Below, piece after piece: positions 1-64,000 of a DNA stretch of 64,000 nucleotides; within the stretch, counting starts at the first letter, position 1; each line of letters opens with the position of its first letter. The DNA comes from Saccharothrix saharensis (GTDB lineage: Bacteria > Actinomycetota > Actinomycetes > Mycobacteriales > Pseudonocardiaceae). The stretch spans positions 496,001 through 560,000 of the forward strand of contig NZ_VFPP01000001.1 in assembly GCF_006716745.1 (NCBI RefSeq), in the 5' to 3' direction. The notes under the pieces were generated by a model. The model had not been told where the DNA came from. It did no database searches and saw only the letters and a program-made list of their open reading frames with translations. Position numbers and translations under genes: made by a program.

Positions 1-487
1 CCCGCCCACGCCCCTCGTACACCAACACCACCCGCCGACGCCCCACCACCGCCTCCTGCAACACACCCACCAACCCCGGCCGCACCCGACCCACCCCACC
101 CCACGCCGCCACGTCCACCACCACCGCGTCCGCCGCCGCCCGCGCACCCTCCCGGAACGTCTCCGGCAACGCCCGCACCAACTTCCGCAACGCCGCCCGC
201 ACCTCCGGCGACCCCGACACCGACGCCGCAGGCCCCACCAACAAGAACAACGCCCGCGCCTCCGCCGACGTCAACCCGCTCAAATCCGTCCGCGCACGCC
301 CCACCAACCGCCAACCCCCACCACGCCCCCGCTGCGGGTACACCGGCACACCAGCCGACGACAACGCCTCCAGATCCCGCCGCGCCGTCGCCACCGACAC
401 CTCCAACTCCCCGGCCAACTCCGCCGCCGTCACCCGCCCCCGCGCCTGCATCACCAACAACACCGCCACCAACCGGTCCGCACGCAT
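1..487 (-). CDS. WYL-domain HTH transcriptional regulator (YafY type), 3' part outside window
   Basis: The minus strand is open from an ATG at 487 to the left edge; 162 codons are visible and no stop is reached. Residues 1-60 form a DeoR/YafY-like helix-turn-helix (EVSVATARRDLEALSSAGVP, then a wing PQRGRGGGWRL). TSAEARALFLL and VGVLQEAVVGRRRVVLVYEG follow, which is how the WYL sensor domain of this family begins. Family members are ligand-responsive regulators that usually act on neighbouring genes. Codons are strongly G-ending (TTG Leu, GTG Val), unlike the C-ending codons of the divergent glycosyltransferase. A perfect inverted repeat 20 bp upstream of the start is the obvious operator candidate. 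The ligand cannot be read from the fragment. Confidence 0.8.
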   Translation of the reverse strand, partial: MRADRLVAVLLVMQARGRVTAAELAGELEVSVATARRDLEALSSAGVPVYPQRGRGGGWRLVGRARTDLSGLTSAEARALFLLVGPAASVSGSPEVRAALRKLVRALPETFREGARAAADAVVVDVAAWGGVGRVRPGLVGVLQEAVVGRRRVVLVYEGRGR

Positions 488-506
488 GACCCCAATCTCG
501 CCACAA

Positions 507-529
507 AAGTGCTCACCACATGAGCACTT
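507..529. promoter_or_regulatory. Perfect 9-bp inverted repeat, probable operator
   Basis: Arms AAGTGCTCA (507-515) and TGAGCACTT (521-529) are perfectly complementary around a 5-nt spacer. The element lies 20 bp upstream of the WYL regulator start and in the divergent region shared with the glycosyltransferase. Size and position fit a homodimer binding site, most simply for autoregulation. No terminator-like U run follows it. Confidence 0.5.
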
Positions 530-629
530 CGACCACGAAAGCAGGCACCGACAGACCCCACACCACGAAAGAGGAACCACGCTCCGCCGACTCACCACCA
601 CCACACCGCCTGACCACCGAAGCAAGGGG

Positions 630-658
630 CTGTATCGGTTCCGACAACCCCGATACAG
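630..658. promoter_or_regulatory. Perfect 9-bp inverted repeat upstream of glycosyltransferase
   Basis: Arms CTGTATCGG (630-638) and CCGATACAG (650-658) are separated by 11 nt. The repeat ends 46 bp before the glycosyltransferase ATG. It could be a second operator or a leader hairpin in the glycosyltransferase mRNA; the sequence does not decide between them. Confidence 0.4.
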
Positions 659-704
659 TCCGCTCCCGCCCAGCGCCCGCACCACCAGCGCCCGAGGAGC
701 CCGG

Positions 705-1913
705 ATGCCCCCGCGGATCTCCGTCGTCATCCCCACCTACAACCGCGCCGAACTGCTCCGCCGCACCCTCGACAGCCTCACCGACCAAACCCTCCCACCC
801 GACGACTTCGACGTCGTCGTCGCCGACGACGGCTCACACGACCACACCGCCGACGTCGTCACCACCTACCAAAACCGCCTCCACCTGCACTACCACCACC
901 AACCCGACCACGGCCGACGCGTCGCACACGCCCGCAACGCCGGCGCACGCCTCACCACCGCACCCGTCCTCGCCTTCCTCGACAGCGGCACCCTCGCCGG
1001 CCCCGACTTCACCCGAGCCCACGCCGACGCCCACACCACCCACCCCGTCCTCAACCTCGGCTACGTCCACGGCTACCGACCCTGGGACCCCACACCCGGA
1101 CTCGCCGACGCCCTCACCACCCGAACCCCGAAGCAACTCCACCACGACTTCCAGCACCACCCTGGCTTCCGCGACATCCGCCACGAACCCCTCGCCGCCG
1201 TCGACTTCCAGCCCGACCGCCTCCCGTTCCCCTGGCTCTACGCCTGGGGCATGAACCTCTCCGTGCGCCGCACCGACTTCGACGCCGTCGGCGGCTTCGA
1301 CGAACGCTTCACCAGCTGGGGGACCGAAGACATCGAACTCGGCTACCGCCTGCGCCGCCACGGCCTCGCCACCCGCTTCGACCTCACCGCCTGGGCCGTC
1401 GAACCACCCCACGACCGGGACACGGGGGAGATGCTCGCCGGCGCCAAGCGCACCATGCGCCAGTTCCTCGACCAGACCCACGAACCCGACGTCGAACTCG
1501 TCTGGGCCGCCCTCGAACGCGACGACCCGCTCATCGCCGAAGCCGAACACCACGCCCTCACCGCGTGGACCGACCGGGCACGCACCCTCGACGTCCGACC
1601 GGAGATCGAACACCACGCCGCGGACGCCGGGGGACCGGTGTGCGTCATCGGCTGCGGCGACGACATCCCGGACCTGCCCGACGGCAGCGTGCTGATCGAC
1701 TTCGACGCCGACGTCCTGGAGAAGGCCGCGGGCCCGCACGAACGCCACCACGCGATCGGGCTGCAGGTCCCGCTGCCGGACAACGCGGTGCAGCGCGTCG
1801 TCGTCACGTCACGGCTCGCCGGCCTGTGGCGCACGTGGGGTGACGTCATCACCGCCGAGGCCGGGCGAGTGGGCAGGGAAGCGCCCAGGGTCGTCGCCGA
1901 ACCTCTTACTTAA
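705..1913 (+). CDS. Family 2 glycosyltransferase with extra C-terminal domain
   Basis: The protein (402 aa from the ATG at 705) opens with ISVVIPTYNRAELLRRTLD and DFDVVVADDGS, the nucleotide-sugar-binding start of GT-A family 2 enzymes. The acceptor half carries AWGMNLSVRR, GGFDERF and WGTEDIELGYRLRRHG, the Glyco_transf_7C-like signature. The frame is open upstream to 486, but that extension is low-complexity and lacks domain signal, so 705 was chosen. The last 130 residues are not part of a usual GT2 and read like a degenerate Rossmann/methyltransferase core (VCVIGCGDDIP, SVLIDFDADVLE, LPDNAVQRVVVTS). Sugar and acceptor are unknown. The WYL regulator is divergent. Confidence 0.75.
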   Translation: MPPRISVVIPTYNRAELLRRTLDSLTDQTLPPDDFDVVVADDGSHDHTADVVTTYQNRLHLHYHHQPDHGRRVAHARNAGARLTTAPVLAFLDSGTLAGPDFTRAHADAHTTHPVLNLGYVHGYRPWDPTPGLADALTTRTPKQLHHDFQHHPGFRDIRHEPLAAVDFQPDRLPFPWLYAWGMNLSVRRTDFDAVGGFDERFTSWGTEDIELGYRLRRHGLATRFDLTAWAVEPPHDRDTGEMLAGAKRTMRQFLDQTHEPDVELVWAALERDDPLIAEAEHHALTAWTDRARTLDVRPEIEHHAADAGGPVCVIGCGDDIPDLPDGSVLIDFDADVLEKAAGPHERHHAIGLQVPLPDNAVQRVVVTSRLAGLWRTWGDVITAEAGRVGREAPRVVAEPLT

Positions 1914-2701
1914 CATAATGTAGATTATCGGCGTTACGGACAGGCTGGTCGACAGAGGCCGGAACAGCGACGAGACCGGCCGATCAGCCACCGTGACGAC
2001 ACAACGTTCCACGCGACGCACGCACGCCTCGCCGGCGCGCCCGGCACGCCGCACGCGCCGCGCGACGCCCGTGAGACCGGCGGCCGGCGAGCGGCCCGGG
2101 GAAAGGCCCGAGTCGCTCGCCGAACCGGGAAGGCCGACGGCGGATGCGAGACGGCCACGCCGACACACCACCGTAGAAACGTCACAGTGACGGATCACGG
2201 GTGGTGTCCGAGGATGTCGGACCGGCGCGCACGCCGAGTTCCCGCCAGCGGTTGATCATCGAAGGCGGTCCGGCCCTCGCACCCGGCCGGACTCCGGGCT
2301 GTACCGGCTCGACCGGGTGCACGGGACGGTCGCGTGTGCGCACGGCGAACGATGTGCGTTCCAGGGGGTGGATCGGCCGGCGGCGGGACCGTTCGGGGGT
2401 GGCATCCCCCGGTCGGGGCCCGAACCCCTTCCGGATCGGCTATTCATGGATAATTGCCATTATCCATGAGTTGATCTTGATCTGGGGATCGAGGGCACGC
2501 GGTGCTCGACGCCCGGACATCGTCTCACCACCTTGGTCCCGGGCACCGCACAGGACCGCCGAGTGCCCGCGCGACCTGCCGTTTCCGGTCTCTGCTCGCG
2601 TCGGCCGCCCGGTCCGCGGCGTGCCGGTCCGGGCGGCCGCTCCCCCGGCCGGCGGCCGCGGTCGCGGCGGATTGTCGGTGGGGTGCGGTAGGAAGATCGA
2701 C
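1914..2701. other. 788-bp intergenic region before the recombinase
   Basis: No gene here could be supported: the open frames have no domain signal and no ribosome-binding site. An AT-rich patch (about 1905-1930, TTAACATAATGTAGATTATC) follows the glycosyltransferase stop and stands out in this GC-rich DNA as a possible promoter. A perfect AT-rich palindrome lies at 2444-2469 and is listed separately. Confidence 0.5.
2444..2469. repeat. Perfect 11-bp AT-rich inverted repeat, candidate recombinase or regulator site
   Basis: Arms TCATGGATAAT (2444-2454) and ATTATCCATGA (2459-2469) match perfectly around TGCC. Two 11-bp arms around a short centre are the usual layout of a tyrosine-recombinase core site, although those normally have a 6-8 bp centre. 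It lies 232 bp upstream of a recombinase gene. A regulator operator is the alternative. Confidence 0.4.
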
Positions 2702-3673
2702 ATGTTGGTGCTTGCCGCTCAGGAGTCGTTCTTCCTCGCTCGTCGGCCGCGGAAGGATTCGCCGCACACGACGGCGGCGTACCGGCGGGACCTGGCGGGT
2801 GTCACGGCGTTGTTGGCGGAGGTGACGGGCACTCCCCCGGATCGACTGGTGATGGCGGACCTGACGGCGCGCAACCTGCGTGCGGCGTTCGGGGTGTTCG
2901 CGGATTCGCACGCGAAGTCGTCGGTGCTGCGGGCGTGGTCGACGTGGAACCAGTTCCTGACGTTCTGCGTGGCGGAGGAGCTGGTGGCGGGCAACCCGAT
3001 GGGTGCGGTGGCGCGGCCGAAGACGCCGCCGCTGGTGCCGAAGCCGTTGCGGGGTGAGGACACGCCGGAGCGGTTGTTGGCGGCCGCGGCCGAGGGGGCA
3101 CGGCGGGGTCGTGATCCGTGGCCGGAGCGGGACGTGCTGGTGTTGGCGTTGGGGTTGGTGGCGGGGTTGCGGTCGGCGGAGATGAGGACGTTGACGTTGG
3201 CGTCGGTGGTGGGTCGGCCGGGTGAGCGTCGGTTGCACGTGGCGGGCAAGGGGAATCGGGATCGGTCGGTGCCGATCGAGCCGGCGATGGATCGGATCAT
3301 CGAGCAGTACCTGGTGTCGTGTCGGCGGCGTTTTCCGCAGGGCCGGTTCGATCGGGGGTCGGCGTTGTTGCGTGATCGGCACGGTGAGCCGATCGGGCGG
3401 GGTGGGTTGGAGTACTTGGTGCGGTCGTGCTTCCGGTGGGCGGGGTTGCACGACCGGGTGCCGTCGGGGGCGAACCTGCACGCGTTGCGGCACACGTTCG
3501 CGACGCGGTTGGCGGAGGACGGTGCGTCGGCGTCGGAGATCATGGCGTTGTTGGGGCACGCGTCGTTGGCGACGTCGCAGAACTACATCGAGGCGACGGC
3601 TCGTGAGCGGCGGGCGGCGGTGGCGGGCAATCGGACGTATGTGTCGTTGGCGCGGTTGCCGCATCGGGAGTAG
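2702..3673 (+). CDS. Tyrosine-type site-specific recombinase (XerC/D-like)
   Basis: 323 aa. The N-terminal half (SPHTTAAYRRDL through STWNQFLTFCV) is a SAM-like core-binding domain. The C-terminal half carries the catalytic set: Arg in LVAGLRSAEMRTL, Lys in VAGKGNRDR, His-x-x-Arg in LHALRHTFATRL, GHASLATSQNY with the nucleophilic Tyr. Length and motifs match Xer-type enzymes. The ATG at 2702 follows a GGTAGGAAG ribosome-binding site; the open frame upstream is non-coding in character. It stands alone between a glycosyltransferase and ku, so it may be a relic of an integrated element rather than the chromosome-dimer resolvase. Codons show the same TTG/GTG bias as ku-ligD. Confidence 0.85.
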   Translation: MLVLAAQESFFLARRPRKDSPHTTAAYRRDLAGVTALLAEVTGTPPDRLVMADLTARNLRAAFGVFADSHAKSSVLRAWSTWNQFLTFCVAEELVAGNPMGAVARPKTPPLVPKPLRGEDTPERLLAAAAEGARRGRDPWPERDVLVLALGLVAGLRSAEMRTLTLASVVGRPGERRLHVAGKGNRDRSVPIEPAMDRIIEQYLVSCRRRFPQGRFDRGSALLRDRHGEPIGRGGLEYLVRSCFRWAGLHDRVPSGANLHALRHTFATRLAEDGASASEIMALLGHASLATSQNYIEATARERRAAVAGNRTYVSLARLPHRE

Positions 3674-3768
3674 GGGGTCCTGCGGGGTGGGTGCCGGCTC
3701 GGCTGGTTGTTAGCCCGTTCGGGTGACGTGCTGGTGCGGATTGCGCTGTTCGCGGGTAGTCACGTGGC

Positions 3769-4653
3769 ATGAGGTCCGTGTGGCGTGGGGCGATCTCCTT
3801 CGGGTTGGTGACGATCGGTGTCCGGTTGTACACGGCCACGGAGGAGCACGACTTCCGGTTCCACCAGGTGCACCGGGAGGATGGTGGGCGCATCCGGTAC
3901 AAGCGGGTGTGCCAGGTGTGCGGCGAGGAGGTCGCTTACGCCGATATCGCGAAGGGTTACGAGCTGGACGACGGTCGGGTCGTGGTGTTGGACACCGAGG
4001 ATTTCGACAAGTTGCCGATCAACACCGATCACGCGATCGACGTGTTGGAGTTCGTGCCGGTGGACGAGGTCGATCCGATTTATTTTCAGAAGTCTTATTA
4101 TCTGGAGCCGGACAAGGCTGCGACGCGTCCTTATGTGTTGTTGCGGACGGCGTTGGAGCGCAGTGGGCAGTTGGCGGTGGTGAAGATCACGATTCGTCAG
4201 CGGGAGACGTTGGCGATGTTGCGGGCGCGTGATGACGTGTTGGTGATGCACACGATGTTGTGGCCGGATGAGGTGCGGAAGCCGGATTTCGAGTTCTTGG
4301 GTGGTGAGGTGGAGGTTCGGCCGCAGGAGTTGAAGATGGCGTCGTCGTTGGTGGACAGCATGGCGGGGTCGTTCGATCCGGCTGATTTCACCGATGACTA
4401 CACCGAGGCGATGCAGAAGGTGATCGAGGCGAAGGCGGAGGGTGCGGAGTTGCCGGAGCGGCCGGAGGCCGAGGAGTCCGGTGAGGTGATCGATCTGATG
4501 ACGGCGTTGGAGCGGAGTGTGGAGCAGGCGAAGTCGGCGCGGGGTGGGAAGTCGGCGGGGCGCAAGCCCGCGGCGAAGAAGGCGCCGGCGGCGAAGGGGT
4601 CGGCGGGTGCGGAGCGGAAGGCGCCGGCGAAGAAGAAGGCGAAGCCGGCCTGA
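3769..4653 (+). CDS. ku: Non-homologous end joining protein Ku
   Basis: 294 aa starting MRSVWRGAISFGLVTIGVRLYTATEEHDFRFHQ, the conserved start of bacterial Ku. CQVCGEEVAYADIAKGYEL and DYTEAMQKVIEAKAEG are further hallmarks of the Ku core, the homodimeric ring that loads on double-strand ends and recruits LigD. The last 35 residues are a Lys/Ala tail (PAKKAPAAKG, PAKKKAKPA), typical of actinobacterial Ku and thought to contact DNA. Ligase and polymerase genes follow at once on the same strand, giving a ku-ligD operon. Nothing indicates damage in this gene. Confidence 0.95.
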   Translation: MRSVWRGAISFGLVTIGVRLYTATEEHDFRFHQVHREDGGRIRYKRVCQVCGEEVAYADIAKGYELDDGRVVVLDTEDFDKLPINTDHAIDVLEFVPVDEVDPIYFQKSYYLEPDKAATRPYVLLRTALERSGQLAVVKITIRQRETLAMLRARDDVLVMHTMLWPDEVRKPDFEFLGGEVEVRPQELKMASSLVDSMAGSFDPADFTDDYTEAMQKVIEAKAEGAELPERPEAEESGEVIDLMTALERSVEQAKSARGGKSAGRKPAAKKAPAAKGSAGAERKAPAKKKAKPA

Positions 4654-4669
4654 GGGCGTGGCGGTGGGG

Positions 4670-6007
4670 ATGGGCGGGGATCTTTCGGAGTACCGGCGGA
4701 AGCGGGATGCGGGGCGGACGCCGGAGCCGGTGCCGGGTGAGGGGGTGGTGTTGCCGCGTGGTGGTGATGACACGTTCGTGATCCAGGAGCACCACGCGTC
4801 GCGGTTGCACTGGGATGTGCGGTTGGAGCGGGGTGGGGTGTTGGTGTCGTGGGCGGTGCCGAAGGGGTTGCCGTCGGAGCCGGGGACGATCCGGTTGGCG
4901 GTGCGCACGGAGGATCACCCGTTGGAGTACGCGTCGTTTTCGGGGGTGATTCCGAAGGGTGAGTACGGGGCGGGGCGGATGGTGATCTGGGATCAGGGTC
5001 GGTACGAGACGGTGAAGTGGTCCGACCGCGAGGTGGACGTGGTGTTGCACGGTGCGCGGGTGGAGGGTGAGTTCGTGTTCTTCCGCCGTGGTGCGGCTGG
5101 TGGTGCGGAGGGGGCGGGCGGGGACTGGATGGTGCGGCGGCGGCACGAGGCGGTGCGGGCGGGTTGGGTGTCGTTGCCGGAGTCGGTCTCCCCCATGTTG
5201 GCGACGGCGGCGGTGGAGTTGCCGGGGCCCGCGTCGGAGTGGGCGTTCGAGTTCAAGTGGGACGGGGTGCGGGCGGTGGCGCGGGTGGAGGGTGGGCGGG
5301 TGCGGTTGACGAGCCGGTTGGGCAAAGACGTGACGGGGACGTATCCGGAGTTGCAGGGGTTGGGTGCGCAGTTGGGTGCGACGGAGGTGTTGTTGGACGG
5401 GGAGATCGTGGCGTTGGAGGGTGGTCGGCCGAGTTTCGGTGCGTTGCAGGAGCGGATGCACGCGTCGGCGGCGCAGGCGCGGCGGTTGGTGGGGCGGGTG
5501 CCGGTGACGTTCCTGGTGTTCGACGTGTTGCACCTGGACGGCTCCCCCACGGTGGGGTTGCCGTATGCGCGGCGGCGGGAGTTGTTGGAGGGGTTGGGGG
5601 TGCGGGGGGCTCATTGGTTGACGCCGAAGGCGTTCCCGGGTGCGGGTGCGGCGGTGTTGGCGGCGAGTCGGGAGCAGGGGTTGGAGGGGGTGGTGGCGAA
5701 GCGGCTGGACTCGCGGTATGTGCCGGGTCGGCGGTCGCCGCACTGGGTGAAGGTGACGTCGGTGGAGACGCAGGAGGTGGTGGTCGGGGGGTGGCGGCCG
5801 GGTGGGGGCAAGCGTGCGGGGCTGGTGGGGTCGTTGTTGTTGGGCATCCCGGACGGTGGGGGTGGGTTGGTGTTCGCGGGGTCGGTGGGGACGGGGTTCG
5901 ACCGGGCGGTTCCCGACGTGGCGGGGGTTGCGGCCGGATCGGGTGTCCGGGGAGGTGCGGCGTGGTGGCGGCTGACGCGGTGGTGGCGGTGGAGGGTCGT
6001 CGGGTGA
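4670..6007 (+). CDS. ligD: LigD-type ATP-dependent DNA ligase (PE-LIG) with missing C-terminal OB-fold segment
   Basis: 445 aa as read. Residues 1-150 are the 3'-phosphoesterase domain (QEHHASRLHWDVRLERGG, GVIPKGEYGAG). From residue 190 comes the adenylation domain with the lysine motif EFKWDGVRA, then LLDGEIVAL, LVFDVLHLDG and EGVVAKRLDSRY. After VGTGFDRA the family should continue through most of the OB fold, but this frame drifts into low-complexity sequence. The typical C-terminal end (FPTWRGLRPDRVSGEVRR) sits in another frame at 5907-5975. An ancestral gene ending at the TGA 5973-5975 has therefore probably lost about 150-180 nt with a frame change. Start ATG 4670; in-frame GTG codons at 4658 and 4664 are alternatives. 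Confidence 0.8.
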   Translation: MGGDLSEYRRKRDAGRTPEPVPGEGVVLPRGGDDTFVIQEHHASRLHWDVRLERGGVLVSWAVPKGLPSEPGTIRLAVRTEDHPLEYASFSGVIPKGEYGAGRMVIWDQGRYETVKWSDREVDVVLHGARVEGEFVFFRRGAAGGAEGAGGDWMVRRRHEAVRAGWVSLPESVSPMLATAAVELPGPASEWAFEFKWDGVRAVARVEGGRVRLTSRLGKDVTGTYPELQGLGAQLGATEVLLDGEIVALEGGRPSFGALQERMHASAAQARRLVGRVPVTFLVFDVLHLDGSPTVGLPYARRRELLEGLGVRGAHWLTPKAFPGAGAAVLAASREQGLEGVVAKRLDSRYVPGRRSPHWVKVTSVETQEVVVGGWRPGGGKRAGLVGSLLLGIPDGGGGLVFAGSVGTGFDRAVPDVAGVAAGSGVRGGAAWWRLTRWWRWRVVG

Positions 6008-6870
6008 AGCTGACGAACCTGGACAAGGTGCTGTACCCGGAGGTGGGGTTCACCAAGGCGGAGGTGATCGATTACTACTCGCGGATCGCGCCGGTGTTGT
6101 TGCCGCACGTGGCGGGTCGGCCGTTGACGGTGCGCCGGTATCCGAACGGGGTGGAGGGGAAGTCGTTCTTCGAGAAGAACGCGCCGGCGCACGCGCCGGA
6201 GTGGGTGCGGACGGTGCGGGTGGAGACGCCGGGGTCGTCGCGGGGTGCGGAGTACGCGGACTTCGTGGTGGTGGAGGATTTGGCGACGTTGGTGTGGGTG
6301 GCGAACCTGGCGGCGTTGGAGTTGCACGTGCCGCAGTGGGTGGTGGGTGCGCGGGGTGGGCGGCGCTCCCCCGACCTGGTGGTGTTCGACCTGGATCCGG
6401 GTGAGCCGGCGACGGTGGTGGAGTGTTGTCGGGTGGCGTGCCGGGTGCGGGAGGTGGTGGAGGCGGACGGGTTGGTGCCGGTGGTGAAGACGTCGGGGTC
6501 GAAGGGGTTGCAGGTGTACGCGGCGGTGTCGGTGTCGTCGCCGGAGCGGACGTCGGAGTACGCGCGGGGTGTGGCGCAGCGGTTGGCGCGGGAGTGGCCG
6601 GAGGAGGTGGTGTGGCGGATGGCGAAGGCGCAGCGGACGGGGAAGGTGTTGATCGACTGGTCGCAGAACAACCCGGCGAAGACGACGGTGGCGCCGTACT
6701 CGTTGCGTGCTCGTGGGCGGCCTTCGGTGTCGACGCCGGTGTCGTGGGCGGAGGTGGAGGCGTGTCGGGTGGTGGAGGACCTGGTGTTCTTGGCTGACGA
6801 GGTGCGGGAGCGGGTGGCTGCGGACGGTGATCTGTTCGCGGTGGGAAAGCCGTCGCCGTTGCCGCGGTGA
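5962..6870 (+). CDS. LigD polymerase domain protein (NHEJ primase-polymerase)
   Basis: 302 aa. VKLTNLDKVLYPEVGFTKAE marks the start of the LigD POL domain. LVVFDLDPGE (metal-binding Asp pair), VVKTSGSKGLQVYAA and LIDWSQNNPAKTTVAPYSLR follow. The fold is archaeo-eukaryotic-primase-like and fills gaps at joined ends, preferring ribonucleotides. GGGGAGG at 5949-5955 lies 6 nt before GTG 5962 (next codon GTG 5965), so it is a separate, translationally coupled gene. Its start overlaps the ancestral stop of the ligase gene at 5973-5975. The order Ku, PE-LIG, POL spreads over three genes what other bacteria fuse into one LigD. Confidence 0.9.
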   Translation: MVAADAVVAVEGRRVKLTNLDKVLYPEVGFTKAEVIDYYSRIAPVLLPHVAGRPLTVRRYPNGVEGKSFFEKNAPAHAPEWVRTVRVETPGSSRGAEYADFVVVEDLATLVWVANLAALELHVPQWVVGARGGRRSPDLVVFDLDPGEPATVVECCRVACRVREVVEADGLVPVVKTSGSKGLQVYAAVSVSSPERTSEYARGVAQRLAREWPEEVVWRMAKAQRTGKVLIDWSQNNPAKTTVAPYSLRARGRPSVSTPVSWAEVEACRVVEDLVFLADEVRERVAADGDLFAVGKPSPLPR

Positions 6871-6912
6871 GCGTTCTAGGCTGGCCTGTCGGCGGGTGGG
6901 AGGGGGCGGGTC

Positions 6913-7461
6913 GTGGGGTTGTCGGAGGAGCGGATCCGGGCGGTGCACGTGGGTGTGGCGCCGGTGGTGAACGGTCGGGTGGTGTTGGTGGACTACGACC
7001 CGGAGTGGCCTGCGTTGTACGAGCGTGAGGCGGAGCGGGTGCGGGGTGCGTTGGGTGCCGGGGTGGTGGGGTTGGCGCACGTGGGGTCGACGTCGGTGCC
7101 GGGGTTGGCGGCGAAGCCGGTCGTGGACGTGGTGCTGGAGGTGGCGGATTCGGCGGATGAGGCGTCGTACGTGCCGGCGTTGGAGGCGGTGGGGTACGTG
7201 CTGCGGATCCGGGAGCCGGAGTGGTTGCAGCACCGGATGTTCAAGGGGCCGGACGTGAACGTGAACCTGCACGTGTTCACGGCGGGTGAGCCGGAGGTGG
7301 GGCGGATGGTGGCGTTCCGGGACCGGTTGCGGGCTTCGGTGGCGGATCGGGTGTTGTACGAGCGGACGAAGCGGGAGTTGGCGGCGCGGGACTGGGTGTA
7401 CGTGCAGCAGTACGCGGACGCGAAGGCCGGTGTGGTGGCCGACATCCTGGGTCGGGCCTGA
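6913..7461 (+). CDS. GrpB family protein (UPF0157, nucleotidyltransferase fold)
   Basis: 182 aa. VVLVDYDPEWPALYEREAER, LAHVGSTSVPGLAAKPVVD and NVNLHVFT are the conserved features of the GrpB/UPF0157 family, predicted from fold to be nucleotidyltransferase-like with GST near the active site. The function is unknown in most bacteria; fused forms with dephospho-CoA kinase exist in actinomycetes. The GTG start at 6913 follows a GGGAGGGGG ribosome-binding site. It is 42 nt downstream of the LigD polymerase gene and could be transcribed with it, but there is no known link to DNA repair. Confidence 0.85.
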   Translation: MGLSEERIRAVHVGVAPVVNGRVVLVDYDPEWPALYEREAERVRGALGAGVVGLAHVGSTSVPGLAAKPVVDVVLEVADSADEASYVPALEAVGYVLRIREPEWLQHRMFKGPDVNVNLHVFTAGEPEVGRMVAFRDRLRASVADRVLYERTKRELAARDWVYVQQYADAKAGVVADILGRA

Positions 7462-7507
7462 TCGGGCGCTCCCCCGGCGTCGGGGTGTGGTGCGGGAGGA
7501 TGCGCGG

Positions 7508-10504
7508 GTGCGGTTCGGGGTGTTGGGTCCGATGGTGGTGCGGCGTGCGGACGGGTCGGAGGTCCGGGTCGGTGGGCCGCGGTTGCGGGCGTTGTTGGCG
7601 GTGTTGGTGGTGGACGCGGGGCGGGTGGTGGGTGTCGACCGGGTGAGTGAGGCGTTGTACGGGCCGTGTCCGCCGGCGGGGGTGGCGAACGCGATCCAGT
7701 CGCAGGTGTCGCGGTTGCGGGCGTTGCTGGACGTGGAGGTGGAGCGCTCCCCCGCCGGGTATCGGCTGGTGGTGGATCCGGGTGAGGTGGACGTGCTGCG
7801 GTTCGAGGAGTTGGTGGCGCGGGGTCTGCCGGGTGAGGCGTTGGCGTTGTGGCGTGGTCCGGCGTTGCCGGATGTGGGTGACGCGCCGTTCGCGGCGGTG
7901 TGCGTGGCGCGGTGGGAGGAGTTGCGGCTGCGGGCGGTGGAGGAGCACGACGGGGCGTCGGTGGGGTTGTTGCGGGAGTTGGTGGCGGCGCATCCGACGC
8001 GGGAGCGGTTGGTGGCGCGGTTGGTGCGGGTGTTGCACCGGGAGGGGCGGCAGGCGGAGGCGTTGGCGCTGGTGGAGCGGACGCGGCGGGTGTTGGTGCG
8101 GGAGTTGGGTGCGGACCCCTCCCCTGTGTTGGCGGCGGCGCACGGTGAGGTGGTGCGGGGTGAGCGGCCGGCGGCGCGGCGGGTGTTGCCGGCGCAGTTG
8201 ACGAGTTTCGTGGGGCGTGAGGAGGAGGTGCGGCTGGTCGGGCGGGCGTTGGGGTCGTCGCGGTTGGTGACGTTGACGGGTGCGGGTGGTGCGGGCAAGA
8301 CGCGGTTGGCGGTGGAGGCGGCGGCGGTGCGGCCGGGTGAGGTGTGCTTCGTCGATCTGGCGCCGGTGGTGGGTGGGGATGTGCCGCGGGCGGTGATGGC
8401 GGCGTTGGGGTTGCGGGAGGACGGGGTGGCGGCGGTGGCGGATCCGGTGGCGCGGTTGGTGGCGGCGTTGCAGGACCGGTCGGTGTTGGTGGTGTTGGAC
8501 AACTGCGAGCACGTGGTGGAGGACGTGGCGGGGTTGGTGGGTGGGTTGTTGGTGGCGTGTGCGGGGTTGCGGGTGTTGGCGACGTCGCGGGAGGCGTTGG
8601 GGGTGACCGGGGAGGTGGTGCGGCCGGTGGCGCCGTTGGACGTGGGTGGGGTGGGGTCGGCGGCGGTGCGGTTGTTCGCGGATCGGGCGGGGGCGGTGAA
8701 CCCGTCGTTCCGGTTGGATCCGGCGACGGCGGAGGTGGTGGTGGGGATCTGTCGGGCGTTGGACGGGTTGCCGTTGGCGATCGAGTTGGCGGCGGCGCGG
8801 GTGCGGTCGTTGCCGGTGGCGGAGGTGGCGGCGCGGTTGGGTGACCGGTTCCGGTTGTTGTCGCGGGGCAGCCGGTCGGCGGTGGCCCGGCATCGGACGT
8901 TGCACGCGGTGGTGGAGTGGAGTTGGGGGTTGTTGGACGAGGACGAGCGGGTGTTGGCGCGGCGGTTGACGGTGTTCCGGGGTGGGGTGACGTTGGGTGC
9001 CGCGGCGGCGGTGTGCGGGGTGGCGGGGTCGGATGAGGTGTTGCCGTCGTTGGCGGACAAGTCGTTGGTGGAGGTGGTCGGGGACCGGTACCGGATGTCG
9101 GAGACGGTGCGGGAGTTCTGCGCGGCGCGGTTGGTGGAGTCGGGTGAGGAGCGGGAGGTGGTGGGGGCGCACGCGGCGCATTTCGCGGCGTTGGCGGCGC
9201 GGGCGGCGCCGTTCCTGTACGGGGAGGGTCAGTTGGTGTGGTTGGGGCGGTTGGCGGCCGAGCACGACAACCTGGTGGCGGCGTTGCGGTGGGCGGTGGG
9301 GCACGACCGGGCGGTGGCGTTGCGGTTGGCGGCGGATCTGGGGTGGCCGTTGTGGTTGCGGGGGTTGCGGTCGCAGGGTGCGTCGTTGGCGGCGGAGGTG
9401 GTGCGGGCGGTGGGTCCGACGCCGCCGGAGGGGTTGGCCGAGGAGTACTTGTTGTGCCTGGTGAACGCGTCGTCGACGGGGGTGGCGGGGTTGCCGGGGT
9501 CGCCGTCGCCGCGGGAGCTGTGGCCGTCGGGGTTGGCGGGTCCGCCGTCGCGGCCGTTCTTGACGGTGTTGTGGGGTATGGCGCACGGTGCGCCGCGGGT
9601 GGACGTGGCGGGGTTGGCGGTGGTGCGGGAGCGGTTGTTGGGCCCGGATCCGTGGAGCCGGGCGTTGGGTCTGCTGGGGGCGGGGATCCAGTCGCGGTAC
9701 GAGGGGCGGGTGCGGCAGGCGCGGGAGGAGTTCGCGGCGGCGTTGGCGGGGTTCCGGGCCGTGGGTGAGCGGTGGGGTGCGTCGTTGGCGTTGGCGCAGC
9801 TGGCGGGGTCGGCGCGGGAGGACGGGGATCCGGTGGGGGCGGTGGGGTTCCTGGACGAGGCGTTGGCGTTGTCGCGGGAGTTCGGGGCGACCGAGCACAC
9901 GGCGGCGCTGTTGTGCCGCCGGTCGGAGTGGAAGTGCCGGTCCGGTGACCTGGACGGTGCGGCGGCCGACGTGGAGGAGGCGGCGGTGGTGGCGCGGTCG
10001 CAGGGCGCGGTGGAGGCGGTGGCGCAGGCGTGGTTGGGTGCGGCGGAGGTGGCGCGGCGGCGCGGTGACCTGGGTGGTGCGCGGCGGTGGTGCGCGGAGG
10101 CGTTGCGGGTGTGTCCCCGGGGCTGGTTCGGGCCGGAGGAGGTGCGTGCGTCGATCCTGGTGGTGGCGGGGCTGGTGGAGTGGGCGTGTGGTGACCGGGT
10201 GGCGGCGGCCGGGGCGTGGGGGTCGGCGGTGGCGGTGGCGCGGGAGTGGGACAACCGGGTGGTGTTGGCGCGGGTGGTGGACGCGCGGGCGCACGCGGCG
10301 GTGGCGGACGGTGACGCGGCGCGGGCCGCGTTGTTGGCGGGTGCGGCGCGGGGGTTGCGGGGCGGGGGCGCGGTGCTCGACCCGGAGGTGGTGGCGGTGG
10401 AGGCGGCGGCGCGGGAGGCGTTGGGCGTGGCGGTGTTCGGTGAGGTGGTGGCGCGCGGCGCCGCGTTGGGGTGGGACGCGGTCGCCGCGCTGCTCGACGC
10501 GTGA
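7508..10504 (+). CDS. SARP-family transcriptional regulator with NB-ARC ATPase and helical repeats (AfsR-like)
   Basis: 998 aa. Residues 1-95 are an OmpR-type winged helix (FGVLGPMVVRR, NAIQSQVSRLRALLD) and about 100-220 a bacterial transcriptional activation domain (PFAAVCVARWEELRL, PTRERLVARLVRVLHREGR). The NB-ARC module begins near residue 250: Walker A LTGAGGAGKTR, Walker B LVVLDNCEH, then GLPLAIELAAARV. The remainder is TPR-like helical repeats. Such proteins activate secondary-metabolite or accessory genes, but no biosynthetic cluster is adjacent. GTG 7508 follows GGGAGGA by 6 nt. Codons are extremely G-ending. It converges with an alpha/beta hydrolase gene with only 6 nt between the stops. 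Confidence 0.9.
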   Translation: MRFGVLGPMVVRRADGSEVRVGGPRLRALLAVLVVDAGRVVGVDRVSEALYGPCPPAGVANAIQSQVSRLRALLDVEVERSPAGYRLVVDPGEVDVLRFEELVARGLPGEALALWRGPALPDVGDAPFAAVCVARWEELRLRAVEEHDGASVGLLRELVAAHPTRERLVARLVRVLHREGRQAEALALVERTRRVLVRELGADPSPVLAAAHGEVVRGERPAARRVLPAQLTSFVGREEEVRLVGRALGSSRLVTLTGAGGAGKTRLAVEAAAVRPGEVCFVDLAPVVGGDVPRAVMAALGLREDGVAAVADPVARLVAALQDRSVLVVLDNCEHVVEDVAGLVGGLLVACAGLRVLATSREALGVTGEVVRPVAPLDVGGVGSAAVRLFADRAGAVNPSFRLDPATAEVVVGICRALDGLPLAIELAAARVRSLPVAEVAARLGDRFRLLSRGSRSAVARHRTLHAVVEWSWGLLDEDERVLARRLTVFRGGVTLGAAAAVCGVAGSDEVLPSLADKSLVEVVGDRYRMSETVREFCAARLVESGEEREVVGAHAAHFAALAARAAPFLYGEGQLVWLGRLAAEHDNLVAALRWAVGHDRAVALRLAADLGWPLWLRGLRSQGASLAAEVVRAVGPTPPEGLAEEYLLCLVNASSTGVAGLPGSPSPRELWPSGLAGPPSRPFLTVLWGMAHGAPRVDVAGLAVVRERLLGPDPWSRALGLLGAGIQSRYEGRVRQAREEFAAALAGFRAVGERWGASLALAQLAGSAREDGDPVGAVGFLDEALALSREFGATEHTAALLCRRSEWKCRSGDLDGAAADVEEAAVVARSQGAVEAVAQAWLGAAEVARRRGDLGGARRWCAEALRVCPRGWFGPEEVRASILVVAGLVEWACGDRVAAAGAWGSAVAVAREWDNRVVLARVVDARAHAAVADGDAARAALLAGAARGLRGGGAVLDPEVVAVEAAAREALGVAVFGEVVARGAALGWDAVAALLDA

Positions 10505-10510
10505 GCCGGG

Positions 10511-11362
10511 TCAGCGGGGCGGGAAGCCGCGCAGGTGCTCGACGAGGAGTTCCGGGTCGTCCAGCCACGGGAAGTGCCCGGCGGCGGGGTGCTCGACGTA
10601 GGTGGCGCCGGGGATGAGGTCGACGAGTTGGCGCACCAGGTGCGGCGGGGACACGGGGTCGGCGCCGCCCGCGTAGACCAGGACGGGCAGGTCGAGGGCG
10701 GCCAGGGCGCGGCGGGTGTGGCCGGGTCGGAACGCGCCGTCGGCGGAGTAGCCGGCCTGCGCGGCGGGTGAGGCTTCGGCGGGTTCGGCGGCGGCGTGGG
10801 CGCGGGCGCGGTCGTCCCAGCGGCCGTAGAACAGGGGTGCGGCGGCGAGCCGGTTGGCGGGGGTGTCCTCCCCGTCGCTCCAGGCCTTCAACGCGGCCGC
10901 GGCCTGCGCGAACCAGGGCTGGTCGGCGTGGACGCGCAGGTGCTCGCCCCAGTCGGCTTCGGTGGGTGAGGCGCCGATGGCGCGCAGCGCCGGGGTGAGC
11001 AGGATCAGCGACGTGAGCCGGTCGGGGTGCTGTTCGGCGTAGGCCATGGCGATGCCCGCGCCGGCGGAGTGGCCGAGCAGGTCGATCCGCTCCAGGCCCA
11101 GGTGGGCGCGCAGGGCGTCGATGTCGGCGGCGAGCCGGTCGCGCCGGTAGGTGGCCGGGTCGGCGGGGGCGTCGGAGTCGCCGGTGCCGCGGTTGTCCAG
11201 CAGCAGCAGGGTGCGGTGGCGGTGCAGGCCGCCCAGGTCGCCGAGGTAGGTCGAGGCGCGGCCGGCGCCTCCGGGCACGCACAGCAGCGGCGGGCCGTCG
11301 CCGGTCTCGTGGTAGGCCAGGGTGGTGCCGTCGTGGGCGGTGAAGCGGGGCATGCGGGTCAT
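10511..11362 (-). CDS. Alpha/beta-fold hydrolase
   Basis: 283 aa. The alpha/beta hydrolase pattern is complete: oxyanion loop CVPGGAGRAS, strand LLLLDNRGTGDSD, nucleophile elbow LLGHSAGAG (Ser), acid in YAGGADPVSP and His in HPAAGHFPWLDDPE. The arrangement resembles the proline-iminopeptidase/haloperoxidase branch, but the substrate cannot be assigned. No signal peptide is visible, so it is probably cytoplasmic. It is divergent from the small PPOX-type flavoenzyme gene with a 34-bp gap, so the two promoters must overlap. Confidence 0.8.
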   Translation of the reverse strand: MTRMPRFTAHDGTTLAYHETGDGPPLLCVPGGAGRASTYLGDLGGLHRHRTLLLLDNRGTGDSDAPADPATYRRDRLAADIDALRAHLGLERIDLLGHSAGAGIAMAYAEQHPDRLTSLILLTPALRAIGASPTEADWGEHLRVHADQPWFAQAAAALKAWSDGEDTPANRLAAAPLFYGRWDDRARAHAAAEPAEASPAAQAGYSADGAFRPGHTRRALAALDLPVLVYAGGADPVSPPHLVRQLVDLIPGATYVEHPAAGHFPWLDDPELLVEHLRGFPPR

Positions 11363-11396
11363 CCTCTCCCGGGCGGTCTTCTCCTAGGCTGGTGGC

Positions 11397-11858
11397 ATGC
11401 CGAGGATCGCCACCGCCGACACCGTGTCCCGAGACGAGCTGGTCGCGTTCCTGCGGCCCCGCCACCGTGCCCTGCTGGTCACCGCGCGCGCCGACGGGCG
11501 GCCGCAGGTGTCGCCGGTGACGTGCGGGGTGGACGGCGAGGGCCGGGTGGTGGTGTCGACGTATCCGCGGCGGGCGAAGGTCCGCAACGCGCGCCGGGAC
11601 GAGCGGGTGACGCTGTGCGTGCTGTCCGACGACTGGGACGGCCCCTACGTGCAGGTCGACGGCCGTGCCGAGGTGGTGGACCTGCCGGACGCCCTGGAGC
11701 CGCTGGTGGACTACTACCGGTGCGTCGCGGGTGAGCACCCGGACTGGGACGAGTACCGGGAGGCGATGCGCCGCCAGGGCAAGTCCCTGATCCGCGTCAC
11801 GGTCGACCGGTGGGGGCCGATCGCGACCGGCGGCTTCCCGCCCGAGCTGGTGGGCTGA
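11397..11858 (+). CDS. PPOX-class F420-dependent oxidoreductase
   Basis: 153 aa, one split-barrel domain of the pyridoxamine-phosphate-oxidase superfamily. LRPRHRALLVTARADGRPQVSPV is the first strand pair. VVVSTYPRRAKVRNARRD is the phosphate-binding segment seen in the actinobacterial F420H2-dependent group. DGPYVQVDGRAEVV and the closing LIRVTVDRWGPI complete the barrel. Members reduce varied substrates with F420H2; some bind FMN or haem instead, and cofactor choice is inferred from similarity only. The short length is usual for the family. Confidence 0.8.
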   Translation: MPRIATADTVSRDELVAFLRPRHRALLVTARADGRPQVSPVTCGVDGEGRVVVSTYPRRAKVRNARRDERVTLCVLSDDWDGPYVQVDGRAEVVDLPDALEPLVDYYRCVAGEHPDWDEYREAMRRQGKSLIRVTVDRWGPIATGGFPPELVG

Positions 11859-11928
11859 CCCCGCTCCCCCGCATCCGGGGCGTCGCCCGCGGTCGGCCTG
11901 GGTGGTCGGCGGCCTGGGTGGTCGGCGG

Positions 11929-12597
11929 TCAGGCGTGGGCCCGGGCGGTGGCGCACCAGGTGCCGCCCCAGCCGACCGGGTTCTCCAGCAGGGCGAACAC
12001 CGAGCCGGCGGGGTCGGCTACGGCGGCGACGGCGCCGGTGGGGACATCACGGGGGCCGATGAGGACGGTGCCGCCCATGTCGGTGGTCTCGGCGATGGCG
12101 TGGGCGAGGTCGGGGACGGCGAAGTAGCAGGTCCAGCCGCCGGGGGCGGTGAGGCGGCCGGCTACGGGGCGGCGGTCGTCGTCGGCGCCCGCGTCGTAGA
12201 GGGTGAACTCGGCGCCGGGGTCGCGGACCTGCCAGCCCAGTGCGGCGGCCCAGCGGTCGTCGGCGGCCGGGTCGGCCATGAGCTCGACCCAGCACGGCTC
12301 GCCCGGGCGGGGTTGCGGCGCCCACGGGCCGTGCAGGACGCGGCCGGTGTCGACGGCGGCGCCGGGCTCGAGGTCACGGGCCCGCGGTCCGGCGAACACG
12401 ACGCGCCAGCCGGACCCGCCGGGGCGCACGTGGGTGGCGAGGCGGTCGCCGACCCAGCCGGTGAAGGAGCCGTCGGGCTCGGCGATGATCACCCAGCCCA
12501 GCAGGTGGGCGTAGAACTCGGCGATCGGTTCGGGGTTGGTGGTGCTGAGCTCGACGCGGCGGACACCGCGTGCGGGGCTGTCGGGGGTACCGGGCAC
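11929..12597 (-). CDS. VOC family protein (two glyoxalase/bleomycin-resistance-like domains)
   Basis: 222 aa containing two VOC modules. The first starts at RRVELSTTNPEPIAEFYAHL and the second around GEPCWVELMADPAADDRWAA, ending in AVADPAGSVFALLENP. Each has the paired beta-alpha-beta-beta-beta units typical of the fold. Two-domain VOC proteins of this size are common in actinomycetes (27-kDa antigen/hydroxylase-like), where substrates are mostly unknown. Metal ligands cannot be fixed with confidence from the sequence. No operon partner; the 70-bp gap to the PPOX gene carries no clear terminator. Confidence 0.75.
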   Translation of the reverse strand: MPGTPDSPARGVRRVELSTTNPEPIAEFYAHLLGWVIIAEPDGSFTGWVGDRLATHVRPGGSGWRVVFAGPRARDLEPGAAVDTGRVLHGPWAPQPRPGEPCWVELMADPAADDRWAAALGWQVRDPGAEFTLYDAGADDDRRPVAGRLTAPGGWTCYFAVPDLAHAIAETTDMGGTVLIGPRDVPTGAVAAVADPAGSVFALLENPVGWGGTWCATARAHA

Positions 12598-12661
12598 GGC
12601 GGTGGCTTCCCATCGGGGGCTGGGCGGCGGAGATCAGCGGGCAGGGATCAGCGGGCACGGA

Positions 12662-14728
12662 TCAGCGGTTGGAGGAACGCGCCCCATCCTCCGCACCGGC
12701 CATGCGTGGCGACAATGCGCCGTTCGGCCGCTGTGACTGGGCCGACAGCACGTGCGCGAGCGGCAGGGGCCGGCCGAGGTGGAAGCCCTGGCCGATGCCG
12801 ACGTCCAGGCGGACGAGCGCGTCGACCTGGGCGGGGCGTTCGACCCACTCGGCGACGGCGGACAGGCCCAGGCCGCGGGCGATCTGCACGATGCCCGCGA
12901 CCAGGACGGCGTCGGTGGAGCGTTCGTCGATGCCGCGCACGAACTCGCCGTCGATCTTGATGCCGGTGATGGGCAGGTGCTTGAGGTGGACGAACGAGCC
13001 GAACCCGGAGCCGAAGTCGTCGAGGATGATCCGGCAGCCGAACCCGCGCAGCTGCAGCGCCAGGGCGCGGGCGGCGTCGAGGTTGGTGACCGCGGCGGTC
13101 TCGGTGATCTCCAGGCCGAGCCGGCCGGGCGCGACGCCCGCGGTGGCCAGCCGGTCCAGCACGAACCCGCCGAAGTCCTCGTCCTCCAGGGTGCGGCCGG
13201 AGATGTTGACGTTGAACCGCAGGTCGGGGTCGGGGTGGCCGACCAGGGCGTCGATGGCGGTGGACAGCACCCACCGGTCGATGTCGAGCACCAGGTCGGA
13301 GCGTTCGGCCTCGGGCAGGAACTCAGCCGGCCCCAGGTAGGGGTCCTGGCCGTCCTCCAGCCGCAGCAGCAGCTCGTGGCCCAGGGTCTTGTCGGTGGCC
13401 AGCTCCACCATCGGCATGGCGTGCAGGGCCAGGCCGCCGTGGTCGAGCGCGGCGCGCAGCCGGTCCAGCACGGACACCCGTTTCGCGGTGTCGGCGTAGT
13501 GGCCGGGCTCGTAGACGGTGACCCGGTTGCGGCCGGCGGCCTTGGACGCGTACAGCGCCAGGTCGGCGTTGGCCAGCACGAGCTCCCACGTGTCGCCGGG
13601 GCCGTACTCGGCCACGCCGGTGGAGACCGTGAGGCTGCGGGCCGCGCCCACGAGCGGCAACGCCGCTACGGCATCGCGCAGTCCCTCGGCGACGCGGGCG
13701 GCGTCGGCGGGGGTCGCGCCGGGCAGCACGACGGCGAACTCGTCGCCGCCGAGCCGGCCGATCAGCTGCGACGACGACAGCCGTGACCGCAGCGCGGAGG
13801 CCAGCGTCTTCATCAGCCGGTCACCCACGGCGTGGCCGCGCAGGTCGTTGACGTCCTTGAAGTTGTCCAGGTCCAGCAGCAGCATCGCGCCCGGACCGCC
13901 GCTCGCGAGCTGCCGTTCGAGTTCGCGGGTCACCGCGCGCCGGTTCGCCAGCCCGGTCAGCGGGTCCTGCTCGGCCAGCGCCAGCAGTTCGTCGTGCACG
14001 CGGCGGGCGCGGGTGATGTCGTGCGCGGTGCCCAGCACCCGCAGCGGCGAGCCGTCCTCGTCGGCGACGACCTCGCCGAAGCACTCGAACCACCGCTCCA
14101 CGGTGCCCTCGGCCAGCAGCATGCGGTGGGTGTAGGAGAACCCGGCGCCCGACCGCATGGCCTCTTCCAGGGTGGCCTGGATCATCGCCAGGTCCTCGGG
14201 GTGCACGAGGGCGGCGTAGCCGTCGAAGTCCAGTTCGGTGTCGGGCGAGAACCCGAACATCTCCAGCAGCGTGTCCGACCACACCACGCGGTCCTCGGTG
14301 ACGTGCCACTCCCACGTGCCCATCCGGCCCAGCACCTGCGCGCGGCGCAGCGCGTCGGCCTCGTGGGTGGCCTCCAGTTCCCGGTCCCGCCACGCGGTGA
14401 CGTCCACCACCCGGTACAGCAGCTGCTCGCCCGGTTCGGCGTCCGCGCCGGTGTCGGCGGGGTCGAGGTGCTGGCAGGTGACCTCCAGCCAGCGGTGGCC
14501 CTTGCGGTAGGCGCTGGGGGTGAGCAGCGCCAGGCCCGAGCGGGGCCGTTCCGGCGCGCCGGGCAGCAGCGCGGGCAGCGACCGGCCCACGACGTGGTCC
14601 GCGGGCACGCCGAGGATCTCGGCCAGTGCCGGGTTCACCCAGGCCAGCCTGCCGTTCGCGTCCGTCACACCGAAACCGACGTCGGCCCGGTCGAGCACCT
14701 CGCGGTGCAACGCGCCGTTGCCGTTCAC
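12662..14728 (-). CDS. PAS-GGDEF-EAL protein, cyclic di-GMP turnover
   Basis: 688 aa from GTG 14728 (preceded by GAGGAGGGG). Two PAS domains (GFGVTDANGRLAWVNPAL; RMGTWEWHVTEDRVVW with a PAC-like RVLGTAHDITRAR) precede a GGDEF domain with an intact RLGGDEFAVVLPG. The EAL domain shows ELL in place of EAL (LGHELLLRLEDG), but the other catalytic positions look present: NVNISG, LEITET, LDDFGSGFGS, IKIDGEFVR and VAEWVE. Both cyclase and phosphodiesterase activity are plausible, with the PAS domains as sensors. No transmembrane segment was seen, so it is predicted cytoplasmic. The frame is open upstream to 15094, but that part overlaps the zinc-binding gene. Confidence 0.9.
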   Translation of the reverse strand: MNGNGALHREVLDRADVGFGVTDANGRLAWVNPALAEILGVPADHVVGRSLPALLPGAPERPRSGLALLTPSAYRKGHRWLEVTCQHLDPADTGADAEPGEQLLYRVVDVTAWRDRELEATHEADALRRAQVLGRMGTWEWHVTEDRVVWSDTLLEMFGFSPDTELDFDGYAALVHPEDLAMIQATLEEAMRSGAGFSYTHRMLLAEGTVERWFECFGEVVADEDGSPLRVLGTAHDITRARRVHDELLALAEQDPLTGLANRRAVTRELERQLASGGPGAMLLLDLDNFKDVNDLRGHAVGDRLMKTLASALRSRLSSSQLIGRLGGDEFAVVLPGATPADAARVAEGLRDAVAALPLVGAARSLTVSTGVAEYGPGDTWELVLANADLALYASKAAGRNRVTVYEPGHYADTAKRVSVLDRLRAALDHGGLALHAMPMVELATDKTLGHELLLRLEDGQDPYLGPAEFLPEAERSDLVLDIDRWVLSTAIDALVGHPDPDLRFNVNISGRTLEDEDFGGFVLDRLATAGVAPGRLGLEITETAAVTNLDAARALALQLRGFGCRIILDDFGSGFGSFVHLKHLPITGIKIDGEFVRGIDERSTDAVLVAGIVQIARGLGLSAVAEWVERPAQVDALVRLDVGIGQGFHLGRPLPLAHVLSAQSQRPNGALSPRMAGAEDGARSSNR

Positions 14729-14796
14729 GCGCCCCTCCTCGCCCACCCGCGCGTCATGATGGTCGAGACCACACGCGGTGGGCAAGCCGACACGAT

Positions 14797-15153
14797 TCAG
14801 CGCAACCGCTCCAGACCCCGTGCGGTGTCGACCAGTTCCCCCGCCAGCCGCCGCAGCTCCGCGCCGTCCGCGCCGTCGGCGGCCGCCGTCGCGACGTCCT
14901 CCGCGGCGCACCGCAGCTGGAACAACCGGTCCTGCAGGTCGGCCAGCTCCCCCGCGGACAGCACCACGGCGTCCTCGGGCAGCCCGCCGCGCTGCACGGC
15001 GGCACGGCGTTCGTAGGCGCGTTGCCGGCAGGGCTGCGCGCAGTAGCGGCGGGGCCGCCCGATCCGGCCGCTGTCGGGCAGGCGGCGTCCGCACCAGGCG
15101 CAGTGCCTGGCTTCCTCACGGCGCGCCGCGACGGCCTCGGTCACCAACTCCAT
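14797..15153 (-). CDS. Small zinc-ribbon-like protein, unknown function
   Basis: 118 aa from ATG 15153 (a GTG at 15180 would add nine residues). The N-terminal third has CAWCGRRLP and RRYCAQPCRQRAYERR, a Cys2-Cys2 set expected to bind one zinc, as in small actinobacterial proteins of unknown role. The remainder is an acidic helical segment (LSAGELADLQDRLFQLR) that could form a coiled coil. It lies 68 bp upstream of the GGDEF-EAL gene on the same strand and is divergent from the phosphodiesterase gene. Function is not recognised. Confidence 0.6.
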   Translation of the reverse strand: MELVTEAVAARREEARHCAWCGRRLPDSGRIGRPRRYCAQPCRQRAYERRAAVQRGGLPEDAVVLSAGELADLQDRLFQLRCAAEDVATAAADGADGAELRRLAGELVDTARGLERLR

Positions 15154-15220
15154 GGCGGGCGACGGTATCCCGCTACCCACCGGTCACCCCCGCGCCACGC
15201 CGCCAGGGCAGACTCCGGGT

Positions 15221-15994
15221 GTGACCGAGAACCACCCGTACCTGTCCGGACCGCACCCCCGCGCGTTCGCCCACCGGGGCTGGCACCTCGACGAGCTGGC
15301 GGGCATGGAGAACTCGCTGGCGGCGTTCCGCCGTGCCGCGCGGGAGGGGTACCGGTACCTGGAGACCGACGTGCACGCCACCTCCGACGGGGTGGTGGTG
15401 GTGCACCACGACGCGACGCTGGACCGCACCACCGACGCCACGGGTCCGGTGGCGGCGCAGCCGTGGTCGGCGGTGCGGCGGGCCAACGTCGGCGGCCGGG
15501 AGCCGATCGCCCGGCTGGAGGAGCTGCTGGAGGAGCTGCCCGAGGCGCGGGTGAACATCGACGTCAAGGCCGACTCGGCGGTGGTGCCGGTGCTGGAGGC
15601 GCTGCGCCGGACCGACGCGCTGCACCGGGTGTGCCTGGCGTCGTTCTCCGACAAGCGGCTGGCGCGGCTGCGCCGGCTGGCCGGGCCGGGGCTGCTGACG
15701 TCGATGGGGCCGCGGTCGGCGGGCGCGCTGTGGGCGGCGGGCCGGGTGCCGCTGGTGGGGCTGCCGGTGCGGGGCATGGTGGCGCAGGTGCCGGTGAACC
15801 AGGGCCGGCTGCTCGTGGTCGACGGCCGGTTCGTGCGGGCCGCGCACCGCCGCGGCCTGGAGGTGCACGTGTGGACCGTCGACGACGAGCCGCAGATGCG
15901 GCGCCTGCTGGACCTGGGGGTGGACGGTCTGGTCACCGACCGGCCCGACCGGCTGCGCGACGTGCTGGCCGACCGGGGGGCCTGGGCGGGCTGA
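15221..15994 (+). CDS. Glycerophosphodiester phosphodiesterase family protein
   Basis: 257 aa. AFAHRGWHLDELAGMENSLA (HRG plus the E of EN), YLETDVHATSDGVVVVHHD and TLDRTTDATG form the conserved GDPD active site. VNIDVK is the following metal/phosphate strand and VHVWTVDDEPQMRRLLDLGV the usual C-terminal signature. The enzyme hydrolyses glycerophosphodiesters to an alcohol and glycerol 3-phosphate. No signal peptide is visible. GTG 15221 was chosen because the HRG motif begins 17 residues later, as in relatives. Confidence 0.9.
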   Translation: MTENHPYLSGPHPRAFAHRGWHLDELAGMENSLAAFRRAAREGYRYLETDVHATSDGVVVVHHDATLDRTTDATGPVAAQPWSAVRRANVGGREPIARLEELLEELPEARVNIDVKADSAVVPVLEALRRTDALHRVCLASFSDKRLARLRRLAGPGLLTSMGPRSAGALWAAGRVPLVGLPVRGMVAQVPVNQGRLLVVDGRFVRAAHRRGLEVHVWTVDDEPQMRRLLDLGVDGLVTDRPDRLRDVLADRGAWAG

Positions 15995-16033
15995 CGGGCC
16001 CCGGGTGGCGGGCGGGAGGCCGGTTGGCAACAG

Positions 16034-16055
16034 GTTGGTGGTGATCACCACCAAC
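16034..16055. promoter_or_regulatory. Perfect 22-bp palindrome, probable operator of the MFS gene
   Basis: GTTGGTGGTGA (16034-16044) is followed directly by its exact reverse complement (16045-16055). The only good -10-like sequence, TATACA at 16069-16074, lies 13 bp downstream, so the palindrome would cover the -35 region and a bound dimer should block transcription. The MFS ATG is 29 bp beyond. No regulator gene is adjacent. Confidence 0.55.
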
Positions 16056-16084
16056 GGGTGGCCCGCGATATACAGTCCGCCCCC

Positions 16085-17482
16085 ATGAGCGTGGCCGACA
16101 GCACCGCACCCGCCGTGGACCGCAAGCGGGAACAACGCGGCTGGACCTGGTACGACTGGGCGAACTCGGTGTTCCCGACCTCGGTGGTCACCGTGTTCCT
16201 GTCCGGCTACCTGACCGCGGTGGCCAAGGAGGCGGCGCTGGCCGACACCGCCCGCAACGGCCCCACCCCCTGTGCGGACGGGTCGCTCAAGCAGTGCGAC
16301 ATCTCCCTGTTCGGCGCCTACTTCCCCGCCGGGTCGCTGTGGGGCTACCTGCTGTCGATCGCCACGGTCGTGCAGGTCGTGGTGCTGCCGGTGATGGGCG
16401 CGATCGCCGACCGCACCCAGAACAAGCGCCGCATGCTCGGCGGGCTGGCGTTCACCGGGTCGGCGGCCACGATCGCGCTGGCCGCGGTCGGCGGCGACAA
16501 CTGGCACCTGGGCGTCGCGCTGTTCATCCTCGGCAACATCTGCTACGGCGCGTCGGTCGTCGTGTACTACGCGTTCCTGCCCGAGATCGCCGCCCCCGAC
16601 GAGCGCGACGCGGTGTCCTCGCGCGGCTGGGCGTTCGGCTACCTCGGCGGCGGCCTGGCGCTGGCCGTGCAGTTGGCGCTGTTCATCGGCCACGACGCCA
16701 TCGGCCTGAGCGAGGGCGCGGCGGTGCGGGTCGGGTTCGTGCTGTCGGGGCTGTGGTGGGCCGGGTTCACCCTCATCCCGCTGGCGCGGCTCAAGCGCCA
16801 CCAGCCGCCGCACGGCACCGAGTCGGGGGCGTCGGTGATCACCGCCGGGTTCGCCGAGCTGCGCCAGACCGTGAAGCAGGCGCGGCTGTTCCCGCTGACG
16901 CTGGCGTTCCTGGGCACCTACCTGATCTACACCGACGGCATCGCCACCGTCGCCAACGTCTCCGCCCAGTACGGGCGCGACGAGCTCAAGCTGGACGAGA
17001 CGGTGCTGATCACCACGATCCTGATCGTGCAGTTCGTCGCGTTCTTCGGCGGGATGCTGCACGGCCGGGTGGCGAAGTCGTGGGGCGCCAAGCGCACCAT
17101 CATGGTCAGCCTGTGCGTGTGGATTGTGGTGATCGGCGCGGCGTTCTTCGTCCAAGCCGGGCAGCAGACCCAGTTCTACGCCCTGGCGGCCGGGATCGGG
17201 CTGGTGCTGGGCGGCACGAACGCGTTGTCGCGGTCGCTGTTCAGCCAGATGATCCCGCCCGGCCGCGAGGCGCAGTACTTCTCCCTCTACGAGGTCGGCG
17301 AGCGCTCCACCTCGTGGCTGGGGCCGCTGGTGTTCGCCGGCGTCGGGCAGGCCACCGGCTCGTTCCGGCTGGCGATCATCTCGCTGGTGATCTTCTTCGT
17401 GGTCGGGTTCGTGCTGATGATCTTCGTGCCGGTCCGCAAGGCCATCGCCGCCTCCGGCAACCCCGTGCCCGCCAAGGTGTGA
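16085..17482 (+). CDS. MFS transporter, Atg22/UMF1 type
   Basis: 465 aa. RGWTWYDWANSVFPTSVVTV is the conserved first segment of the UMF1/Atg22 branch, where Y-D-W-A-N-S is diagnostic. GAIADRTQNKRRML is the loop 2-3 motif, with about twelve hydrophobic segments in all. FAFLPEIA-like (YYAFLPEIAAPDERDAVSSRG) is also typical. These permeases are proposed exporters, by analogy with the yeast vacuolar amino-acid effluxer; no substrate is known in actinomycetes. The ATG at 16085 lies only about 10 nt after a TATACA -10 element, so the leader is very short. Control by the palindrome at 16034-16055 is likely. Confidence 0.85.
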   Translation: MSVADSTAPAVDRKREQRGWTWYDWANSVFPTSVVTVFLSGYLTAVAKEAALADTARNGPTPCADGSLKQCDISLFGAYFPAGSLWGYLLSIATVVQVVVLPVMGAIADRTQNKRRMLGGLAFTGSAATIALAAVGGDNWHLGVALFILGNICYGASVVVYYAFLPEIAAPDERDAVSSRGWAFGYLGGGLALAVQLALFIGHDAIGLSEGAAVRVGFVLSGLWWAGFTLIPLARLKRHQPPHGTESGASVITAGFAELRQTVKQARLFPLTLAFLGTYLIYTDGIATVANVSAQYGRDELKLDETVLITTILIVQFVAFFGGMLHGRVAKSWGAKRTIMVSLCVWIVVIGAAFFVQAGQQTQFYALAAGIGLVLGGTNALSRSLFSQMIPPGREAQYFSLYEVGERSTSWLGPLVFAGVGQATGSFRLAIISLVIFFVVGFVLMIFVPVRKAIAASGNPVPAKV

Positions 17483-17488
17483 CGCGAC

Positions 17489-17521
17489 CGGCCGCCCGGG
17501 CACGCGAGTCCCGGGCGGCCG
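17489..17521. terminator. Bidirectional GC-rich hairpin terminator
   Basis: CGGCCGCCCGGG (17489-17500) pairs perfectly with CCCGGGCGGCCG (17510-17521) around a 9-nt loop. It lies between the convergent MFS and membrane-protein genes. There is no U run, as is common for actinomycete terminators. Confidence 0.6.
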
Positions 17522-17527
17522 CTCCGC

Positions 17528-18244
17528 TCACGTCGCCGACACCGGCTCCCGCACCGACCAGGGCCGCAACACCGCGACCACGACCGCGGCGATCAGCCAC
17601 GCCGCCAGCATCGTCCGCGTGGACAGGCCCGGGGTGAACACCACCGACGCGATCCCGGCCACCAGCCCGACCGGCGCGACCAGCCACCAGCGCCGCGACA
17701 CCGGCGGCGCCTCCCGGTGGAACCCCGCCACCGCCGCCGCCGCGGTCACCAGCGCCGGGCCGTGCCACACCAGCGCCCACCACGACGGGAACCCGACCGC
17801 CACCGACCACACCGCCGGCACCAGCGCCATCAGGCCCAGCAGCCCCGCCACGACCCGGCCGGTCGCGCGCCGGCCCGCGACCAGCGCCGCGAACGCCACC
17901 GCGGCCGCCACGTCGTACCACCAGCCCTGCACGTCGCCGAAGAACCCGACCCGCGCGGTCACCGTCCACGACTGCGCCGCCGCCACCAACTGGCCCAGCA
18001 GACCCGTCAACGCCACCGCCCGCAGCACGGTGCCCGCCGCGCGTCGCGCGCCCAGCCGCACCCGCACCGACAGCGCCAGCGTCGCCCCCGTCTCACCCCA
18101 TCCCGGCCAGCCGTGCTCCAGGTCCAGCCCGTCGGTGCGGTCGGCGAGGAAGATGCCGACCATCTCCTCCTCGCGCTCGGCCCGGTACCAGGCGGGCAGC
18201 ACCCGCAGCAGCGCCCGGTAGCGGCGTTCCAGGTTCGACCTCAC
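17528..18244 (-). CDS. Polytopic membrane protein of unknown function, partner of PadR regulator
   Basis: 238 aa from GTG 18244 (GTG 18253 and 18265 are alternatives that overlap padR). It begins RSNLERRYRALLRVLPAWYR-AEREEEM, the start seen in actinobacterial membrane proteins encoded next to PadR regulators, followed by about six hydrophobic helices (for example TVLRAVALTGLLGQLVAAA and MLAAWLIAAVVVAVL). No catalytic motif is visible. The PadR stop and these starts overlap or nearly touch, so the two genes form one operon and this protein is probably the regulator's main output. Its role is not known. Confidence 0.7.
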   Translation of the reverse strand: MRSNLERRYRALLRVLPAWYRAEREEEMVGIFLADRTDGLDLEHGWPGWGETGATLALSVRVRLGARRAAGTVLRAVALTGLLGQLVAAAQSWTVTARVGFFGDVQGWWYDVAAAVAFAALVAGRRATGRVVAGLLGLMALVPAVWSVAVGFPSWWALVWHGPALVTAAAAVAGFHREAPPVSRRWWLVAPVGLVAGIASVVFTPGLSTRTMLAAWLIAAVVVAVLRPWSVREPVSAT

Positions 18245-18254
18245 AGCCCACACC

Positions 18255-18569
18255 TCACAGCGCACCCCTCGCCTTGAGCACCGACGATGCGGCGCGCACG
18301 TTCGCCGACAGCCGGGCCACCTCCGCCGACAACGCCCGCACCCCGGCGTCGGTCAACCGGTAGTAGCGGCGCAGCCTGCCCTGGTGGACCTCCTCCCGGT
18401 CCCGCTCGGCCAGGCCTTCGGCGACCAGCCGGTCCAGCACCCCGTACAGGGTGCCGACCCGCAGCCGCGTCCGGCCCTCCGACAGCCCGTCGACCGCGCG
18501 CACGATCGCGTAGCCGTGCAACGGCTCCTCCGCCAACGCGGTGAGCACCAGGAACACCTGCTCCGACAT
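18255..18569 (-). CDS. PadR family transcriptional regulator
   Basis: 104 aa. FLVLTALAEEPLHGYAIVRA, VGTLYGVLDRLVAEGLAERD and GRLRRYYRLTDAGVRALSAE give the complete PadR winged helix with its wing and dimerisation helix; this is the short subfamily-1 size. PadR proteins repress transporter or stress genes and often their own operon. Start ATG 18569 was chosen because the frame upstream has no similarity. The inverted repeat at 18588-18606, 18 bp before the start, is the likely autoregulatory site. Confidence 0.85.
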   Translation of the reverse strand: MSEQVFLVLTALAEEPLHGYAIVRAVDGLSEGRTRLRVGTLYGVLDRLVAEGLAERDREEVHQGRLRRYYRLTDAGVRALSAEVARLSANVRAASSVLKARGAL

Positions 18570-18587
18570 ACCTCTCACACCGCAGGT

Positions 18588-18606
18588 TATACCGCTTTGC
18601 GATATA
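18588..18606. promoter_or_regulatory. Near-perfect dyad between padR and rrf2 genes
   Basis: TATACCGC, TTT, GCGATATA: seven of eight arm positions are complementary. The 91-bp divergent spacer is AT-rich and must hold both promoters. The dyad is close to the padR start and is probably a PadR operator. GGATAATCGATGTCC at about 18623-18637 is nearer the Rrf2 gene. Confidence 0.4.
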
Positions 18607-18660
18607 TCTCGGCAAGGAATCTGGATAATCGATGTCCAAGATCGGGTAGGGTCGGCGACC

Positions 18661-19110
18661 GTGAGGATGACCGAGGGCGTCGAGTGGGCCCTGCACTGCT
18701 GCCTGGACCTGGCCTGGGCCGACGGCACCCCCGTGCCCGCCGCCCGCCTCGCCGCGCTGCACGGCCTGCCCCCGGCCTACCTGACCAAGCAGCTGCAGGC
18801 GCTGGGGCGCGCCGGCATCGTCCGCTCCACCCCCGGCCCCCGCGGCGGCTACCTCCTCGACCGTCCCGCGCACACCGTCACCCTCATGGACGTCGTCGCG
18901 GCCGTGGACGGCCCCGACCCCGCGTTCCGCTGCACCGAGATCCGCCCCGGCGGCCCGCACCCCACCCGGTGCGCCATCGACACCGCCATGACCCGCGCCG
19001 AGACCGCGTGGCGCCGCGAACTGGCCGCCCGCACCCTGGCCGACCTCGACGCCGACGTGCGCCGCGCCGACCCCGACGCCCCGGCCGCCACCCGCGCCCG
19101 ACTCACCTGA
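18661..19110 (+). CDS. Rrf2 family transcriptional regulator
   Basis: 149 aa. MTEGVEWALHCCLDLAWAD, LPPAYLTKQLQALGRAGIVR and GPRGGYLLDRP are the Rrf2 helix-turn-helix and wing. The Cys residues at the usual Fe-S positions are not arranged as in NsrR/IscR (only FRCTE and TRCAID are present), so the signal may be something other than a cluster. Start GTG 18661 (VRMTEG) or ATG 18667. It is followed 24 nt later by ridA on the same strand, a pairing often seen in actinobacteria, and probably controls it. Confidence 0.85.
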   Translation: MRMTEGVEWALHCCLDLAWADGTPVPAARLAALHGLPPAYLTKQLQALGRAGIVRSTPGPRGGYLLDRPAHTVTLMDVVAAVDGPDPAFRCTEIRPGGPHPTRCAIDTAMTRAETAWRRELAARTLADLDADVRRADPDAPAATRARLT

Positions 19111-19134
19111 CCCCTCCACCGGAAGGAACCGACC

Positions 19135-19527
19135 GTGCCGCACACCCTGACCAACCCCGACGGCCTGCCCGACCCCACCGGCTACGGCTACAGCCACGTC
19201 GCCGCCACCACCGGCGAGCTGGTGTTCGTCGCCGGCCAGTACGGCTGCGACACCGACGGCCGCCTGGTGTCCGACGACTTCGCCGCCCAGGTCGCCCGCG
19301 CCTACGACAACCTCGGCGTCGCGCTGCGCGCCGCGGGCCTGGACTACCGCCACGTCGCCCGCCTGGGCACCTACGTCGTCGACCACGACCCCGACCGGCT
19401 GGCCGTGCTGCGCGACCACGTCGTGCGCATCTGGGGCGACCGGCCGCCGGCGCAGACGCTGATCGGCGTCGCCGCGCTCGCCCTGCCCGGCATGCTGTTC
19501 GAGGTCGACGCCGTCGCCGCGCGCTGA
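19135..19527 (+). CDS. RidA family protein (YjgF/YER057c/UK114)
   Basis: 130 aa. GYSHVAATTGELVFVAGQYG, NLGVALRAAGLDYRHVARLG and PAQTLIGVAALALPGMLFEV follow the RidA pattern. Canonical RidA deaminases use an Arg near the C-terminus (R105 in the enteric enzyme); here the equivalent stretch has no clear Arg after PAQT, so this may be a non-canonical subgroup and the deaminase role should not be assumed. GGAAGGA precedes GTG 19135. The gene lies directly behind an Rrf2 regulator and is probably co-transcribed with it. Confidence 0.85.
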   Translation: MPHTLTNPDGLPDPTGYGYSHVAATTGELVFVAGQYGCDTDGRLVSDDFAAQVARAYDNLGVALRAAGLDYRHVARLGTYVVDHDPDRLAVLRDHVVRIWGDRPPAQTLIGVAALALPGMLFEVDAVAAR

Positions 19528-19680
19528 GCCCCCGGGCCGGGCACCGCGCCGCCCGGTCCCCCGCCGAGGTCCACGCCCGTGCTCGACCGCGTCCGCGACG
19601 AGGCCGGCGGGCGTGCGGGGCCGGGGCGCGCGGAAGGCCGGCGGGCCGATCCCGGGCCTCGCCCGTTAGGGTGGCCGCCC

Positions 19681-20400
19681 GTGGAACCGATCATCCCCGC
19701 CCCGGACCCGACCGACGCGCTGTCCTCCGTGCCCGCCGCCGGCGCGGGCCGCGGGCTCGCGCCCACCGGGCGGCTGCGGTTCTTCTTCGGGCCGATGGAC
19801 TGCGGCAAGTCGACGCTGGCGCTGCAGATCGACCACAACCAGGCACGACAGGGACGGCGCGGGCTGCTGCTCGTGCGCCACGACCGGTCCGGGACGCCCA
19901 CGATCTCCAGCCGCATGGGCCTGGCCCGCAACGCGCTGGAGGTGCACGAGGACATGGACCTGTGCGGGCTGGTGCGCGAGCACTGGTCGCGCGGCAGCCG
20001 GGTGGACTACGTGATCGTCGACGAGGCGCAGTTCCTGTCCGCCGAGCAGGTCGACCAGCTCGCCGAGCTCGCCGACGACGCCCACCTGGAGGTCTACTGC
20101 TTCGGCCTGGCCACCGACTTCCGCAGCTGCCTGTTCCCGGGCTCGCAGCGGCTGTTCGAGCTGGCCGACGAGCTCAACGCGATCCAGGTCGAGGTGCTGT
20201 GCTGGTGCGGGCGGCCGGGCCGGTTCAACGCCCGCGTCCACGACGGCGACGTGGTGCGCGCCGGGGACACCGTGCTGGTCGCCGACACCGTCGCGGCCGA
20301 CCTCGCCGAGTTCCGCTACCAGGTGCTGTGCCGCACCCACTACCGCACCGGCGACCTCGGTCCCCACGCCGTGGACGGCCACCAGCTCAGCCTGGCCTGA
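19681..20400 (+). CDS. tdk: Thymidine kinase, type II
   Basis: 239 aa. RFFFGPMDCGKSTLALQ is the Walker A loop, YVIVDEAQFL the Walker B/DEAQ motif and YCFGLATDFR the flexible switch region. The zinc-binding lasso is represented by CWCGRPGRF and VLCRTHY. The enzyme phosphorylates thymidine with ATP in the salvage route to dTTP. The N-terminus is about 30 residues longer than in E. coli Tdk. GTG 19681 follows AGGGTGG. No operon partner; the 153-bp gap after ridA separates the two units. Confidence 0.9.
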   Translation: MEPIIPAPDPTDALSSVPAAGAGRGLAPTGRLRFFFGPMDCGKSTLALQIDHNQARQGRRGLLLVRHDRSGTPTISSRMGLARNALEVHEDMDLCGLVREHWSRGSRVDYVIVDEAQFLSAEQVDQLAELADDAHLEVYCFGLATDFRSCLFPGSQRLFELADELNAIQVEVLCWCGRPGRFNARVHDGDVVRAGDTVLVADTVAADLAEFRYQVLCRTHYRTGDLGPHAVDGHQLSLA

Positions 20401-20467
20401 CCCGACCCGGCCGGCCCCGGCTGGACTCCTCCCGCCCCGCCGTCCCACAATGGGCAATCCCCTGTTG

Positions 20468-20477
20468 CCGATATCGG
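20468..20477. promoter_or_regulatory. CCGATATCGG palindrome just upstream of the XRE-cupin gene
   Basis: A perfect 10-bp palindrome sits in GTTGCCGATATCGGGAC, ending 8 bp before the ATG at 20486. Its position suggests autoregulation by the XRE-cupin protein. The gene has no obvious ribosome-binding site other than this segment. Confidence 0.4.
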
Positions 20478-20485
20478 GACACCAC

Positions 20486-21079
20486 ATGAGCGACGACGCC
20501 ACCCCCGCCGACGACCTGACCGACGAGGTGCTGGACAGGGTCGGCGAGCGGCTGCGGCACATCCGCACCAGCCGGGGCGCGACGCTGGCCGACCTGTCGG
20601 CGGCGACCGGGATCTCCAAGAGCACGCTGTCGCGGCTGGAGTCCGGGCAGCGGCGGCCGAGCCTGGAACTGCTGCTGCCCATCGCCCGCGCGCACCGCGT
20701 GCCGCTGGACGAGCTGGTGGGCGCGCCGCCGGTGGGCGATCCGCGGATCCGGCCGGTGCCCGTGCGGCGCAACGGCATGACGGTGCTGCCGCTGACCCAG
20801 CAACCGGGCGGCCTGCAGGCCTTCAAGATGATCATCCCGGACCGGGGTGAGCCGGATCCGCGCACGCACACCGGCTACGAGTGGCTCTACGTGCTGTCGG
20901 GGCGGCTGCGGCTGATCCTGGCCGACCACGACGTGGTGCTGGTGGCCGGGGAGGCCGCGGAGTTCGACACGCGCCTGCCGCACTGGTTCGGCCCCGCGGG
21001 CCCCGAGCCGGTGGAGATCCTGAGCCTGTTCGGCAAGCAGGGCGAGCAGATCCACATGCGCACCCGCCGCAAGGACTGA
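20486..21079 (+). CDS. XRE family regulator with C-terminal cupin domain
   Basis: 197 aa. Residues 15-75 are a lambda-repressor-like helix-turn-helix (RLRHIRTSRGATLADLSAAT, GISKSTLSRLESGQRRPS). From about residue 115 comes a cupin (HTGYEWLYVLSGRLRLIL, VLVAGEAAEFDTRLPHWFG), the usual sensor of this class. Such proteins bind small ligands in the barrel and repress metabolic genes. Start ATG 20486; an earlier in-frame ATG at 20450 would place the palindrome inside the gene. A NUDIX gene follows on the same strand after 43 nt. Confidence 0.9.
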   Translation: MSDDATPADDLTDEVLDRVGERLRHIRTSRGATLADLSAATGISKSTLSRLESGQRRPSLELLLPIARAHRVPLDELVGAPPVGDPRIRPVPVRRNGMTVLPLTQQPGGLQAFKMIIPDRGEPDPRTHTGYEWLYVLSGRLRLILADHDVVLVAGEAAEFDTRLPHWFGPAGPEPVEILSLFGKQGEQIHMRTRRKD

Positions 21080-21122
21080 CCGGCCGCTGCCGTCACACTG
21101 TGCGGATGAGGGGTGGACACGC

Positions 21123-21596
21123 GTGACGGGCGGGCGGCGCAGCGCCGGGATCCTGCTGCACCGGGTGGTCGACGGCGGACGGCAGGTCCTGCTGGGGCAC
21201 ATGGGCGGGCCGTTCTGGGCGCGCAAGGACGACGGCGCCTGGTCGATTCCCAAGGGTGAGCCCGACGGCGACGAGGAGCCGGAGGCCACGGCGCGGCGCG
21301 AGTTCACCGAGGAGCTGGGCGTGCCGGTGCCCGAGGGCGAGCTGGTGCCGTTGGGCGAGGTGCGCCAGTCCGGGGGCAAGGTGGTCACGGCGTGGGCGCT
21401 GGCCGCCGACCTCGACCCCGATCAGGTGATTCCCGGCACGTTCACCCTGGAGTGGCCCCGCGGGTCCGGCACGGTCCGCGAGTTCCCGGAGGTGGACCGG
21501 GTGGCCTGGTTTCCGCTGGCCGAAGCGCGGGTAAAAGTGGTGAAGGCCCAACGCGAACTGCTCGACCGCCTCGCGGAAATGCACTCTTTCGAGTGA
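21123..21596 (+). CDS. NUDIX hydrolase
   Basis: 157 aa with a complete Nudix box, GEPDGDEEPEATARREFTEE followed by LG, matching GX5EX7REUXEEXGU with slight spacing variation. SAGILLHRVVDGGRQVLLGH and WSIPKGE are typical of diadenosine-polyphosphate/MutT-like members. The substrate is probably a nucleoside diphosphate derivative; this cannot be narrowed further. GTG 21123 was chosen to place the first strand at residue 7. A 470-bp non-coding stretch follows. Confidence 0.85.
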   Translation: MTGGRRSAGILLHRVVDGGRQVLLGHMGGPFWARKDDGAWSIPKGEPDGDEEPEATARREFTEELGVPVPEGELVPLGEVRQSGGKVVTAWALAADLDPDQVIPGTFTLEWPRGSGTVREFPEVDRVAWFPLAEARVKVVKAQRELLDRLAEMHSFE

Positions 21597-21850
21597 CACT
21601 GAAGTCATCGATCGGATAAAGCGTCCGATTGGACGTTTGGGTGCGGTCCGGACGGGTGATTCATCCTCATGTCCGCCACCGAACACACTCGTGCCGCCAC
21701 CCAGCGTGGCGGCAGACCCCTCCGCCGTTGGAATGACTTTGCGTGACCGCAACCATGACGGACGTCACTACCGGCGAGTTAAACCCGCCGTAACGTCGCC
21801 CTGCGTGGTCGGTCTAAGCTGTCGCAGCCGCACGACTTCTGCCAGGACTG

Positions 21851-21869
21851 CTCCATCAGTGTGATGGAG
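21851..21869 (+). other. Perfect 8-bp hairpin in the rbpA upstream region
   Basis: CTCCATCA (21851-21858), loop GTG, TGATGGAG (21862-21869). A stem this strong with a 3-nt loop in otherwise unassigned sequence could belong to a leader RNA, a small RNA or a terminator of the NUDIX unit. No U run follows. Confidence 0.35.
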
Positions 21870-21935
21870 TCGCCCGGTAGCTTGATAACGCGTCACGAAC
21901 CGGCCGCGATTGCATCCCTTAGGAGGAAGCCTTCG

Positions 21936-21971
21936 TTGACGGGTGAAAGACGTCACTGTGGGCGACGATGA
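21936..21971 (+). CDS. Possible 11-residue leader peptide upstream of rbpA
   Basis: AGGAGGAA at 21921-21928 is the best Shine-Dalgarno match in the region. Nine nt after AGGAGG is TTG 21936, opening LTGERRHCGRR and a TGA at 21969-21971. A GTG at 21943 opens a longer frame but is badly spaced. The peptide has one Cys and five Arg. Whether it is translated, and whether it lies on the rbpA transcript, is unknown. Confidence 0.25.
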   Translation: MTGERRHCGRR

Positions 21972-21982
21972 CCGTGAAGCCG

Positions 21983-22008
21983 GGAACGAACGGAGCAGTC
22001 CGATCGTT
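21983..22008 (+). promoter_or_regulatory. Putative ECF-sigma (SigE-like) promoter of rbpA
   Basis: GGAAC at 21983-21987 and CGTT at 22005-22008 are separated by 17 nt, matching the -35/-10 pattern of SigE/SigH-type ECF sigma factors. Transcription would start about 50 nt before the rbpA ATG. rbpA is known to be under ECF sigma control in mycobacteria and Streptomyces, which supports the reading. Confidence 0.5.
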
Positions 22009-22066
22009 GCACTCGGTGAGCAACAAGCCTGGGCCCCGGCCCTGAGCCGAGCGAAAGGACACCGCC

Positions 22067-22411
22067 ATGGCCGACCGCGTTCTACGGGGTAGCCGGCTCG
22101 GAGCAGTCAGCTACGAGACCGACCGCAATCACGACCTCGCCCCGCGCCGGTCGGTGCGGTACGCCTGCCCCAAGGGCCACGACTTCGAGGTCCCGTTCTC
22201 CGACGACGCCGAGATCCCCCACACCTGGGAGTGCCGCCTGCACGGCCAGGAGTCGAAGATCATCGACGGCGCCGAGCCGGAGCAGAAGAAGATCAAGCCG
22301 CCGCGCACGCACTGGGACATGCTCCTGGAGCGGCGCACGATCCCGGAGCTCGAGGAGCTGCTGGACGAGCGGCTGGAGGAGCTGAAGGGGCGGCGCACCC
22401 GCACCGCCTGA
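22067..22411 (+). CDS. rbpA: RNA polymerase-binding protein RbpA
   Basis: 114 aa. VLRGSRLGAVSYETDRNHDL is the N-terminal tail, APRRSVRYACPKGHDFEVPF with WECRLHG the beta-rich core, and RTHWDMLLERRTIPELEELL the basic linker and sigma-interaction helix. All segments match actinobacterial RbpA in order and length. The protein binds RNA polymerase and the primary sigma factor and stabilises open complexes. GCGAAAGGA precedes the ATG. It is converged upon by ppm1, with a strong terminator between them. Confidence 0.95.
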   Translation: MADRVLRGSRLGAVSYETDRNHDLAPRRSVRYACPKGHDFEVPFSDDAEIPHTWECRLHGQESKIIDGAEPEQKKIKPPRTHWDMLLERRTIPELEELLDERLEELKGRRTRTA

Positions 22412-22418
22412 GCCCGTG

Positions 22419-22468
22419 ACGTGCGAAGGGGCCCACCGGATGCCCGTCCGGTGGGCCCCTTCGCACGT
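22419..22468. terminator. Bidirectional terminator, perfect 22-bp stem
   Basis: The left arm 22419-22440 (starting ACGTGCGAAGGGGCCCACC) and the right arm 22447-22468 are exact reverse complements around the 6-nt loop TGCCCG. It lies between the convergent rbpA and ppm1 stops, 7 and 8 nt from each. Confidence 0.85.
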
Positions 22469-22476
22469 GCGGGGGT

Positions 22477-23271
22477 CTAGCGGTTGCTGGTGGTCTTGGC
22501 CTTCTTGGGCGCGACCAGGTCCCGCAGCTGGGTGCCGCGGCGGCGCAGGCCCCACTTCGTGACGCGGATGAGCGCTTCGCGGACGATGTCGCCGCTCATC
22601 TTGGACACGCCGATCTCACGCTCGGTGAACGTGATGGGGACCTCGACGACGCGGTAGCCCAGTTCGATGGTGCGCCAGGCGAGGTCGATCTGGAAGCAGT
22701 AGCCCGCGGAGGCGACGTTGTGCAGCTTGAGGTTGCGCAGCACGTCGGTGCGGTAGGCGCGGAAGCCCGCGGTGATGTCCTTGACCGACGCGCCCAGCGC
22801 GAGCCGCGAGTACAGGTTGGCGCCGCGGGAGAGGATCTCGCGCTTCTTGGGCCAGTTGACCACGGTGCCGCCGGGCACGTAGCGGGAGCCGATCACGAGG
22901 TCCGCGTCGTGCAGGGCGTCGAGCATGCGGGGCAGGTCCTCGGGTGCGTGGGAGCCGTCGGCGTCCATCTCCACGAGCACCTGGTAGCCGCGGTCCATGC
23001 CCCAGCCGAAGCCGGCGATGTAGGCGGCGCCGAGCCCGGCCTTCTCCGTGCGGTGCAGCACGTGCACGCGGTCGTCGGCGGCGGCCATCTCGTCGGCCAG
23101 CTGTCCTGTGCCGTCGGGGCTGCCGTCGTCCACCACGAGGGCGTGCACGGTGGGCAGCGCGGTGTGCAGCCGCTTCACGATCTTCCCGATGTTGTCCCGC
23201 TCGTTGTAGGTCGGGATCACCACCAGCACCGGCCCGAGCTCGCGGTCAGGCTGCGCCTGCTGGTCCGCCAT
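22477..23271 (-). CDS. ppm1: Polyprenol monophosphomannose synthase
   Basis: 264 aa, a GT2 enzyme of the dolichol-phosphate-mannose synthase group. [40 protein letters not shown] (DXD metal site), ITAGFRAYR and [16 protein letters not shown] cover the family. It moves mannose from GDP-mannose to polyprenyl phosphate for lipoglycan and protein O-mannosylation. Start ATG 23271 was chosen over an upstream extension; it overlaps the 3' end of lnt by 26 nt. In mycobacteria the Lnt and Ppm1 activities are fused in one protein (Rv2051c), so this overlap is the split form of the same unit. Confidence 0.95.
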
Positions 23272-24850
23272 CCGTTTCCTCCTCGCCGACCCCAGCACCG
23301 GGGGTCGGACGCGTCCGTCGTCGTGTCACTGTCAAGGCGATCGCCACGGCCATCAGGCCCAGAGCGGTCATCACCCACTCGGGCCATGCGCCGAGCCGGG
23401 TGGCCAGCGTAGCCTCCCCGCGCAGCGGGACCGTCGCCACCAGCGCGTCGGCGGTGAACAGGCCGGTCCGCCGGGTGACCGAGCCGTCGGGGGCGACGAC
23501 GGCGCTGACGCCGCTCGTGGCGGCGACGATCACCGATTTGCCGTGTTCGACGGCCCGCACCCGGGACATGGCCAGTTGCTGGTAGGTCATCTCGGTGTAG
23601 CCGAAGGTGGCGTTGTTGGTGGGGATGGCGATGAGGTTCGCGCCTTCGGTGATGGAGTCGCGCACCACGCTGTCGAACGCGACCTCGTAGCAGGTGTCCA
23701 ACGCCACCTTGGCCGGGCCCATGGCGAAGCCCTCGGGGTCGGTGCCGGGTTGGAAGGTGCCCGCGCGGTCGACGGCGGGGGTGAAGATCCGGAAGAACTC
23801 GCGGTAGGGCATGGTCTCGCCGAAGGGCTGCAGCTGCCGCTTGGTGTAGGTGTCGGTGGGGCCGACGCCGGGTTCGTAGAGCACGACGGTGTTGCGGGGC
23901 AGCTTGTCGTCGGGGTCGATGACGACGGCGCCGACGGCGATGGGCGCGGCGATGGCCTCGGTGGCGCGTTGGATCTGGTTGGCGGCGTCGACGTTGCGGA
24001 ACGGGTCGATGTCGGAGGAGTTCTCCGGCCAGATGACCAGGTCGGGTTGTGCGGCGCGGCCGGCCTTGACGTCCTCGGCGAGCTCGAGGGTGCGGGCGAC
24101 GTGGTTGTCGAGCACGGCGCGGCGTTGGGCGTTGAAGTCCAGGCCGGCGCGGGGCACGTTGCCCTGGACCGCGGCGACGGTGGCGGTGCCCTGGTCGGGG
24201 TCGGTGTGCACCAGCCCGGTGGCGGCCAGGGCGGCGGCGACGGGCAGCACGAGGGCGGGCACGGCGAGTTTCCAGTCGCGCGCGAGGTGGGCGGCGGCCA
24301 GGCCGGTGAGGGCGACGGCGAACCCGACCAGCGGCGCGCCGCCGACGGAGGCCAGGGGCAGGTACCAGCCCTCGGGCTGGCCGAAGGCGATCTTGCCCCA
24401 GGGGAAGCCGCCGAAGGGCACGACGGAGCGCAGCGCCTCGTCGGCGACCCACACCAGCGCCATCCAGACCGGTGCCCCGGGCAGGCGGGAGACCACGGCC
24501 ATGGCGGCGGTGCCCACGGCGATGAGCAGCGCGCACAGCAGCGCCAGGGGCAGCCAGGCGATGAGGCCGACGAACTCGCCGGTCCACCGCAGCAGGGGTG
24601 CCATGAACGCCAGTCCCCAGACCAGGCCGAGGCCGAAGCCGGCGCGGGCCCGGCGGCCGTGCAGCAGGACGCCGAGCACGGCGAACCCGACGGGTGCGAG
24701 CCACCAGGTGGTGCGCGGGGGGAAGCTGAGGAACACCGCGGCGCCACCGGCGGCGGCGAGCAGCGTGCGCAGCAGCGTGCCGCGCACGTCCCGGCGTCGG
24801 GCGGGCGTGTCGGCGACGGGTTGATCCGGCGTCACGGGGGCTGCGACCAC
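23246..24850 (-). CDS. lnt: Apolipoprotein N-acyltransferase
   Basis: 534 aa. The N-terminal 200 residues hold about six transmembrane helices, with the conserved [11 protein letters not shown]. The periplasmic nitrilase domain carries the catalytic triad: Glu in [10 protein letters not shown], Lys in [11 protein letters not shown] and Cys in [20 protein letters not shown] is also conserved. The enzyme transfers the third acyl chain to lipoproteins at the membrane surface. GTG start at 24850. It overlaps ppm1, which is downstream in the same operon. Confidence 0.95.
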
Positions 24851-24859
24851 CGGATCAGC

Positions 24860-25990
24860 CTACGAGCCCCCGGTCACGAACCCGCGACCAGGCCGTTGCG
24901 CGTGCGGCCACGGGACGCGGTAGCGGTAGGCCAGGGGTGTCAGGTCCTCCCCTGCCGCGTGCCACGGGTGCACCACCCGCATCCGGCCGCCCTGGGCGCG
25001 TGGCGGTGTCGCGTCGCGGTCCAGGTCGATGTCGCTGACGACGATCAGCATGGTGTGCGGGTACCGGTCGGCGTTGAGCCGGACCTCGTTGTGGGTGAGG
25101 ACGACCTCCGCACCCGTCGACGTGGTCCCCTTGACCTCCACGTAGACCCGTTCGCCGGGTCGGGTGGCGTCGAGGTCGTAGGACTCGACCGCCCCGACGT
25201 CCCGGACGGCGAAACCCTGGGCCCGCAGGTAGAGGACGGCGCGGGCCACGGCGTGGGACTCGACCGCCGTGCGTGCGGCCTGGTCGAGGCCGAAGCCCTG
25301 GCCCGTGGAGCGGCGACCGGCGGCGCGTGCGGTGGAGGCGGTGGCGTCGGCCAACTCGGGGGTCGGGCGGTCGGCGGGACCGGGCGGGCCTTCGTCCACC
25401 GCGTGCAGCCGACCCAGCACGGAGACGAGGAACAGCAGGTCGGCGTCCAGGACGTCCTCGGTGGGAATGGCGTCACGGCGGTATTCGAGGGCGGTGACGG
25501 TGCCGTGTTCGTATCCCCGCGCCCGCTTGCCGCGGTTGCCCTTCAGCGCGATCGCCGGGCGCAGGTCGGGGCGTCTGGCCAGTTCGGCGGCGAGCGCGGC
25601 GCGGGCCCGGCCGGCGGCGGCGAGCAGTTCGGCGGCGGGCCGGTCGACGGGCGAGTTGCCGTTCCAGGTTGTGGTGCCCTGCATCAGGGTGAGGTAGACG
25701 CTCTCGCCGCGGGCGTCGAACAGGTAGACGACGTACCAGCCGTCGCGGGGTCGTGGTGAGCGGCTCGCGGAGTGGACGCGGGCCCACGGTATCTCCGCGC
25801 GGCGGCCGATGCCGTCGCTCGCATCGACGTCGAGGTCGTCGACCGAGACGGCGCGCAGCAGCGGCAGGCGGGCTCGCAGCCAGTCGGTCATCCGGTCGCG
25901 GACGAGTTCGCCGCGTCGGCGCATGGCATCGGTGTACTCGTCGCTGAACTCGCGTTGGGCGTCGAGCACGCCCTGTAAGACCTCTCGCAC
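24860..25990 (-). CDS. MrcB_N (DUF3578) plus DUF3883 protein, possible nucleic-acid-modification or defence factor
   Basis: 376 aa. The N-terminal 180 residues (VLDAQREFSDEYTDAMRRRG, GWYVVYLFDARGESVYLTLM, GTTTWNGNS) resemble the MrcB N-terminal domain, which reads modified bases in restriction systems. The C-terminal 110 (AVESHAVARAVLYLRAQGF, SYDLDATRPGERVYVEVKGT, VVLTHNEVRLNADRYPHTML) is DUF3883, a PD-(D/E)XK-like fold with E-V-K as the candidate catalytic core. No AAA/McrB GTPase is present. Leu-5 is a TTA codon (25976-25978), a rare codon in such genomes. GTG 25990 was chosen; the open frame upstream is Pro-rich and non-coding in style. Only 9 nt separate it from the divergent end of the lnt start. 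Confidence 0.7.
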   Translation of the reverse strand: MREVLQGVLDAQREFSDEYTDAMRRRGELVRDRMTDWLRARLPLLRAVSVDDLDVDASDGIGRRAEIPWARVHSASRSPRPRDGWYVVYLFDARGESVYLTLMQGTTTWNGNSPVDRPAAELLAAAGRARAALAAELARRPDLRPAIALKGNRGKRARGYEHGTVTALEYRRDAIPTEDVLDADLLFLVSVLGRLHAVDEGPPGPADRPTPELADATASTARAAGRRSTGQGFGLDQAARTAVESHAVARAVLYLRAQGFAVRDVGAVESYDLDATRPGERVYVEVKGTTSTGAEVVLTHNEVRLNADRYPHTMLIVVSDIDLDRDATPPRAQGGRMRVVHPWHAAGEDLTPLAYRYRVPWPHAQRPGRGFVTGGS

Positions 25991-26141
25991 CCCCGAAGCA
26001 TCACACGGACGGGTGACGGCGGGGGTGGGTGGACGTGTGGGGCGGGGTGGGGTTGCCCTGGGGTTGGGGCGTGGCCGGTGGGGGTAGGAAATCAGGGTTC
26101 CCACCGATGTCGGCGGTGGTCAGTGCGGGGAGGGTGGAGTC

Positions 26142-26327
26142 ATGACGACGTTGACCAGGCCTCAGGACCGGAAAGTGATCGCGGGGGTGTGTGCGGGGCT
26201 GGCCGCCCGGTACGGGTGGCGGGCGAGCACCGTGCGGTGGGTGTTCGTGCTGTCCTGCTTGTTGCCGGGGCCGCAGTTCCTGATCTACCTGGCGTTGTGG
26301 GTGATGATGCCCAAGCGGCCCTACTGA
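26142..26327 (+). CDS. PspC domain protein
   Basis: 61 aa, a single PspC domain: RKVIAGVCAGLAARYGWRAS, TVRWVFVLSCLLPGPQFLIY and LALWVMMP. It has one or two membrane segments. PspC-domain proteins act in envelope-stress control; single-domain forms in actinomycetes are of unknown role. The last 7 nt overlap the end of the convergent tetR gene. Confidence 0.85.
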   Translation: MTTLTRPQDRKVIAGVCAGLAARYGWRASTVRWVFVLSCLLPGPQFLIYLALWVMMPKRPY

Positions 26328-27067
26328 CGGGAGGCGACGAGGGCGTCGATGCCGTCGAGGATGCGGTCCAGGCCGAAGGTGAAGGCGTGGTCGGCGTCGT
26401 GGGCGGCGCCGTGGGTCTGGCCGGCGGCGGCGCCCACGCGGGCGGCGGTGGGGAACCGGGCCGGGTCCAGGACGCGGGCCAGCAGGGGCCCGGCGGCCTG
26501 CCACCACTGCTCGTCGGTCAGGCCGGTGTCACGGCGGGTGAGGTCGGCGTCGACGGCGATGCGGGCGGCGGCGCGGACGTGGCCCAGCACGAGGGTCAGG
26601 ACGGAGTCCATCTCCAGGTCGGTGAGGCCGATGCCGTCGACGGCGCGCAGTTCGTAGTCGTACTTGGCGACGACGTGCGGGCCCAGGACGGCGCGGTGGG
26701 TGGGCACCTGCAGCAGCCAGGGGTGGCGCAGGTGCAGGTCGAGGTTGTCGCGGGCGATGCGTGCCAGGCGGCCGCGCCAGCCGCCGGGCACGTCGTCGGG
26801 GCGGGGTGTCTCGGCGTGCACGGCGTCGACCATGGCGTCGAGCAGTTCGGCCTTGCCGGGGACGTGGGTGTAGAGCGACATGGTGCCGACGCCGAGGGTG
26901 TCGGCGACGCGGCGCATGGACAGCGCGGTGAGGCCTTCGGTGTCGGCGAGGGTGACGGCGGCGGCCACGATGCGGTCCACGCCGAGGTCTTTGCGGGCGG
27001 TGCGGTCGCCGGTGCGCCACAGCACGGCGAGGGTGCGGGCGGGGTCGCCGGGGTGTTCGGTGGCCAT
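26321..27067 (-). CDS. TetR family transcriptional regulator
   Basis: 248 aa. The N-terminal segment includes RKDLGVDRIVAAAVTLADTE, GLTALSMRRVADTLGVGTMS and LYTHVPGKAELLDAMVD, the TetR helix-turn-helix. The C-terminal domain (RHPWLLQVPTHRAVLGP, LVLGHVRAAARIAVDADL) is the TetR_C type found with drug or antibiotic efflux control in actinomycetes. ATG 27067 was chosen over 27076. Ten nt upstream lies the GntR gene on the same strand, so the two are probably co-transcribed. The target is unknown; no efflux gene is adjacent. Confidence 0.85.
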   Translation of the reverse strand: MATEHPGDPARTLAVLWRTGDRTARKDLGVDRIVAAAVTLADTEGLTALSMRRVADTLGVGTMSLYTHVPGKAELLDAMVDAVHAETPRPDDVPGGWRGRLARIARDNLDLHLRHPWLLQVPTHRAVLGPHVVAKYDYELRAVDGIGLTDLEMDSVLTLVLGHVRAAARIAVDADLTRRDTGLTDEQWWQAAGPLLARVLDPARFPTAARVGAAAGQTHGAAHDADHAFTFGLDRILDGIDALVASRQ

Positions 27068-27077
27068 CGGCGTCACC

Positions 27078-27443
27078 TTAGGGGTGGGGGGTGTCGGTGA
27101 GGGCGGCGCGGACGATGTCGAGGGCTTCGTCGCTGGTGAGGCCTTGTTCGCGGGCGGTGGCGGCGTAGGTGTGGGCGGCGCGCAGGACGCGTTCGCGGCC
27201 GCGCTGCCCGGCGGCGCTGACGACGGTGCCGGCGCGGCCGCGGGTTTCGATGAGGCCGGTTTCCTCGAGTTCGCGGTAGGCGCGGGCGACGGTGTTGACG
27301 GCGAGACCGAGGTCGGCGGCCAGGGCGCGCACGGTGGGCAGGCGGGTGCCGACGGCGAGGTCGCGGTCGGTGATGGCGCGGGCGAGCTGGGACCGGACCT
27401 GTTCGTAGGGCGGCGCGGACGAGGCTGGGTCGATGCTGATCAC
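27078..27443 (-). CDS. GntR family regulator, YtrA subfamily
   Basis: 121 aa. ISIDPASSAPPYEQVRSQLA, GTRLPTVRALAADLGLAVNT and VARAYRELEETGLIETRGRA form a standard GntR winged helix. The short C-terminal segment is YtrA-like, without a large ligand domain. YtrA proteins usually control ABC exporters encoded beside them, but none is present; the downstream neighbour is tetR. GTG 27443 has no good ribosome-binding site, so the transcript may be near leaderless. Confidence 0.85.
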   Translation of the reverse strand: MISIDPASSAPPYEQVRSQLARAITDRDLAVGTRLPTVRALAADLGLAVNTVARAYRELEETGLIETRGRAGTVVSAAGQRGRERVLRAAHTYAATAREQGLTSDEALDIVRAALTDTPHP

Positions 27444-27542
27444 GCCGTCGATAGTGGCAGAGCGGGCCGTGCGGGGTGGGGCGCGCCGGGGTGGTGACGC
27501 GGGGGTCGCAGGCCGGCCACGCCGCGTGGCAGTGTGGTGGGC

Positions 27543-27971
27543 GTGGTGCGCCGTCCGTTGTTGTCGACCGTGGTGCTGGCGTTGGTCACGGGTGTGGCCG
27601 CGTCGGTGGTGTTGTTCGCGCCCGGGCGGCACGTGACGGGGTCGCCGACGCCGTACTGCACGGCGGTGGGGGTGTTGTTCGACTCCGACGAGCGGATGTG
27701 GCGGGCCGCGGAGGAGTTGCGGGGTGATCGTCGGGTGCGGGAGGTGCGTGACGAGCGGACGCAGGCGCAGAACCACGAGCGGTTGACCGAGGCGTTGCGG
27801 GAGGCGGGGCGCGACGACCTGGCCGACGCGGCGCGGGTGGATCGGACGCCCGCGTCGTTGCGGGTGGTGGAGGGGTTGGGGGTGGACGTGGAGGAGTTCG
27901 CCGACGAGCTGCGCCGGCAGTACCGGGTGAACGTGGTGGACGTGTGCGAGGAGCCGCAGGACGTCGGCTGA
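27543..27971 (+). CDS. Membrane-anchored or secreted protein of unknown function
   Basis: 142 aa from GTG 27543 (GTG 27534 or 27546 possible). LLSTVVLALVTGVAASVVLF is a signal-anchor, followed by a polar domain with two Cys (TPYCTAV and DVCEEP) that could form a disulfide outside the cell. The middle contains an acidic/basic helical stretch (EELRGDRRVREVRDERTQAQ). No family was recognised. It is divergent from gntR and convergent with the lysine operon; the 25-nt gap to kal carries no hairpin. Confidence 0.6.
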   Translation: MVRRPLLSTVVLALVTGVAASVVLFAPGRHVTGSPTPYCTAVGVLFDSDERMWRAAEELRGDRRVREVRDERTQAQNHERLTEALREAGRDDLADAARVDRTPASLRVVEGLGVDVEEFADELRRQYRVNVVDVCEEPQDVG

Positions 27972-27996
27972 GCGGCCCGGTGCGGGGTGGGTGTGG

Positions 27997-28383
27997 TCAG
28001 CGGGGTGGGGCGACGACGGTGCCGCGGGCGCGGGTGACGACGACGGGCGGGTCGAGGACGTCGGCGGCGGAGGGGCCGCGGTCGGGTGCGGAGCGGCAGA
28101 CGACGCGGGCTTCGAAGTCGATCTCGCGGGAGCGGGTGCCGACGCGGACGAGGGTGGCGGTGGCTTCGATGACGTCACCGGCCTGGATGGGGGCGAGGAA
28201 CTCGACGGAGGAGTAGGCGGCGAAGAGTCCTTCGTCGCCGTCGGTGCGGATGAGCAGTTCGGTGGCGACGTCGCCGAACAGGCCGAGTCCGTAGGCGCCG
28301 TCGACGAGGTTGCCGCCGTAGTGGGCGTGGGAGTGGGGCACGTAGCGGCGGTGGGTGACGGTGGTGCCTTCGGTGGGGCTCAC
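27997..28383 (-). CDS. kal: 3-aminobutyryl-CoA ammonia-lyase
   Basis: 128 aa, a hotdog-fold protein. [40 protein letters not shown] and [20 protein letters not shown] match the enzyme of the lysine fermentation pathway, which deaminates 3-aminobutyryl-CoA to crotonyl-CoA and ammonia. Length is as in the family. ATG 28383 overlaps the kamE stop (ATGA), and kal is the last gene of the operon. Crotonyl-CoA would then enter ordinary beta-oxidation. Confidence 0.9.
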
Positions 28384-29159
28384 GCGTTCTCCTTCTTCTT
28401 CGCGGGGGTGGCCGTCTTCGCGGGGGCGGCCTTGGTGGTCTGGATGGCGTGCACGAGGTAGCTGGCGACTTCGCCGGGGGTGGTGCCGCGGCCGAAGACG
28501 CGGTCGACGCCGAGGTCGGCGGCCATGAGCGGGTCGAAGCGGGGTCCGCCGGCGATGAGCAGCGGGCGCCGCTCCCCCAGGGCTTCGCGGAACGCGGCGG
28601 ACATCTCGCGGGTGTTGAGCAGGTGGGCGTCGCGTTGGGTGACGACCTGGGAGACCAGGACGGCGTCGGCTTTCTCGGCGCGGGCGCGGCGGACGAGTTC
28701 GGGCACGCTGACCTGGGCGCCGAGGTTGACGACCTTGAGTTCGCGGTAGTACTCCAGGCCCTTGTCCCCCGCGAAGCCCTTGATGTTGAGGATGGCGTCG
28801 ATGCCGACGGTGTGGGCGTCGGTGCCGATGCAGGCGCCGACGACGACGAGTTTGCGGCGCAGGATCCGACGGATGGTGGTGTTGACCTCGGCGGGCGGCA
28901 GGAGGGGGTATTCGCGTTCGACGACGCGCACGTCGTCGAGGTCGACGATGTGGCGGACGGAGCCGTAGACGACGAAGAAGGTGAAGTCGTCGCCGATGGG
29001 GTGGGAGTGCACGACCATGGCGGGGTCGATGCCCATCTTGTTGGCCAGTTGTCGGGCGGCGCCGTCGGCTCGGGGGCCGGCGGGGACGGGCAGGGTGAAC
29101 GAGGTCTGCACCATGCCATCGCCGGTGGTGTCGCCGTAGGGGCGGACGTGGCGCTTCAC
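28380..29159 (-). CDS. kamE: Lysine 5,6-aminomutase beta subunit
   Basis: 259 aa. [20 protein letters not shown] contains the D-A-H-x-x-G cobalamin-binding motif. The following [13 protein letters not shown] carries the Lys expected to bind PLP as in the clostridial beta subunit. The start of the protein ([20 protein letters not shown]) and VGIDPAM-like [16 protein letters not shown] are also conserved. With KamD it forms the adenosylcobalamin/PLP enzyme that converts beta-lysine to 3,5-diaminohexanoate. GTG 29159 overlaps the kamD stop by 4 nt. The C-terminal 20 residues are an added Lys/Ala tail. Confidence 0.95.
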
Positions 29160-30724
29160 GGGTGTGCCTCCAGCAGGTCGGCGGCGGGGTTGAGGTAGTC
29201 GTCGGCTTTCTCCACGACGCCGTCGGCGCCCTTGCCGCCGGTGGCGGGGCGTTTCATCAGGCCGAAGGTGCCGTCGGCGATGGCGTTGAGCAGTCCGTCG
29301 TCGACGATGCGGGTCAGCAGGTCGACGGCTTCGCCGAGGACCTGGTGGGCGCGTTTGACGATGAGGCCGTCGGGGGCGGGGCGGAAGTCCTCGCGCAGGC
29401 CGCCGGCGGCGTCGAGGACGTAGCGGACGTTGCGCAGGGCGAGGTCGCGGTCGGACAGGAAGGGGGTGACGACGGCTTCGGTCATCATGCCGACGAGCAG
29501 GATCGACTGGCCGGTGAGCAGGCCGGCGAGGTTGAAGAACCCGTCGAGCAGGTAGCCGTGGAACACGTCGCCGGTCATGTGCTTGGTGGGGGGCATCCAC
29601 TTCAGCGGCGCGTCGGGGAACAGTTCGCGGGCCAGCAGGGCGTGGGCGAGTTCGAGGCGGAACGACTCGGGGACCCCGGGGTTGATCTCGAAGGCGTGGC
29701 CGAGGCCGAGGAGGTGGTCGGGCAGGCCGGCTTCGTGGGCGAAGTGCTCGTTGAGCAGTTGGGAGACGGTGACGGTGTGCGCGGCGTCGACGGCGTCGGC
29801 GGTGGTGAGGTAGTTGTCCTCGCCGGTGTTGATGACGATGCCGGCGCGGGCGTGGACTTGGCGGGAGAAGCGCTGGTCGACGAAGGTGCGGATGGGGTTG
29901 ATGTCGCGGAACAGGATGCCGTACATGGAGTCGTTGAGCATCATGTCGAGGCGTTGCAGGCCCGCCAGGACGGCGATCTCGGGCATGCACAGGCCGGAGG
30001 CGTAGTTGGTGAGGCGGACGTAGCGGCCGACTTCCTTGGACACCTGGTCCAGGGCGGCGCGCATGATGCGGAAGTTCTCCTGGGTGGCGTAGGTGCCGGC
30101 GAAGCCGTGGTGGGTGGCGCCTTCGGGGACATAGTCGAGCAGGGATTGGCCGGTGGAGCGGATGACGGCGATGATGTCGGCTCCGGCGCGGGCGGCGTTG
30201 GCGGCCTGGACGACGTCCTCGTCGATGTCGCCGGTGGCGACGATGAGGTAGATCCAGGGTCGGCGGGGCGGGTCGCCGAGGGTGGCGACGAGCTTGTCGC
30301 GGCGGGCGCGGTTGCGGTCGACGGTGCGCAGGCCGCGGGTGATGGCGGTGGTGGCGGCTCTGCGGGCGCGGTCGCGGTCGCGGCCGGTGGGCAGGGTGTA
30401 GCGGACCTGGCCTGCGGCGGTGGCTTCGGCGAGGTGGGTGAGGCTGGGCAGGTCGTGGTGGCGCAGGGCGTGGAAGACGGGCAGGGCGACGCCGTGTTCG
30501 AGGCCGCAGTGCTCGCGGACGGTGTCGACGACCCGGTTGACCCACGGCACGTCGCCGGCGCGGTGGGTGGTGTCGGCGCCGGTGATGCCGGCCAGCCGGA
30601 GCGTGGCGCGCTCGACCGCCACCGTGGTGTGGGCCTTGGCCAGGGCCACCACCGGTTCGGCGGCCTTGGCGGCGAGTTCGCGCGCCGTGGCGACCACCGC
30701 GGGGTCGAGGTCGAGCAACGCCAT
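29156..30724 (-). CDS. kamD: Lysine 5,6-aminomutase alpha subunit
   Basis: 522 aa, close to the 516-520 of known alpha subunits. Typical segments are [77 protein letters not shown] and [20 protein letters not shown]. The alpha subunit forms the TIM barrel that holds substrate over the cobalamin bound by KamE. It begins at ATG 30724, 5 nt after the unknown 95-aa gene, and overlaps kamE. Confidence 0.95.
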
Positions 30725-30729
30725 CGGGT

Positions 30730-31017
30730 TCACTCCTGTTCGGACGGGAAGCGGATCTCGGTGGTGTCGGGTTCGCGGAGGTGGATGCGCACCGGGCCCG
30801 ACCGGGGTGTCCGGTTCGCCGCGGAGACCACGACGATCCCGAACGACGTGCCTTCGAGGTCGCGCGGGCTCTGGCTGCCCTCGGCGATGGCGATGTCCGA
30901 CATCCGGGGCTTCACCATCCGGGGCTGCACCGACTGGATCACCCGCGGCAGCCGGCCGTGCGGGAACCTCGCGAACGTCTTCCCGGCGTCGCCGGACCGG
31001 GAGAGGCAGACCTTCAC
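30730..31017 (-). CDS. Unknown 95-aa protein inside the lysine-degradation operon
   Basis: 95 aa from GTG 31017, overlapping the amidohydrolase stop by 4 nt and ending 5 nt before kamD, so it is translated as part of the operon. The sequence is basic in the first half (GRLPRVIQSVQPRMVKPRMS) and ends in a beta-like segment (SGPVRIHLREPDTTEIRF). It has no signal peptide, membrane segment or recognisable motif and resembles no subunit of the clostridial pathway. Its place between enzymes suggests an accessory role for the aminomutase, such as reactivation or assembly, but that is a guess. Confidence 0.6.
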   Translation of the reverse strand: MKVCLSRSGDAGKTFARFPHGRLPRVIQSVQPRMVKPRMSDIAIAEGSQSPRDLEGTSFGIVVVSAANRTPRSGPVRIHLREPDTTEIRFPSEQE

Positions 31018-32597
31018 CCCAGCTCACCCCGGTCGAACAGGGTGCGGCCGCGCAGGACCGTGCGCAGGCAGGTCGGGGTGGGGCCGTCGAGGGCCGGGAG
31101 GGCGGGGACGCGGGAGCGGGGGTCGGTGGACCAGCGTTGGACGCGGGTGTCGGGGGCGGCGACTTCGAGGTGGGCGGCGTCCCAGACGGCGTAGGTGGCG
31201 GGGGCGCCGGGTTGCAGGGTGCCGGTGAGACCGTCGTCGACGCCGGCGGCGCGCCAGCCGCCGCGGGTGTGGGCGGTGAACGCGGCGCGCGCGGAGATGC
31301 CGTGACCGTCGGTGCGGTGGTGGACGGCGGCTTTGACGGTGGCCCACGGGTCGACGGGGGTGACGGGCGCGTCGGAGCCCAGGGCGAGGACCATGCCGGC
31401 GGCGGCCAGGCGGGAGAACGGGTTGAGCGCGGTGCCGCGGTCGGGGCCCAGGCGTCGGGCGTACATGCCGTCGGGGCCGCCCCAGGCGTGGTCGAACAGC
31501 GGTTGCACGGAGGCGACGACGCCCCAGGAGGCCAGGCGCGCGGCCTGGTCGGGGGTGATCATCTCGAGGTGTTCGAGGCGGTGCTTGCGGGCGGCCAGGG
31601 CGGGTGTGCCGACCAGGTCGGCGGCGCGGGCGAAGCCGTCGACGACGGCGGCGACGGCGGCGTCGCCGATGACGTGGAACCCGCCCTGCAGCCCGGCGCG
31701 GGTGCAGGTGACGAGGTGCTCGGCGATGGCGTCGGGGTCGAGGTAGAGCGCGCCGGTGGTGTCGGCGTCGGCATAGGGCTCGCACAGGGCGGCGGTGCGG
31801 GAGCCCAGCGCGCCGTCGACGAACAGGTCTCCGGCCAGGCCGCGCACGGGCAGGTCGACGGGGTCGAGGCCGCCCCAGTAGCCGACGACGTCGAGCAGGT
31901 CGGTGGCCAGCAGGTCGGCGAGGTCGTCGCGGCCGGAGATGTCGGGTCCGGCGCATTCGTGCACCGAGGCGATGCCGCGCGAGACGGCGTGGGTGAGGAA
32001 GGCGTGCTGGGCGTCCCGGCGGCGGGCGACGGGGATGGCGTCCTTGGCGGCGCGGCGCACGTGGTGGTGGGCGGCGCGGGACAGGGGCCCGTCGGGGGTG
32101 TAGCCGTCGGCGTCGCGGGCGGCGGGGGCGAGGTCGAGCAGCGCGGTGGACACCAGCGCGGAGTGCACGTCGATGCGGGAGAGGTAGACGCGGGCGCCGC
32201 GGGCGGCGTCGTCGAGCTCGGCGCGGCTCGGTGGCCGCTGCTCGGGCCAGCGGGTCTCGTCCCAGCCGTGGCCCCACACGAAGTCGCCGCCCGCGGCGCG
32301 CACGGCGTCGAGCAGCTCGGTCAGGGAGCGGCAGCCGGTGAGGTCCAGGCCGGTGAGCAACAGCCCGGCGGAGGTGGCGTGCACGTGGGCGTCGACGAAC
32401 GCGGGCGCGACGAACGCGCCGTCGAGGTCGACGACCTCGGCGTCGGGGTGCAGGGCGCGGCCAACGCCGTCCTGGCCCAGCCACACCACGGTGCCGTCGG
32501 TGATCGCCATGGCGGTGGCGTCGGGGGCGGTCGGGGAGTGGATGCGTCCCCCGACGAGCAGACGCGTGGCCGCGGGGGCGCCGTTCACTGTAGTCAC
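31014..32597 (-). CDS. Amidohydrolase family protein (YtcJ-like) in lysine operon
   Basis: 527 aa. Metal-binding motifs are visible: DAHVHA near residue 67, GGFHVIGDAAV, HRLEHLEMITPDQ and GSDAPVTPVDPW. LVGGRIHSPTAPDATAMAIT is the N-terminal beta-sandwich strand. The layout matches the YtcJ/amidohydrolase-3 group, which hydrolyses exocyclic amide or amidine bonds; substrates are mostly unknown. GTG 32597 overlaps the kdd stop and its own stop overlaps the next gene, so it is fully embedded in the operon. It could release lysine or beta-lysine from an acylated form (inference only). Confidence 0.8.
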   Translation of the reverse strand: MTTVNGAPAATRLLVGGRIHSPTAPDATAMAITDGTVVWLGQDGVGRALHPDAEVVDLDGAFVAPAFVDAHVHATSAGLLLTGLDLTGCRSLTELLDAVRAAGGDFVWGHGWDETRWPEQRPPSRAELDDAARGARVYLSRIDVHSALVSTALLDLAPAARDADGYTPDGPLSRAAHHHVRRAAKDAIPVARRRDAQHAFLTHAVSRGIASVHECAGPDISGRDDLADLLATDLLDVVGYWGGLDPVDLPVRGLAGDLFVDGALGSRTAALCEPYADADTTGALYLDPDAIAEHLVTCTRAGLQGGFHVIGDAAVAAVVDGFARAADLVGTPALAARKHRLEHLEMITPDQAARLASWGVVASVQPLFDHAWGGPDGMYARRLGPDRGTALNPFSRLAAAGMVLALGSDAPVTPVDPWATVKAAVHHRTDGHGISARAAFTAHTRGGWRAAGVDDGLTGTLQPGAPATYAVWDAAHLEVAAPDTRVQRWSTDPRSRVPALPALDGPTPTCLRTVLRGRTLFDRGELG

Positions 32598-33610
32598 GCC
32601 TGCTGAGTCTGCCGGTGCTCGAACAGGGCCCGCACGGCAGGTTCGGTGCGCAGCAGGTCCAGGGCGAACGTGGCGTGACCTGGCACGTAGCCGTTGCCGA
32701 CGAGCATCTCGACGTCGGCGGCGAGGCCTTCGGCGCCCAGGGCGGCGGCGGGGAAGGAGGTGGCCATGGAGAAGAACACGACGGTGCCGCCGTCGGCGGT
32801 GGCCAGGATCGCGCCGTGTTCGCAGCCGGGCACGTCCACGCACACCACGGTGACGTCGGCCTGCCCGCCCACGGCGGTGGCGACGGCCAGGGGGTCGCGG
32901 GCGTCGGCGACGACGACGGTGTCGGCCAGGCCCGCGTCGCGGACGGCGGCGGCTTCGCGGTCGGTGGGCACGAGGGCGACCAGTCGGGACGCGCCGGCGC
33001 GGCGGGCGGCGGCCAGCGACAGCGACCCGGATTTCCCGCCGCCGCCCAGGACCAGCACGGACGGGGCGTGGCGGCGGCGCACGACCCGGTCGGTGAGGGC
33101 GGGCGCGCCGCACACGTCCAGCACCGACAGGGCGAGCTGTTCGGGCAGGTCGTCGGGCAGGACGGCGGCGATGGAGCGGCCGAACAGCACGGCGGTGCCC
33201 GCGCAGGGGACCTGTTCGTCGGCGCCGTCCCAGCGGGCGAGGCCGTCGGTGAGGCGCAGCGGGGTGAGGGTGAGCGAGACGAGGCTGGCGATGCGGTCGC
33301 CGGGGCGCAGGCCCAGCGGCGAGTCGGGGCCGGCCTCGCGGACGGTGCCCAGCAGCATGCCACCCGATCCGGTGACGGGGTTCTGCATCTTGCCGCGCTC
33401 GGCGACGATGTCCAGCACGGCCTGCCGGACGCCGTGCACGCCGTGCTGTTCGCGCAGCTGGCGGTAGGAGGCGGCGTCGAGGTTGAGCCGGGTGACGTCG
33501 ACCAGGACCTCGTCGGGTCCGCACACGGGGGTGGCGTCCAACCGGTGCGCCTGCTGCGGCAGCACCCCGGCGGGGTCGAGGACGCGGTGCGCACCGTACG
33601 GCGACGTCAT
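32594..33610 (-). CDS. kdd: L-erythro-3,5-diaminohexanoate dehydrogenase
   Basis: 338 aa. Recognisable family segments are VTRLNLDAASYRQLREQHGV, ERGKMQNPVTGSGGMLLGTV, LGLRPGDRIASLVSLTLTPL, VLVLGGGGKSGSLSLAAAR (nucleotide binding) and FFSMATSFPAAALGAEGLAA. The enzyme oxidises 3,5-diaminohexanoate to 5-amino-3-oxohexanoate with NAD+. It is the first gene of the operon kdd, amidohydrolase, 95-aa ORF, kamD, kamE, kal. The ATG at 33610 lies 34 bp from the 11-mer shared with kamA. Confidence 0.9.
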   Translation of the reverse strand: MTSPYGAHRVLDPAGVLPQQAHRLDATPVCGPDEVLVDVTRLNLDAASYRQLREQHGVHGVRQAVLDIVAERGKMQNPVTGSGGMLLGTVREAGPDSPLGLRPGDRIASLVSLTLTPLRLTDGLARWDGADEQVPCAGTAVLFGRSIAAVLPDDLPEQLALSVLDVCGAPALTDRVVRRRHAPSVLVLGGGGKSGSLSLAAARRAGASRLVALVPTDREAAAVRDAGLADTVVVADARDPLAVATAVGGQADVTVVCVDVPGCEHGAILATADGGTVVFFSMATSFPAAALGAEGLAADVEMLVGNGYVPGHATFALDLLRTEPAVRALFEHRQTQQA

Positions 33611-33643
33611 GGAAATCCTTCGGTCTACAGGGCCAGGACGCGG

Positions 33644-33654
33644 ATATCTTCACG
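33644..33654. promoter_or_regulatory. 11-mer ATATCTTCACG upstream of kdd operon, shared with kamA
   Basis: The identical 11-mer occurs at 42283-42293 in front of kamA. Here it lies 34-44 bp upstream of the kdd ATG, read as CGTGAAGATAT on the coding strand, so the two copies face opposite ways relative to their genes. A common regulator site is the simple explanation. Confidence 0.45.
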
Positions 33655-33743
33655 TGAGCGGGCGAGATTCCGCAAGGGACGCGCTGTGGACGTCCGAACC
33701 CCGAACGCGACGAACCCCGGACGCCAGGACCGCCGGACGCGGC

Positions 33744-33780
33744 GGTGCCCGGCCCGGGACACGCGCCCGGGCCGGGCACC
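33744..33780 (-). terminator. Hairpin terminator of the tctCBA operon
   Basis: GGTGCCCGGCCCGGG (33744-33758) and CCCGGGCCGGGCACC (33766-33780) pair over 15 bp with a 7-nt loop. It begins 16 nt after the tctA stop on the minus strand and isolates this operon from the kdd promoter. Confidence 0.7.
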
Positions 33781-33795
33781 GAGCAGCCGGAGGGG

Positions 33796-35277
33796 TCAGG
33801 TCCGGCGGCGCATCCGCAGCACGACCGCCGCCACCAGCGTCACCGCCAGCAGCCCGTAGGCCACCGCCGCGAACGGGCCGGCCACCAACGCCACCGGATC
33901 CCCCTCGCTGATCTGCAACGTGCGCCGCACCTGTTCCTCGGCCATCGGCCCCAGGATCAGCCCCACCACCAGCGGCGCGACCGGGTAGCCGTGGCGGCGC
34001 ATGAAGAACCCGGCCACGCCGATCACCAGCAGCACGATCAGGTCGTCCACCACGAAGTTCACCGCGTAGGTGCCCAGCGCCGCGAACAGCAGGATCCCCG
34101 CGTACAGGTAGGGGCGCGGGATCTGCAGCACCTTCACCCAGATCTTGACCAGCGGCAGGTTCAGCACCAGCAGCATCACGTTGCCGATGTACAGCGACGC
34201 GATCAGCGCCCACACCAGCGCCGAGTCGTTGGCGAACAGCAGCGGCCCCGGCTGGATGCCGTAGCTCTGGAACCCGGCCACGATCACCGCAGCGGTCGCC
34301 GTGGTCGGCAGCCCCAGCGTCAGCAGCGGCACCAGCACCCCGGCGGCGGCCGCGTTGTTGGCCGCCTCCGGCCCGGCCACGCCCTCGATCGCCCCGCGCC
34401 CGAACTCCTCCGGCCGCTTCGACAGCTTCTTCTCCGCCGCGTAGGACAGGAACGTCGAGACGTCCGCCCCGCCCGCGGGGATGGTGCCGATCGGGAACCC
34501 GATCGCGGTGCCGCGCAGCCACGGCTTCCACGACCGCCGCCAGAACTCGCCGGTCATCCACTTCCCGCCCACCGGCACCACCTGGACCGGGCCGTGCCGC
34601 ATCCGCGCCGCCACGTACAGCGCCTCGCCGACCGCGAACACCCCCACCGCGACCACGACCACGTCGACGCCGTCCGACAACGTCGGCACACCCAGCGTGA
34701 ACCGCTGCTGCCCGGTCAGCGTGTCGGTGCCCACCAGGCCGATGAACAGGCCCAGCGCCAACGACGCCAGCCCGCGCACCGGCGAGGCGCCCAGCAGCGC
34801 CGCGACCGTGGTGAACGCCACCACCATCAACGCCACGTAGTCCGCCGGACCCAGCGTCACGGCCAGCTCGGCGATGCCCGGCGCCAGCGCGGTGAGCAGG
34901 ACCGTGGCGATCGTGCCCGCCACGAACGACCCGATCGCCGCCGTGGCCAGCGCCGCCGCGCCCCGCCCGGCACGCGCCATCCGATTGCCTTCCAGCGCCG
35001 TGACCACCGACGACGACTCGCCCGGCGTGTTCAGCAGGATCGACGTGGTCGACCCGCCGTACATGCCGCCGTAGTAGATGCCCGCGAAGATGATCAACGC
35101 GGCGGTGGGTTCCAGCGAGTAGGTCAACGGCAGCAGCAACGCCACCGTCATCGCGGGCCCGATGCCCGGAAGCACCCCGACGGCGGTGCCCAGGGTGACG
35201 CCGAGCAGGGCGTAGAGCAGGTACTCGGGCTGCGCGGCGGTCGCGAAGCCCTCCAGCAGGGCGGTGAGGCTACCCAT
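33796..35277 (-). CDS. tctA: Tripartite tricarboxylate transporter, large permease subunit
   Basis: 493 aa with about twelve membrane helices. [40 protein letters not shown] and [20 protein letters not shown] are the TctA signature, as is [20 protein letters not shown]. It works with the small permease TctB and the binding protein TctC to import di- or tricarboxylates with an ion gradient. The operon order is tctC-tctB-tctA. The start overlaps the end of tctB by 8 nt. Confidence 0.95.
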
Positions 35278-35806
35278 CGAGCAACGGCACCCCCTCCAGC
35301 ACGCCGGCCGGCAGCGACAGCCCCAGCCCGGACGCGAACAGCGCCTGCACCACCAGCGCCAGCGCCACCGCCACGACCAGCGCCTTCCACCACACCGCGC
35401 CCAACGTCCACGCCGCGCCGAAGAACAGCACGACCGCCGCCACCGGCCACCCGGCCACGTCGATCAGCGCCAGGTGCGCCACCAGCACCGCGACCAGCTT
35501 CGCCACCGTCACCCAGTCGGTGCGCACGGAGGTGTCGACGTCCTCGGCGTCCTCGGCCGGGCCCAGCCGGCCGCGCAGGGTGGCCACGATCGTCGCCACC
35601 CCCGTCGCCACCAGCAGCGCCCCCACCGCGTACGGGAACGCCCGCGGCCCCACCGTGCCCAGCGAACCCCGGGTCGCGATCGTGGTCGCGTCCACCAGCG
35701 TGAACACGCCCAACGCCACCACCAGGCCGGCGAAGACGTACTCCTCCGCCTTCGCCGACCCCGACCGCTCCGCCCCCGGTGTCGGGGTCGTGTCGGGAGA
35801 GGTCAC
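35270..35806 (-). CDS. tctB: Tripartite tricarboxylate transporter, small permease subunit
   Basis: 178 aa from GTG 35806, which overlaps the tctC stop by 4 nt. Four hydrophobic segments ([80 protein letters not shown]) and [12 protein letters not shown] match TctB. The long N-terminal tail is polar. Confidence 0.9.
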
Positions 35807-36780
35807 TGGACCAGGCCGATCTCCTGCAGCACCGGCTTGATCCGGCCGATCTCCACCGTGAGGAACGTGGAGAAGTCGTGCCCGGTCTGGAACGTGTCCG
35901 TCCAGCCCTTCTTCTTCAACTCCTCCTGCCACTGCGGGCTGGCGTGCATGTCGGTCACCAGCTTCACCAGCCGGTCCTTCGCCGCCACCGAGATCGACCC
36001 CGGCGCCACCACACCACGCCAGTTGATCAGCTCCACGCCCTTGCCCAGCTTCTTGAACGTCGGCGCCTTCAGCTCCGGGTGCTCCTTCGGACCCGACGTG
36101 CCCAGGGCCCGCAGCTTGCCCGCCTTGATCTGCTCCACGTACTCGCCCACCCCGGAGATCCCGGCGTCGACCTTCCCGCCCAGCAACGCCGCCAACGACT
36201 CACCGCCACCGGAGTAGGGCACGTAGTTCAGCTTCCCCGGGTCGATGTCCAACGCCTGCAGCAGCATCCCCGCCAGGACGTGGTCCGTGCCGCCCGCCGA
36301 ACCACCGGTGATCGTCACACCCTGGCCCTTGGCGTCCACCGCCGCCAACAAGTCCTCGATCGTCCGGTACGGCGAGTCGGCGGGCACGACCACCACCTCG
36401 TCCTCCGCGGTCAACCGCGCGATCGGCGTGGTGTCCTCCAACCGCTTGTCCACCCCGTTGGTCTCCACCGCGCCGACCATCACCAGACCGGTCACCATCA
36501 GGTAGCTCTCGGACCTCTCGGTCGCCAACTTCTGCAACCCCACCGTGCCGCCCGCGCCACCGACGTTGCTCACCTGCACCGAATCGGCCAACCCGGCACC
36601 GTCGATCGCCGCCTGCATCGCCCGCGCCGTCTGGTCCCACCCACCCCCGGGGTCCGCCGGCGCCATGATCTCCAACCTGCCGACGTCGTCGCCCTTCGCG
36701 CCGCCACCGCCCCCACACCCCGCGAGCACCAGGCCCGCGGCGGCCACGGCCGCGAGAAGTCGGGTGTGCTGTCCTGCCAT
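35803..36780 (-). CDS. tctC: Tripartite tricarboxylate transporter, substrate-binding lipoprotein
   Basis: 325 aa. The signal peptide LLAAVAAAGLVLAGCGGGGG carries a lipobox (LAGC), so it is membrane-anchored by lipid. IMAPADPGGGWDQTARAMQA, VSNVGGAGGTVGLQKLATER, GGSAGGTDHVLAGMLLQALD and VPYSGGGESLAALLGGKVDA are the TctC/Bug family features. The P-A-D-P-G-G-G-W-D loop is where the substrate carboxylate binds. It starts the operon at ATG 36780 and is divergent from a two-component system. Confidence 0.95.
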   Translation of the reverse strand: MAGQHTRLLAAVAAAGLVLAGCGGGGGAKGDDVGRLEIMAPADPGGGWDQTARAMQAAIDGAGLADSVQVSNVGGAGGTVGLQKLATERSESYLMVTGLVMVGAVETNGVDKRLEDTTPIARLTAEDEVVVVPADSPYRTIEDLLAAVDAKGQGVTITGGSAGGTDHVLAGMLLQALDIDPGKLNYVPYSGGGESLAALLGGKVDAGISGVGEYVEQIKAGKLRALGTSGPKEHPELKAPTFKKLGKGVELINWRGVVAPGSISVAAKDRLVKLVTDMHASPQWQEELKKKGWTDTFQTGHDFSTFLTVEIGRIKPVLQEIGLVQ

Positions 36781-36869
36781 CGGGTCCTCCACGGTCCAAC
36801 CGACACCGCGGCACTGTCACCGCGGTGGGCCGGAACGCTAAGAGCACACCCACCACACCAGCGGGCAAA

Positions 36870-36902
36870 GGTCGTAAAACACGTATTGGTCGTTTTGGTC
36901 GT
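36870..36902. promoter_or_regulatory. Three GGTCGT direct repeats in the tctC / sensor kinase intergenic region
   Basis: GGTCGT occurs at 36870-36875, 36888-36893 and 36897-36902, spaced 18 and 9 bp, inside an AT-rich stretch (GTAAAACACGTATT). It lies 38-70 bp before the kinase ATG and 90-122 bp from tctC. This is the layout expected for CitB/DctR-type response-regulator sites. Confidence 0.45.
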
Positions 36903-36939
36903 GGCCCCGCTCACACGCGCTGGGCCAGAATGCTCTGCC

Positions 36940-38511
36940 ATGCGCCGCCGTTCGGTCCCCCTCGGTGTCACCCTGCTCGTCCTGCAGGTCGTCATCGTCC
37001 TCGCCACCACCTGCACCGCGGGCCTGCTGGCGGCCAAGCTCCAGAGCGACCGCATCCGCGAGGCCTACAAGGACCGCATGCTCTCCGTCGCCGAAAGCGT
37101 CGCCCGCCTGCCCACCGTCGTCGACGCCTTCACCTCCCCCGACCCCGCCGCCACCATCCAGCCCCTCGCCGAACTGCTCCGCAAAGCCTCCGGCGTCACC
37201 TACGTCGTCGTCACCGACCGCACCGGCGTGCGCTACGCCCACCCCGACCCCGACCGCATCGGCGAACCCGTCTCCACCGACCCCAGCACCGCCCTGTCCG
37301 GCCACGTCTTCGTCGGCACCGAAACCGGCACCCTCGGCACCAGCCTCCGCGCCAAGGTCCCCATCCGCGACGCCACCGGCACCATCATCGGCATGGCCTC
37401 CGTCGGCATCCTCGAAAGCGAACTCGCCGCCGACCTCGCCGAAGACCTCCCCGAACTCATCGGCTGGCTCGCCGCCGCCGCCCTCGTCGGCGTCCTCGGC
37501 GCCACCCTCGTCACCCGCATGGTCCGCAAACGCACCTTCCGCCTCGAACCCGACGAGATCGCCCACCTCCTCGAAACCCGCGACGCCATGCTCCACGGCA
37601 TCCGCGAAGGCGTCGTCGCCCTCGACGACCGCGAACGCCTCGTCCTGGTCAACGACGAAGCCCTCCGCCTGCTCGGCCTCACCGACGACCCCACCGGACA
37701 ACCCGCCGAAACCGTCCTCGAGAACGGCGGCCTGCTCGACCTCGCCCGCACCCACGACGACATCGCCGACCGCCTCGTCCTCGCCGGCGAACGCGTCCTC
37801 GTCGCCAACCGCATGACCGCCAAGACCCACGGCCGCCCCGTCGGCGTCGTGCTCACCCTCCGCGACCGCACCGAACTCCACGACGCCCTGCGCGAACTCG
37901 ACGGCCAACGCACCGTCACCGAAGTCCTCCGCGCCCAAGCCCACGAGTTCACCAACCACCTGCACGTCATCAGCGGCCTGGTCGAACTCGACCGACGCGA
38001 CGACGCCGTCCGCTACATCGAACGCGTCGGCGGCGCCGGCTCCGTCACCTCCGACATCATCGGCGGCGCCATGACCGACCCCGCCCTCGCCGCACTCCTG
38101 CTCGCCAAGTCCTCCACCGCCCACGAACGCGGCGTCGCCCTCCGCCTCGACCCCGCCACCACCGTCGACGCCCGCACCGGCGACGACGCCCTCACCGTCC
38201 TGGGCAACCTCGTCGACAACGCCGTCGACGCCGTCGACCCCGGCGGCACCGTCCGCGTCCTCGTCCACTCCGACACCACCGGCGTCCGCGTCGTCGTCGA
38301 CGACGACGGACCCGGCGTCGACCACGACCAACGCCGCCACATCTTCACCCTCGGCGTCAGCACCAAAGCACCCCGAGGCGCACACGGCCGCGGCATCGGC
38401 CTCGCCCTCGTCTCCCGCGTCGTCACCCGACGCCGCGGGCGACTCCACCTCACCGACTCCGAACTCGGCGGCGCCTCGTTCGACGTCTGGCTCCCGGAGG
38501 CCGCCCGATGA
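36940..38511 (+). CDS. CitA/DcuS-like sensor histidine kinase
   Basis: 523 aa. TM1 is LGVTLLVLQVVIVLATTCTA. The extracellular Cache domain (about 35-170) has SGVTYVVVTDRTGVRYAHPD and the carboxylate-pocket-like GHVFVGTETGTLGTSLRAKV. TM2 is LIGWLAAAALVGVLGATLVT, followed by a PAS domain. The phospho-accepting His is in LRAQAHEFTNHLHVISGLVE, typical of the SpoOB/CitA kinases. ATPase motifs are NLVDNAVDAV, DDDGPGV and GRGIGLALV. It should sense external di/tricarboxylates and control the divergent tctCBA operon. The stop overlaps the regulator's start by 4 nt. Confidence 0.9.
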   Translation: MRRRSVPLGVTLLVLQVVIVLATTCTAGLLAAKLQSDRIREAYKDRMLSVAESVARLPTVVDAFTSPDPAATIQPLAELLRKASGVTYVVVTDRTGVRYAHPDPDRIGEPVSTDPSTALSGHVFVGTETGTLGTSLRAKVPIRDATGTIIGMASVGILESELAADLAEDLPELIGWLAAAALVGVLGATLVTRMVRKRTFRLEPDEIAHLLETRDAMLHGIREGVVALDDRERLVLVNDEALRLLGLTDDPTGQPAETVLENGGLLDLARTHDDIADRLVLAGERVLVANRMTAKTHGRPVGVVLTLRDRTELHDALRELDGQRTVTEVLRAQAHEFTNHLHVISGLVELDRRDDAVRYIERVGGAGSVTSDIIGGAMTDPALAALLLAKSSTAHERGVALRLDPATTVDARTGDDALTVLGNLVDNAVDAVDPGGTVRVLVHSDTTGVRVVVDDDGPGVDHDQRRHIFTLGVSTKAPRGAHGRGIGLALVSRVVTRRRGRLHLTDSELGGASFDVWLPEAAR

Positions 38512-39185
38512 CCCACCACCCCGTGCGCACCCTCGTCGTCGACGACGACTTCGCCGTCGCCGCCGTCCACCGCGGCTTCCTCGACGCACTCCCCGACTTC
38601 ACCGTCATCGGCGAAGCCCACGGCGGCGGCGAAGCGCTCCGCGCCGTCGACACCCTGCACCCCGACCTCGTCCTGCTCGACATCCACCTGCCCGACATCT
38701 CCGGACTCGAAGTCCTCACCCGACTCCGCGCCCGCCCCGGACCACCCGTCGACGTCATCGCCGTCACCGCCGCCCGCGAACGCGAAACCGTCCGCCAGGC
38801 CATGTCCCGCGGCGTCGACCACTACCTCGTCAAACCCTTCACCCGCACCGCCTTCCTCGACCGCATGCGCGAATACCTCGCCCGCCGCACCGAGGTCCAA
38901 CGCCTCGGCCCCTGGCTCGACCAGGACGAAGTCGACCAACTACTCCACCACCGACCCCGCACCGCCCTGCCCAAGGGCCTCTCCCCCGTCACCCTCAAAC
39001 TCGTCGTCGACACCCTGCGCACCACCGACCACGACCTGTCCGCCCAAGAAGTCGGCGACCGCGCCGGCCTCTCCCGCGTCAGCGCACGCCGCTACCTCGA
39101 ACACCTCGTCACCACCGGCAAGGCCGAGGTCCAACCCCGCTACGGCATGGCCAACCGGCCCGCCCACGGCTACCGGCTCACCTGA
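38508..39185 (+). CDS. CitB/DctR-family response regulator
   Basis: 225 aa. The receiver domain shows VVDDDF, the phosphorylated Asp in LVLLDIHLPDISGLEVL and Lys in YLVKPFTRTAFL. The C-terminal half has GLSPVTLKLVVDTLR and SAQEVGDRAGLSRVSARRYL, the CitB-type helix-turn-helix. It pairs with the upstream kinase (ATGA overlap) and most likely activates tctCBA through the GGTCGT repeats. Its last 16 nt overlap the end of the convergent GH13 gene. Confidence 0.9.
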   Translation: MTHHPVRTLVVDDDFAVAAVHRGFLDALPDFTVIGEAHGGGEALRAVDTLHPDLVLLDIHLPDISGLEVLTRLRARPGPPVDVIAVTAARERETVRQAMSRGVDHYLVKPFTRTAFLDRMREYLARRTEVQRLGPWLDQDEVDQLLHHRPRTALPKGLSPVTLKLVVDTLRTTDHDLSAQEVGDRAGLSRVSARRYLEHLVTTGKAEVQPRYGMANRPAHGYRLT

Positions 39186-40717
39186 CGGAACCACCGACAC
39201 CCGTACGGACCCAGCTCCACCACCGCCGTCCCGTCCTTCCCCGGCTCCACCGTGCCGTCCACCAGCAGATCCGTCAGCACACCCTCGACCTTCGGCACCT
39301 CCACCGACACGTCCTCACCCGCGAAGTTGTGCACCGCGACCACCACCCCGCCGTCGATCTCGCACCGGTGCGCCAACACCGACGGCGCCGCCGTGTCGAT
39401 CGTCGAGAACGACCCCCACGCCAACTCCGGGCACTCCCGGTACCGCTCCACCAACAACCGCACCCACGCCAACAACGAATCCGGATCACCACGCTGCTCG
39501 GCCACCGCGTCCCACCACATCGGCGTCCGCACCGCCAACCGGCCCTCCAACGACAAGTCCTCGGTCATCCCGACCTCCTCGCCGTAGAACAGCACCGGCG
39601 TACCCGGCAACGAGAACAACAGGCTGTAGACCATCTTGATCCACCCCAGGTCCCCGCCGAGCATCGACGGCAACCGCCGCCGCAAACCCCGCCCGTACAA
39701 CTGCATGTCCTCGTCCGGACCGAACGCCGCGAACACCTCCTGCCGCTCCGGCTCGGTCAACTTGTCCAACGTCAACTCGTCGTGGTTGCGCACGAACGTC
39801 GCCCAATGACAATCACGCGGAGGATTCGGACGCTCCCTCAACGCGTGCGTCAACGGACTCGCGTCCCCCCGCGCCAACGACAAGTACATCTGCTGCATCC
39901 CGATGAAGTCGAAACACATGTGCAACTCGTCGCCCACACCGTCCGACTTCCCGAAGAACGCCATCGCCTCCGTGTACGGCAGGTTCACCTCACCCAACAG
40001 GATCGCCTCACCGTTGCGCCGCGACAGGAACGCCCGCAAATCCGCCAGATAATCATGGGGATCCGGCAACGCCTCGATCGGCGCCTCCAACAAGAACGGC
40101 ACCGCGTCCACCCGGAACCCCGACAACCCCAACTCCATCCAGAACCCCATCACCCGCGCGATCTCGTCCCGCACCGCCGGGTTCGCCACGTTCAGATCAG
40201 GCTGGTGCCGGTAGAACCGGTGCAGGTAGTACCGCTTCGCCTTCCGGTCGTACGTCCACAGCGACTTCTCCTTGTCCGGGAACACCACCCCGTCCGCCGC
40301 GTCCGCCGGCGGCTCGTCCCGCCACACGTACCAGTCGTGGAACGGACTCCCCGGATCCCGCGCCGCCTGGAACCACGGGTGCTGGTCCGACGTGTGGTTC
40401 ACCACCAGGTCCGCGATCACCCGCATGCCCCGGTCCCGCGCCGTCCGCACGAACTCCACGAAATCACCCAACGTCCCCAACCGCGGGTCCACGCTGTAGA
40501 AATCCGTGATGTCATAACCGTCATCGCGATCCGGCGTCGGGAAGAACGGCATCAACCACAAGCACGTCACACCCATCTTGTGCAAGTGGTCGATCTTGTC
40601 GATCAACCCCCGGAAATCACCGAACCCGTCACCGTTCGAATCGTGGAACGTCTCCACGTCCAAGCAGTACACGACAGCGTTCTTCCACCACAGATCCGCG
40701 GTCCTGGTCAACTTCAC
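39170..40717 (-). CDS. GH13 family glycoside hydrolase/transferase (trehalose synthase-like)
   Basis: 515 aa. VYCLDVETFHDSNGDGFGDF is the start of the trehalose-synthase-like branch of GH13. The four GH13 regions are visible: DLVVNHTSDQHPWF, GFRVDAVPFL (nucleophile Asp), LLGEVNLPY (acid/base Glu) and FVRNHDE. A small C-terminal beta domain (VVVAVHNFAGEDVSVEVP) follows. No signal peptide, so it acts inside the cell. It could interconvert maltose and trehalose or be an alpha-glucosidase; the sequence does not decide. ATG 40717 overlaps the stop of the oxidoreductase gene upstream. Confidence 0.85.
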   Translation of the reverse strand: MKLTRTADLWWKNAVVYCLDVETFHDSNGDGFGDFRGLIDKIDHLHKMGVTCLWLMPFFPTPDRDDGYDITDFYSVDPRLGTLGDFVEFVRTARDRGMRVIADLVVNHTSDQHPWFQAARDPGSPFHDWYVWRDEPPADAADGVVFPDKEKSLWTYDRKAKRYYLHRFYRHQPDLNVANPAVRDEIARVMGFWMELGLSGFRVDAVPFLLEAPIEALPDPHDYLADLRAFLSRRNGEAILLGEVNLPYTEAMAFFGKSDGVGDELHMCFDFIGMQQMYLSLARGDASPLTHALRERPNPPRDCHWATFVRNHDELTLDKLTEPERQEVFAAFGPDEDMQLYGRGLRRRLPSMLGGDLGWIKMVYSLLFSLPGTPVLFYGEEVGMTEDLSLEGRLAVRTPMWWDAVAEQRGDPDSLLAWVRLLVERYRECPELAWGSFSTIDTAAPSVLAHRCEIDGGVVVAVHNFAGEDVSVEVPKVEGVLTDLLVDGTVEPGKDGTAVVELGPYGCRWFRQVSR

Positions 40718-41673
40718 GACCGCACCTCCGGCAGCACGCGCTCACCGAACGCGTCCAGGAACCGCTCCTGCTCCTGCCCCACGTGATGCACGTAGATCTC
40801 CTCGAACCCCAACTCCGCGTACTCCCGGATCGTCTTCGCGTGCACCCCCAGGTCCGACGACACGTTCACCACCCGCGCCACCTGCTCCACCGACACGTCC
40901 TCCGACACCAGGTCGAAGTGCTCCGCCGTGTCCAGGTCCCAGCACACCGGCGGCGGGAACACGTTGCTCCGCCACTGCTCGTGCGCCACCGACCGCGCCT
41001 CGTCCTCCGACTCCGCCCAACTCACGTGCACCTGCAGGTGCAACTTCCCCCGACCACCCGCGTCCCGGTACGCCGCCACCACCCGCTCCAACCGCTCCGT
41101 CGGCGCGTTCACGGTGATCAACCCGTCAGCCCACCCCGCACACCACCGCGCCGTCGCCTCGCTCACCGCCGCACCGATCAACAGCGGAGGCTCCTCGGGC
41201 CTGGTCCACAACCGCGCCCGGTCCACCGTCACCAGGCCGTCGTGACTGACCTCCTCCCCCGCCAACAACGCCCGGATCACGTCCACGCACTCCCGCAACC
41301 GCGCGTTCCGCACCTCCTTGCGCGGCCAACCCCCACCCGTGATGTGCTCGTTGCTCGCCTCACCACTGCCCAACGCCGCCCAGAACCGACCCGGGTACAT
41401 CGCACCCAACGTCCCGATCGCCTGCGCGATGATCGCCGGGTGGTACCGCTGACCAGGCGCGTTCACCACCCCGAACGGCAGACTCGTCGCCTCCAGCGCC
41501 GCACCCAACCACGACCACGCGAACGCGCTCTGCCCCTGCCGCGCACTCCACGGCGAGAAGTGGTCCGAACTCATCGCGGCGTCGAACCCCACCTCCTCCG
41601 CCCGCCGCACCGCCGCCAACAGCCGCGACGGGTGAACCTGCTCATGCGAAGCGTGCACACCGATGACGGTCAT
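40714..41673 (-). CDS. LLM-class flavin/F420-type oxidoreductase (TIGR03885-like)
   Basis: 319 aa. VIGVHASHEQVHPSRLLAAV, SSDHFSPWSARQGQSAFAWS, RYHPAIIAQAIGTLGAMYPG and RFWAALGSGEASNEHITGGG are luciferase-like monooxygenase motifs; the G-S-G-E-A loop is cofactor-binding. The TIGR03885 group is predicted to belong to the F420-type enzymes without proven F420 binding, and commonly sits beside a trehalose-synthase-like GH13 gene as here. Substrate unknown. Confidence 0.8.
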   Translation of the reverse strand: MTVIGVHASHEQVHPSRLLAAVRRAEEVGFDAAMSSDHFSPWSARQGQSAFAWSWLGAALEATSLPFGVVNAPGQRYHPAIIAQAIGTLGAMYPGRFWAALGSGEASNEHITGGGWPRKEVRNARLRECVDVIRALLAGEEVSHDGLVTVDRARLWTRPEEPPLLIGAAVSEATARWCAGWADGLITVNAPTERLERVVAAYRDAGGRGKLHLQVHVSWAESEDEARSVAHEQWRSNVFPPPVCWDLDTAEHFDLVSEDVSVEQVARVVNVSSDLGVHAKTIREYAELGFEEIYVHHVGQEQERFLDAFGERVLPEVRS

Positions 41674-41723
41674 GCCGCTTCACATACCCAAGCCACCCCC
41701 CGCCGACACGCCCCACCAACCGA

Positions 41724-42209
41724 TCACGGCAACTCGCGACGCTCCACCGACTCCGGACGCACATCCACCACGTCACCCTCCACCACCACACCGTCGACCA
41801 CCGCCCCACCGGCCGCCGGGTGCTGCCCGTACCGCAGGTTCAACACCACCGACCGCTCACGCTCCGCCGCACGCCGCGCCATCCGCCCGCTCACCAACCG
41901 CCGCGTCGGCGGGAACAACAGGAACAACCCCACCACATCGCTCACGAACCCCGGCAACACGATCAACACCCCGGCCGCCGCGATCAACACACCGTCCGCC
42001 AACTCCTGGTGCGGCGCACGCCGCGTCCGCACCGCCTCCGAGAACGCCGCCATAGCCCGGACACCCTCGCGGCGCAGCAACACCGAACCCACCACACCAC
42101 CCAGCACCAGCAGACCCAGGGTCGGCAACAGACCCCACGCCCCGAACGCCGCCACCAGAGCGGTGACCTCCACGGCCAGACCCACCAGCACAACCGCCAA
42201 CACGCGCAT
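41724..42209 (-). CDS. FxsA family membrane protein
   Basis: 161 aa. VLAVVLVGLAVEVTALVAAF, LGGVVGSVLLRREGVRAMAA and DGVLIAAAGVLIVLPGFVSD follow the FxsA pattern of three to four membrane helices with a cytoplasmic tail. In E. coli overexpression of FxsA relieves phage T7 exclusion by F, but the normal role is unclear. ATG 42209 is divergent from kamA, and the 108-bp spacer includes the shared 11-mer. Confidence 0.85.
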   Translation of the reverse strand: MRVLAVVLVGLAVEVTALVAAFGAWGLLPTLGLLVLGGVVGSVLLRREGVRAMAAFSEAVRTRRAPHQELADGVLIAAAGVLIVLPGFVSDVVGLFLLFPPTRRLVSGRMARRAAERERSVVLNLRYGQHPAAGGAVVDGVVVEGDVVDVRPESVERRELP

Positions 42210-42282
42210 ACCCCACCCAACGAACGAACGCCCCGAAACGCTCCCCGCCGAAATATTTACGCCCAACCGGCCATCTGGCAGC

Positions 42283-42293
42283 ATATCTTCACG
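42283..42293. promoter_or_regulatory. 11-mer ATATCTTCACG upstream of kamA
   Basis: Identical to 33644-33654 before the kdd operon. Here it reads on the kamA coding strand, 25-35 bp before the ATG at 42318, and overlaps the likely -10 region (CATATC). Confidence 0.45.
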
Positions 42294-42317
42294 CCACTCG
42301 ACCGATAGGGAGCATGG

Positions 42318-43706
42318 ATGACCGCGCTGCACGAGGTCACACCCACGCAGCACAGGGCCGACCTCCAGCCCTACACCTACACGCGCCAGGAACTCGTCGA
42401 ACCCGACTGGCGCCGCTTCCCCGGCTGGCGCCACGTCACCGAAACCCAGTGGCGCGACGCCCAGTGGCAACGCGTCAACTGCGTCAAGAACCCCAAACAA
42501 CTGCGCACCCTCATGGGCGACCTGCTCACCGAGCGGTTCTACGACGACCTCGCCGCCGACCAGCAGCACACCGCCACCATGTCCATGCTCGTGCCACCCC
42601 AGATGCTCAACACCATGGCACCGGACGCCGGACCCGACCCCGAGACCTTCACCGAGGCCTTCCTCGCCGACCCCGTCCGCCGCTACATGATCCCCGTCCG
42701 ATCAGACCGCGACCCGGACTGGCCCAGCCACCCCCACTCCTCCCGCGACTCCCTCCACGAAGCCGAGATGTGGGTCGTCGAAGGCCTCACCCACCGCTAC
42801 CCCACCAAAGTCCTCGCCGAACTCGTCTCCACCTGCCCCCAGTACTGCGGCCACTGCACCCGCATGGACCTCGTCGGCAACTCCACCCCCCTGGTCCAGA
42901 AGCACAAGCTCACCCTCAAACCCGTCGACCGCCAGGACCGGATGATCGACTACCTCAAGCGCACACCCGGCGTGCGAGACGTCGTGGTCTCCGGCGGCGA
43001 CGTCGCCAACGTCCCCTGGCCCCAGCTCGAGTCGTTCCTCATGCGACTGCTCGACATCGACACCGTCCGCGACGTCCGCCTCGCCACCAAGGCCCTCGCC
43101 GGCATGCCCCAGCACTGGCTCCAGCCCAAGGTCGTCGAAGGCCTCGAACGCGTCGCCCGCACCGCCGGCCGCCGCGGCGTCAACCTCGCCATCCACACCC
43201 ACGTCAACCACGTGCAGTCCGTGACACCGCTCGTCGCCGAAGCCGCCCGCACCGCCCTCGAGATCGGCGTCCGCGACGTCCGCAACCAGGGCGTGCTCAT
43301 GAAGGGCGTCAACGCCACCCCCGACGACCTGCTGGACCTGTGCTTCGCGCTCCAAGGCGAGGCGAACATCCTGCCGTACTACTTCTACATGTGCGACATG
43401 ATCCCCAACGCCGAGCACTGGCGCGTCGCCGTCTGGGAGGCCCAGGAACTCCAGCACGCGATCATGGGCTACCTGCCCGGCTACGCCACGCCCCGCATCG
43501 TCTGCGACGTCCCCTACGTCGGCAAGCGCTGGGTCCACCAGCTCCACGAGTACGACCGCGAGCTGGGCATCTCCTACTGGACCAAGAACTACCGCACCGG
43601 CATCGAACTCGACGACCCCGAGGCACTCGACCGCCGGTACCCCTACTACGACCCGATCTCCACCCTGGGCGACGCGGGCCGCCGCTGGTGGTCCGAGCAG
43701 TCCTGA
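42318..43706 (+). CDS. kamA: L-lysine 2,3-aminomutase
   Basis: 462 aa. The radical-SAM cluster motif is CPQYCGHC (Cys 173, 177, 180). VVVSGGDVANVPWPQLESFL, RLATKALAGMPQHWLQPKVV, NLAIHTHVNHVQSVTPLVAE, NQGVLMKGVNATPDDLLDLC and ANILPYYFYMCDMIPNAEHW follow. It converts L-lysine to L-beta-lysine, the entry step to KamDE. It is about 45 residues longer at the N-terminus than the clostridial enzyme. GGGAG precedes ATG 42318. It is separated from the other pathway genes by 8.7 kb, but shares an upstream 11-mer with kdd. A degraded second copy lies at 63732-64000. Confidence 0.95.
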   Translation: MTALHEVTPTQHRADLQPYTYTRQELVEPDWRRFPGWRHVTETQWRDAQWQRVNCVKNPKQLRTLMGDLLTERFYDDLAADQQHTATMSMLVPPQMLNTMAPDAGPDPETFTEAFLADPVRRYMIPVRSDRDPDWPSHPHSSRDSLHEAEMWVVEGLTHRYPTKVLAELVSTCPQYCGHCTRMDLVGNSTPLVQKHKLTLKPVDRQDRMIDYLKRTPGVRDVVVSGGDVANVPWPQLESFLMRLLDIDTVRDVRLATKALAGMPQHWLQPKVVEGLERVARTAGRRGVNLAIHTHVNHVQSVTPLVAEAARTALEIGVRDVRNQGVLMKGVNATPDDLLDLCFALQGEANILPYYFYMCDMIPNAEHWRVAVWEAQELQHAIMGYLPGYATPRIVCDVPYVGKRWVHQLHEYDRELGISYWTKNYRTGIELDDPEALDRRYPYYDPISTLGDAGRRWWSEQS

Positions 43707-43712
43707 GTCTCC

Positions 43713-43759
43713 CACGGACGCCTGAGCCCGTGCGGGCTCAGGCGTCCGTGCTGTTTTTT
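43713..43759 (+). terminator. Rho-independent terminator of kamA
   Basis: CACGGACGCCTGAGCCC (43713-43729) pairs perfectly with its complement at 43734-43750 around GTGC. A run of six T follows at 43754-43759. This is the only classical hairpin-plus-U terminator seen in the window. Confidence 0.9.
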
Positions 43760-43823
43760 GCCCTGCTGTCCGCCGGACCACGGTGAGTGATTAATTTCAG
43801 TCAACACTGAAGCTATAGAGATA

Positions 43824-43841
43824 TGCAAGACAGCGCTTGCA
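43824..43841. promoter_or_regulatory. TTGCAA-type operator (site A) before PfkB kinase
   Basis: TGCAAG (43824-43829) and CTTGCA (43836-43841) flank 6 nt. Just upstream, TTCAGT-CAAC-ACTGAA forms a second perfect dyad (43796-43811), and TATAGA (43815-43820) may be the -10. A LacI-family repressor site is likely. Confidence 0.5.
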
Positions 43842-43895
43842 GGGTTGCGTGCCCGCCGCTCGCCGGTTCGTCGATCTCCCCTCACACTGGCGCCC

Positions 43896-44756
43896 ATGCG
43901 CAGACCGAAGGTGTTCGTCGCGGGACCGGTGTCGTGGAACCGCCTGGTGCTGCTGGACCGGTTGCCGCGGGCCAGGCCGCACACCACGTTCGCCGGCGGC
44001 CACCGGGTGACCGTCGGCGGCACGTCGGCGGGCAAGGCGTTGAACCTCGCCTCGCTCGGCGCGGACGTCACGCTGCGGACCGTCGTCGGGGACGACGAAG
44101 CCGGGCGGTCGGTGCTGGACGTGCTCGACCGGGCCGGGGTCGACGTGATCGCCGAGGTGGTCGACACCGCCACCGAACAGCACCTCAACCTGATGGACCC
44201 CCACGGCGGGCGGGTGTCGATCTACCTCGAACTCCCCCGGTTGCACCACGCCGAGCACGACGACCGGGCGCTGGCCGCGTTGGCGTCCGCCGACGCGGCG
44301 GTGATCGACCTGGCCGACCACGCCCGTCCACTGCTGGGCGCCGCACGTGACGCCGGGGTGCCGGTGTGGTGCGACGTGCACGACTACGACGGCGTCGCGG
44401 AGTTCCACCGCGACTTCCTCGACGCCGCCGACCACGTGTTCCTCAACGACGACGCCTTCAAGGACGAGCACAGCGCGAACCACGACGCGCTGGTCGCGTT
44501 CCTCCGGTCGCTCGGCAAGCCTGCGGTGGCCACGCTCGGCGCGGACGGCGCGCTGGCCCTGGTCGACGGGACCGTCCACCGGGTGCCCGCGGTGCCGATC
44601 GAGGAGATCGTGGACACCAACGGCGCCGGCGACGCCTTCTTCTCCGGGTTCCTGGTCGCCCACCTCGCGGGCGCGGACGTGCCCTCGGCGATGGCCGCCG
44701 GCGCTCGGCAGGCGGCCCTCTGCCTCGGTTCAGCGGGGTTGGCGCCCGAAATGTGA
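43896..44756 (+). CDS. PfkB family carbohydrate kinase
   Basis: 286 aa. VFVAGPVSWNRLVLLDRLPR and VTVGGTSAGKALNLASLGAD form the substrate-binding N-terminal half. The PfkB signature DTNGAGDAFFSGFLVAHLAG includes the catalytic Asp of GAGD. Ribokinase, fructokinase or an aminosugar kinase are all possible. ATG 43896 was chosen to place the first strand at residue 5. The gene sits behind operator site A and 75 nt before the LacI-family gene. Confidence 0.85.
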   Translation: MRRPKVFVAGPVSWNRLVLLDRLPRARPHTTFAGGHRVTVGGTSAGKALNLASLGADVTLRTVVGDDEAGRSVLDVLDRAGVDVIAEVVDTATEQHLNLMDPHGGRVSIYLELPRLHHAEHDDRALAALASADAAVIDLADHARPLLGAARDAGVPVWCDVHDYDGVAEFHRDFLDAADHVFLNDDAFKDEHSANHDALVAFLRSLGKPAVATLGADGALALVDGTVHRVPAVPIEEIVDTNGAGDAFFSGFLVAHLAGADVPSAMAAGARQAALCLGSAGLAPEM

Positions 44757-44766
44757 CTGTCAAGGT

Positions 44767-44787
44767 CTTGCTGAAAGGCTTTGCAAG
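44767..44787. promoter_or_regulatory. TTGCAA-type operator (site B) before LacI-family gene
   Basis: CTTGC (44767-44771) and GCAAG (44783-44787) face each other, with TTTGCAAGG at 44780-44788 matching sites C and D. It lies 45-65 bp before the repressor ATG, as expected for autoregulation. Confidence 0.45.
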
Positions 44788-44831
44788 GTCTTTCCTCGGG
44801 TGCGCGTGTCGCCGCGACGGAAAGGACCGAC

Positions 44832-45857
44832 ATGGACGGCGTGACCGCCCGGTTGAGCGACATCGCCGCGCAGGCCGGGGTCAGCGAGGCGACGGTCAGC
44901 CGGGTGTTCAACGGCAAGGCGGGCGTGTCGACGGCCACCCGGCAGGCGGTGGTGGCCGCGATGGACCTGCTCGGCTACGAACGCCCGCCCCGGCTGCGGC
45001 AGCGCAGCGCCGGGCTCATCGGGCTGATCACGCCCGAGCTGGGCAACCCGATCTTCCCCGCGCTCGCGCAGGTCGTGGAGCAGGTGCTGACCAGCGCCGG
45101 CTACACGCCGCTGCTGTGCACGCAGACGCCGGGCGGGTCGACCGAGGACCAGCTGACCGAGATGCTGGTGGACCGGGGCGTGGCCGGGATCGTGTTCGTG
45201 TCCGGCCTGCACGCCGACTCCACCGCCGACATGGGCCGCTACACCAAGCTCGCGGGCCGCGGCATCCCGTTCGTCATGATCAACGGCTACACGGAGAAGA
45301 TCTCCGCGCCGTTCATGTCCACCGACGACCGCGCGGCGATGCGGCTGGCGGTGTCGCACCTGGTGGAGCTGGGGCACGAGCGCATCGGCCTGGCCGTCGG
45401 ACCGCGGCGGTTCGTGCCGGTGCTGCGCAAGATCGAGGGCTTCGTGCAGCACATGCGCACCGCCCTCCCCTACACCGCCGAGCAGGCCGAGGCGCTGGTG
45501 CAGCACTCGCTGTTCACCGTGGAGGGCGGGCAGTCCGCCGCGACGGCGCTGCTGGACAAGGGGTGCACGGCGATCATCTGCGGCAGCGACCTGATGGCGT
45601 TCGGCGCGATCCGGGCGGCGCGGCAGCGCGGGTTGGGCGTGCCGCAGGACGTGTCCGTGGTGGGGTTCGACGACTCGCCGCTGATCGTGTTCGCCGACCC
45701 GCCGCTGACCACGCTGCGGCAGCCCGTGGAGGCGATGGGCCAGGCCGCGGTCAACGCGCTGCTGGAGGAGATCGGCGGCACGCCCGCACCGCACGCGGAG
45801 TTCGTCTTCCTGCCCGAGCTCGTGGTGCGCGGGTCGACGGGCGCGGGGCCGCGGTGA
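44832..45857 (+). CDS. LacI family transcriptional repressor
   Basis: 341 aa. Residues 1-55 are the LacI helix-turn-helix and hinge (RLSDIAAQAGVSEATVSRVF, NGKAGVSTATRQAVVAAMDL). The periplasmic-binding-like core follows (LIGLITPELGNPIFPALAQV, CTAIICGSDLMAFGAIRAAR, DVSVVGFDDSPLIVFADPPL). It is probably a sugar-responsive repressor of this locus; related actinomycete proteins control maltose/amylase genes through TTGCAAG-type operators. GGAAAGGA precedes ATG 44832. GTGA overlap with the next gene. Confidence 0.9.
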   Translation: MDGVTARLSDIAAQAGVSEATVSRVFNGKAGVSTATRQAVVAAMDLLGYERPPRLRQRSAGLIGLITPELGNPIFPALAQVVEQVLTSAGYTPLLCTQTPGGSTEDQLTEMLVDRGVAGIVFVSGLHADSTADMGRYTKLAGRGIPFVMINGYTEKISAPFMSTDDRAAMRLAVSHLVELGHERIGLAVGPRRFVPVLRKIEGFVQHMRTALPYTAEQAEALVQHSLFTVEGGQSAATALLDKGCTAIICGSDLMAFGAIRAARQRGLGVPQDVSVVGFDDSPLIVFADPPLTTLRQPVEAMGQAAVNALLEEIGGTPAPHAEFVFLPELVVRGSTGAGPR

Positions 45858-46816
45858 CCGCCGGTCGGGCCAGGGCGCTGCGCATGCGGGCGCAACGCCT
45901 GACCACCCCCGCCCGCTCGCTGTCCGAGCTGCTGCGCGACGTGCTGGCCGTGCAGGCGCAGGACGTCACCGCCGCCGGTCTCGCCGTGCGGGCCCGGACC
46001 TCCGGCGTCACGCCCGCCGACCTGCGTGCGGCGCTCGACGCCGGGGACGTGGTGCGGACCTGTGCCATGCGCGGGGCGGTGCACCTGCTGCGCCGTGAGG
46101 ACGTCGGCTGGCTGGTGGGGTTGCTGGGCCCGGTGAACGTGGCCCGGTCCCGACGTCGGCGACTGGAGCTCGGCCTGACCGACGAGGTGTGCGCGCGGGC
46201 GTTGGGCGCACTGCGGGAAGTCCTGACCGAACCGCTGACCAAGCCGGAGGTCGTCGCCCGGCTCGCCGACGTCGGCGTGCCGCTCGACCCGGCCACCGCC
46301 GCACCCGCCTACCTGCTGGCCTACGCCGCCAACAAGGGCGTGGTCGTGGCCGGCGAGTCCACCTACCGGCTGCTCCCCCGCGCCGACGACGAGCCGCGCG
46401 GCGTCGCCGAACTGGTCCGCCGCTACCTGCGCGCCTACGGTCCCGCGACCGTCGAGGACTTCACCGCGTGGAGCGGCGTGCCGGAACCGGACGTGCGTGC
46501 CGCGTTCCCGTTCGACGACCTGGTCGAGGGCAAGCACGGCTGGCAACTGCCCACCACCGACGCCACCGACCTGGACGGCACGGTCCGCCTCCTCGGCCCG
46601 TTCGACACGTTCCTGCTCGGCTACACCGACCGCACCCTGCTGCTGGACCCGCTGCACGCGCCCCTCGTCCAGACCGCCGGCCCGCACATCGTGGTCGACG
46701 GGCAGGTGCGCGGCACGTGGCGCCGCCGTGACGGCCGGGTGGTCGTGGAGCAACTGGGCCACATCCCCGTGTCCGAGCTGGACGTCGAGGTCGAGTCGGT
46801 CCTGGCCTGGATCTGA
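45854..46816 (+). CDS. Winged helix DNA-binding domain protein (HTH_42)
   Basis: 320 aa. MRAQRLTTPARSLSELLRDV, LAVQAQDVTAAGLAVRARTS and GTCAMRGAVHL-like VRTCAMRGAVHLLRREDVGW are typical of the winged-helix DNA-binding family (PF06224), with LLGPFDTFLLGYTDRTLLLD near the C-terminus. Relatives of this fold include the AlkZ/YcaQ DNA glycosylases that open interstrand crosslinks. The Q-x-Q pair of that group (AVQAQD) is present here. GTG 45854 overlaps the LacI-family stop, so it is co-expressed with the repressor, although a sugar role is not apparent. Confidence 0.75.
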   Translation: MTAGRARALRMRAQRLTTPARSLSELLRDVLAVQAQDVTAAGLAVRARTSGVTPADLRAALDAGDVVRTCAMRGAVHLLRREDVGWLVGLLGPVNVARSRRRRLELGLTDEVCARALGALREVLTEPLTKPEVVARLADVGVPLDPATAAPAYLLAYAANKGVVVAGESTYRLLPRADDEPRGVAELVRRYLRAYGPATVEDFTAWSGVPEPDVRAAFPFDDLVEGKHGWQLPTTDATDLDGTVRLLGPFDTFLLGYTDRTLLLDPLHAPLVQTAGPHIVVDGQVRGTWRRRDGRVVVEQLGHIPVSELDVEVESVLAWI

Positions 46817-46888
46817 GCGCGGCGGGCACCGCCGGTCCGGTGGGGCCGGCGGGCGGGCGGTGGGAGAGGCACGCCCACCCGCCGGTGG

Positions 46889-49882
46889 TCACCTCAGGTA
46901 GGGGCCGTCCGCACCGACCTTGCCCGGGGCCGGGTTGCCCGGCAGGTCCAGGACGTAGACGCGCGCGTTGCCCTTGCCGCCGGGGTTCGCGGTCAGCGAC
47001 CCGGTGGTGACGGTCCTCGTGTCACCGGTGACGGCGTCGCGGTACGTGCCGTTGGGGACGCCGGTGAACGTCGCCGAGCCCGAGATCGCGACCAGCGCGA
47101 AGCTGTCCACCGTCCCCGACGTGTACCGGCGCTTGAACGCCATCCCGCCCGACACGCCCTCCGTCGAGTACTGCCCCTTCTGCAGCGCGGGGACGGCGCG
47201 GCGGATCTGGTTGAGCCGCTGCACGTGCTTCACCAGCGGTTTCTGCAGGGTGGTGGCGACGGTGCCGGACGCCGACGACACGACGCCGTAGTCCGACGCG
47301 GTCACCTGGCCCGCCAGGTGGTCCCCGAAGTAGGCCCGACCGGTCGTCGCCAGCGGGCACGTGGGGCCGCAGTCGATCGGCTTGCCCGCCTGGAACTCGA
47401 CCTCCGAGCCGTAGTAGAGCGTCGGGATGCCCCGGAACGTCCACATCAGGCTCATGTTCTCCGCCCACGCGTCCGTGCCGCCCGCGTAGCGCACGCTGGA
47501 CTTGTTCGGCCCGAAGTCGTGCGAGTCCACGTACGTCACGTTGTAGGTGGCGTCGTTGGTGGAGTCGTCGGAGTCCTTCGCGTTCCAGAACGCGTTGTTC
47601 GCGTCGCCGAAGTTCATGTGCATGCGCATGTCGATGATGTTCATGCCGGAGAACTCCGAGTGGTCCGGCACGTGGTAGGCGTTGCCGTCCAGGAACGCGT
47701 TGCGGCTGGTCGGCTGCCCGCCGGTGCCCATCCCCTGCTCGTGGGTGTACTGCTCCAGCGACGCCGCCGCGTCGTCGGCGCTGTACTCGCGCCGCTCCTT
47801 CCAGGTGAAGAACTGCGCCGAGTGGTTGACCGAACCGCGGTTCCACTTGTCGTTGACGAACGCCGCCACCTCGCCGAAGACGAAGAAGTCACGGCCCTTC
47901 TCGCCGAACCTCGCGGTGGCGTGCTGCTGGATGGCGGGCAGGAACCGGCGGTTCCAGGTCACCCGCGGGATGTGCACGGCGGTGTCGACGCGGAAGCCGT
48001 CGACACCCATGTCGATGAACCGGTTGTAGGCGTCGATCAGGTACTTCTGCACGATCGGGTTCTCGGTGTCGAAGTCGGCCAGGTCCTCGTGCAGCCAGCA
48101 CGACCGCGAGTCCTCGCCCTCCCAGTTGCCGATCCAGCAGCGGTGGTAGAGCTGCGCCGGGAACATGCCGGAGGTGGGGCTCGGCCACTGGCAGCTGTAG
48201 ATCCGGTAGCCCTCCGGGCTGCTGTGCCGGGTCGGCTCGCCCCAGTCGACGCAGGTGTTCCCGGCCGGTTCGGTGGTCGACCACAGGTCGCCGTTGTAGT
48301 AGGACTTGCCGGTGTTCGGGTCGATGGTCAGGCCGTCGTACTCGAAACCCTGCACCGGCTGGTCGTAGTACCAGGACCACTGGTTGTCGCGGACGCCGAA
48401 CACCTTCGCCTCGAACAGGCCCTTCGCGCCCCACCGCGAGCTGTGGTTGTAGACCACGTCCTGGTAGATCTTCAGGCCCTTGGCGTGCGCGGAGTCGATC
48501 AGGTCCTGGTAGGTCGCGCCGGGTGTCTCCAGGCGCGGGTCGACGCGGTGGAAGTCCCAGCCGTGGTAGCCGTGGAAGTCGTAGTCCGAGCGGTTGAGCA
48601 CGACCGGCGTGATCCAGATCGCGGAGAAGCCCAGGCCCTTGACGTAGTCGAGCTTGTCGACCAGGCCTTGGAAGTCACCTCGGAACATCGGGTCGTCGTT
48701 GGCGGCGTTGCCGGAGCGCACGTGCTGGCTGCCGCCCCGGTTGTTGGCCGTGACGCCGTCGTTGAAACGGGCGGTCATCACGAAGTAGATCGAGTCCTCC
48801 CGCGGGTCGCCGCCCAGGGGCGTGCCGCCCGGTGGCGCGGGCGGGATGTCGCCGGTCGTCACGGAGACCGATGCGGTGGAGGTCGACTTGTTGCCCGCCG
48901 CGTCGTAGGCCTTGAGCGAGTAGGCGTAGGTCGTGTTCGCGGTGAGAGGCCCGTCGGCGAAGCCCACCGCGCCGGTGTTGCGCACGACCGTGCCCAGCGC
49001 TCCCCCGGATCGGGTGATCTCGTAGCCCGCGACGGCGACGTTGTCCGTGGACGCGGTCCACGACAACGAGACGGTGAGCGCGGACGCGGCGGCGCGCAGG
49101 CCGGTGGGCGCGCTCGGCGCGATCGTGTCCTGCGGGGCAGGGGGTCCGCAGGGGTCGGTCGCGTTCGGCGTGACGACGCCGTCCTTCACGGTGCTGCGCC
49201 CGGTGCGCAACGCGTAGTCGGCGCCGTTGTTGTTGTCCCACTGGCCGGAGCCGTCGTTGAACGCGGCTCTCAGGCCGGTCGCCTGGCCCAGGTCGACCGA
49301 GGCGCGGGCCCAGTCGGCGCAGACCTGCTCCATGGGCACGCCGGGCACTGCCGTCCACGTGCCGCCGGTCGGCTGGTAGTGGATGCGCGTCGCGGTCCAG
49401 TTCCGGGTCTTGGTGAAGTAGTAGACCTCGGCGTGGTCGGTCGGACCGGGCTCGGGGCCGGGTGTCGTGCCGCACGGGTCGCCGACGCCGGTCACTCCCC
49501 CGGCGACGGTCGCGGTGCCCGTGCCCAGGCTGTAGTTCTGCCCGTTGTTGTTGTCCCAGGTGCCGGAGCCGTTGTTGAACACCGCGAGCAGCCCGGTCGC
49601 GTCGCCCAGCGACACGGACTTGCGCACCCAGCCCGCGCACGCCGCCGGTTCCATGCGCTCACCCGGTACAGCCGTCCACGGTCCGTTGCGCGGTTGGTAG
49701 TGGATGTTGGCCACCGGCCACCCCGAAGGCAGGCGGTAGAAGACCGTAGTGGTGTTGCCCGCCGCCACAGCGGGCGGTTCGGGCGCCCGGTCCTCGGCCG
49801 AACCGCCCGGCGCGGTCCACGTCGCACCGGCCAGGCCCAAGGCCACCAGTAAAGCTGTCAGTCGTCGCGATCTCGCTCGCAT
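46889..49882 (-). CDS. Secreted alpha-amylase with two starch-binding modules
   Basis: 997 aa. A signal peptide (RRLTALLVALGLAGATWTAP) begins at ATG 49882 after GGGAGCAG. Two related modules (VFYRLPSGWPVANIHYQP, WTAVPGERME; VYYFTKTRNWTATRIHYQP, WTAVPGVPMEQ) look like CBM25-type starch binders. A fibronectin III domain follows (SAPTGLRAAASALTVSLSWT). The GH13 domain has DVVYNHSS, GFRVDTAVH (nucleophile), VFGEVAAF (acid/base) and VDSHD. It ends in a beta domain (FALVAISGSATFTGVPNGTY). The enzyme should degrade starch outside the cell. Site C lies 35 bp upstream. Confidence 0.95.
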   Translation of the reverse strand: MRARSRRLTALLVALGLAGATWTAPGGSAEDRAPEPPAVAAGNTTTVFYRLPSGWPVANIHYQPRNGPWTAVPGERMEPAACAGWVRKSVSLGDATGLLAVFNNGSGTWDNNNGQNYSLGTGTATVAGGVTGVGDPCGTTPGPEPGPTDHAEVYYFTKTRNWTATRIHYQPTGGTWTAVPGVPMEQVCADWARASVDLGQATGLRAAFNDGSGQWDNNNGADYALRTGRSTVKDGVVTPNATDPCGPPAPQDTIAPSAPTGLRAAASALTVSLSWTASTDNVAVAGYEITRSGGALGTVVRNTGAVGFADGPLTANTTYAYSLKAYDAAGNKSTSTASVSVTTGDIPPAPPGGTPLGGDPREDSIYFVMTARFNDGVTANNRGGSQHVRSGNAANDDPMFRGDFQGLVDKLDYVKGLGFSAIWITPVVLNRSDYDFHGYHGWDFHRVDPRLETPGATYQDLIDSAHAKGLKIYQDVVYNHSSRWGAKGLFEAKVFGVRDNQWSWYYDQPVQGFEYDGLTIDPNTGKSYYNGDLWSTTEPAGNTCVDWGEPTRHSSPEGYRIYSCQWPSPTSGMFPAQLYHRCWIGNWEGEDSRSCWLHEDLADFDTENPIVQKYLIDAYNRFIDMGVDGFRVDTAVHIPRVTWNRRFLPAIQQHATARFGEKGRDFFVFGEVAAFVNDKWNRGSVNHSAQFFTWKERREYSADDAAASLEQYTHEQGMGTGGQPTSRNAFLDGNAYHVPDHSEFSGMNIIDMRMHMNFGDANNAFWNAKDSDDSTNDATYNVTYVDSHDFGPNKSSVRYAGGTDAWAENMSLMWTFRGIPTLYYGSEVEFQAGKPIDCGPTCPLATTGRAYFGDHLAGQVTASDYGVVSSASGTVATTLQKPLVKHVQRLNQIRRAVPALQKGQYSTEGVSGGMAFKRRYTSGTVDSFALVAISGSATFTGVPNGTYRDAVTGDTRTVTTGSLTANPGGKGNARVYVLDLPGNPAPGKVGADGPYLR

Positions 49883-49916
49883 CACTGCTCCCGTCACGCT
49901 CCATTGCGCAAGGTAA

Positions 49917-49930
49917 TGCAATTCTTTGCA
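49917..49930. promoter_or_regulatory. TTGCAA-type operator (site C) before the amylase gene
   Basis: TGCAA (49917-49921) and TTGCA (49926-49930) are inverted around TTCT. TTGCGCAA at 49904-49911 is a nearby palindrome of the same type. Both lie 22-48 bp upstream of the amylase ATG on the minus strand. Confidence 0.5.
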
Positions 49931-49988
49931 GGCTAGACCCGGTGCGACGCAGGTGTAAACGGCTTGACGAGGCCTGATGACGAGCGAT

Positions 49989-50007
49989 CTTTGCAAGCCT
50001 TTGCAAG
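49989..50007. promoter_or_regulatory. Tandem CTTTGCAAG operators (site D) before LuxR-type ATPase
   Basis: CTTTGCAAG occurs twice, 49989-49997 and 49999-50007, each with a TTGCAA palindrome, 10 bp apart and so on the same face of the helix. The pair lies between the divergent amylase and regulator genes and could control both. Confidence 0.55.
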
Positions 50008-50076
50008 ATTACCCGCGTGTTCGTCGCTTCCCGGATCTCACGGACCGCGCACGGACGGATGTCGTACGGTGTCCGG

Positions 50077-52374
50077 ATGACCGAGCGGGCAGCGGGAGGC
50101 GGTGCGGTGCCGCGGGCGCTGAGTTCGTTCATCGGACGCAAGGACTTGCTGGCCGAGCTGCGCCGGCGGATCGGGGCCGCGCCGCTGATCACGCTCACCG
50201 GCGTGGGCGGCGGCGGCAAGACCCGGTTGGCGCTGGAGCTCGCCGCGCAGGTGCACCGCGCGTACGACGACGGCGTGCGGGTGGTCGAGCTGGCGTCCGC
50301 GCGCGGCGGTGACCCGGAGTTGCTGGCCCAGGTGGTGCTGAGCGCCGTCGGCGTGCCCGACCAGGCGACCACCACGCCGTTGGAGACGTTGGTGGACTAC
50401 CTGCGGCCGCGGCAGGTGCTGCTGCTGCTGGACAACTGCGAGCACCTGGTCGAGCCGGTCGCTCAACTGGTGCGCGCGGTGCTCGGCGCCGCGCCCGGTG
50501 TGCGGGTGCTGGCCACCAGCCGGGCCCGGCTGCGGGTGCCGGGCGAGGTGCTCGTGATGGTGCCGCCGCTGGACGTGCCCGCCGAGGACGCGCCGCTGGA
50601 CCTGGACCACGAGTCCGTGGCGCTGCTGGTGGACCGGGCCGAGGCGAGCGTCCCGGGCTGGCGCGTGACGCCGGAGAACTGGCCGGACGTGGTGCGCGTG
50701 CTGCGCCGCGTCTCGGGCATCCCGCTGGCGATCGAGCAGGCCGTGGTGCGGATGCGGTCCATGCCGGTGTCACTGCTGGCCGACCGGCTCGACGACGTGA
50801 TGCGCGTGCTCACCGCCAACGACACCACCGCGGTCGAGCACCACCAGACCATGGCCGCGCTGATCGACTGGAGCCACGCGCACTGCACACCCGCCGAACG
50901 CCTGCTGTGGGCGCGGTTGTCGGTGTTCGAGGGCGGGTTCGACCTCACCGCGGCGGAGGACGTGTGCGCGGGCGACGGGCTGGCCGCCGACGAGGTCGCG
51001 GACGCGCTGGCCGGGCTGCTGGACAAGTCGATCGCGCTGCCGTCCGCCGACCGCAGCCGCTACCACCTGCTGGAGCCGTTGCGGCAGCACGGCGCGGCCC
51101 GACTGCGGTCCGCCGGCGAAGAGGAGGGCGTGCGGCAGCGGCACCGCGACCACTTCCGGCGTGAGGCGGCCCGGCTGGCCGAGTCGTTCGCCGGGCACAA
51201 CGAGGCCGCGCTGCTGGCCGCGGTCGACGCGGACATGGCCAACCACCGCGTCGTGCTCAACGACCTGATCCGCGACCCCGCCACCGCGCACGCGGGCCTG
51301 CAGATGAGCGTCGACCTGGCCCGCACCCGCTGGTACACCTACGCCGGTCGATTACCCGAGGAACGGCTGTGGCTGGGCCGCGCGCTGGCCGCCACGCCGC
51401 CCACCGCGGACCCGCTGCGGGCCAGCGCCATCGCCCTCGACGCGTGGATCGCGCTGTGCCTGGGCGTGGAGCGGGAACTCGTCGCGCGGCGGGTGGACGA
51501 GGCCGACGCCCTGGCGCGCGAGGTCGGCGGGCCGGTGCCCGCGGTGACGTTCGTGCGCGGCGCCTACGCCGTGCTGGCGCTGGGCGCGGTCGACGGGGTC
51601 GAGCTGTTGCGGCAGGCGCACGAGGAGTTCGGGGCGCTCGGGCCGGCGTTCGCGGTGGACCACCACCTCGCGCACATCATGCTCACCGTGTCGTTGGTGC
51701 TGCTCGGCTCGCGTGAGCAGGCCGAGCCCGCGGCGGAGGAGTTCCACGCGGAGTGCCAGCGGCTCGGGGCGCAGTGGGGGATCAGCTGGGCGCACTGGTG
51801 CCGCGGTGTGGTGCAGACGCGGTGGGGTGACCCGGTGGGCGCGCTGGACGTGCTGATCGAGGGTCTGCGCGTGCAGCGGGAGATCCGCGACAAGTGGGGT
51901 CCGCTGTGGTCGATCGAGGCGTTGGGCTGGGCGCACTCGCGGGCCGGCGACGGGTCCGCGGCGGCCCGGATGCTGGGGCTGGCGCACGGGCTGCACCGGG
52001 TGACCGGGGTGCGCGTGGACGGCCTGGTGCCGTTCGCGTGGATGACCGCGCAGGCCGTGGCACGGGCGAAGGCGGTGCTCGGGGACGACGAGTACGCGCG
52101 CGCGTACGCCGGTCCGGCCGAGTCGGTGGAGCAGGCGCTGGCCGTCGTGCTGGACGAGGTGCCCGCCGCTCCGGACCTCCGCCCCGGCGGCCTGACCCCG
52201 GCCGAGTGGAACGTGGCCCGGCTGGTCGGTGACGGCCTGTCCAACCCGGAGGTCGCCACCAGGCTGGTCATCTCCCCCGCCACCGTGCACACGCACCTGA
52301 CCCGCATCTACCGCAAGCTGGACATCACCAGCCGGCACCAGCTGATCACGTTGCTGGCCGGCCTGGCCGACTGA
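50077..52374 (+). CDS. LuxR family regulator with NB-ARC-like ATPase domain
   Basis: 765 aa from ATG 50077 (ATG 50059 possible). ALSSFIGRKDLLAELRRRIG, LITLTGVGGGGKTRLALELA (Walker A), VLLLLDNCEHLVEPVAQLVR (Walker B) and SGIPLAIEQAVVRMRSMP form the ATPase. The middle is TPR-like. The last 60 residues are a LuxR helix-turn-helix (GLTPAEWNVARLVGDGLSNP, ATVHTHLTRIYRKLDITSRH). Codon 426 is TTA (51352-51354), so expression may depend on the rare leucyl tRNA. It is divergent from the amylase gene with four TTGCAA-type half-sites between them. Confidence 0.9.
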   Translation: MTERAAGGGAVPRALSSFIGRKDLLAELRRRIGAAPLITLTGVGGGGKTRLALELAAQVHRAYDDGVRVVELASARGGDPELLAQVVLSAVGVPDQATTTPLETLVDYLRPRQVLLLLDNCEHLVEPVAQLVRAVLGAAPGVRVLATSRARLRVPGEVLVMVPPLDVPAEDAPLDLDHESVALLVDRAEASVPGWRVTPENWPDVVRVLRRVSGIPLAIEQAVVRMRSMPVSLLADRLDDVMRVLTANDTTAVEHHQTMAALIDWSHAHCTPAERLLWARLSVFEGGFDLTAAEDVCAGDGLAADEVADALAGLLDKSIALPSADRSRYHLLEPLRQHGAARLRSAGEEEGVRQRHRDHFRREAARLAESFAGHNEAALLAAVDADMANHRVVLNDLIRDPATAHAGLQMSVDLARTRWYTYAGRLPEERLWLGRALAATPPTADPLRASAIALDAWIALCLGVERELVARRVDEADALAREVGGPVPAVTFVRGAYAVLALGAVDGVELLRQAHEEFGALGPAFAVDHHLAHIMLTVSLVLLGSREQAEPAAEEFHAECQRLGAQWGISWAHWCRGVVQTRWGDPVGALDVLIEGLRVQREIRDKWGPLWSIEALGWAHSRAGDGSAAARMLGLAHGLHRVTGVRVDGLVPFAWMTAQAVARAKAVLGDDEYARAYAGPAESVEQALAVVLDEVPAAPDLRPGGLTPAEWNVARLVGDGLSNPEVATRLVISPATVHTHLTRIYRKLDITSRHQLITLLAGLAD

Positions 52375-52506
52375 GCCCCGCTCGCGTTGTCCCCCGTGCG
52401 AGCTACACGCGAGTGTCCACCGCACGGTGACGCGCCGAGGGCGTCGGATCCGTAGCGTCCTCCCGGTCCGCGGCCGAACGGTCGCGGACCGGGAGGAGAG
52501 GTCTTC

Positions 52507-53337
52507 ATGCGTTTGGTGCTGCAGCTCGTGGTCGTGGCGGCGGTCGCCTTCGCGGGCAACCAGGCCGTCGCCGCGGTGGCGGGCAACCCGTGGCTCACGC
52601 TGGTGCTCGGCGTCGCGACCGCCGTGCTGGCGGTGCTCGCCTACGCCTGGGTGGTGCGGCGGACCGAACACCGCGCGCCCGCCGAGATCGCCCCGGGCGG
52701 CGGCGCCGCCGCGACCGGTCGCGGGGTGCTGATCGGGTTGGCGATGTGCGGCGCCGTCATCGCCAACCTCGCGTTCCTCGGCGGCTACCGGATCGACGGC
52801 TTCGGCTCCCTGACGGGCGCCGCCGCCGTGCTCGGCTTCATGGCCGCCGCCGCCGTGACGGAGGAGCTGCTGTTCCGCGGCGTGCTGTTCCGGATCGTCG
52901 AGCACCGCACCGGCACCTGGGTCGCGCTCGCGCTGTCCGGCGCGGTGTTCGGCCTGGCCCACCTGCCCAACCCGAACGCGACCGCCTGGGGCGCGACCGC
53001 CATCGCGATCGAGGCGGGCTTCATGCTCGCCGCCGCCTACGCCGCCACCCGCACCCTGTGGCTGCCGATCGGGCTGCACTTCGGCTGGAACTTCGCGCTC
53101 GCGGGCGTCTTCGGGGCGGACGTGTCGGGCAACGACACGGCGACCGGTCTGCTGGACGCGACGCTCTCGGGTCCGACCTGGCTCACCGGCGGCGATTTCG
53201 GCCCCGAGGGCAGCGTGTACGCCGTGGCGGCGGGTGCGGCGCTGACCGTGGTGTTCCTGTGGCTGGCCCGCCGTCGGGGACTCATCGTCCCCCGACGCCC
53301 GAACCGCGCCCGCGTGCACGCCACCCCCGCCGCGTGA
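52507..53337 (+). CDS. CPBP family intramembrane metalloprotease
   Basis: 276 aa with about eight hydrophobic segments. The family motifs are EELLFRG (Glu-Glu-x3-Arg), FGLAHLPNP (the F-x3-H pattern) and LHFGWN (His...Asn). Members cleave prenylated or membrane proteins; in bacteria several process bacteriocins or give immunity, and most are uncharacterised. GGGAGGAGAG lies before ATG 52507. No peptide gene is adjacent. Confidence 0.85.
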   Translation: MRLVLQLVVVAAVAFAGNQAVAAVAGNPWLTLVLGVATAVLAVLAYAWVVRRTEHRAPAEIAPGGGAAATGRGVLIGLAMCGAVIANLAFLGGYRIDGFGSLTGAAAVLGFMAAAAVTEELLFRGVLFRIVEHRTGTWVALALSGAVFGLAHLPNPNATAWGATAIAIEAGFMLAAAYAATRTLWLPIGLHFGWNFALAGVFGADVSGNDTATGLLDATLSGPTWLTGGDFGPEGSVYAVAAGAALTVVFLWLARRRGLIVPRRPNRARVHATPAA

Positions 53338-53470
53338 ACTCGACGCGGCACCCGCCGCGTGAGCTGCCCGCCCGGGGAAGCCACCCGAGCCGCAGCCCTT
53401 CGCCCGAGCCCGAGCCGGCGCGAGGGCCAGAGGGCCGCCCGGGGGCCGGCGGCCCGGATGGTCGGCTGTC

Positions 53471-53774
53471 AGCGGTCCGGGTCGTGAGCGGTCCGGGTCG
53501 GGTCGTGAGCGGTCCGGGTCGTGAGCGGTCCGGGTCGTGAGCGGTCCGGGTCGTGAGCGGTCCGGGTCGTGAGCGGTCCGGGTCGTGAGCGGTCCGGGTC
53601 GTGAGCGGTCCGGGTCGTGAGCGGTCCGGGTCGTGAGCGGTCCGGGTCGTGAGCGGTCCGGGTCGTGAGCGGTCCGGGTCGTGAGCGGTCCGGGTCGTGA
53701 GCGGTCCGGGTCGTGAGCGGTCCGGGTCGTGAGCGGTCCGGGTCGTGAGCGGTCCGGGTCGTGAGCGGTCCGGG
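53471..53774. repeat. Tandem repeat, 16-bp unit AGCGGTCCGGGTCGTG, 18 full copies plus one partial
   Basis: Copies start at 53471 and 53487 (the second carries a 5-nt GGTCG duplication) and then every 16 bp from 53508 to 53748 without a mismatch. A partial copy begins at 53764. The perfect identity implies recent expansion. On the minus strand all three frames are open because three units make 48 nt (a 16-residue period), but this is a by-product of the repeat, not evidence for a protein. Each unit contains GGTCCGGGTC. It lies in the gap between the CPBP gene and marR. Confidence 0.95.
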
Positions 53775-54018
53775 CCCTGGACGCCGCCGGGCCGGCCGTT
53801 TTCTCCGGCTAACGTGAGAGATGCGGTTCGGGTTGTCCGAGGTTGCACGCTTCGCCCGACCGGGTGATCCGGGCTCGGCACGGTCCCGGCGAACCGGCAG
53901 GTCGGGGTGGTGGTCGGCCGGTTCGAGCACCACGCGCACGGTGGTGAACGGGTTGGTCGCGGCCCTGTCCGCGCGCTCCAGCGAGTCGGGCCGCACGGCG
54001 GCCGCACGTCGTGGCCGG

Positions 54019-54480
54019 TCAGGGGTCGGCGGCGATCCGGTCCAGCACCCGGTGGAACACGCGGTCCAGGGTGGTGGCTTCCTCCGGCGTCAGGTCGTCG
54101 AAGACGTAACGGCGCACGGTCGCGACGTGGCCCGGTGCGGCGGACTCGATCGCGGCGCGTCCGGCGGCCGTCAGGCGCACCATCGATCCGCGCGCGTCCT
54201 CGGCGCACTCCTCGCGCACGACCAGGCCGCGCTTCTCCATCCGGCCGATCTGGTGGGACAGCCTGCTGCGCTCCCAGCCGACGAGCGCGCCCAGCTCACG
54301 CGACCGCACCACGCCGTCCGGCGCCTCCGACAGCGGCACGAGCAGGGCGTAGTCGGCGTTGGACAGCCCCGAGTCGCGCAGCAGCCGGCGCTCGACGGCG
54401 CTGTGCAGCTCGCGGTTGAGTGCCAGGTAGGCCTGCCACACCCGCGCCTCCCGCTCGTCCAGCCACCGCGGTCCGCCCAT
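54019..54480 (-). CDS. MarR family transcriptional regulator
   Basis: 153 aa. RVWQAYLALNRELHSAVERR, LSNADYALLVPLSEAPDGVV, GWERSRLSHQIGRMEKRGLV and EDARGSMVRLTAAGRAAIES make a complete MarR winged helix with dimer helices. ATG 54480 was chosen (GTG 54489 possible). It is divergent from a luciferase-like gene that is now truncated, so the original target is broken. The operator repeats between them are intact. Confidence 0.9.
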   Translation of the reverse strand: MGGPRWLDEREARVWQAYLALNRELHSAVERRLLRDSGLSNADYALLVPLSEAPDGVVRSRELGALVGWERSRLSHQIGRMEKRGLVVREECAEDARGSMVRLTAAGRAAIESAAPGHVATVRRYVFDDLTPEEATTLDRVFHRVLDRIAADP

Positions 54481-54494
54481 GTGGGTCACGCTAG

Positions 54495-54542
54495 CAACAT
54501 GTTGACGTGTCATCAATGTGCCCGCTAGATTGTTGACGTGTC
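54495..54542. promoter_or_regulatory. MarR operator region: palindrome plus GTTGACGTGTC direct repeat
   Basis: CAACATGTTG (54495-54504) is a perfect palindrome. GTTGACGTGTC occurs at 54501-54511 and again at 54532-54542, 31 bp (three turns) apart, the second overlapping the GTG of the luciferase-like gene. This fits a MarR dimer controlling both directions. Confidence 0.5.
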
Positions 54543-54762
54543 CACAAAGGGAATGCAGCTCGGCGTCTACAGCTTCGGTGACCGGCACCCCGACCCGGTG
54601 ACGGGCGAGCGCGTGTCGGTGGCGGACAAGCTCGCGCAGACCGTCGAACGGATCAAGCTGGCCGACGAGCTGAACCTGGGCTTCTACGGGTTGGGCGAGC
54701 ACCACCTGGCCGACTACTCGATATCGAACACGCCGATGTGGGATTCCTCCCACGCCAGATAG
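54538..54762 (+). pseudogene. Truncated LLM-class (luciferase-like) oxidoreductase
   Basis: Only the first 60 codons are family sequence: MQLGVYSFGDRHPDPVTGER, KLAQTVERIKLADELNLGFY and GLGEHHLADYS. A normal member has about 340 residues and would continue with SAP-x-V-V-L-type sequence after DY(S/A)(I/V)S. Here it changes to NTPMWDSSHAR and stops at 54760-54762. The break (about 54720-54730) is next to the palindrome TCGATATCGA and marks the left edge of the accessory region. The gene is no longer functional. Confidence 0.8.
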
Positions 54763-54846
54763 CCGCCCGGCCGACCGTCCCGGCCACGCCGCGACCGGCC
54801 CACTCCCCCGCTCCCCGGTGGGACGCTTCCCCTCCGGAGGGCCACG

Positions 54847-55506
54847 GTGGGTGACCGGATCGTCCCCAGCCTCACGTTCGGCTCCGGGCCCGAGCCGGCG
54901 GCCGGCGCACCACCGCCGTACCCCACGGCAGCGCGTCACGACCGCGACGTCCCCGGGAATCGGTGCCATCCCGACGGTGCTCCCCTCCCCCACGTCGAGG
55001 GATCCACCCCGCGACGACGCGAACTGGATCTGCGCCGGACCGAGGCGCCCGGCCCCGGCGTTCTCGCGAGACCGCGCACACCGCCGGTCCGTCGCTACGC
55101 CGTGCGCGCGTTCGACGGCAAAGGCCGCATCGCCGACCGGCCGCTGTTCGGATTGCTGGGATGGGATCGCGGGACGCCGGTGTCGATCCACGCGCACGAC
55201 AGCGGGGTGTTGGTGATGCGGCGCGATCCGGACGGCGGCTCCGCCCTGACCGAGCGGGTCATGGTAGCCGTGCCTGCCCCGCTGCTGCGGTGGTGCGGGT
55301 TCGGATCGCGGGAGCATGTCTTGCTGGTGGCGGTGCCGTCGTTGTCGGCGCTGGTGGTGCACGGCCTGGAGGTCGTGGACCGGCTGCTGCCCGACGCGGA
55401 GCGGATGGTGTCGGAGGCGTCCCCGGTCCGGGAGCAATTGGGGGACCTGCCGACCGGTTCGGCCGGCGCCGGTGCGCGGCGTGAGCCGGAGGTGGCCGGT
55501 GACTGA
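54847..55506 (+). CDS. Double AbrB/SpoVT-like protein, partner of tyrosine recombinase (module 1)
   Basis: 219 aa from GTG 54847 (GGAGGG 6 nt upstream). The first 85 residues are low-complexity. Two AbrB-like halves follow: YAVRAFDGKGRIADRPLFGL then GVLVMRRDPDG, and VMVAVPAPLLRWCGFGSREH then VLLVAVPSLSALVVHG. Both follow the pattern G-R-hydrophobic, LG(W)/CG, V-x-hydrophobic, hydrophobic strand. It is clearly homologous to the protein at 58665-59207, and each precedes and overlaps a recombinase gene. An AbrB-type fold would bind DNA as a dimer or swapped barrel; a role as recombinase accessory or repressor is inference. Overlap with the next gene: 8 nt. Confidence 0.65.
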   Translation: MGDRIVPSLTFGSGPEPAAGAPPPYPTAARHDRDVPGNRCHPDGAPLPHVEGSTPRRRELDLRRTEAPGPGVLARPRTPPVRRYAVRAFDGKGRIADRPLFGLLGWDRGTPVSIHAHDSGVLVMRRDPDGGSALTERVMVAVPAPLLRWCGFGSREHVLLVAVPSLSALVVHGLEVVDRLLPDAERMVSEASPVREQLGDLPTGSAGAGARREPEVAGD

Positions 55507-57187
55507 GGTGGGGTCCGTCGGCGGCGTCGCGGCCGGGGGCCGTGCCGATCCCGGCGCCGTGTCGGTGGCGCTGCAGGTGCTCGAGCAGATGGGGCTGACG
55601 CCGGCCGATCTGGTCGGTGCGGTGGTGGCGCCGAGGGTTCCGACGTTCGCGGAGCTGGTGCCGCAGGCGTTGCGGGCGGTGTCGAGCGAGGCGTCGCGTC
55701 GGTCGTACCGTTCGTATCTGACCAAGGCGGTGGCCGTGTGGGGGTCACGTCGTCTGGACGAGGTGCGGCCGGAGGACGTGCGCGACTTTTTGGGGCACGT
55801 GCGGGACACGGTGGTGGTGCGGCGGTCGAACACCGGTGGGTCGAACGCGATGCGCAATGCCTATCAGGCGTTGTCGTATCTGTATCGGCATGCGGTGCAG
55901 CGTGGGTTCATCGGTGAGCGGCAGGTGGTGTTGCGGCAGGTGGAGATGCCGAGGAAGCAGTCGTCGCGGCGTCATGCCGTGAGTCCGCAGTTGATCTCGG
56001 AGATCTTCCGGGTGGCCCGGGAGACGGGTGTGGATCCGGAGTTGGACGTGTTGCTGTTGCGGTTTCATCTGGAGACCGCTGCGCGTACGGGTGGTGCGTT
56101 GGCGTTGCGGGTGCGGGATCTGGATGTCGACCAGTCGTTGGTCCAGTTGTGGGAGAAGAGCGGGACGCGGCGGTGGCAGCCGGTGTCGCCGACGTTGATG
56201 GGGCATCTGCTCGAGCATGCGCGTCGGCGGGGTGCCCGGGACGACGGGGACAAGGTGTTCCGTCGCCTCGACGGTGCTGCGATGAGCAGGAAGCGGTACG
56301 GGTCGTTGTGGGATCGGCTGCGCGGGCGTCTGGAGAGTGTGCGGGTGGCGCAGGTCAGCACGCATTGGCTGCGGCATACGACGTTGACGTGGGTGGAACG
56401 CAACTTCGGTTACGCGGTGGCCCGGGCCTTCGCCGGGCATGTGGTGTCGCAGTCGAGTCTGCACGGGTCCACCCAGACCTACGTCAAGGCCGGTATCGGC
56501 GAGGTCGCCGCGGCGGTGCAGGCGTTGACCGGTGAGCGTCATCCGTTGGCGCCGTCGGCGGACTCGGCGGGTGCGGTGGAGGGGGTGTCGACCGCGGTCG
56601 GGTTGCCGCGTGTGGTCGACGGTTCCCGGGAGCGTGTGGGGTTGCGTGAGTGGTTGCGTGCCGAGGATGCCCGGACCGCCGGGCTGGGGAGTCTGTTCGA
56701 GTGGGTTCTGGCGCTGTACGAGGAGGCTGAGCGGGCCGGGAAGCCGCGGCCGGACGGTGATGTCCTGGTCGAGATCACCGGGGCGTCGGTGTACGCGGTG
56801 CGGGCGGCGCAGAGAAAGGTCGCCGATGCCCTGAGGCGGCGGGCGCAGGACGATCTGGTCGAGCGGATTCGCCGGTTGCGCGAGGAGGCCGAGGCAGCCG
56901 GCATGCCTCGGCCGAACCGGGCGGCGTTGGCCGAGGCGACCGGGGTGACGGTTTCTGCTGTGCGTGGGGCACTCGCCCGACTCAACATGCCCGCGCGGGA
57001 GCGGGGGCAGGACGAGAGGCAACGTGCTCTGGTCGAACGGGTCCGACTGTTGTGTCGGGAGGCCGAGCGGGCGGGGAGGCCTTGGCCGGGTCGTCGTGCT
57101 TTGATCGACGCGACCGGGGAGACGGCTCACGCGGTGCGGTTGGCGCAGGCGGACATCCGAGCCTGTAGAGGGGTGCGGGCTGATTGA
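55499..57187 (+). CDS. Tyrosine recombinase with three C-terminal helix-turn-helix-like repeats (module 1)
   Basis: 562 aa from GTG 55499. Residues 40-130 are a SAM-like core-binding domain. Catalytic residues: Arg in LETAARTGGALAL, Lys in QLWEKSGTRRWQPV, HWLRHTTLTWVERNFGYAV (His, Arg), AGHVV and Tyr in GSTQTYVKAG. After residue 350 the protein has three imperfect repeats of about 52 residues: LYEEAERAGKPRPDGDVLVE, LREEAEAAGMPRPNRAALAE and LCREAERAGRPWPGRRALID, each continuing (I/A)TG-x-(S/T)-x-x-AVR-x-A. These look like helix-turn-helix units and are absent from the module 2 enzyme. They may recognise arm-type sites. Confidence 0.85.
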   Translation: MTEVGSVGGVAAGGRADPGAVSVALQVLEQMGLTPADLVGAVVAPRVPTFAELVPQALRAVSSEASRRSYRSYLTKAVAVWGSRRLDEVRPEDVRDFLGHVRDTVVVRRSNTGGSNAMRNAYQALSYLYRHAVQRGFIGERQVVLRQVEMPRKQSSRRHAVSPQLISEIFRVARETGVDPELDVLLLRFHLETAARTGGALALRVRDLDVDQSLVQLWEKSGTRRWQPVSPTLMGHLLEHARRRGARDDGDKVFRRLDGAAMSRKRYGSLWDRLRGRLESVRVAQVSTHWLRHTTLTWVERNFGYAVARAFAGHVVSQSSLHGSTQTYVKAGIGEVAAAVQALTGERHPLAPSADSAGAVEGVSTAVGLPRVVDGSRERVGLREWLRAEDARTAGLGSLFEWVLALYEEAERAGKPRPDGDVLVEITGASVYAVRAAQRKVADALRRRAQDDLVERIRRLREEAEAAGMPRPNRAALAEATGVTVSAVRGALARLNMPARERGQDERQRALVERVRLLCREAERAGRPWPGRRALIDATGETAHAVRLAQADIRACRGVRAD

Positions 57188-57437
57188 CCGGCGAGATGGT
57201 TCATTCGTCGCAGTCGGGACCGATCGGGCACAGGTCCAGCGCAACACCCCTGGGTATCGGGCTGGTTGCGTGGCCACGCGACGAGCTCGGCGACCTTCGG
57301 CGACCTTGCGGGCTGAAGAAGAATTCCGCGCCCACATGACCTCCGGGTCCGTTGTGGGGCGGCTCGATGTCGCGTTGCGTCGTTTCCGCTTCCCGGTCAC
57401 TCCGCTCCGGATCCGCGCCGTCTGATCGAGTTAGGTT

Positions 57438-57683
57438 TTAGTTAGCACTGAAGTAATCATGAGTATCGGGCCACTCGTGATTATGGCTGGCGAACGGACA
57501 TCCGTCGTACCGTGGCCGGCGTACGCGTTCGGCCGTCGCCGGGCCGTTGCGCAGTTCCAGCTGCTTCTCGACGAGCTGCTCCAGGTACTCGGCGGCGGGC
57601 ATGCCGGTCTCCACTCGCCAGGCGGACGCCGAACGGTCCATCCGCACCGTCCGACGCGAGGCCACTGACCGACTGTTTGTCAC
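57438..57683 (-). CDS. Hypothetical 81-aa protein
   Basis: 81 aa from GTG 57683, no clear ribosome-binding site. The central part RMDRSASAWRVETGMPAAEY, LEQLVEKQLELRNGPAT has the GC-rich third positions of a real gene and resembles small accessory or antitoxin-like helices, but no family was recognised. It may be a remnant. Confidence 0.3.
   Translation of the reverse strand: MTNSRSVASRRTVRMDRSASAWRVETGMPAAEYLEQLVEKQLELRNGPATAERVRRPRYDGCPFASHNHEWPDTHDYFSAN
57454..57483. repeat. Imperfect 11-bp inverted repeat (10/11 matches)
   Basis: TAATCATGAGT (57454-57464) and ACTCGTGATTA (57473-57483) flank 8 nt (ATCGGGCC). Two 11-bp arms with an 8-bp centre is the geometry of a tyrosine-recombinase core. 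It lies about 270 bp downstream of the module 1 recombinase. Confidence 0.35.
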
Positions 57684-58664
57684 GTTGCGGGCCCACTCTG
57701 TCGAACGGTTGTGTGCGAGCCAGTGAGCGTTCCATCCCGACCGAGTTCGTCCTCCGGCCCGTGCACAGCCGCGATTAAGCCTGCTCGGCGGTCCAGTCAG
57801 CGCTATGCCGGAGCCGCGTCGAGCATCGTCGCTGATCGGAGAAGGTCTTGGAGCAGGTCGAGAGTGGAGACCAGAAGGTATCCGTCCAGGACGGCGACCG
57901 GCAGGGAGAGAGGGGCACGTGGAAGGTTGGTGGCGGGTCAAGGGACGGGCACCAAGCCAGTGGGCGGTGAGCGCCAGGCGGGGGAAGAGGAGGCACGATG
58001 GCCTGGTTCGGGTACCGCAACGCCCGGGCTGGCCGCGTCGACTGTCAGCAGACCAGCGGCGGCGTCCGAAGACAGTGCTCCCGGCCGGTCTGGCGTGCCG
58101 ATGTGGTGGAGCACAGCTACGCCACCCGTTACGTCCTATGACGTTCTACTTTTCGGCTGACCTGCAGGCTTCGAGCGCCCACAAGACTGACATGGGCACC
58201 CTCGATGACCGTCGCTCTGCGACCTTTCACCAGCCCCTGAGGTGTCCCGCCATTCCACTCCACGAAATATACGCAGCAATCTGTTTCGACCGTTGAAAGC
58301 CGCTTTTTCAGAGCGTGAAAAGTTTGGCAACCCGCACCGGATCAGTTAGAGTCATGATCTCAAACTTCCGTTCCAAAGCAGCACGGAGTCGACCGCCTCA
58401 GGGACGTATCTGCCCCGACGAACGAACAGGAGGCTCCGAAGCCGCGAAACCCGCACGATCCACGCACCTCCTGTGGGAGCACCGCAACATTGGAGAATCA
58501 GGCAGCGCGGGCCTTTAGTCGCACGGTCTGCTTATCACGACCACGCCGCCCGGCCTGACACCCGCCGCAACCTCTCGCAGATACACAAGCATCCCAATCG
58601 CACCCAACGGTCTCACTATGGAACGGACGAGATCGTACGGCGACTTATCCACCAGCGGAGAGGC

Positions 58665-59207
58665 ATGAATAATTGGACCGACACATTTCACGATCAACCC
58701 ACGCCTATGACACTACCGAACTCCGATCCCGAAGACGTCGTCATCCGGGCACTGTCGCTACCAGCGGTTCTCCCCGGTCGATCCCGCGCCCGATCAAGAA
58801 GACTCGATGTCGGCGACTTGTACGCCAGGGTCAACGACTCCACACTGCGCTTCGCGTTGTCCTCAGCGGACCACCGTGGACGTCTGGCCAGTCAACAGAT
58901 CTTCAATCACTTGGGCTGGCAGACGGGTCAGGGCCTCGCAGCCGTCTTGGGGCGCAACTATCTTCTGCTCCGCCCGGACCCGGACGGTGAACTGATCGTC
59001 GGGAAGCGCGGGCGGTTGCTGCTGCCGGTCAACCTGCTGCACTATTGCGGACTCAGCACAAATCGGCAGATTCTACTGATCGCCGCAGTCGAACATGACA
59101 TGCTCATCGTCCATCCACAACAGAACCTCGCCGAGATGGCCCGAGGGTTCCACCAGTCCCAGATTCACCACGACGTACACACAAGGACCTCTCTTGGCCA
59201 CAACTGA
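58665..59207 (+). CDS. Double AbrB/SpoVT-like protein, partner of tyrosine recombinase (module 2)
   Basis: 180 aa from ATG 58665 (GGAGAGG before it; ATG 58707 possible). Two AbrB-like halves: FALSSADHRGRLASQQIFNH, LGWQTGQGLAAVL, LLLRPDPDG; then KRGRLLLPVNLLHYCGLSTN, RQILLIAAVEHDMLIVHPQ. Positions align with the module 1 protein (LGW, DPDG, CG, LLxA, LxVH). Codons are less GC-biased than in chromosomal genes, indicating transfer. The stop lies 14 nt inside the recombinase gene. Function unknown; a DNA-binding accessory role is inferred. Confidence 0.65.
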   Translation: MNNWTDTFHDQPTPMTLPNSDPEDVVIRALSLPAVLPGRSRARSRRLDVGDLYARVNDSTLRFALSSADHRGRLASQQIFNHLGWQTGQGLAAVLGRNYLLLRPDPDGELIVGKRGRLLLPVNLLHYCGLSTNRQILLIAAVEHDMLIVHPQQNLAEMARGFHQSQIHHDVHTRTSLGHN

Positions 59208-60213
59208 CGAACTGGCCATGGCGCGCTTATTCCTCGAACGCATGGGCATTTCCCTCGAAGAATTGTCCTACACCGATCCGCGACCGACGGCGCCCACAAT
59301 CGCGGAATTCGTTCCGACCGTCAGCGGCGCGGTGCCAGCCGGAACCCGCCGAACCTACACACCGTACTGGCACAAACTCGTCCATGTCTGGGGTGCAGTA
59401 CGCATCGACGAGATCAACGCCACCGATATCAACTGGTTCATCGGACACGCCCGTACGACCGCGGTCGTACGGCGTTCCAGCCGCGGAGGGCACAGTGCCG
59501 CACTACACGCCTACCGCGCGTTGCGATGCCTCTACCGATACGCGATCTGGAACAGGGTGCTCGACCCACGAGACGATCCCACCGAACTCGTGACCAAGCC
59601 GAAAACCGTCAGATCCACTAGACACGCGATCGACAACGGCCTGCTCAGCGACATCGTGGACGTCGCATCCACAACCGGCAACGATCCTGCCTTGGACGCG
59701 ATCATCATCCGCCTGCACCTGGAAACCGCAGCACGTCGAGCAGGAGGACTCGGCATCCGACCACGTGACCTCGATCCGCAACGGTCACTGATCCGACTCC
59801 GCGAGAAAGGGGACATCACTCGTTGGCAACCGGTCTCCCCCACCCTGATGACCAACCTATTACACCTGACACAGACCCGCGGCCACCGCGACGACGACAC
59901 CCCGATCCTGCGCAACCGCAAAGGCAAGCCGATCACGGCACGACGCTATGACCATCTCTGGGAACGCATCGGCGAACACATCGACACCGTCAGAACCCTC
60001 GGCATCACCACGCACTGGCTACGACACACAACCCTCACCTGGGTAGAACGCAACTTCGGCTACGCCGTCGCGCGGGCCTACGCCGGACACGCCGCCTCAA
60101 GCACCCGCACCGGCGTCACCACCACCTACGTACGCGCCGGCATCAGCGAAGTAGCCGAAGCCTTGGCCGCGCTGACCGGCGACCCTCACCCGCTCGCCCC
60201 CAAGCCGCTCTGA
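59194..60213 (+). CDS. Tyrosine recombinase (module 2)
   Basis: 339 aa from TTG 59194, with AAGGA 6-7 nt upstream; ATG 59218 is the fallback. Catalytic residues: Arg in LETAARRAGGLGI, Lys in RLREKGDITRWQPVSP, HWLRHTTLTWVERNFGYAV, AGHAA and Tyr in VTTTYVRAG. The 19 residues around the HxxR motif are identical to the module 1 enzyme. It ends right after the catalytic domain, without the three C-terminal repeats of module 1. Two TTA codons (59227-59229 and 59860-59862) are present. Overlap with the partner gene suggests translational coupling. Confidence 0.9.
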   Translation: MATTDELAMARLFLERMGISLEELSYTDPRPTAPTIAEFVPTVSGAVPAGTRRTYTPYWHKLVHVWGAVRIDEINATDINWFIGHARTTAVVRRSSRGGHSAALHAYRALRCLYRYAIWNRVLDPRDDPTELVTKPKTVRSTRHAIDNGLLSDIVDVASTTGNDPALDAIIIRLHLETAARRAGGLGIRPRDLDPQRSLIRLREKGDITRWQPVSPTLMTNLLHLTQTRGHRDDDTPILRNRKGKPITARRYDHLWERIGEHIDTVRTLGITTHWLRHTTLTWVERNFGYAVARAYAGHAASSTRTGVTTTYVRAGISEVAEALAALTGDPHPLAPKPL

Positions 60214-60369
60214 GACACCCTGCCAAAACGCACTGCGGTCTTTACTAGGTTTCTCGCCGAACCCGACGCGCTGTGGGCAGTCACCGCCCGATCCAACCGC
60301 AGCAAAGCCGACCAGGTCCCACGGCAATGGATAGAGTGTTGTTGGTCGGGTGATGCGCGCGGTTAGCGA

Positions 60370-60900
60370 TCACGATGGCGCGAAGATGACCGCCCGTTCC
60401 TTGTCGTAGCATTCGAGCCGGGTGCCCAGGTAGAACCTGGCCGGCGTGTAAGTGACGTGCTTGAGCGTGCGGGGTTGGTAGTAGTGGGCCTGCCTGTCCT
60501 GGTCACAGCCCTCGCGTTCGACCGCGGAGCCCAACCGCAGGTGCCATACTTCGCCAGCATCGACGTCGAGAACGAACACGCCTTGCTTGAAGCGGTTGTT
60601 CACCGACAGCATCTCCTTAGAGACACGGACCTCGATGTACTTGTCCGAGCTGGGGGCTGCGCGGCGGCGAGCAGAGCGCGTGCGCGCTTGACGGTGAACA
60701 CCCACAACACGCCCAGGAAACCCAGGCGGCGGTCGAGCCCGGTGTGGGCTTTCGCCTCCTCGACGCCGATGGCTGAATCCTGCACCTCGACGGCGATTCA
60801 GTGGCCGTCGCCTAGGGTGACCGCGACGTCCACACGGCGGTTGTGCCGCCATGCGCCGCCGTCGGCGGCAGGTAGAGTCACCGCGCCAGCCCTCGGCGCG
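60370..60900 (-). pseudogene. Decayed CoiA-like/nuclease-family gene
   Basis: In one minus-strand frame: WRHNRRVDVAVTLGDGH, a stop, then IAVEVQDSAIGVEEAKAHTG and LGFLGVLWVF. R-x-D-V, E-V-Q-x-S-x-I and V-L-W-V-F are the core of the CoiA-like nuclease domain. A frame change then leads to KYIEVRVSKEMLSVNNRFKQ, GEVWHLRLG and FYLGTRLECYDKERAVIFAP, ending at 60370. One stop and at least one frameshift separate the pieces, so the gene is dead. The original role (competence or restriction-like nuclease) is inferred from the motif only. Confidence 0.45.
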
Positions 60901-61146
60901 CGGAGAGCGTCATCCCCGACCGCGACCTCAGTCGAACCGAGGGCTGGCCACTCACTCCAAGCAAAAGCTCTCCGCCGCTGCTACGGGAATACCTGGCGGC
61001 AACATGACGACCAGGCCACAGCCCAAGCGGTGCACATGTTCCTGTTTCACGCGACAGCGCCGCGGGTGCCGTTCCATGGCCGTAACCGGCTGGATGCTGA
61101 GGCAGTGAGCCCTTTCCAACCTGGTGGTGGCGGGTTGGAGACGTGG

Positions 61147-61203
61147 CGAAGCTCCTGGTAGATGACTTCTCGACCAAGAGCAAGGCCATCGCCAGGAGCT
61201 TCG
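61147..61203 (+). promoter_or_regulatory. Long stem sequestering the transposase ribosome-binding site
   Basis: CGAAGCTCCTGG (61147-61158) pairs perfectly with CCAGGAGCTTCG (61192-61203), 33 nt apart. The right arm contains the AGGAG that serves the GTG at 61205. Transcripts entering from outside would fold and hide the start, a known way for insertion sequences to avoid read-through activation. Confidence 0.55.
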
Positions 61204-61204
61204 A

Positions 61205-61966
61205 GTGCTTGTCTACCCATCCGCGATCGACCTGTCCAGTTCGCATCTCCGCTTCCTCGCCCGGGAACTGACCGTGCATCGGCGCCGGATCGGCAGCAGG
61301 TGGCGCCGCCTCGATCCCGGACGCCAAGCCCTGCTGGTCCTGGCCCACTTACGCTGCGGCGACACCTACACCCGTCTCGCCGCCGGGTTCGGCATCGGCC
61401 TGGCCACCGTCTGCCGCTACATCCACGAAGCGGTCGAACTCCTGGCCGCACTGGCACCGGACCTGGCCGACGCGGTGCACGTCGCCGCGCGCAAGGCCTA
61501 CGTCATCCTCGACGGCACCCTGCTCCGGATCGACCGAGTCGCCACCGACCGCCCGTACTACTCGGGCAAACACAAGCGACACGGGATGAACGTCCAGGTT
61601 CTCGTCGACCCGGCCGGACGCCTGCTGTGGACCTCGCCCGCACTGCCCGGCTCGGCCCACGACCTGACCGCGGCACGCACCCACGGCATCGTCGACGCCC
61701 TGACCACAGCGGACATCCCGTGCTGGGCGGACAAGGCCTATCGAGGCGCGGGCGGTCCGATCCGCGTGCCCTACCGAGGCAGGTGGCACAACCTCTCGCC
61801 CGGCCAACAGGCGGTCAACCGCTCCCACGCCCGCATCCGCGCACTCGGCGAACGAGCCGTCTCCACCCTGAGGACCTGGCGACTACTGCGCAGACTCCGC
61901 TGCTCCACCACCCGCATCACCAACCTGACCCGAGCCGTTCTCGCACTCCACCTCGCCGCCGGATGA
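61205..61966 (+). CDS. IS5-family transposase
   Basis: 253 aa. The N-terminal half has a helix-turn-helix (LAHLRCGDTYTRLAAGFGIG, LATVCRYIHEAVELLAAL). The catalytic DDE residues are expected in YVILDGTLLRIDRV (Asp), LPGSAHDLTAARTHG (Asp) and the region after WADKAYRGAGG (Glu around LGERAVSTL). The frame is intact, so the element may be active. GTG 61205 is 6 nt after AGGAG. Confidence 0.9.
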   Translation: MLVYPSAIDLSSSHLRFLARELTVHRRRIGSRWRRLDPGRQALLVLAHLRCGDTYTRLAAGFGIGLATVCRYIHEAVELLAALAPDLADAVHVAARKAYVILDGTLLRIDRVATDRPYYSGKHKRHGMNVQVLVDPAGRLLWTSPALPGSAHDLTAARTHGIVDALTTADIPCWADKAYRGAGGPIRVPYRGRWHNLSPGQQAVNRSHARIRALGERAVSTLRTWRLLRRLRCSTTRITNLTRAVLALHLAAG

Positions 61967-61981
61967 GGTTGGAAAGGGCTC

Positions 61982-62356
61982 AGTGCGAACACCGCAGTAA
62001 CAGCATCAGCGCTTGCCTACCTCATCGACAATCTGGCCGCCTCACGGCCGAGGAGTTCTCCCGACGCACCGGGCGCCCCCGGCGCTGTTCACCAACCTCC
62101 TCATCGACCCCACCCTGCCTGACTTGAACACCGTCCAGGCCGTGCTCACCGCCACCCGCGAGACCTCCCCCGAGGCCACCTGCACGTGGAAACGCCGCTG
62201 GGAAAGCCTGCGCAGCGATCACACCGACTGGGTTGGCGCCGTGGCACGCCGCCACCGCGGCACCCGCGCCCGCTGGCCCCGCGCCCGTACCGTCCGCACC
62301 GAGTACACCGAGCCGAGCACCTACGTCACCGACGACGTCCCGTTCCTCGGCTCGGC
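61982..62356. other. Unassigned gene remnants right of the IS element
   Basis: No complete gene. On the plus strand, SGRLTAEEFSRRTGR and, in the next frame, LFTNLLIDPTLPDLNTVQAV (around 62040-62140) resemble a DUF1707-type segment broken by a frame change. SLRSDHTDWVGAVARRHRGT (62200-62260) is coding-like but unrecognised. The region ends where the minus-strand gene at 62357 begins. Confidence 0.35.
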
Positions 62357-63649
62357 CTACGGCGGACTGGAGCAGACCCGACGGTCCCACCGGGAGGTCA
62401 TGGCTTCCTCACCGCCCAACAGCGGCTTGTCGGCCGGCCCCTTGGGATACGGGCCGCGGTAGATGACCTTGTGGCGTTGCTCGGAGGGGTACCACTGGCG
62501 CACCTTGTGCATCCGCACCACCCAGCGGTGCCGCCACTGCCGACCGGGCTCCCCCGCGCCCGAGTCGGCCTCACCCGGCGAGGCGGTGGTGCGCAGGCGG
62601 GCCACGCGCACCTCGGGCGAGACGCCCGCCTTGGCCGCGGCCACCCGCGCGGAGTGGCGGACTTCGGCCGGGTCGGTCACCACGATGCGCTGCTCGCACA
62701 GCCGCCAGAACGCGTAGAGGAACCGCATGGCGAAGGTGTCGTCGTGGTCGTCGATCTCGCTGCCCGGCGTGTACTCGCCGATCACCCGCTCCTCCTCGAA
62801 CCCCAGCTCCTGCACCTCCTCGCGCGCCTGCCGCCCGGTCCGGCGCGCGATCTCGCCGAAGTCGGCCAGGGCACGGCGCTGCTCCTCGGTCGTGGTCTGG
62901 CCGAAGGCCCAGCAGCGCATGGCGTCCAACATAAACGGCGGCAGCGGGGTCCCCTGAGCGCGAGCCATCGCCGCGACATCGAGGAACGAGTCGGGCCGCA
63001 CCGGGCCGTGGGTGTCGTGGTAGACCGAGAACCGCACCGCGGGCTTGCGCTCGAACCCGCCAACGGCCGGGTCGGGCACCGCCAGCTCCACCGGCGAATG
63101 CCAGTGGTAGGCGCGGTCGTCGCCGAGGTTGCCGTTGATCGCCCGGACCAGCAACGGATGCGGCAACACCAGCACACCCGACGGGCTGGGCAGGTCGTCT
63201 GCCGACAGCAGGCTCAAGTCCTCCAGCGTGAGGGTCTGCGCCGCGGCGACCACCACGTCGCACATCTCCGGACTCACGATGTAGAGATCGGCCTCGCCCA
63301 ACCAGCGCGATTCGTCGGCCAGCACCCGCTCGGCGACCTCCATCCAGTGCCCCGGCCGCCAGGACATCGGGTATCCCAGACCGCCCAGCAGCAACGACAT
63401 GGCCACCGACCGCGCCGTCCCCGCGTCGGTCTGCGCGCTCAAGGTCTCCATCTTGACCTCGAAGTCCGACATCAACCGCGACGCCTGCCACGCCCGCGCG
63501 ATCGGCGCCTCACCCAGGAACCGCGCGGTCCCGATCCGCGCCTCCCGCGCCGCCCGCGCCCCACCCGCAGCCGTCCACACCTTCGCCTTCCGACCCCCCA
63601 CAGCCACCCCTTTGCCCGCCGCACACCGGCTACGTCCGACCCTGACCAT
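62357..63649 (-). CDS. Accessory protein of unknown function, C-terminus probably replaced
   Basis: 430 aa from ATG 63649 (GTG 63607 possible). The frame is GC-periodic and coherent: SDFEVKMETLSAQTDAGTAR, VLADESRWLGEADLYIVSPE, MLDAMRCWAFGQTTTEEQRR and WVVRMHKVRQWYPSEQRHKV. A Q-W-Y-P-S, H, I, P-Y-x-K-G-P-x-x-x-P-L end is common in uncharacterised actinomycete plasmid and island proteins, normally closing a few residues later. Here it continues EEAMTSRWDRRVCSSPP, suggesting a junction near 62400. No catalytic motif was recognised. Confidence 0.6.
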   Translation of the reverse strand: MVRVGRSRCAAGKGVAVGGRKAKVWTAAGGARAAREARIGTARFLGEAPIARAWQASRLMSDFEVKMETLSAQTDAGTARSVAMSLLLGGLGYPMSWRPGHWMEVAERVLADESRWLGEADLYIVSPEMCDVVVAAAQTLTLEDLSLLSADDLPSPSGVLVLPHPLLVRAINGNLGDDRAYHWHSPVELAVPDPAVGGFERKPAVRFSVYHDTHGPVRPDSFLDVAAMARAQGTPLPPFMLDAMRCWAFGQTTTEEQRRALADFGEIARRTGRQAREEVQELGFEEERVIGEYTPGSEIDDHDDTFAMRFLYAFWRLCEQRIVVTDPAEVRHSARVAAAKAGVSPEVRVARLRTTASPGEADSGAGEPGRQWRHRWVVRMHKVRQWYPSEQRHKVIYRGPYPKGPADKPLLGGEEAMTSRWDRRVCSSPP

Positions 63650-63731
63650 GCCACCACCCGGCGTCACAGCACGACCGCGACGGGCGACACCCTCGTCATG
63701 TCGGTTCACGTCGGCAGGTTGCACCTTCCGG

Positions 63732-64000
63732 CCGCTACATGGTCCCCGTCCGATCCGACCGCGACCCCGACTGGCCCAGCCACCTCCACTCCACCCGCGA
63801 CTCCCTCCACGAAGCCGAGATACGAGATATGGGTCATCGAAGGCCTCACCCACCGCTACCCCGCCAAGGTCCTCGCCGGACTCGTTCCAATGGCCGCCGT
63901 GCGGCGTCAACCTGCTATCCACACCGACGTCGACGCCCAGAATGGATGACCGACTACCTCACGCACACGCTGCGGCGACGTCGCCAACGTCCTTGACTCT
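63732..64000 (+). pseudogene. kamA: Degenerate partial copy of kamA (lysine 2,3-aminomutase)
   Basis: RYMVPVRSDRDPDWPSHLHS and TRDSLHEAE match KamA residues around 122-150 nearly perfectly. A 7-nt insertion then shifts the frame to WVIEGLTHRYPAKVLAGLV, which matches the next KamA segment. The radical-SAM Cys motif is absent. Short pieces like MTDYL and GDVANV near 63945-63990 echo later kamA sequence out of proper spacing. It may extend beyond the window. Confidence 0.8.

Follow-up and report, generated by a model that had tools for sequence, protein, structure and literature searches.

Excerpts of PMC3025954 and PMC5357621 describe chromosomes with a single dif site and either one Xer protein or two. 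In the former, dif was predicted in 66 of 66 actinobacterial single chromosomes, and an excerpt of PMC4210621 places a putative dif of Kutzneria albida opposite oriC. In the XerH/difH and XerS/difSL systems, one Xer recombinase is paired with a nearly symmetric site that often adjoins its gene (PMC5357621, excerpt). For Legionellales, an excerpt of PMC9765430 describes chromosome dimer resolution by XerL/dif where no XerCD had been identified, and reports that the XerL copy of Coxiella is plasmid-encoded. The classes of tyrosine recombinases and the recombinases of plasmids are treated in PMC8138268 and PMC3414803, respectively, both seen as excerpts.

A stretch of 64,000 nucleotides from Saccharothrix saharensis (assembly GCF_006716745.1, contig NZ_VFPP01000001.1, positions 496,001 to 560,000), called the window from here on, was investigated. 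The original prediction described a perfect palindrome at 2444-2469, 232 bp ahead of an orphan Xer-like recombinase, and proposed that it was either the core site of the recombinase or an operator controlling it. The palindrome was recovered as TCATGGATAAT-TGCC-ATTATCCATGA, with two 11-bp arms free of mismatches, and the distance of 232 bp from its end to the ATG at 2702 was likewise correct. A canonical dif located about 535 bp upstream, centre to centre, had been missed. The features needed in what follows are:

1908..1935, minus strand: canonical actinobacterial dif, AACGCCGATAA-TCTACA-TTATGTTAAGT, with its inner 21 bp unmatched elsewhere in the genome when up to 3 mismatches are allowed
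2180..2192, no strand assigned: conserved palindrome CGTCAC-A-GTGACG, between dif and the symmetric site
2443..2470, no strand assigned: symmetric dif-like site, TTCATGGATAA + 6-bp centre TTGCCA + TTATCCATGAG, with arms of 11 bp, containing the palindrome at 2444-2469
2702..3673, plus strand: third Xer-type tyrosine recombinase of 323 aa, called from Pfam Phage_integrase, NCBIfam, a tree and an alignment

Read in Xer register, the palindrome becomes a 28-bp site of 11 + 6 + 11 bp, and the ATAA-N6-TTAT around its centre is the same as in dif. It thus shares with XerCD/dif the length and layout of the site, the letters beside the centre and the terminus (dnaA lies at 4,850,020, and dif and the palindrome are ~110 kb off the point opposite it). 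The two differ in their arms, which are alike in the symmetric site and different from each other in dif. The site is also single: no partner for its inner 22 bp, ATGGATAATNNNNATTATCCAT, was found elsewhere when up to 3 mismatches were allowed across the 8,924,967-bp genome. Two 11-bp arms, a 6-bp centre, a single copy and a position at the terminus together make up the layout of a dif-type crossover site. As a bare inverted repeat the palindrome is only moderately unusual; the window holds six distinct perfect inverted repeats (arms of at least 11, spacers of 0-8) against 0.8 expected from six first-order Markov simulations. What raises it above chance is its conservation, that is, the N6-spaced symmetric site at 79 of 80 recombinase loci and the comparison of the motif with a reversed control, both given below.

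The surroundings held two further observations. The dif site overlaps the stop codon of a glycosyltransferase gene, 5' of which another palindrome, AAGTGCTCA-N5-TGAGCACTT at 507-529 of the window, is possibly a candidate operator; several relatives have similar ones at comparable positions. On the 3' side of the recombinase, a Ku gene and what we take from its sequence to be a LigD-ligase-like frame lie within 3769-6870.

The recombinase was recognized as an Xer-type tyrosine recombinase by its PF00589 match (E 1.2e-20), with the R, K, HxxR, H and Y residues all present. R157, K183, H260, R263, H286 and Y295, presumably the catalytic set of the family, were invariant across 26 aligned rows. 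The best NCBIfam models were those of XerC (151.6 bits, cut-off 335.15) and XerD (120.6 bits, cut-off 329.6), a further likeness to XerCD, with scores far under both cut-offs. A tree of 78 proteins, made up of third-type, plasmid and XerC/XerD rows alone without other integrases, placed 52 third-type rows apart from 26 XerC/XerD rows with support of 100/100. The third-type rows comprised 43 from the window and genome loci (the window, 16 of the 80 named loci and 26 of 30 further third-type loci) and nine from plasmids (nine of 10 proteins, one being identical). The XerC/XerD rows were 26 of the 30 loci from the XerC/XerD search, of which the remaining four were third-type. The recombinase is accordingly not an orthologue of XerC or XerD, scoring far below both and falling in its own clade.

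The same genome also encodes a XerD (351.2 bits, above the cut-off) and a XerC-like protein of 303.5 bits, under the strict XerC cut-off of 335.15, which none of the 14 genomes searched passed. Because the genome's own XerC-like protein falls under that cut-off, the tree is the firmer test of XerC/XerD membership. Two further genes of XerC/XerD level were present in 12 of the 14 genomes, S. saharensis among them, and one in G437 and G494. The term orphan, used in the original prediction, therefore holds for this protein only in the sense that it is neither XerC nor XerD.

A single recombinase of Xer type with a symmetric site recalls XerH/difH of Helicobacter and Campylobacter and XerS/difSL of streptococci and lactococci. 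In those systems the single recombinase replaces XerCD, whereas S. saharensis has XerC, XerD and dif as well, so that the locus is not a single-recombinase system of the XerH, XerS or XerL type. The likeness to XerL/dif, a single recombinase with a site at the terminus, ends at the same point, since the protein described here accompanies XerCD. Sequence similarity to XerH is low (E 3.8e-6). The AlphaFold model of the recombinase was of medium confidence (mean pLDDT 78.5, pTM 0.58, poor at 286-306), and its fold matches, at E 1e-6 to 1e-4, had low TM-scores (about 0.35-0.5); they included XerA, XerD, XerH on palindromic difH, lambda integrase and Cre.

Conservation of the site was investigated at 80 recombinase loci from Saccharothrix, Lentzea, Actinosynnema, Umezawaea, Amycolatopsis, Kutzneria, Kribbella and others, using a search that required TAA and TTA alone. 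The pattern TGSATAA-N6-TTATSCA was found 5' of the gene at 79 of the 80 loci, together with dif wherever the contig reaches that far; three of these had one extra, chance TAA-N6-TTA. In the remaining locus, from Actinoalloteichus (L081), neither the site nor dif was found within the stretch fetched around the recombinase. In genome G219, whose recombinase (L113) is the same as that of L081, the site and dif lie together, 531 kb from the gene.

The arms were mirrored and varied together, reading GGATAA/TTATCC in Saccharothrix and GCATAA/TTATGC in Amycolatopsis, with hybrid sites in Lentzea in which one arm is irregular. Across 114 distinct sites, left and right arms had matching letters at the G/C position in 89% of cases, where 52% would be expected; the six central columns were variable (1.35-1.90 bits). 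In this analysis, as in the order and class surveys below, the inner arm letters were preset, leaving arm position 5 (G/C), the outer positions and the centre free to vary. Like arms around a free, asymmetric centre would suit a crossover site, and free spacers can also occur in operators. In several Amycolatopsis (L075, L085, L074, L080, L082, L084 and L076), the arms of the palindrome were lengthened to 18-22 bp; these extended arms vary by species, yet remain matched. A protelomerase-type end was set aside, since the window's site lacks a palindromic centre, which the G157 site has.

Gene and site were then compared across genomes. In an order survey of 298 genomes, with the recombinase called at E ≤ 1e-40, the motif was present in 82 of 82 recombinase genomes and in 5 of 216 without a recombinase match (raw counts that ignore kinship). 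The totals of 82 and 87 genomes, respectively, spanned the same 17 of 76 genera. In three of the five exceptions (G084, G212 and G268) the contig breaks off inside the start of the recombinase gene; no recombinase was found in the other two, G166 and G183. A class survey of 345 genomes, partly overlapping the order set, gave 27 with the recombinase and 30 with the motif; the exact motif occurred in 26 of the 27 and in 4 of 318 others (kinship again ignored). The 27th, G494, has the motif with one letter changed, as seen in a looser look at that locus alone. The four motif-bearing genomes without a recombinase match were G166, G183, G332 (a 4.9-kb contig) and G596. The reversed control pattern occurred in none of the 298 order genomes and in one of the 345 class genomes. 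The original prediction had named the absence of the site from relatives that keep the recombinase as the result that would count against it; these two surveys show the opposite, apart from the one altered letter.

Gene and site were also missing together, in 22 of 54 genomes of family f1, 7 of 53 of f15 and 32 of 32 of f33 (f15, f31 and f33 are presumably Micromonosporaceae, Streptosporangiaceae and Streptomycetaceae, a guess on our part). Genera g28 and g143 each included one genome with both and one with neither. These joint absences bear on the idea that the site binds an unrelated terminus protein and that its co-occurrence with the recombinase is a chance of ancestry. That idea would account for a site that follows dif more tightly than it follows the gene, as described next; the absence of both within families (f1, f15) and within genera (g28, g143), and the recurrence of the gene-site pair on plasmids, make it extremely unlikely.

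Distances were measured at 77 of the 80 named loci, leaving out L014 (the second scaffold of one assembly), L072 (the contig stops before dif) and L081 (without site and dif). The site-dif distance had a median of 447 bp and a log-sd of 0.42, whereas the site-gene distance ranged from 58 bp to 4.6 kb with a log-sd of 1.14. Moreover, gene and site were apart in 11 genomes, each of which had one exact site, 335-610 bp from dif. The separation was 531 kb in G219, 1.08 Mb in G104, 0.65 Mb in G196, 0.83 Mb in G211, 0.14 Mb in G111 and 1.57 Mb in G239, and in G062, G180, G200, G208 and G231 the two were on separate contigs. These observations speak against the second half of the original prediction, the operator, whether the protein that would occupy it to control transcription of the gene is the recombinase itself or a different regulator. 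A position 58-110 bp 5' of the start codon in many genomes and a dyad symmetry that fits a dimeric regulator speak for such an operator. A site kept at the gene's promoter is not what the 11 genomes have: their only copy stays by dif although the gene is 0.14-1.6 Mb away or located on a different contig, so that it is not simply an operator, and at the 77 loci its distance to dif was the less variable one. We regard the operator as very unlikely to be the primary role of the site; where it lies close to the gene, it may have a second use of this kind. A terminator hairpin was set aside, since the site accompanies dif and not gene ends.

In the wider set, dif was present in the fetched stretch for 139 of 160 sites, at a median of 474 bp (5-95%, 277-1004). 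Four sites lay more than 1.2 kb from dif (L061 at 4.2 kb, L127 at 7.2 kb, L140 and L174). The 21 sites without dif in the stretch included six at f31 and other loci in which dif is absent or altered, sites on plasmid contigs or at the ends of contigs, the G157 site and an extra G150 site. The last two are exceptions to the linkage to dif. Because the order and strand of dif and site vary among families, the closeness itself seems to be kept.

That constant closeness, with order and strand varying, could also be expected if the recombinase at the site were an accessory or architectural factor for XerCD at dif, without recombination of its own. The putative catalytic residues are invariant, however, the centre is asymmetric and free to vary, and the same pairing occurs on plasmids, where a canonical dif was not found in most stretches (contig G130:C1 has a dif-like sequence). 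We consider such a purely accessory role unlikely.

Besides dif and the site, the main conserved block of the interval between them at 19 loci was CGTCAC-n-GTGACG; the other was a short TCCCCCG, at 2405-2411 in the window. The stretches, 1.86 Mb in all, contain 66 copies of CGTCAC-n-GTGACG, 62 of them within 1 kb of dif or the site. It was present in only 59 of 158 site-bearing loci (L014 left out), and of 20 genomes without a recombinase match 14 had it too, at 89-773 bp from dif; the palindrome was seen at L463-L482 and many further loci. It was therefore rejected as a part of the recombinase system, and its presence near dif even without the recombinase assigns it to the dif neighbourhood. 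A search of the open-access literature for MatP-like sites gave nothing to the point among the matches listed.

Family f31 departed from this arrangement. Canonical dif was not found in the stretches of L157-L160, L180 and L182 (genera g120, g166, g179 and g190), which have a different symmetric N6 site instead, ATACC(A/G)GACAGAA-N6-TTCTGTCYGGTAT, with variants. The two f31 genomes searched for Xer genes, G437 and G494, had one gene of XerC/XerD level, not two. Perhaps a homotypic pair has replaced dif and one Xer protein in these genomes.

Relatives of the recombinase were identified by protein search on 58 of 72,556 plasmids, from Mycobacterium (32), Rhodococcus (18), Mycolicibacterium (6), Prescottella (1) and Dietzia (1), with 35-40% identity among the 25 matches listed of the 58. 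Ten of the 58 records were examined for a site, and a symmetric N6-spaced one was found 91-1502 bp 5' of the match in nine; it was not found in L456. The nine include two members of a single plasmid family, L453 and L462. The full 14 of 14 letters were matched by five of the sites, 13 by two, 12 by one and 11 by one (L457), which is symmetric at 12 of 13 positions. For matches of 12 letters or more, 0.08 are expected by chance per 10 plasmid loci. Cre/loxP is a plasmid multimer-resolution recombinase system, and the centre of loxP is longer. The mycobacterial and rhodococcal relatives resemble it in having a recombinase near a symmetric site on large plasmids, whereas the system of the window is chromosomal and tied to dif.

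Plasmid-size contigs were also seen among the genomes. G207:C2, G007:C2 and G130:C1 (~190-220 kb; L104, L121, L122, L124, L125 and L126) carry the recombinase and two symmetric sites each, with differing 6-bp centres, so that the one partner open to each site would be its own copy in a dimer. G007:C2 and G207:C2 agree with two listed plasmids in gene position, and G130:C1 additionally has the dif-like sequence mentioned above. At L123 (G007:C1), a chromosomal symmetric site adjoins a match that covers only some 200 N-terminal residues of the recombinase and is probably a remnant. At L140 (G168:C55), a 176-kb contig carries an additional pair of dif and symmetric site, separated by 1.3 kb; megablast against plasmids found none similar to it.

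Plasmid relatives would also be expected if the site were the attachment site or scar of an element integrating near dif, such as an IMEX or a plasmid with its recombinase. G130 has two symmetric sites near dif, 6.2 kb apart, which also speaks for such an element. Their centres differ (CAACGG and CGAAGA), unlike those at the two ends of one crossover, and nearly all site-bearing chromosomes have one site. Two sites with the same centre would mark an element integrated at dif; a single site was found here and in most genomes. Gene and site are, moreover, widespread across several families, and an integration scar is in our judgement highly improbable.

The reading that we prefer is that the palindrome is probably the core crossover site of a third Xer protein, in a homotypic dif-like dimer-resolution system alongside XerCD/dif. 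As a putative core site, the first alternative of the original prediction, it is well supported by comparison of sequences, through the 11 + 6 + 11 layout, the near-exact co-occurrence with the gene and the like sites on plasmids. Two monomers of one recombinase would bind the two 11-bp arms, since these are alike. Two sites, as in a chromosome dimer, would synapse as a tetramer; with one site per chromosome, such a pair would be available only in dimers or sister copies. Strand exchange would take place across the 6-bp centre, whose asymmetry would set the direction, and one crossover would resolve the dimer. The site could be served in trans by a recombinase gene located elsewhere. In outline, the scheme would follow that of XerH/difH and XerS/difSL. 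Counting against it are the irregular arm in Lentzea, the sites without dif in the stretch or far from it, the genomes G166, G183, G332 and G596 with the motif but no recombinase match, and the plasmid locus L456 without a site. Binding, cleavage and dimer resolution, along with any FtsK or cell-division role, are inferred.

With XerC, XerD and dif all present, there is no obvious need for a second resolution system. Such a system may serve as a back-up, act under other circumstances (many-genome hyphae, sporulation septa) or aid XerCD at dif. More tentatively, many XerCD/dif actinomycetes could be keeping a second, independent system in tandem at the same terminus. It would be akin to the one on large mycobacterial and rhodococcal plasmids and would serve a separate purpose in the cell cycle, for instance in many-genome hyphae or at sporulation septa. 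The whole is a real possibility that we hold with some doubt. If true, one terminus would have two non-exchangeable crossover lanes.

No description of a third Xer protein, or of a second site beside dif, in actinomycetes was found in open-access titles and the starts of abstracts, a scope outside which most subscription journals lie. No open-access literature joining Micromonospora, XerD and 'dif site' was found either. On our best reading, the novelty would be that a homotypic dif-like Xer system accompanies XerCD/dif and does not replace it. More than 100 actinomycete genomes in the two surveys have the third Xer-type gene and a second dif-like site, usually within ~0.5 kb of dif. Were it to recombine as proposed, the symmetric site, with its free centre, would itself be a candidate recombinase tool. 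These results suggest that two chromosome-resolution systems coexist in many filamentous soil bacteria. If the system does recombine in this way, three questions would become testable: why two systems share a terminus, whether there is movement of Xer systems between plasmids and chromosomes, and how dimers are resolved in bacteria whose cells contain many genome copies.

Follow-up and report, generated by a model that had tools for sequence, protein, structure and literature searches.

Integrases need helpers to build the right recombination complex. For the most part, the known helpers are Xis proteins, arm-binding domains or factors of the host. Lambda-type integrases have an arm-binding domain, and their arm sites flank the core sites. 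Among DNA-binding proteins with AbrB halves, MraZ has the box TGGGN. For AbrB, a pseudo-consensus TGGNA-N5-TGGNA is given in an excerpt of one study (PMC11497800). An excerpt of another study describes SEs as target-specific elements with several tyrosine recombinases and small accessory proteins, for which translational coupling is suggested (PMC10214605).

Here, we analyzed a window of 64,000 nucleotides from Saccharothrix saharensis (NZ_VFPP01000001.1, positions 496,001 to 560,000), in which two tyrosine recombinase genes each overlap the gene of an AbrB-like partner. In soil actinobacteria, the insertion of large gene islands seems to be carried out by a recombinase whose gene is almost always accompanied by that of such a two-domain DNA-binding partner. 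Judging from sequence comparison, the partner probably recognizes a short palindrome that marks the island ends. The literature was searched, and no description of such a partner-recombinase system was found.

Gene Organization of the Two Modules

Module 1 comprises an A-type, AbrB-like partner (54847..55506, + strand; start codon uncertain, conserved part from about 55000) and an A-type, attachment-site-proximal tyrosine recombinase (55499..57187, +, GTG start). Module 2 comprises a B-type partner with a predicted double-AbrB/MraZ-like fold (58665..59207, +, ATG start) and a B-type tyrosine recombinase (59194..60213, +, TTG start), for which no attachment site was seen. The overlaps of 8 nt in module 1 and 14 nt in module 2 confirmed that the two overlapping pairs reported in the initial annotation are real.

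Both recombinases matched the Phage_integrase catalytic domain (PF00589, 8.1e-9 and 3.8e-12, respectively), and the domain-model search gave no match to an arm-binding domain in either of them. The residues R182, K206, H275, R278, H300, and Y313, which we take to be catalytic, were invariant in 30/30 A and B recombinases. The two window recombinases were 49% identical over 332 aa, and the block HWLRHTTLTWVERNFGYA, noticed earlier as common to both, lay within this alignment. A two-sequence comparison of the partners gave 32% identity across 90 aa, with E 2e-15. Recombinase 1 has a C-terminal extension of repeats of about 200 aa. The initial annotation had described a loss of these repeats in module 2, but no polarity was established and a loss is therefore unsupported.

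Predicted Fold of the Partner

At E up to 10, neither of the window partners matched any model in Pfam or NCBIfam. Among 32 family members, searched at E up to 0.1, the AbrB model TIGR01439 was matched by 16 (best 9.9e-8) and PF04014 by 11 (best 9.7e-7). The Pfam MraZ model matched none of the 32, and two NCBIfam MraZ models matched one member each, with best E of 0.045 and 0.089. The AlphaFold2 model of the module 2 partner (pLDDT 82.3, pTM 0.67) contained two AbrB halves, with strands and helices at 61-104 and 110-151, and the swapped hairpin of AbrB (bbabb fold) appeared twice per chain in this predicted model. The top PDB matches of the model in Foldseek were MraZ structures (E 4.4e-4 to 1.1e-2). 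These results predict a double-AbrB fold for the partner, with MraZ as the nearest solved structure, and the two AbrB-like halves proposed from the sequence alone survived this structural check.

Conservation of the Partner-Recombinase Pair

With an alignment of recombinases as the query, the genome contigs gave 454 matches, while a single-sequence search of the same contigs with the module 2 partner gave none. Phage and plasmid records searched with the L066 partner and the module 2 recombinase also gave no match, and the IMG/VR search gave two loci. A set of 80 loci was picked by the recombinase alone, consisting of the best 80 of the 454 genome matches, as 78 loci, and two viral loci. The partner was found upstream of the recombinase in 80/80 of these loci picked from the best of the 454 matches. 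At locus L015, the partner lies one gene further upstream. In the 80 loci, no gene cluster except partner and recombinase recurred widely downstream; the largest recurring clusters sit upstream of the tRNA and look chromosomal.

In 150 genomes of the same family, 83/99 partner matches of at least 130 codons were directly followed by a recombinase match no more than 1.5 kb away, and the remaining 16 had no adjoining recombinase match. Conversely, a partner was present upstream in 70/74 cases when recombinase matches with 300 codons or more were considered. Partner homologues without recombinases, the case to check for according to the initial annotation, are thus not the majority, and these counts indicate that partner and recombinase are a real conserved unit. 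The frames overlapped in 81/84 pairs, and by exactly 4 nt in 64 of the 84, with starts assigned by a Shine-Dalgarno/start-codon heuristic at most 75 nt from the partner stop. This overlap is beyond chance.

Xis proteins bind attachment arms, and this counts for a reading of the partner as a recombination directionality factor, an Xis equivalent that would be required in excision only. A similar gene order, with xis ahead of int, is found in the operons of pSAM2 and similar AICEs, as given in an excerpt of PMC3218068. However, owing to the frame overlap, an excision factor would be made whenever the integrase is made, which would be detrimental to stable integration. To our knowledge, no known Xis protein has the predicted fold of the partner, and this difference also speaks against an Xis equivalent. 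We therefore consider this role possible but doubtful; it overlaps with the arm-binding explanation that we prefer.

The Genomic Island and Its Target

Module 1 lies at the left end of an island of about 103 kb which splits a luciferase-like monooxygenase gene. The N-terminal piece of this chromosomal gene (aa 1-77) is found at 54499..54732 (+), and the C-terminal piece (aa 72-366) about 103 kb downstream, at G000:C1:653679-654563 in the coordinates of the contig. Among 25 genomes of the genus, the monooxygenase was present as a long open frame in 17, split in two (the window genome, G000, and the congener G163) and without a match in six. The gene is split alike in G163, where the insert is 44 kb, and recombinase 1 groups in one clade with that of G163 in the tree.

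The sequence ATCGAACAC (54723..54731, +) resembles an attL core and is the counterpart of the tRNA-Leu acceptor end CTCGGACAC of the relatives. It starts 15 nt ahead of a palindrome, GTGGGA-TTCC-TCCCAC (54738..54753, +), as at tRNA-Leu loci. The palindrome has an exact match at the right island end (653574) and a one-mismatch copy at 653651, nearer to the right junction. Between 546 and 656 kb there were two exact matches, both near the island ends, and the junction of host and element lies outside the palindrome. The target of this island is the monooxygenase gene, at a site resembling the tRNA acceptor end, not the tRNA itself; the palindrome was absent at the window genome's own tRNA-Leu(GAG). 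A reading of the monooxygenase site as a reverse-orientation mimic of the T-arm was dropped, since the acceptor-end match is in the same orientation. These boundaries show module 1 as the end-proximal integrase module of a genomic island of about 103 kb in the monooxygenase gene. No FtsK-like Tra/Rep genes were found by Pfam among 10 large island proteins, of 73 mechanically called in the island.

The modules of the relatives often abut tRNA-Leu(GAG). In five genomes (G055, G072, G079, G120, and G137), the tRNA 3' end was duplicated 87-193 kb apart, forming a direct repeat at both island ends. The second tRNA copies were found with a 16-mer pattern in 24 chosen genomes, 22 of which had a match (all but G021 and G022), and 30/34 places were fetched. 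A search for a 30-nt tRNA repeat within 20 kb revealed nothing beyond the tRNA itself, probably because the islands are larger. The islands span up to 193 kb, and some may hold more than one element. By its sequence relationships, module 1 is shown to be a member of a family with the tRNA-Leu(GAG) 3' end as a frequent target.

End Palindromes

The palindrome has a 6-4-6 layout with element-specific arms and lies at a fixed distance inside the island end adjacent to the attachment site. It was located at exactly +15 nt from the tRNA acceptor stem in 31/41 tRNA-Leu loci, and every other offset from 7 to 39 had palindromes in 0-3 of the 41; the other 10 loci had none with at least 5/6 arm pairs at +15. 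In the 24-genome set, at least 5 of 6 arm pairs were found at +15 in 10/10 tRNA-Leu genes that adjoin a module or what is left of one, and in 0/12 others (scores 0-4). A palindrome was present upstream of 48/67 A modules vs. 8.4 expected, a count that is partly circular because the palindrome was among the marks used to label A, and upstream of 2/25 B modules vs. 3.4 expected.

A far-end match was clear in G000, G163, and G072, three of the seven islands examined, and partial, by eye, in G055, G079, and G120; G137 had no left palindrome for comparison. The automatic far-end test flagged only G055 and G072 of five. In G072, one island has GGGGAAATTTCCCC at each of its ends, and the next site, which abuts it, shares the core but carries GTGGGATCCCTCCCAC.

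AbrB and MraZ act as transcription factors, and the palindrome is situated ahead of the partner start, probably within the promoter, where an operator would be. The partner might then be an autorepressor of the partner-recombinase operon, with its operator beside the attachment site by accident. This is unlikely, as the palindrome recurs at far ends without a further partner match in G000, G072, and partly G120, and in G163 by recombinase search only. Moreover, its spacing is fixed relative to the tRNA acceptor stem, and the B modules share the two-gene plan yet lack the palindrome. Of the candidate roles named in the initial annotation (directionality factor, synapsis factor or repressor), that of a pure repressor is made less likely by the palindromes at far island ends and by the absence of palindromes next to B modules.

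In partial Mantel tests with 32 loci, the correlation of the palindrome with the partner given the recombinase was r 0.448 (p 0.0005), compared with r -0.208 (p 0.99) for the recombinase given the partner. By this test the palindrome sequence tracks the partner, not the recombinase, although the faster evolution of the partner could favor it here. Single-column association did not separate the two (best z 12.0 for the partner vs. 12.2 for the recombinase), and column-wise covariation does not discriminate and was rejected as proof of palindrome reading by the partner. In the second AbrB half, R115 (module 2 partner numbering) falls within the predicted hairpin loop. This position was R/K in 14/15 partners whose arm position 5 is G and in 2/34 of those where it is C, a link selected post hoc among 133 columns x 6 positions and not significant after phylogeny, with 1 (starred branches) or 5 (all) independent pairs on the tree.

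Some recombinase columns associate with the arms as strongly as the best partner column, which would fit a recombinase that binds the palindrome itself, with the partner doing something else, such as stabilizing or folding the recombinase. The negative partial correlation, the position of the host/element junction outside the palindrome and the unmatched arm-binding domain in the two window recombinases make this improbable.

Relationship of the A and B Modules

The two modules are paralogues that have diverged and occupy different positions; they are not equal copies. Module 1 falls in a clade of attachment-site-adjacent modules, and module 2 in a B clade of five, no member of which has an upstream attachment site, so the idea of two copies with the same role was not upheld. 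The tree ruled out equal modules from a recent tandem duplication, as the initial annotation had argued. A single origin of all B modules was neither demonstrated nor rejected by the AU test (p 0.188). The DNA similarity of module 2 to its relatives ends at the partner-recombinase pair, and no conserved flanks were found around B modules among five distinct relatives compared.

All 18 two-module loci were A + B; 16 were assigned by tree clade, and L186 and L066 were counted by their site-less second module, which lies outside the B clades. This pairing and the six invariant residues would suit A and B acting together as a heteromeric integrase, like XerC/XerD or the enzymes of two-recombinase elements. 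Such an integrase is hardly likely, given that 8/14 recombinase-bearing genomes of the genus have A without B, that the G163 island at the same monooxygenase site has no B inside (B is elsewhere in that genome), and that 20/41 same-family genomes with a full-length recombinase have only one. A and B were convergent in 8/14 close pairs. More tentatively, the B module may be an auxiliary recombinase-partner pair of the islands having it and would not be needed in choosing the insertion site.

Discussion

On balance, the evidence tips toward an island integrase whose coupled MraZ-like partner would bind the end palindromes and build or direct the recombination complex. The recombinase seems to have no arm-binding domain of its own, and the partner may make up for it as an accessory subunit binding the arm sites. 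It would thereby help to put together or steer the synaptic complex at the tRNA core, and would confer on the ends of each island an identity of their own.

A bolder and clearly less probable extension regards the partner as an interchangeable reader of end identity, that is, a split integrase with a swappable specificity subunit, in which A and B would be two readers per island. Several islands can accumulate on one identical tRNA-Leu core, which by itself does not allow the integrase to distinguish their ends. At either end, the partner would read the palindrome specific to the element, and synapsis would be restricted to the two ends belonging to a single island, or to attP and the tRNA.

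Hundreds of actinobacterial recombinases (454 matches) are concerned, and all those examined, the best 80 of the 454, have their own coupled AbrB/MraZ-type partner. Such a coupled partner, together with a palindrome code that can be read, would extend the known integrase helpers by a new kind. The sharing of one tRNA site by several islands could be explained in this way, and the partner could offer a swappable specificity part. In addition, island boundaries of 44 to 193 kb were obtained in antibiotic-producing genera.

As in MraZ, two tandem AbrB halves per chain are predicted for the partner. It differs from MraZ in having an integrase neighbor, often at tRNA-Leu, instead of heading a division/cell-wall operon, and in its variable site. 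The arm GTGGGA contains the MraZ box, and a common arm, GTGGNA, contains the TGGNA of AbrB, but here the two copies are inverted and 4 nt apart, whereas those of the AbrB pseudo-consensus are direct and 5 nt apart.

SEs, GInts, RITs, and Tn554 have several tyrosine recombinases, small accessory proteins and target specificity, as do the A + B islands, and the translational coupling suggested for SEs is a further likeness. Their recombinases lie side by side and share the accessory genes, whereas the A and B modules each have their own AbrB-like partner and B is optional. The plan of two or three adjacent recombinases, all conserved, was not found here, as shown by the A-only genomes and the convergent A/B pairs, and A and B may also lie at a large distance from each other.

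There is also a likeness in layout to tRNA-targeting islands and pSAM2-like AICEs, in which the tyrosine integrase adjoins the attachment site, as here, and the tRNA 3' end is doubled at both ends, as in the islands of the relatives. The partner also takes the place of the small gene just upstream of int in pSAM2-like AICEs (xis-int). In contrast to these, the partner is a predicted double-AbrB protein unlike known Xis proteins, rep/tra genes did not recur near the modules (80 loci, within 8 kb), the islands extend to as much as 193 kb, and there is a second paralogous module. With lambda-type integrases, the proposed system would share core sites and flanking arm sites bound by a second DNA-binding activity, but here this activity would reside in a separate protein encoded by an overlapping gene.

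Two Partner-Recombinase Modules and Their Pairing

The initial annotation had described two pairs in which a double-AbrB-like gene overlaps a tyrosine recombinase gene, and both were recovered on the forward strand. In module 1, the partner gene (54847-55506) overlaps the recombinase gene (55499-57187) by 8 nt, and in module 2 the partner gene (58665-59207) overlaps the recombinase gene (59194-60213) by 14 nt. The recombinases were 49% identical over 332 aa and the partners 32% identical over 90 aa. The catalytic domain was matched in both recombinases, and that of module 1 gave a weak match to a SAM-like core-binding domain; the domain search returned no arm-binding domain in either. The C-terminal ~200 residues of recombinase 1, fused to an A-type recombinase (see below), form three related repeats (EAERAGxPxPxRxAL...TGxTxxAVR) of helix-turn-helix look, whose sole match was a weak one to GntR (E 0.17). 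Just 3' of module 2 lies a DDE transposase gene (61205-61966; PF13359, 1.1e-27).

Relatives of the module 2 recombinase were found in 55 of 150 same-family genomes (E <= 1e-20), and 454 relatives emerged when 84,980 species genomes were scanned. The best 80 of these (78 distinct loci), from Saccharothrix, Amycolatopsis, Kibdelosporangium, Lentzea, Micromonospora, Actinoplanes, Nocardia and other genera, were kept together with two from IMG/VR, and at all of the resulting 80 loci a partner stood immediately 5' of the recombinase. Of 74 recombinase matches spanning 300 codons or more in the same-family genomes, 70 had a partner. As to how often a recombinase accompanies the partner homologues, a question raised by the initial annotation, 83 of the 99 partner matches with 130 codons or more had one within 1.5 kb downstream (16 orphans), at a distance of no more than 150 nt in 70 of these 83. 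The pairing is thus close to obligate. The frames overlapped in 81 of 84 pairs, 64 of them by the 4-nt type, which suggests translational coupling. In a thin phylum sample (396 genomes, that of the window included), three other genomes had partner matches spanning 119 or more of the 166 model positions, and in 19 further ones the matches were short and weak.

Some loci carried an extra partner gene opposing the recombinase 3' end, in the arrangement P->R-> <-P, with no recombinase match of its own (G086 at 3752124 and 9332511, G016 at 51856, G085 at 3751495, and L190:9128-9574). In variant modules the two frames were about 0.6-0.8 kb apart (L069:7306-7932, L071:16514-17200, L070:12988-13827), and in L015, the same place as L069, the ORF stopping just 5' of the recombinase resembles a membrane protein by eye.

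An Island Splitting a Monooxygenase Gene

Just 5' of module 1 lies the initial fifth of a gene for a luciferase-like monooxygenase (54499-54732). This gene was matched in 19 of 25 genus genomes, as a long open frame in 17 and as the same short frame in two, the genome of the window and its congener G163. The C-terminal part was located ~103 kb downstream in the former (contig positions 653679-654563) and 44 kb downstream in the latter. Alignment of these two genomes extends from chromosomal sequence across module 1 (54013-57227, in two pieces of 78-85%) and ends there. These results place the left end of an island in the window, with module 1 as its end-proximal integrase module. In attL, attR and the intact site of relatives, a short imperfect core was shared (ATNTCSAAC in the genome of the window).

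Among 73 genes mechanically called in the island, ten large ones were scanned; they included two type I-E CRISPR-Cas genes, Cas8e/Cse1 and Cas3 (contig positions 591254-595582, L062:11254-15582, outside the window), NB-ARC/TPR proteins elsewhere in the island and a SARP-type regulator, and three were unmatched. No widely recurring gene other than the pair itself was found 3' of the modules. Just beyond the island, the tandem PDRSRPGPLTTRTAHD unit in ORF translations at 53469-53996 reflects tandemly repeated DNA of the chromosome.

tRNA-Leu Target and End Palindrome

tRNA-Leu(GAG) was present at 15 of the 29 first loci. In the larger set of 104 modules with a partner (102 distinct recombinase sequences; two partnerless antisense matches were left out), a tRNA-Leu lay within 450 nt upstream of the partner on the same strand in 42, one with anticodon TAG. 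In complete or near-complete genomes, the 16-mer of the tRNA 3' end, GTCCCCCCTCSGACAC, recurred in the same orientation at 107.7 kb (G079), 152 kb (G072), 87 kb (G055), 193 kb (G137) and 88.5 kb (G120), while the same pattern read backwards gave zero matches in 24 genomes. An A-module core between the copies in G120 indicates two elements in tandem, and in G055 the A module adjoins the tRNA-less copy, so the att-adjacent module can occupy either end. The monooxygenase insertion site resembles the acceptor end (ATCGAACAC versus CTCGGACAC), at equal distance to the palindrome described next. A further 10-12 kb element, with ends like CACTATTCACAC / GTGTGGATAGTG, seemingly occupies the same tRNA-Leu(GAG), where it separates the tRNA from the following module or core (G059 5329601-5340300, G099 3546370-3557356, G088 about 6435-6447 kb).

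The initial annotation had proposed a search for conserved sequence at the ends of pair-bearing loci, and such a sequence was found. A 6-4-6 palindrome (at least 5 of 6 arm pairs matching) starts at +15, with the count beginning at the acceptor stem's first base, in 31 of 41 tRNA-Leu loci, compared with 0 to 3 loci at each other offset from 7 to 39; two tRNA-Leu genes without a recognisable acceptor motif were left out. The arms vary by element yet remain self-complementary (GTGGCA/TGCCAC, GTCGCA/TGCGAC, GTAGCA/TGCTAC, GCAGCA/TGCTGT, GGGGGA/TCCCCC). Among 22 tRNA-Leu genes, the score at +15 was 5-6 in the 10 beside a module or remnant and 0-4 in the other 12.

In the island of the window, the 546-656 kb stretch contains two exact copies of the palindrome, one close to each end, and a one-mismatch copy lies closer to the right junction. 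The palindrome was also present at both island ends in G163. In G072, one island has matching palindromes at its two ends and the abutting site carries a different one; the far-end copy matched only partially in G055, G079 and G120, and G137 had no left palindrome for comparison. The automatic far-end test was positive in G055 and G072 only, among five islands.

A and B Lineages

Modules with a tRNA-Leu, a palindrome-bearing core or a CTCGGACAC-like core upstream were labelled A (67), and the rest B (35). On a tree of the 102 recombinases the label changed 10 times, compared with 29 in shuffles (as low in 0 of 500), with B-only clades of 22 (SH-aLRT 94) and of 5 including module 2 of the window (89). 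The palindrome was found upstream of 48 of 67 A modules against 8.4 expected, a partly circular count because it is one of the marks defining A, and upstream of 2 of 25 B modules against 3.4 expected. At each of the 18 loci that had two full modules, one was A and the other B; the assignment was by clade at 16 and by the missing site only at L186 and L066. Within the genus, 14 genomes carried a recombinase: six had B, all with A as well, and eight had A alone (B was called by clade in five and by the missing site in G157; a few weaker matches were left unclassified). B similarity between the window and relatives stops at the borders of the pair. Hence B is a second module that can be absent.

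The Partner and the Palindrome

The module 2 partner, modelled from a 74-row alignment with itself as first row, was predicted to comprise two bbabb units and a C-terminal helix (mean pLDDT 82.3, pTM 0.67), in keeping with the AbrB-like fold first proposed. AbrB models matched 16 and 11 of 32 partner members (E up to 0.1), and phrog_31174, a family of unknown function, matched 32 of 32.

Across 32 loci, palindrome divergence tracked the partner when the recombinase was controlled for (partial r 0.448, p 0.0005); it did not track the recombinase when the partner was controlled for (r -0.208, p 0.99). The position of R115 in the module 2 partner precedes a conserved glycine in a predicted hairpin loop of the second AbrB half. 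It was R/K in 14 of 15 partners with G at arm position 5, compared with 2 of 34 with C (three further loci had mixed arms); this column was picked from many, and recombinase columns attain equal z. The link was not significant on the tree, with just 1 to 5 independent pairs.

The most economical reading of these sequence patterns is that the co-encoded partner would act in trans as the arm-site binder, at the palindromes on either side of the core, and would thereby assemble or direct the recombination complex. Alternatively, the partner may be a Xis or a repressor, roles that overlap in part with arm-site binding.

Comparison with Known Systems

No account of a tyrosine recombinase with an AbrB/MraZ-like partner was found in the literature searched, most subscription papers lying outside it. 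Passages of PMC11497800, PMC10214605 and PMC3218068 treat the AbrB site, multi-recombinase elements, and AICEs and xis-int, respectively, and AbrB does not occur in the text of the last. The top twelve Foldseek PDB matches of the predicted partner were eleven MraZ-family chains and the archaeal protein 2glw. As modelled, the partner resembles MraZ in architecture but lies outside the MraZ family.
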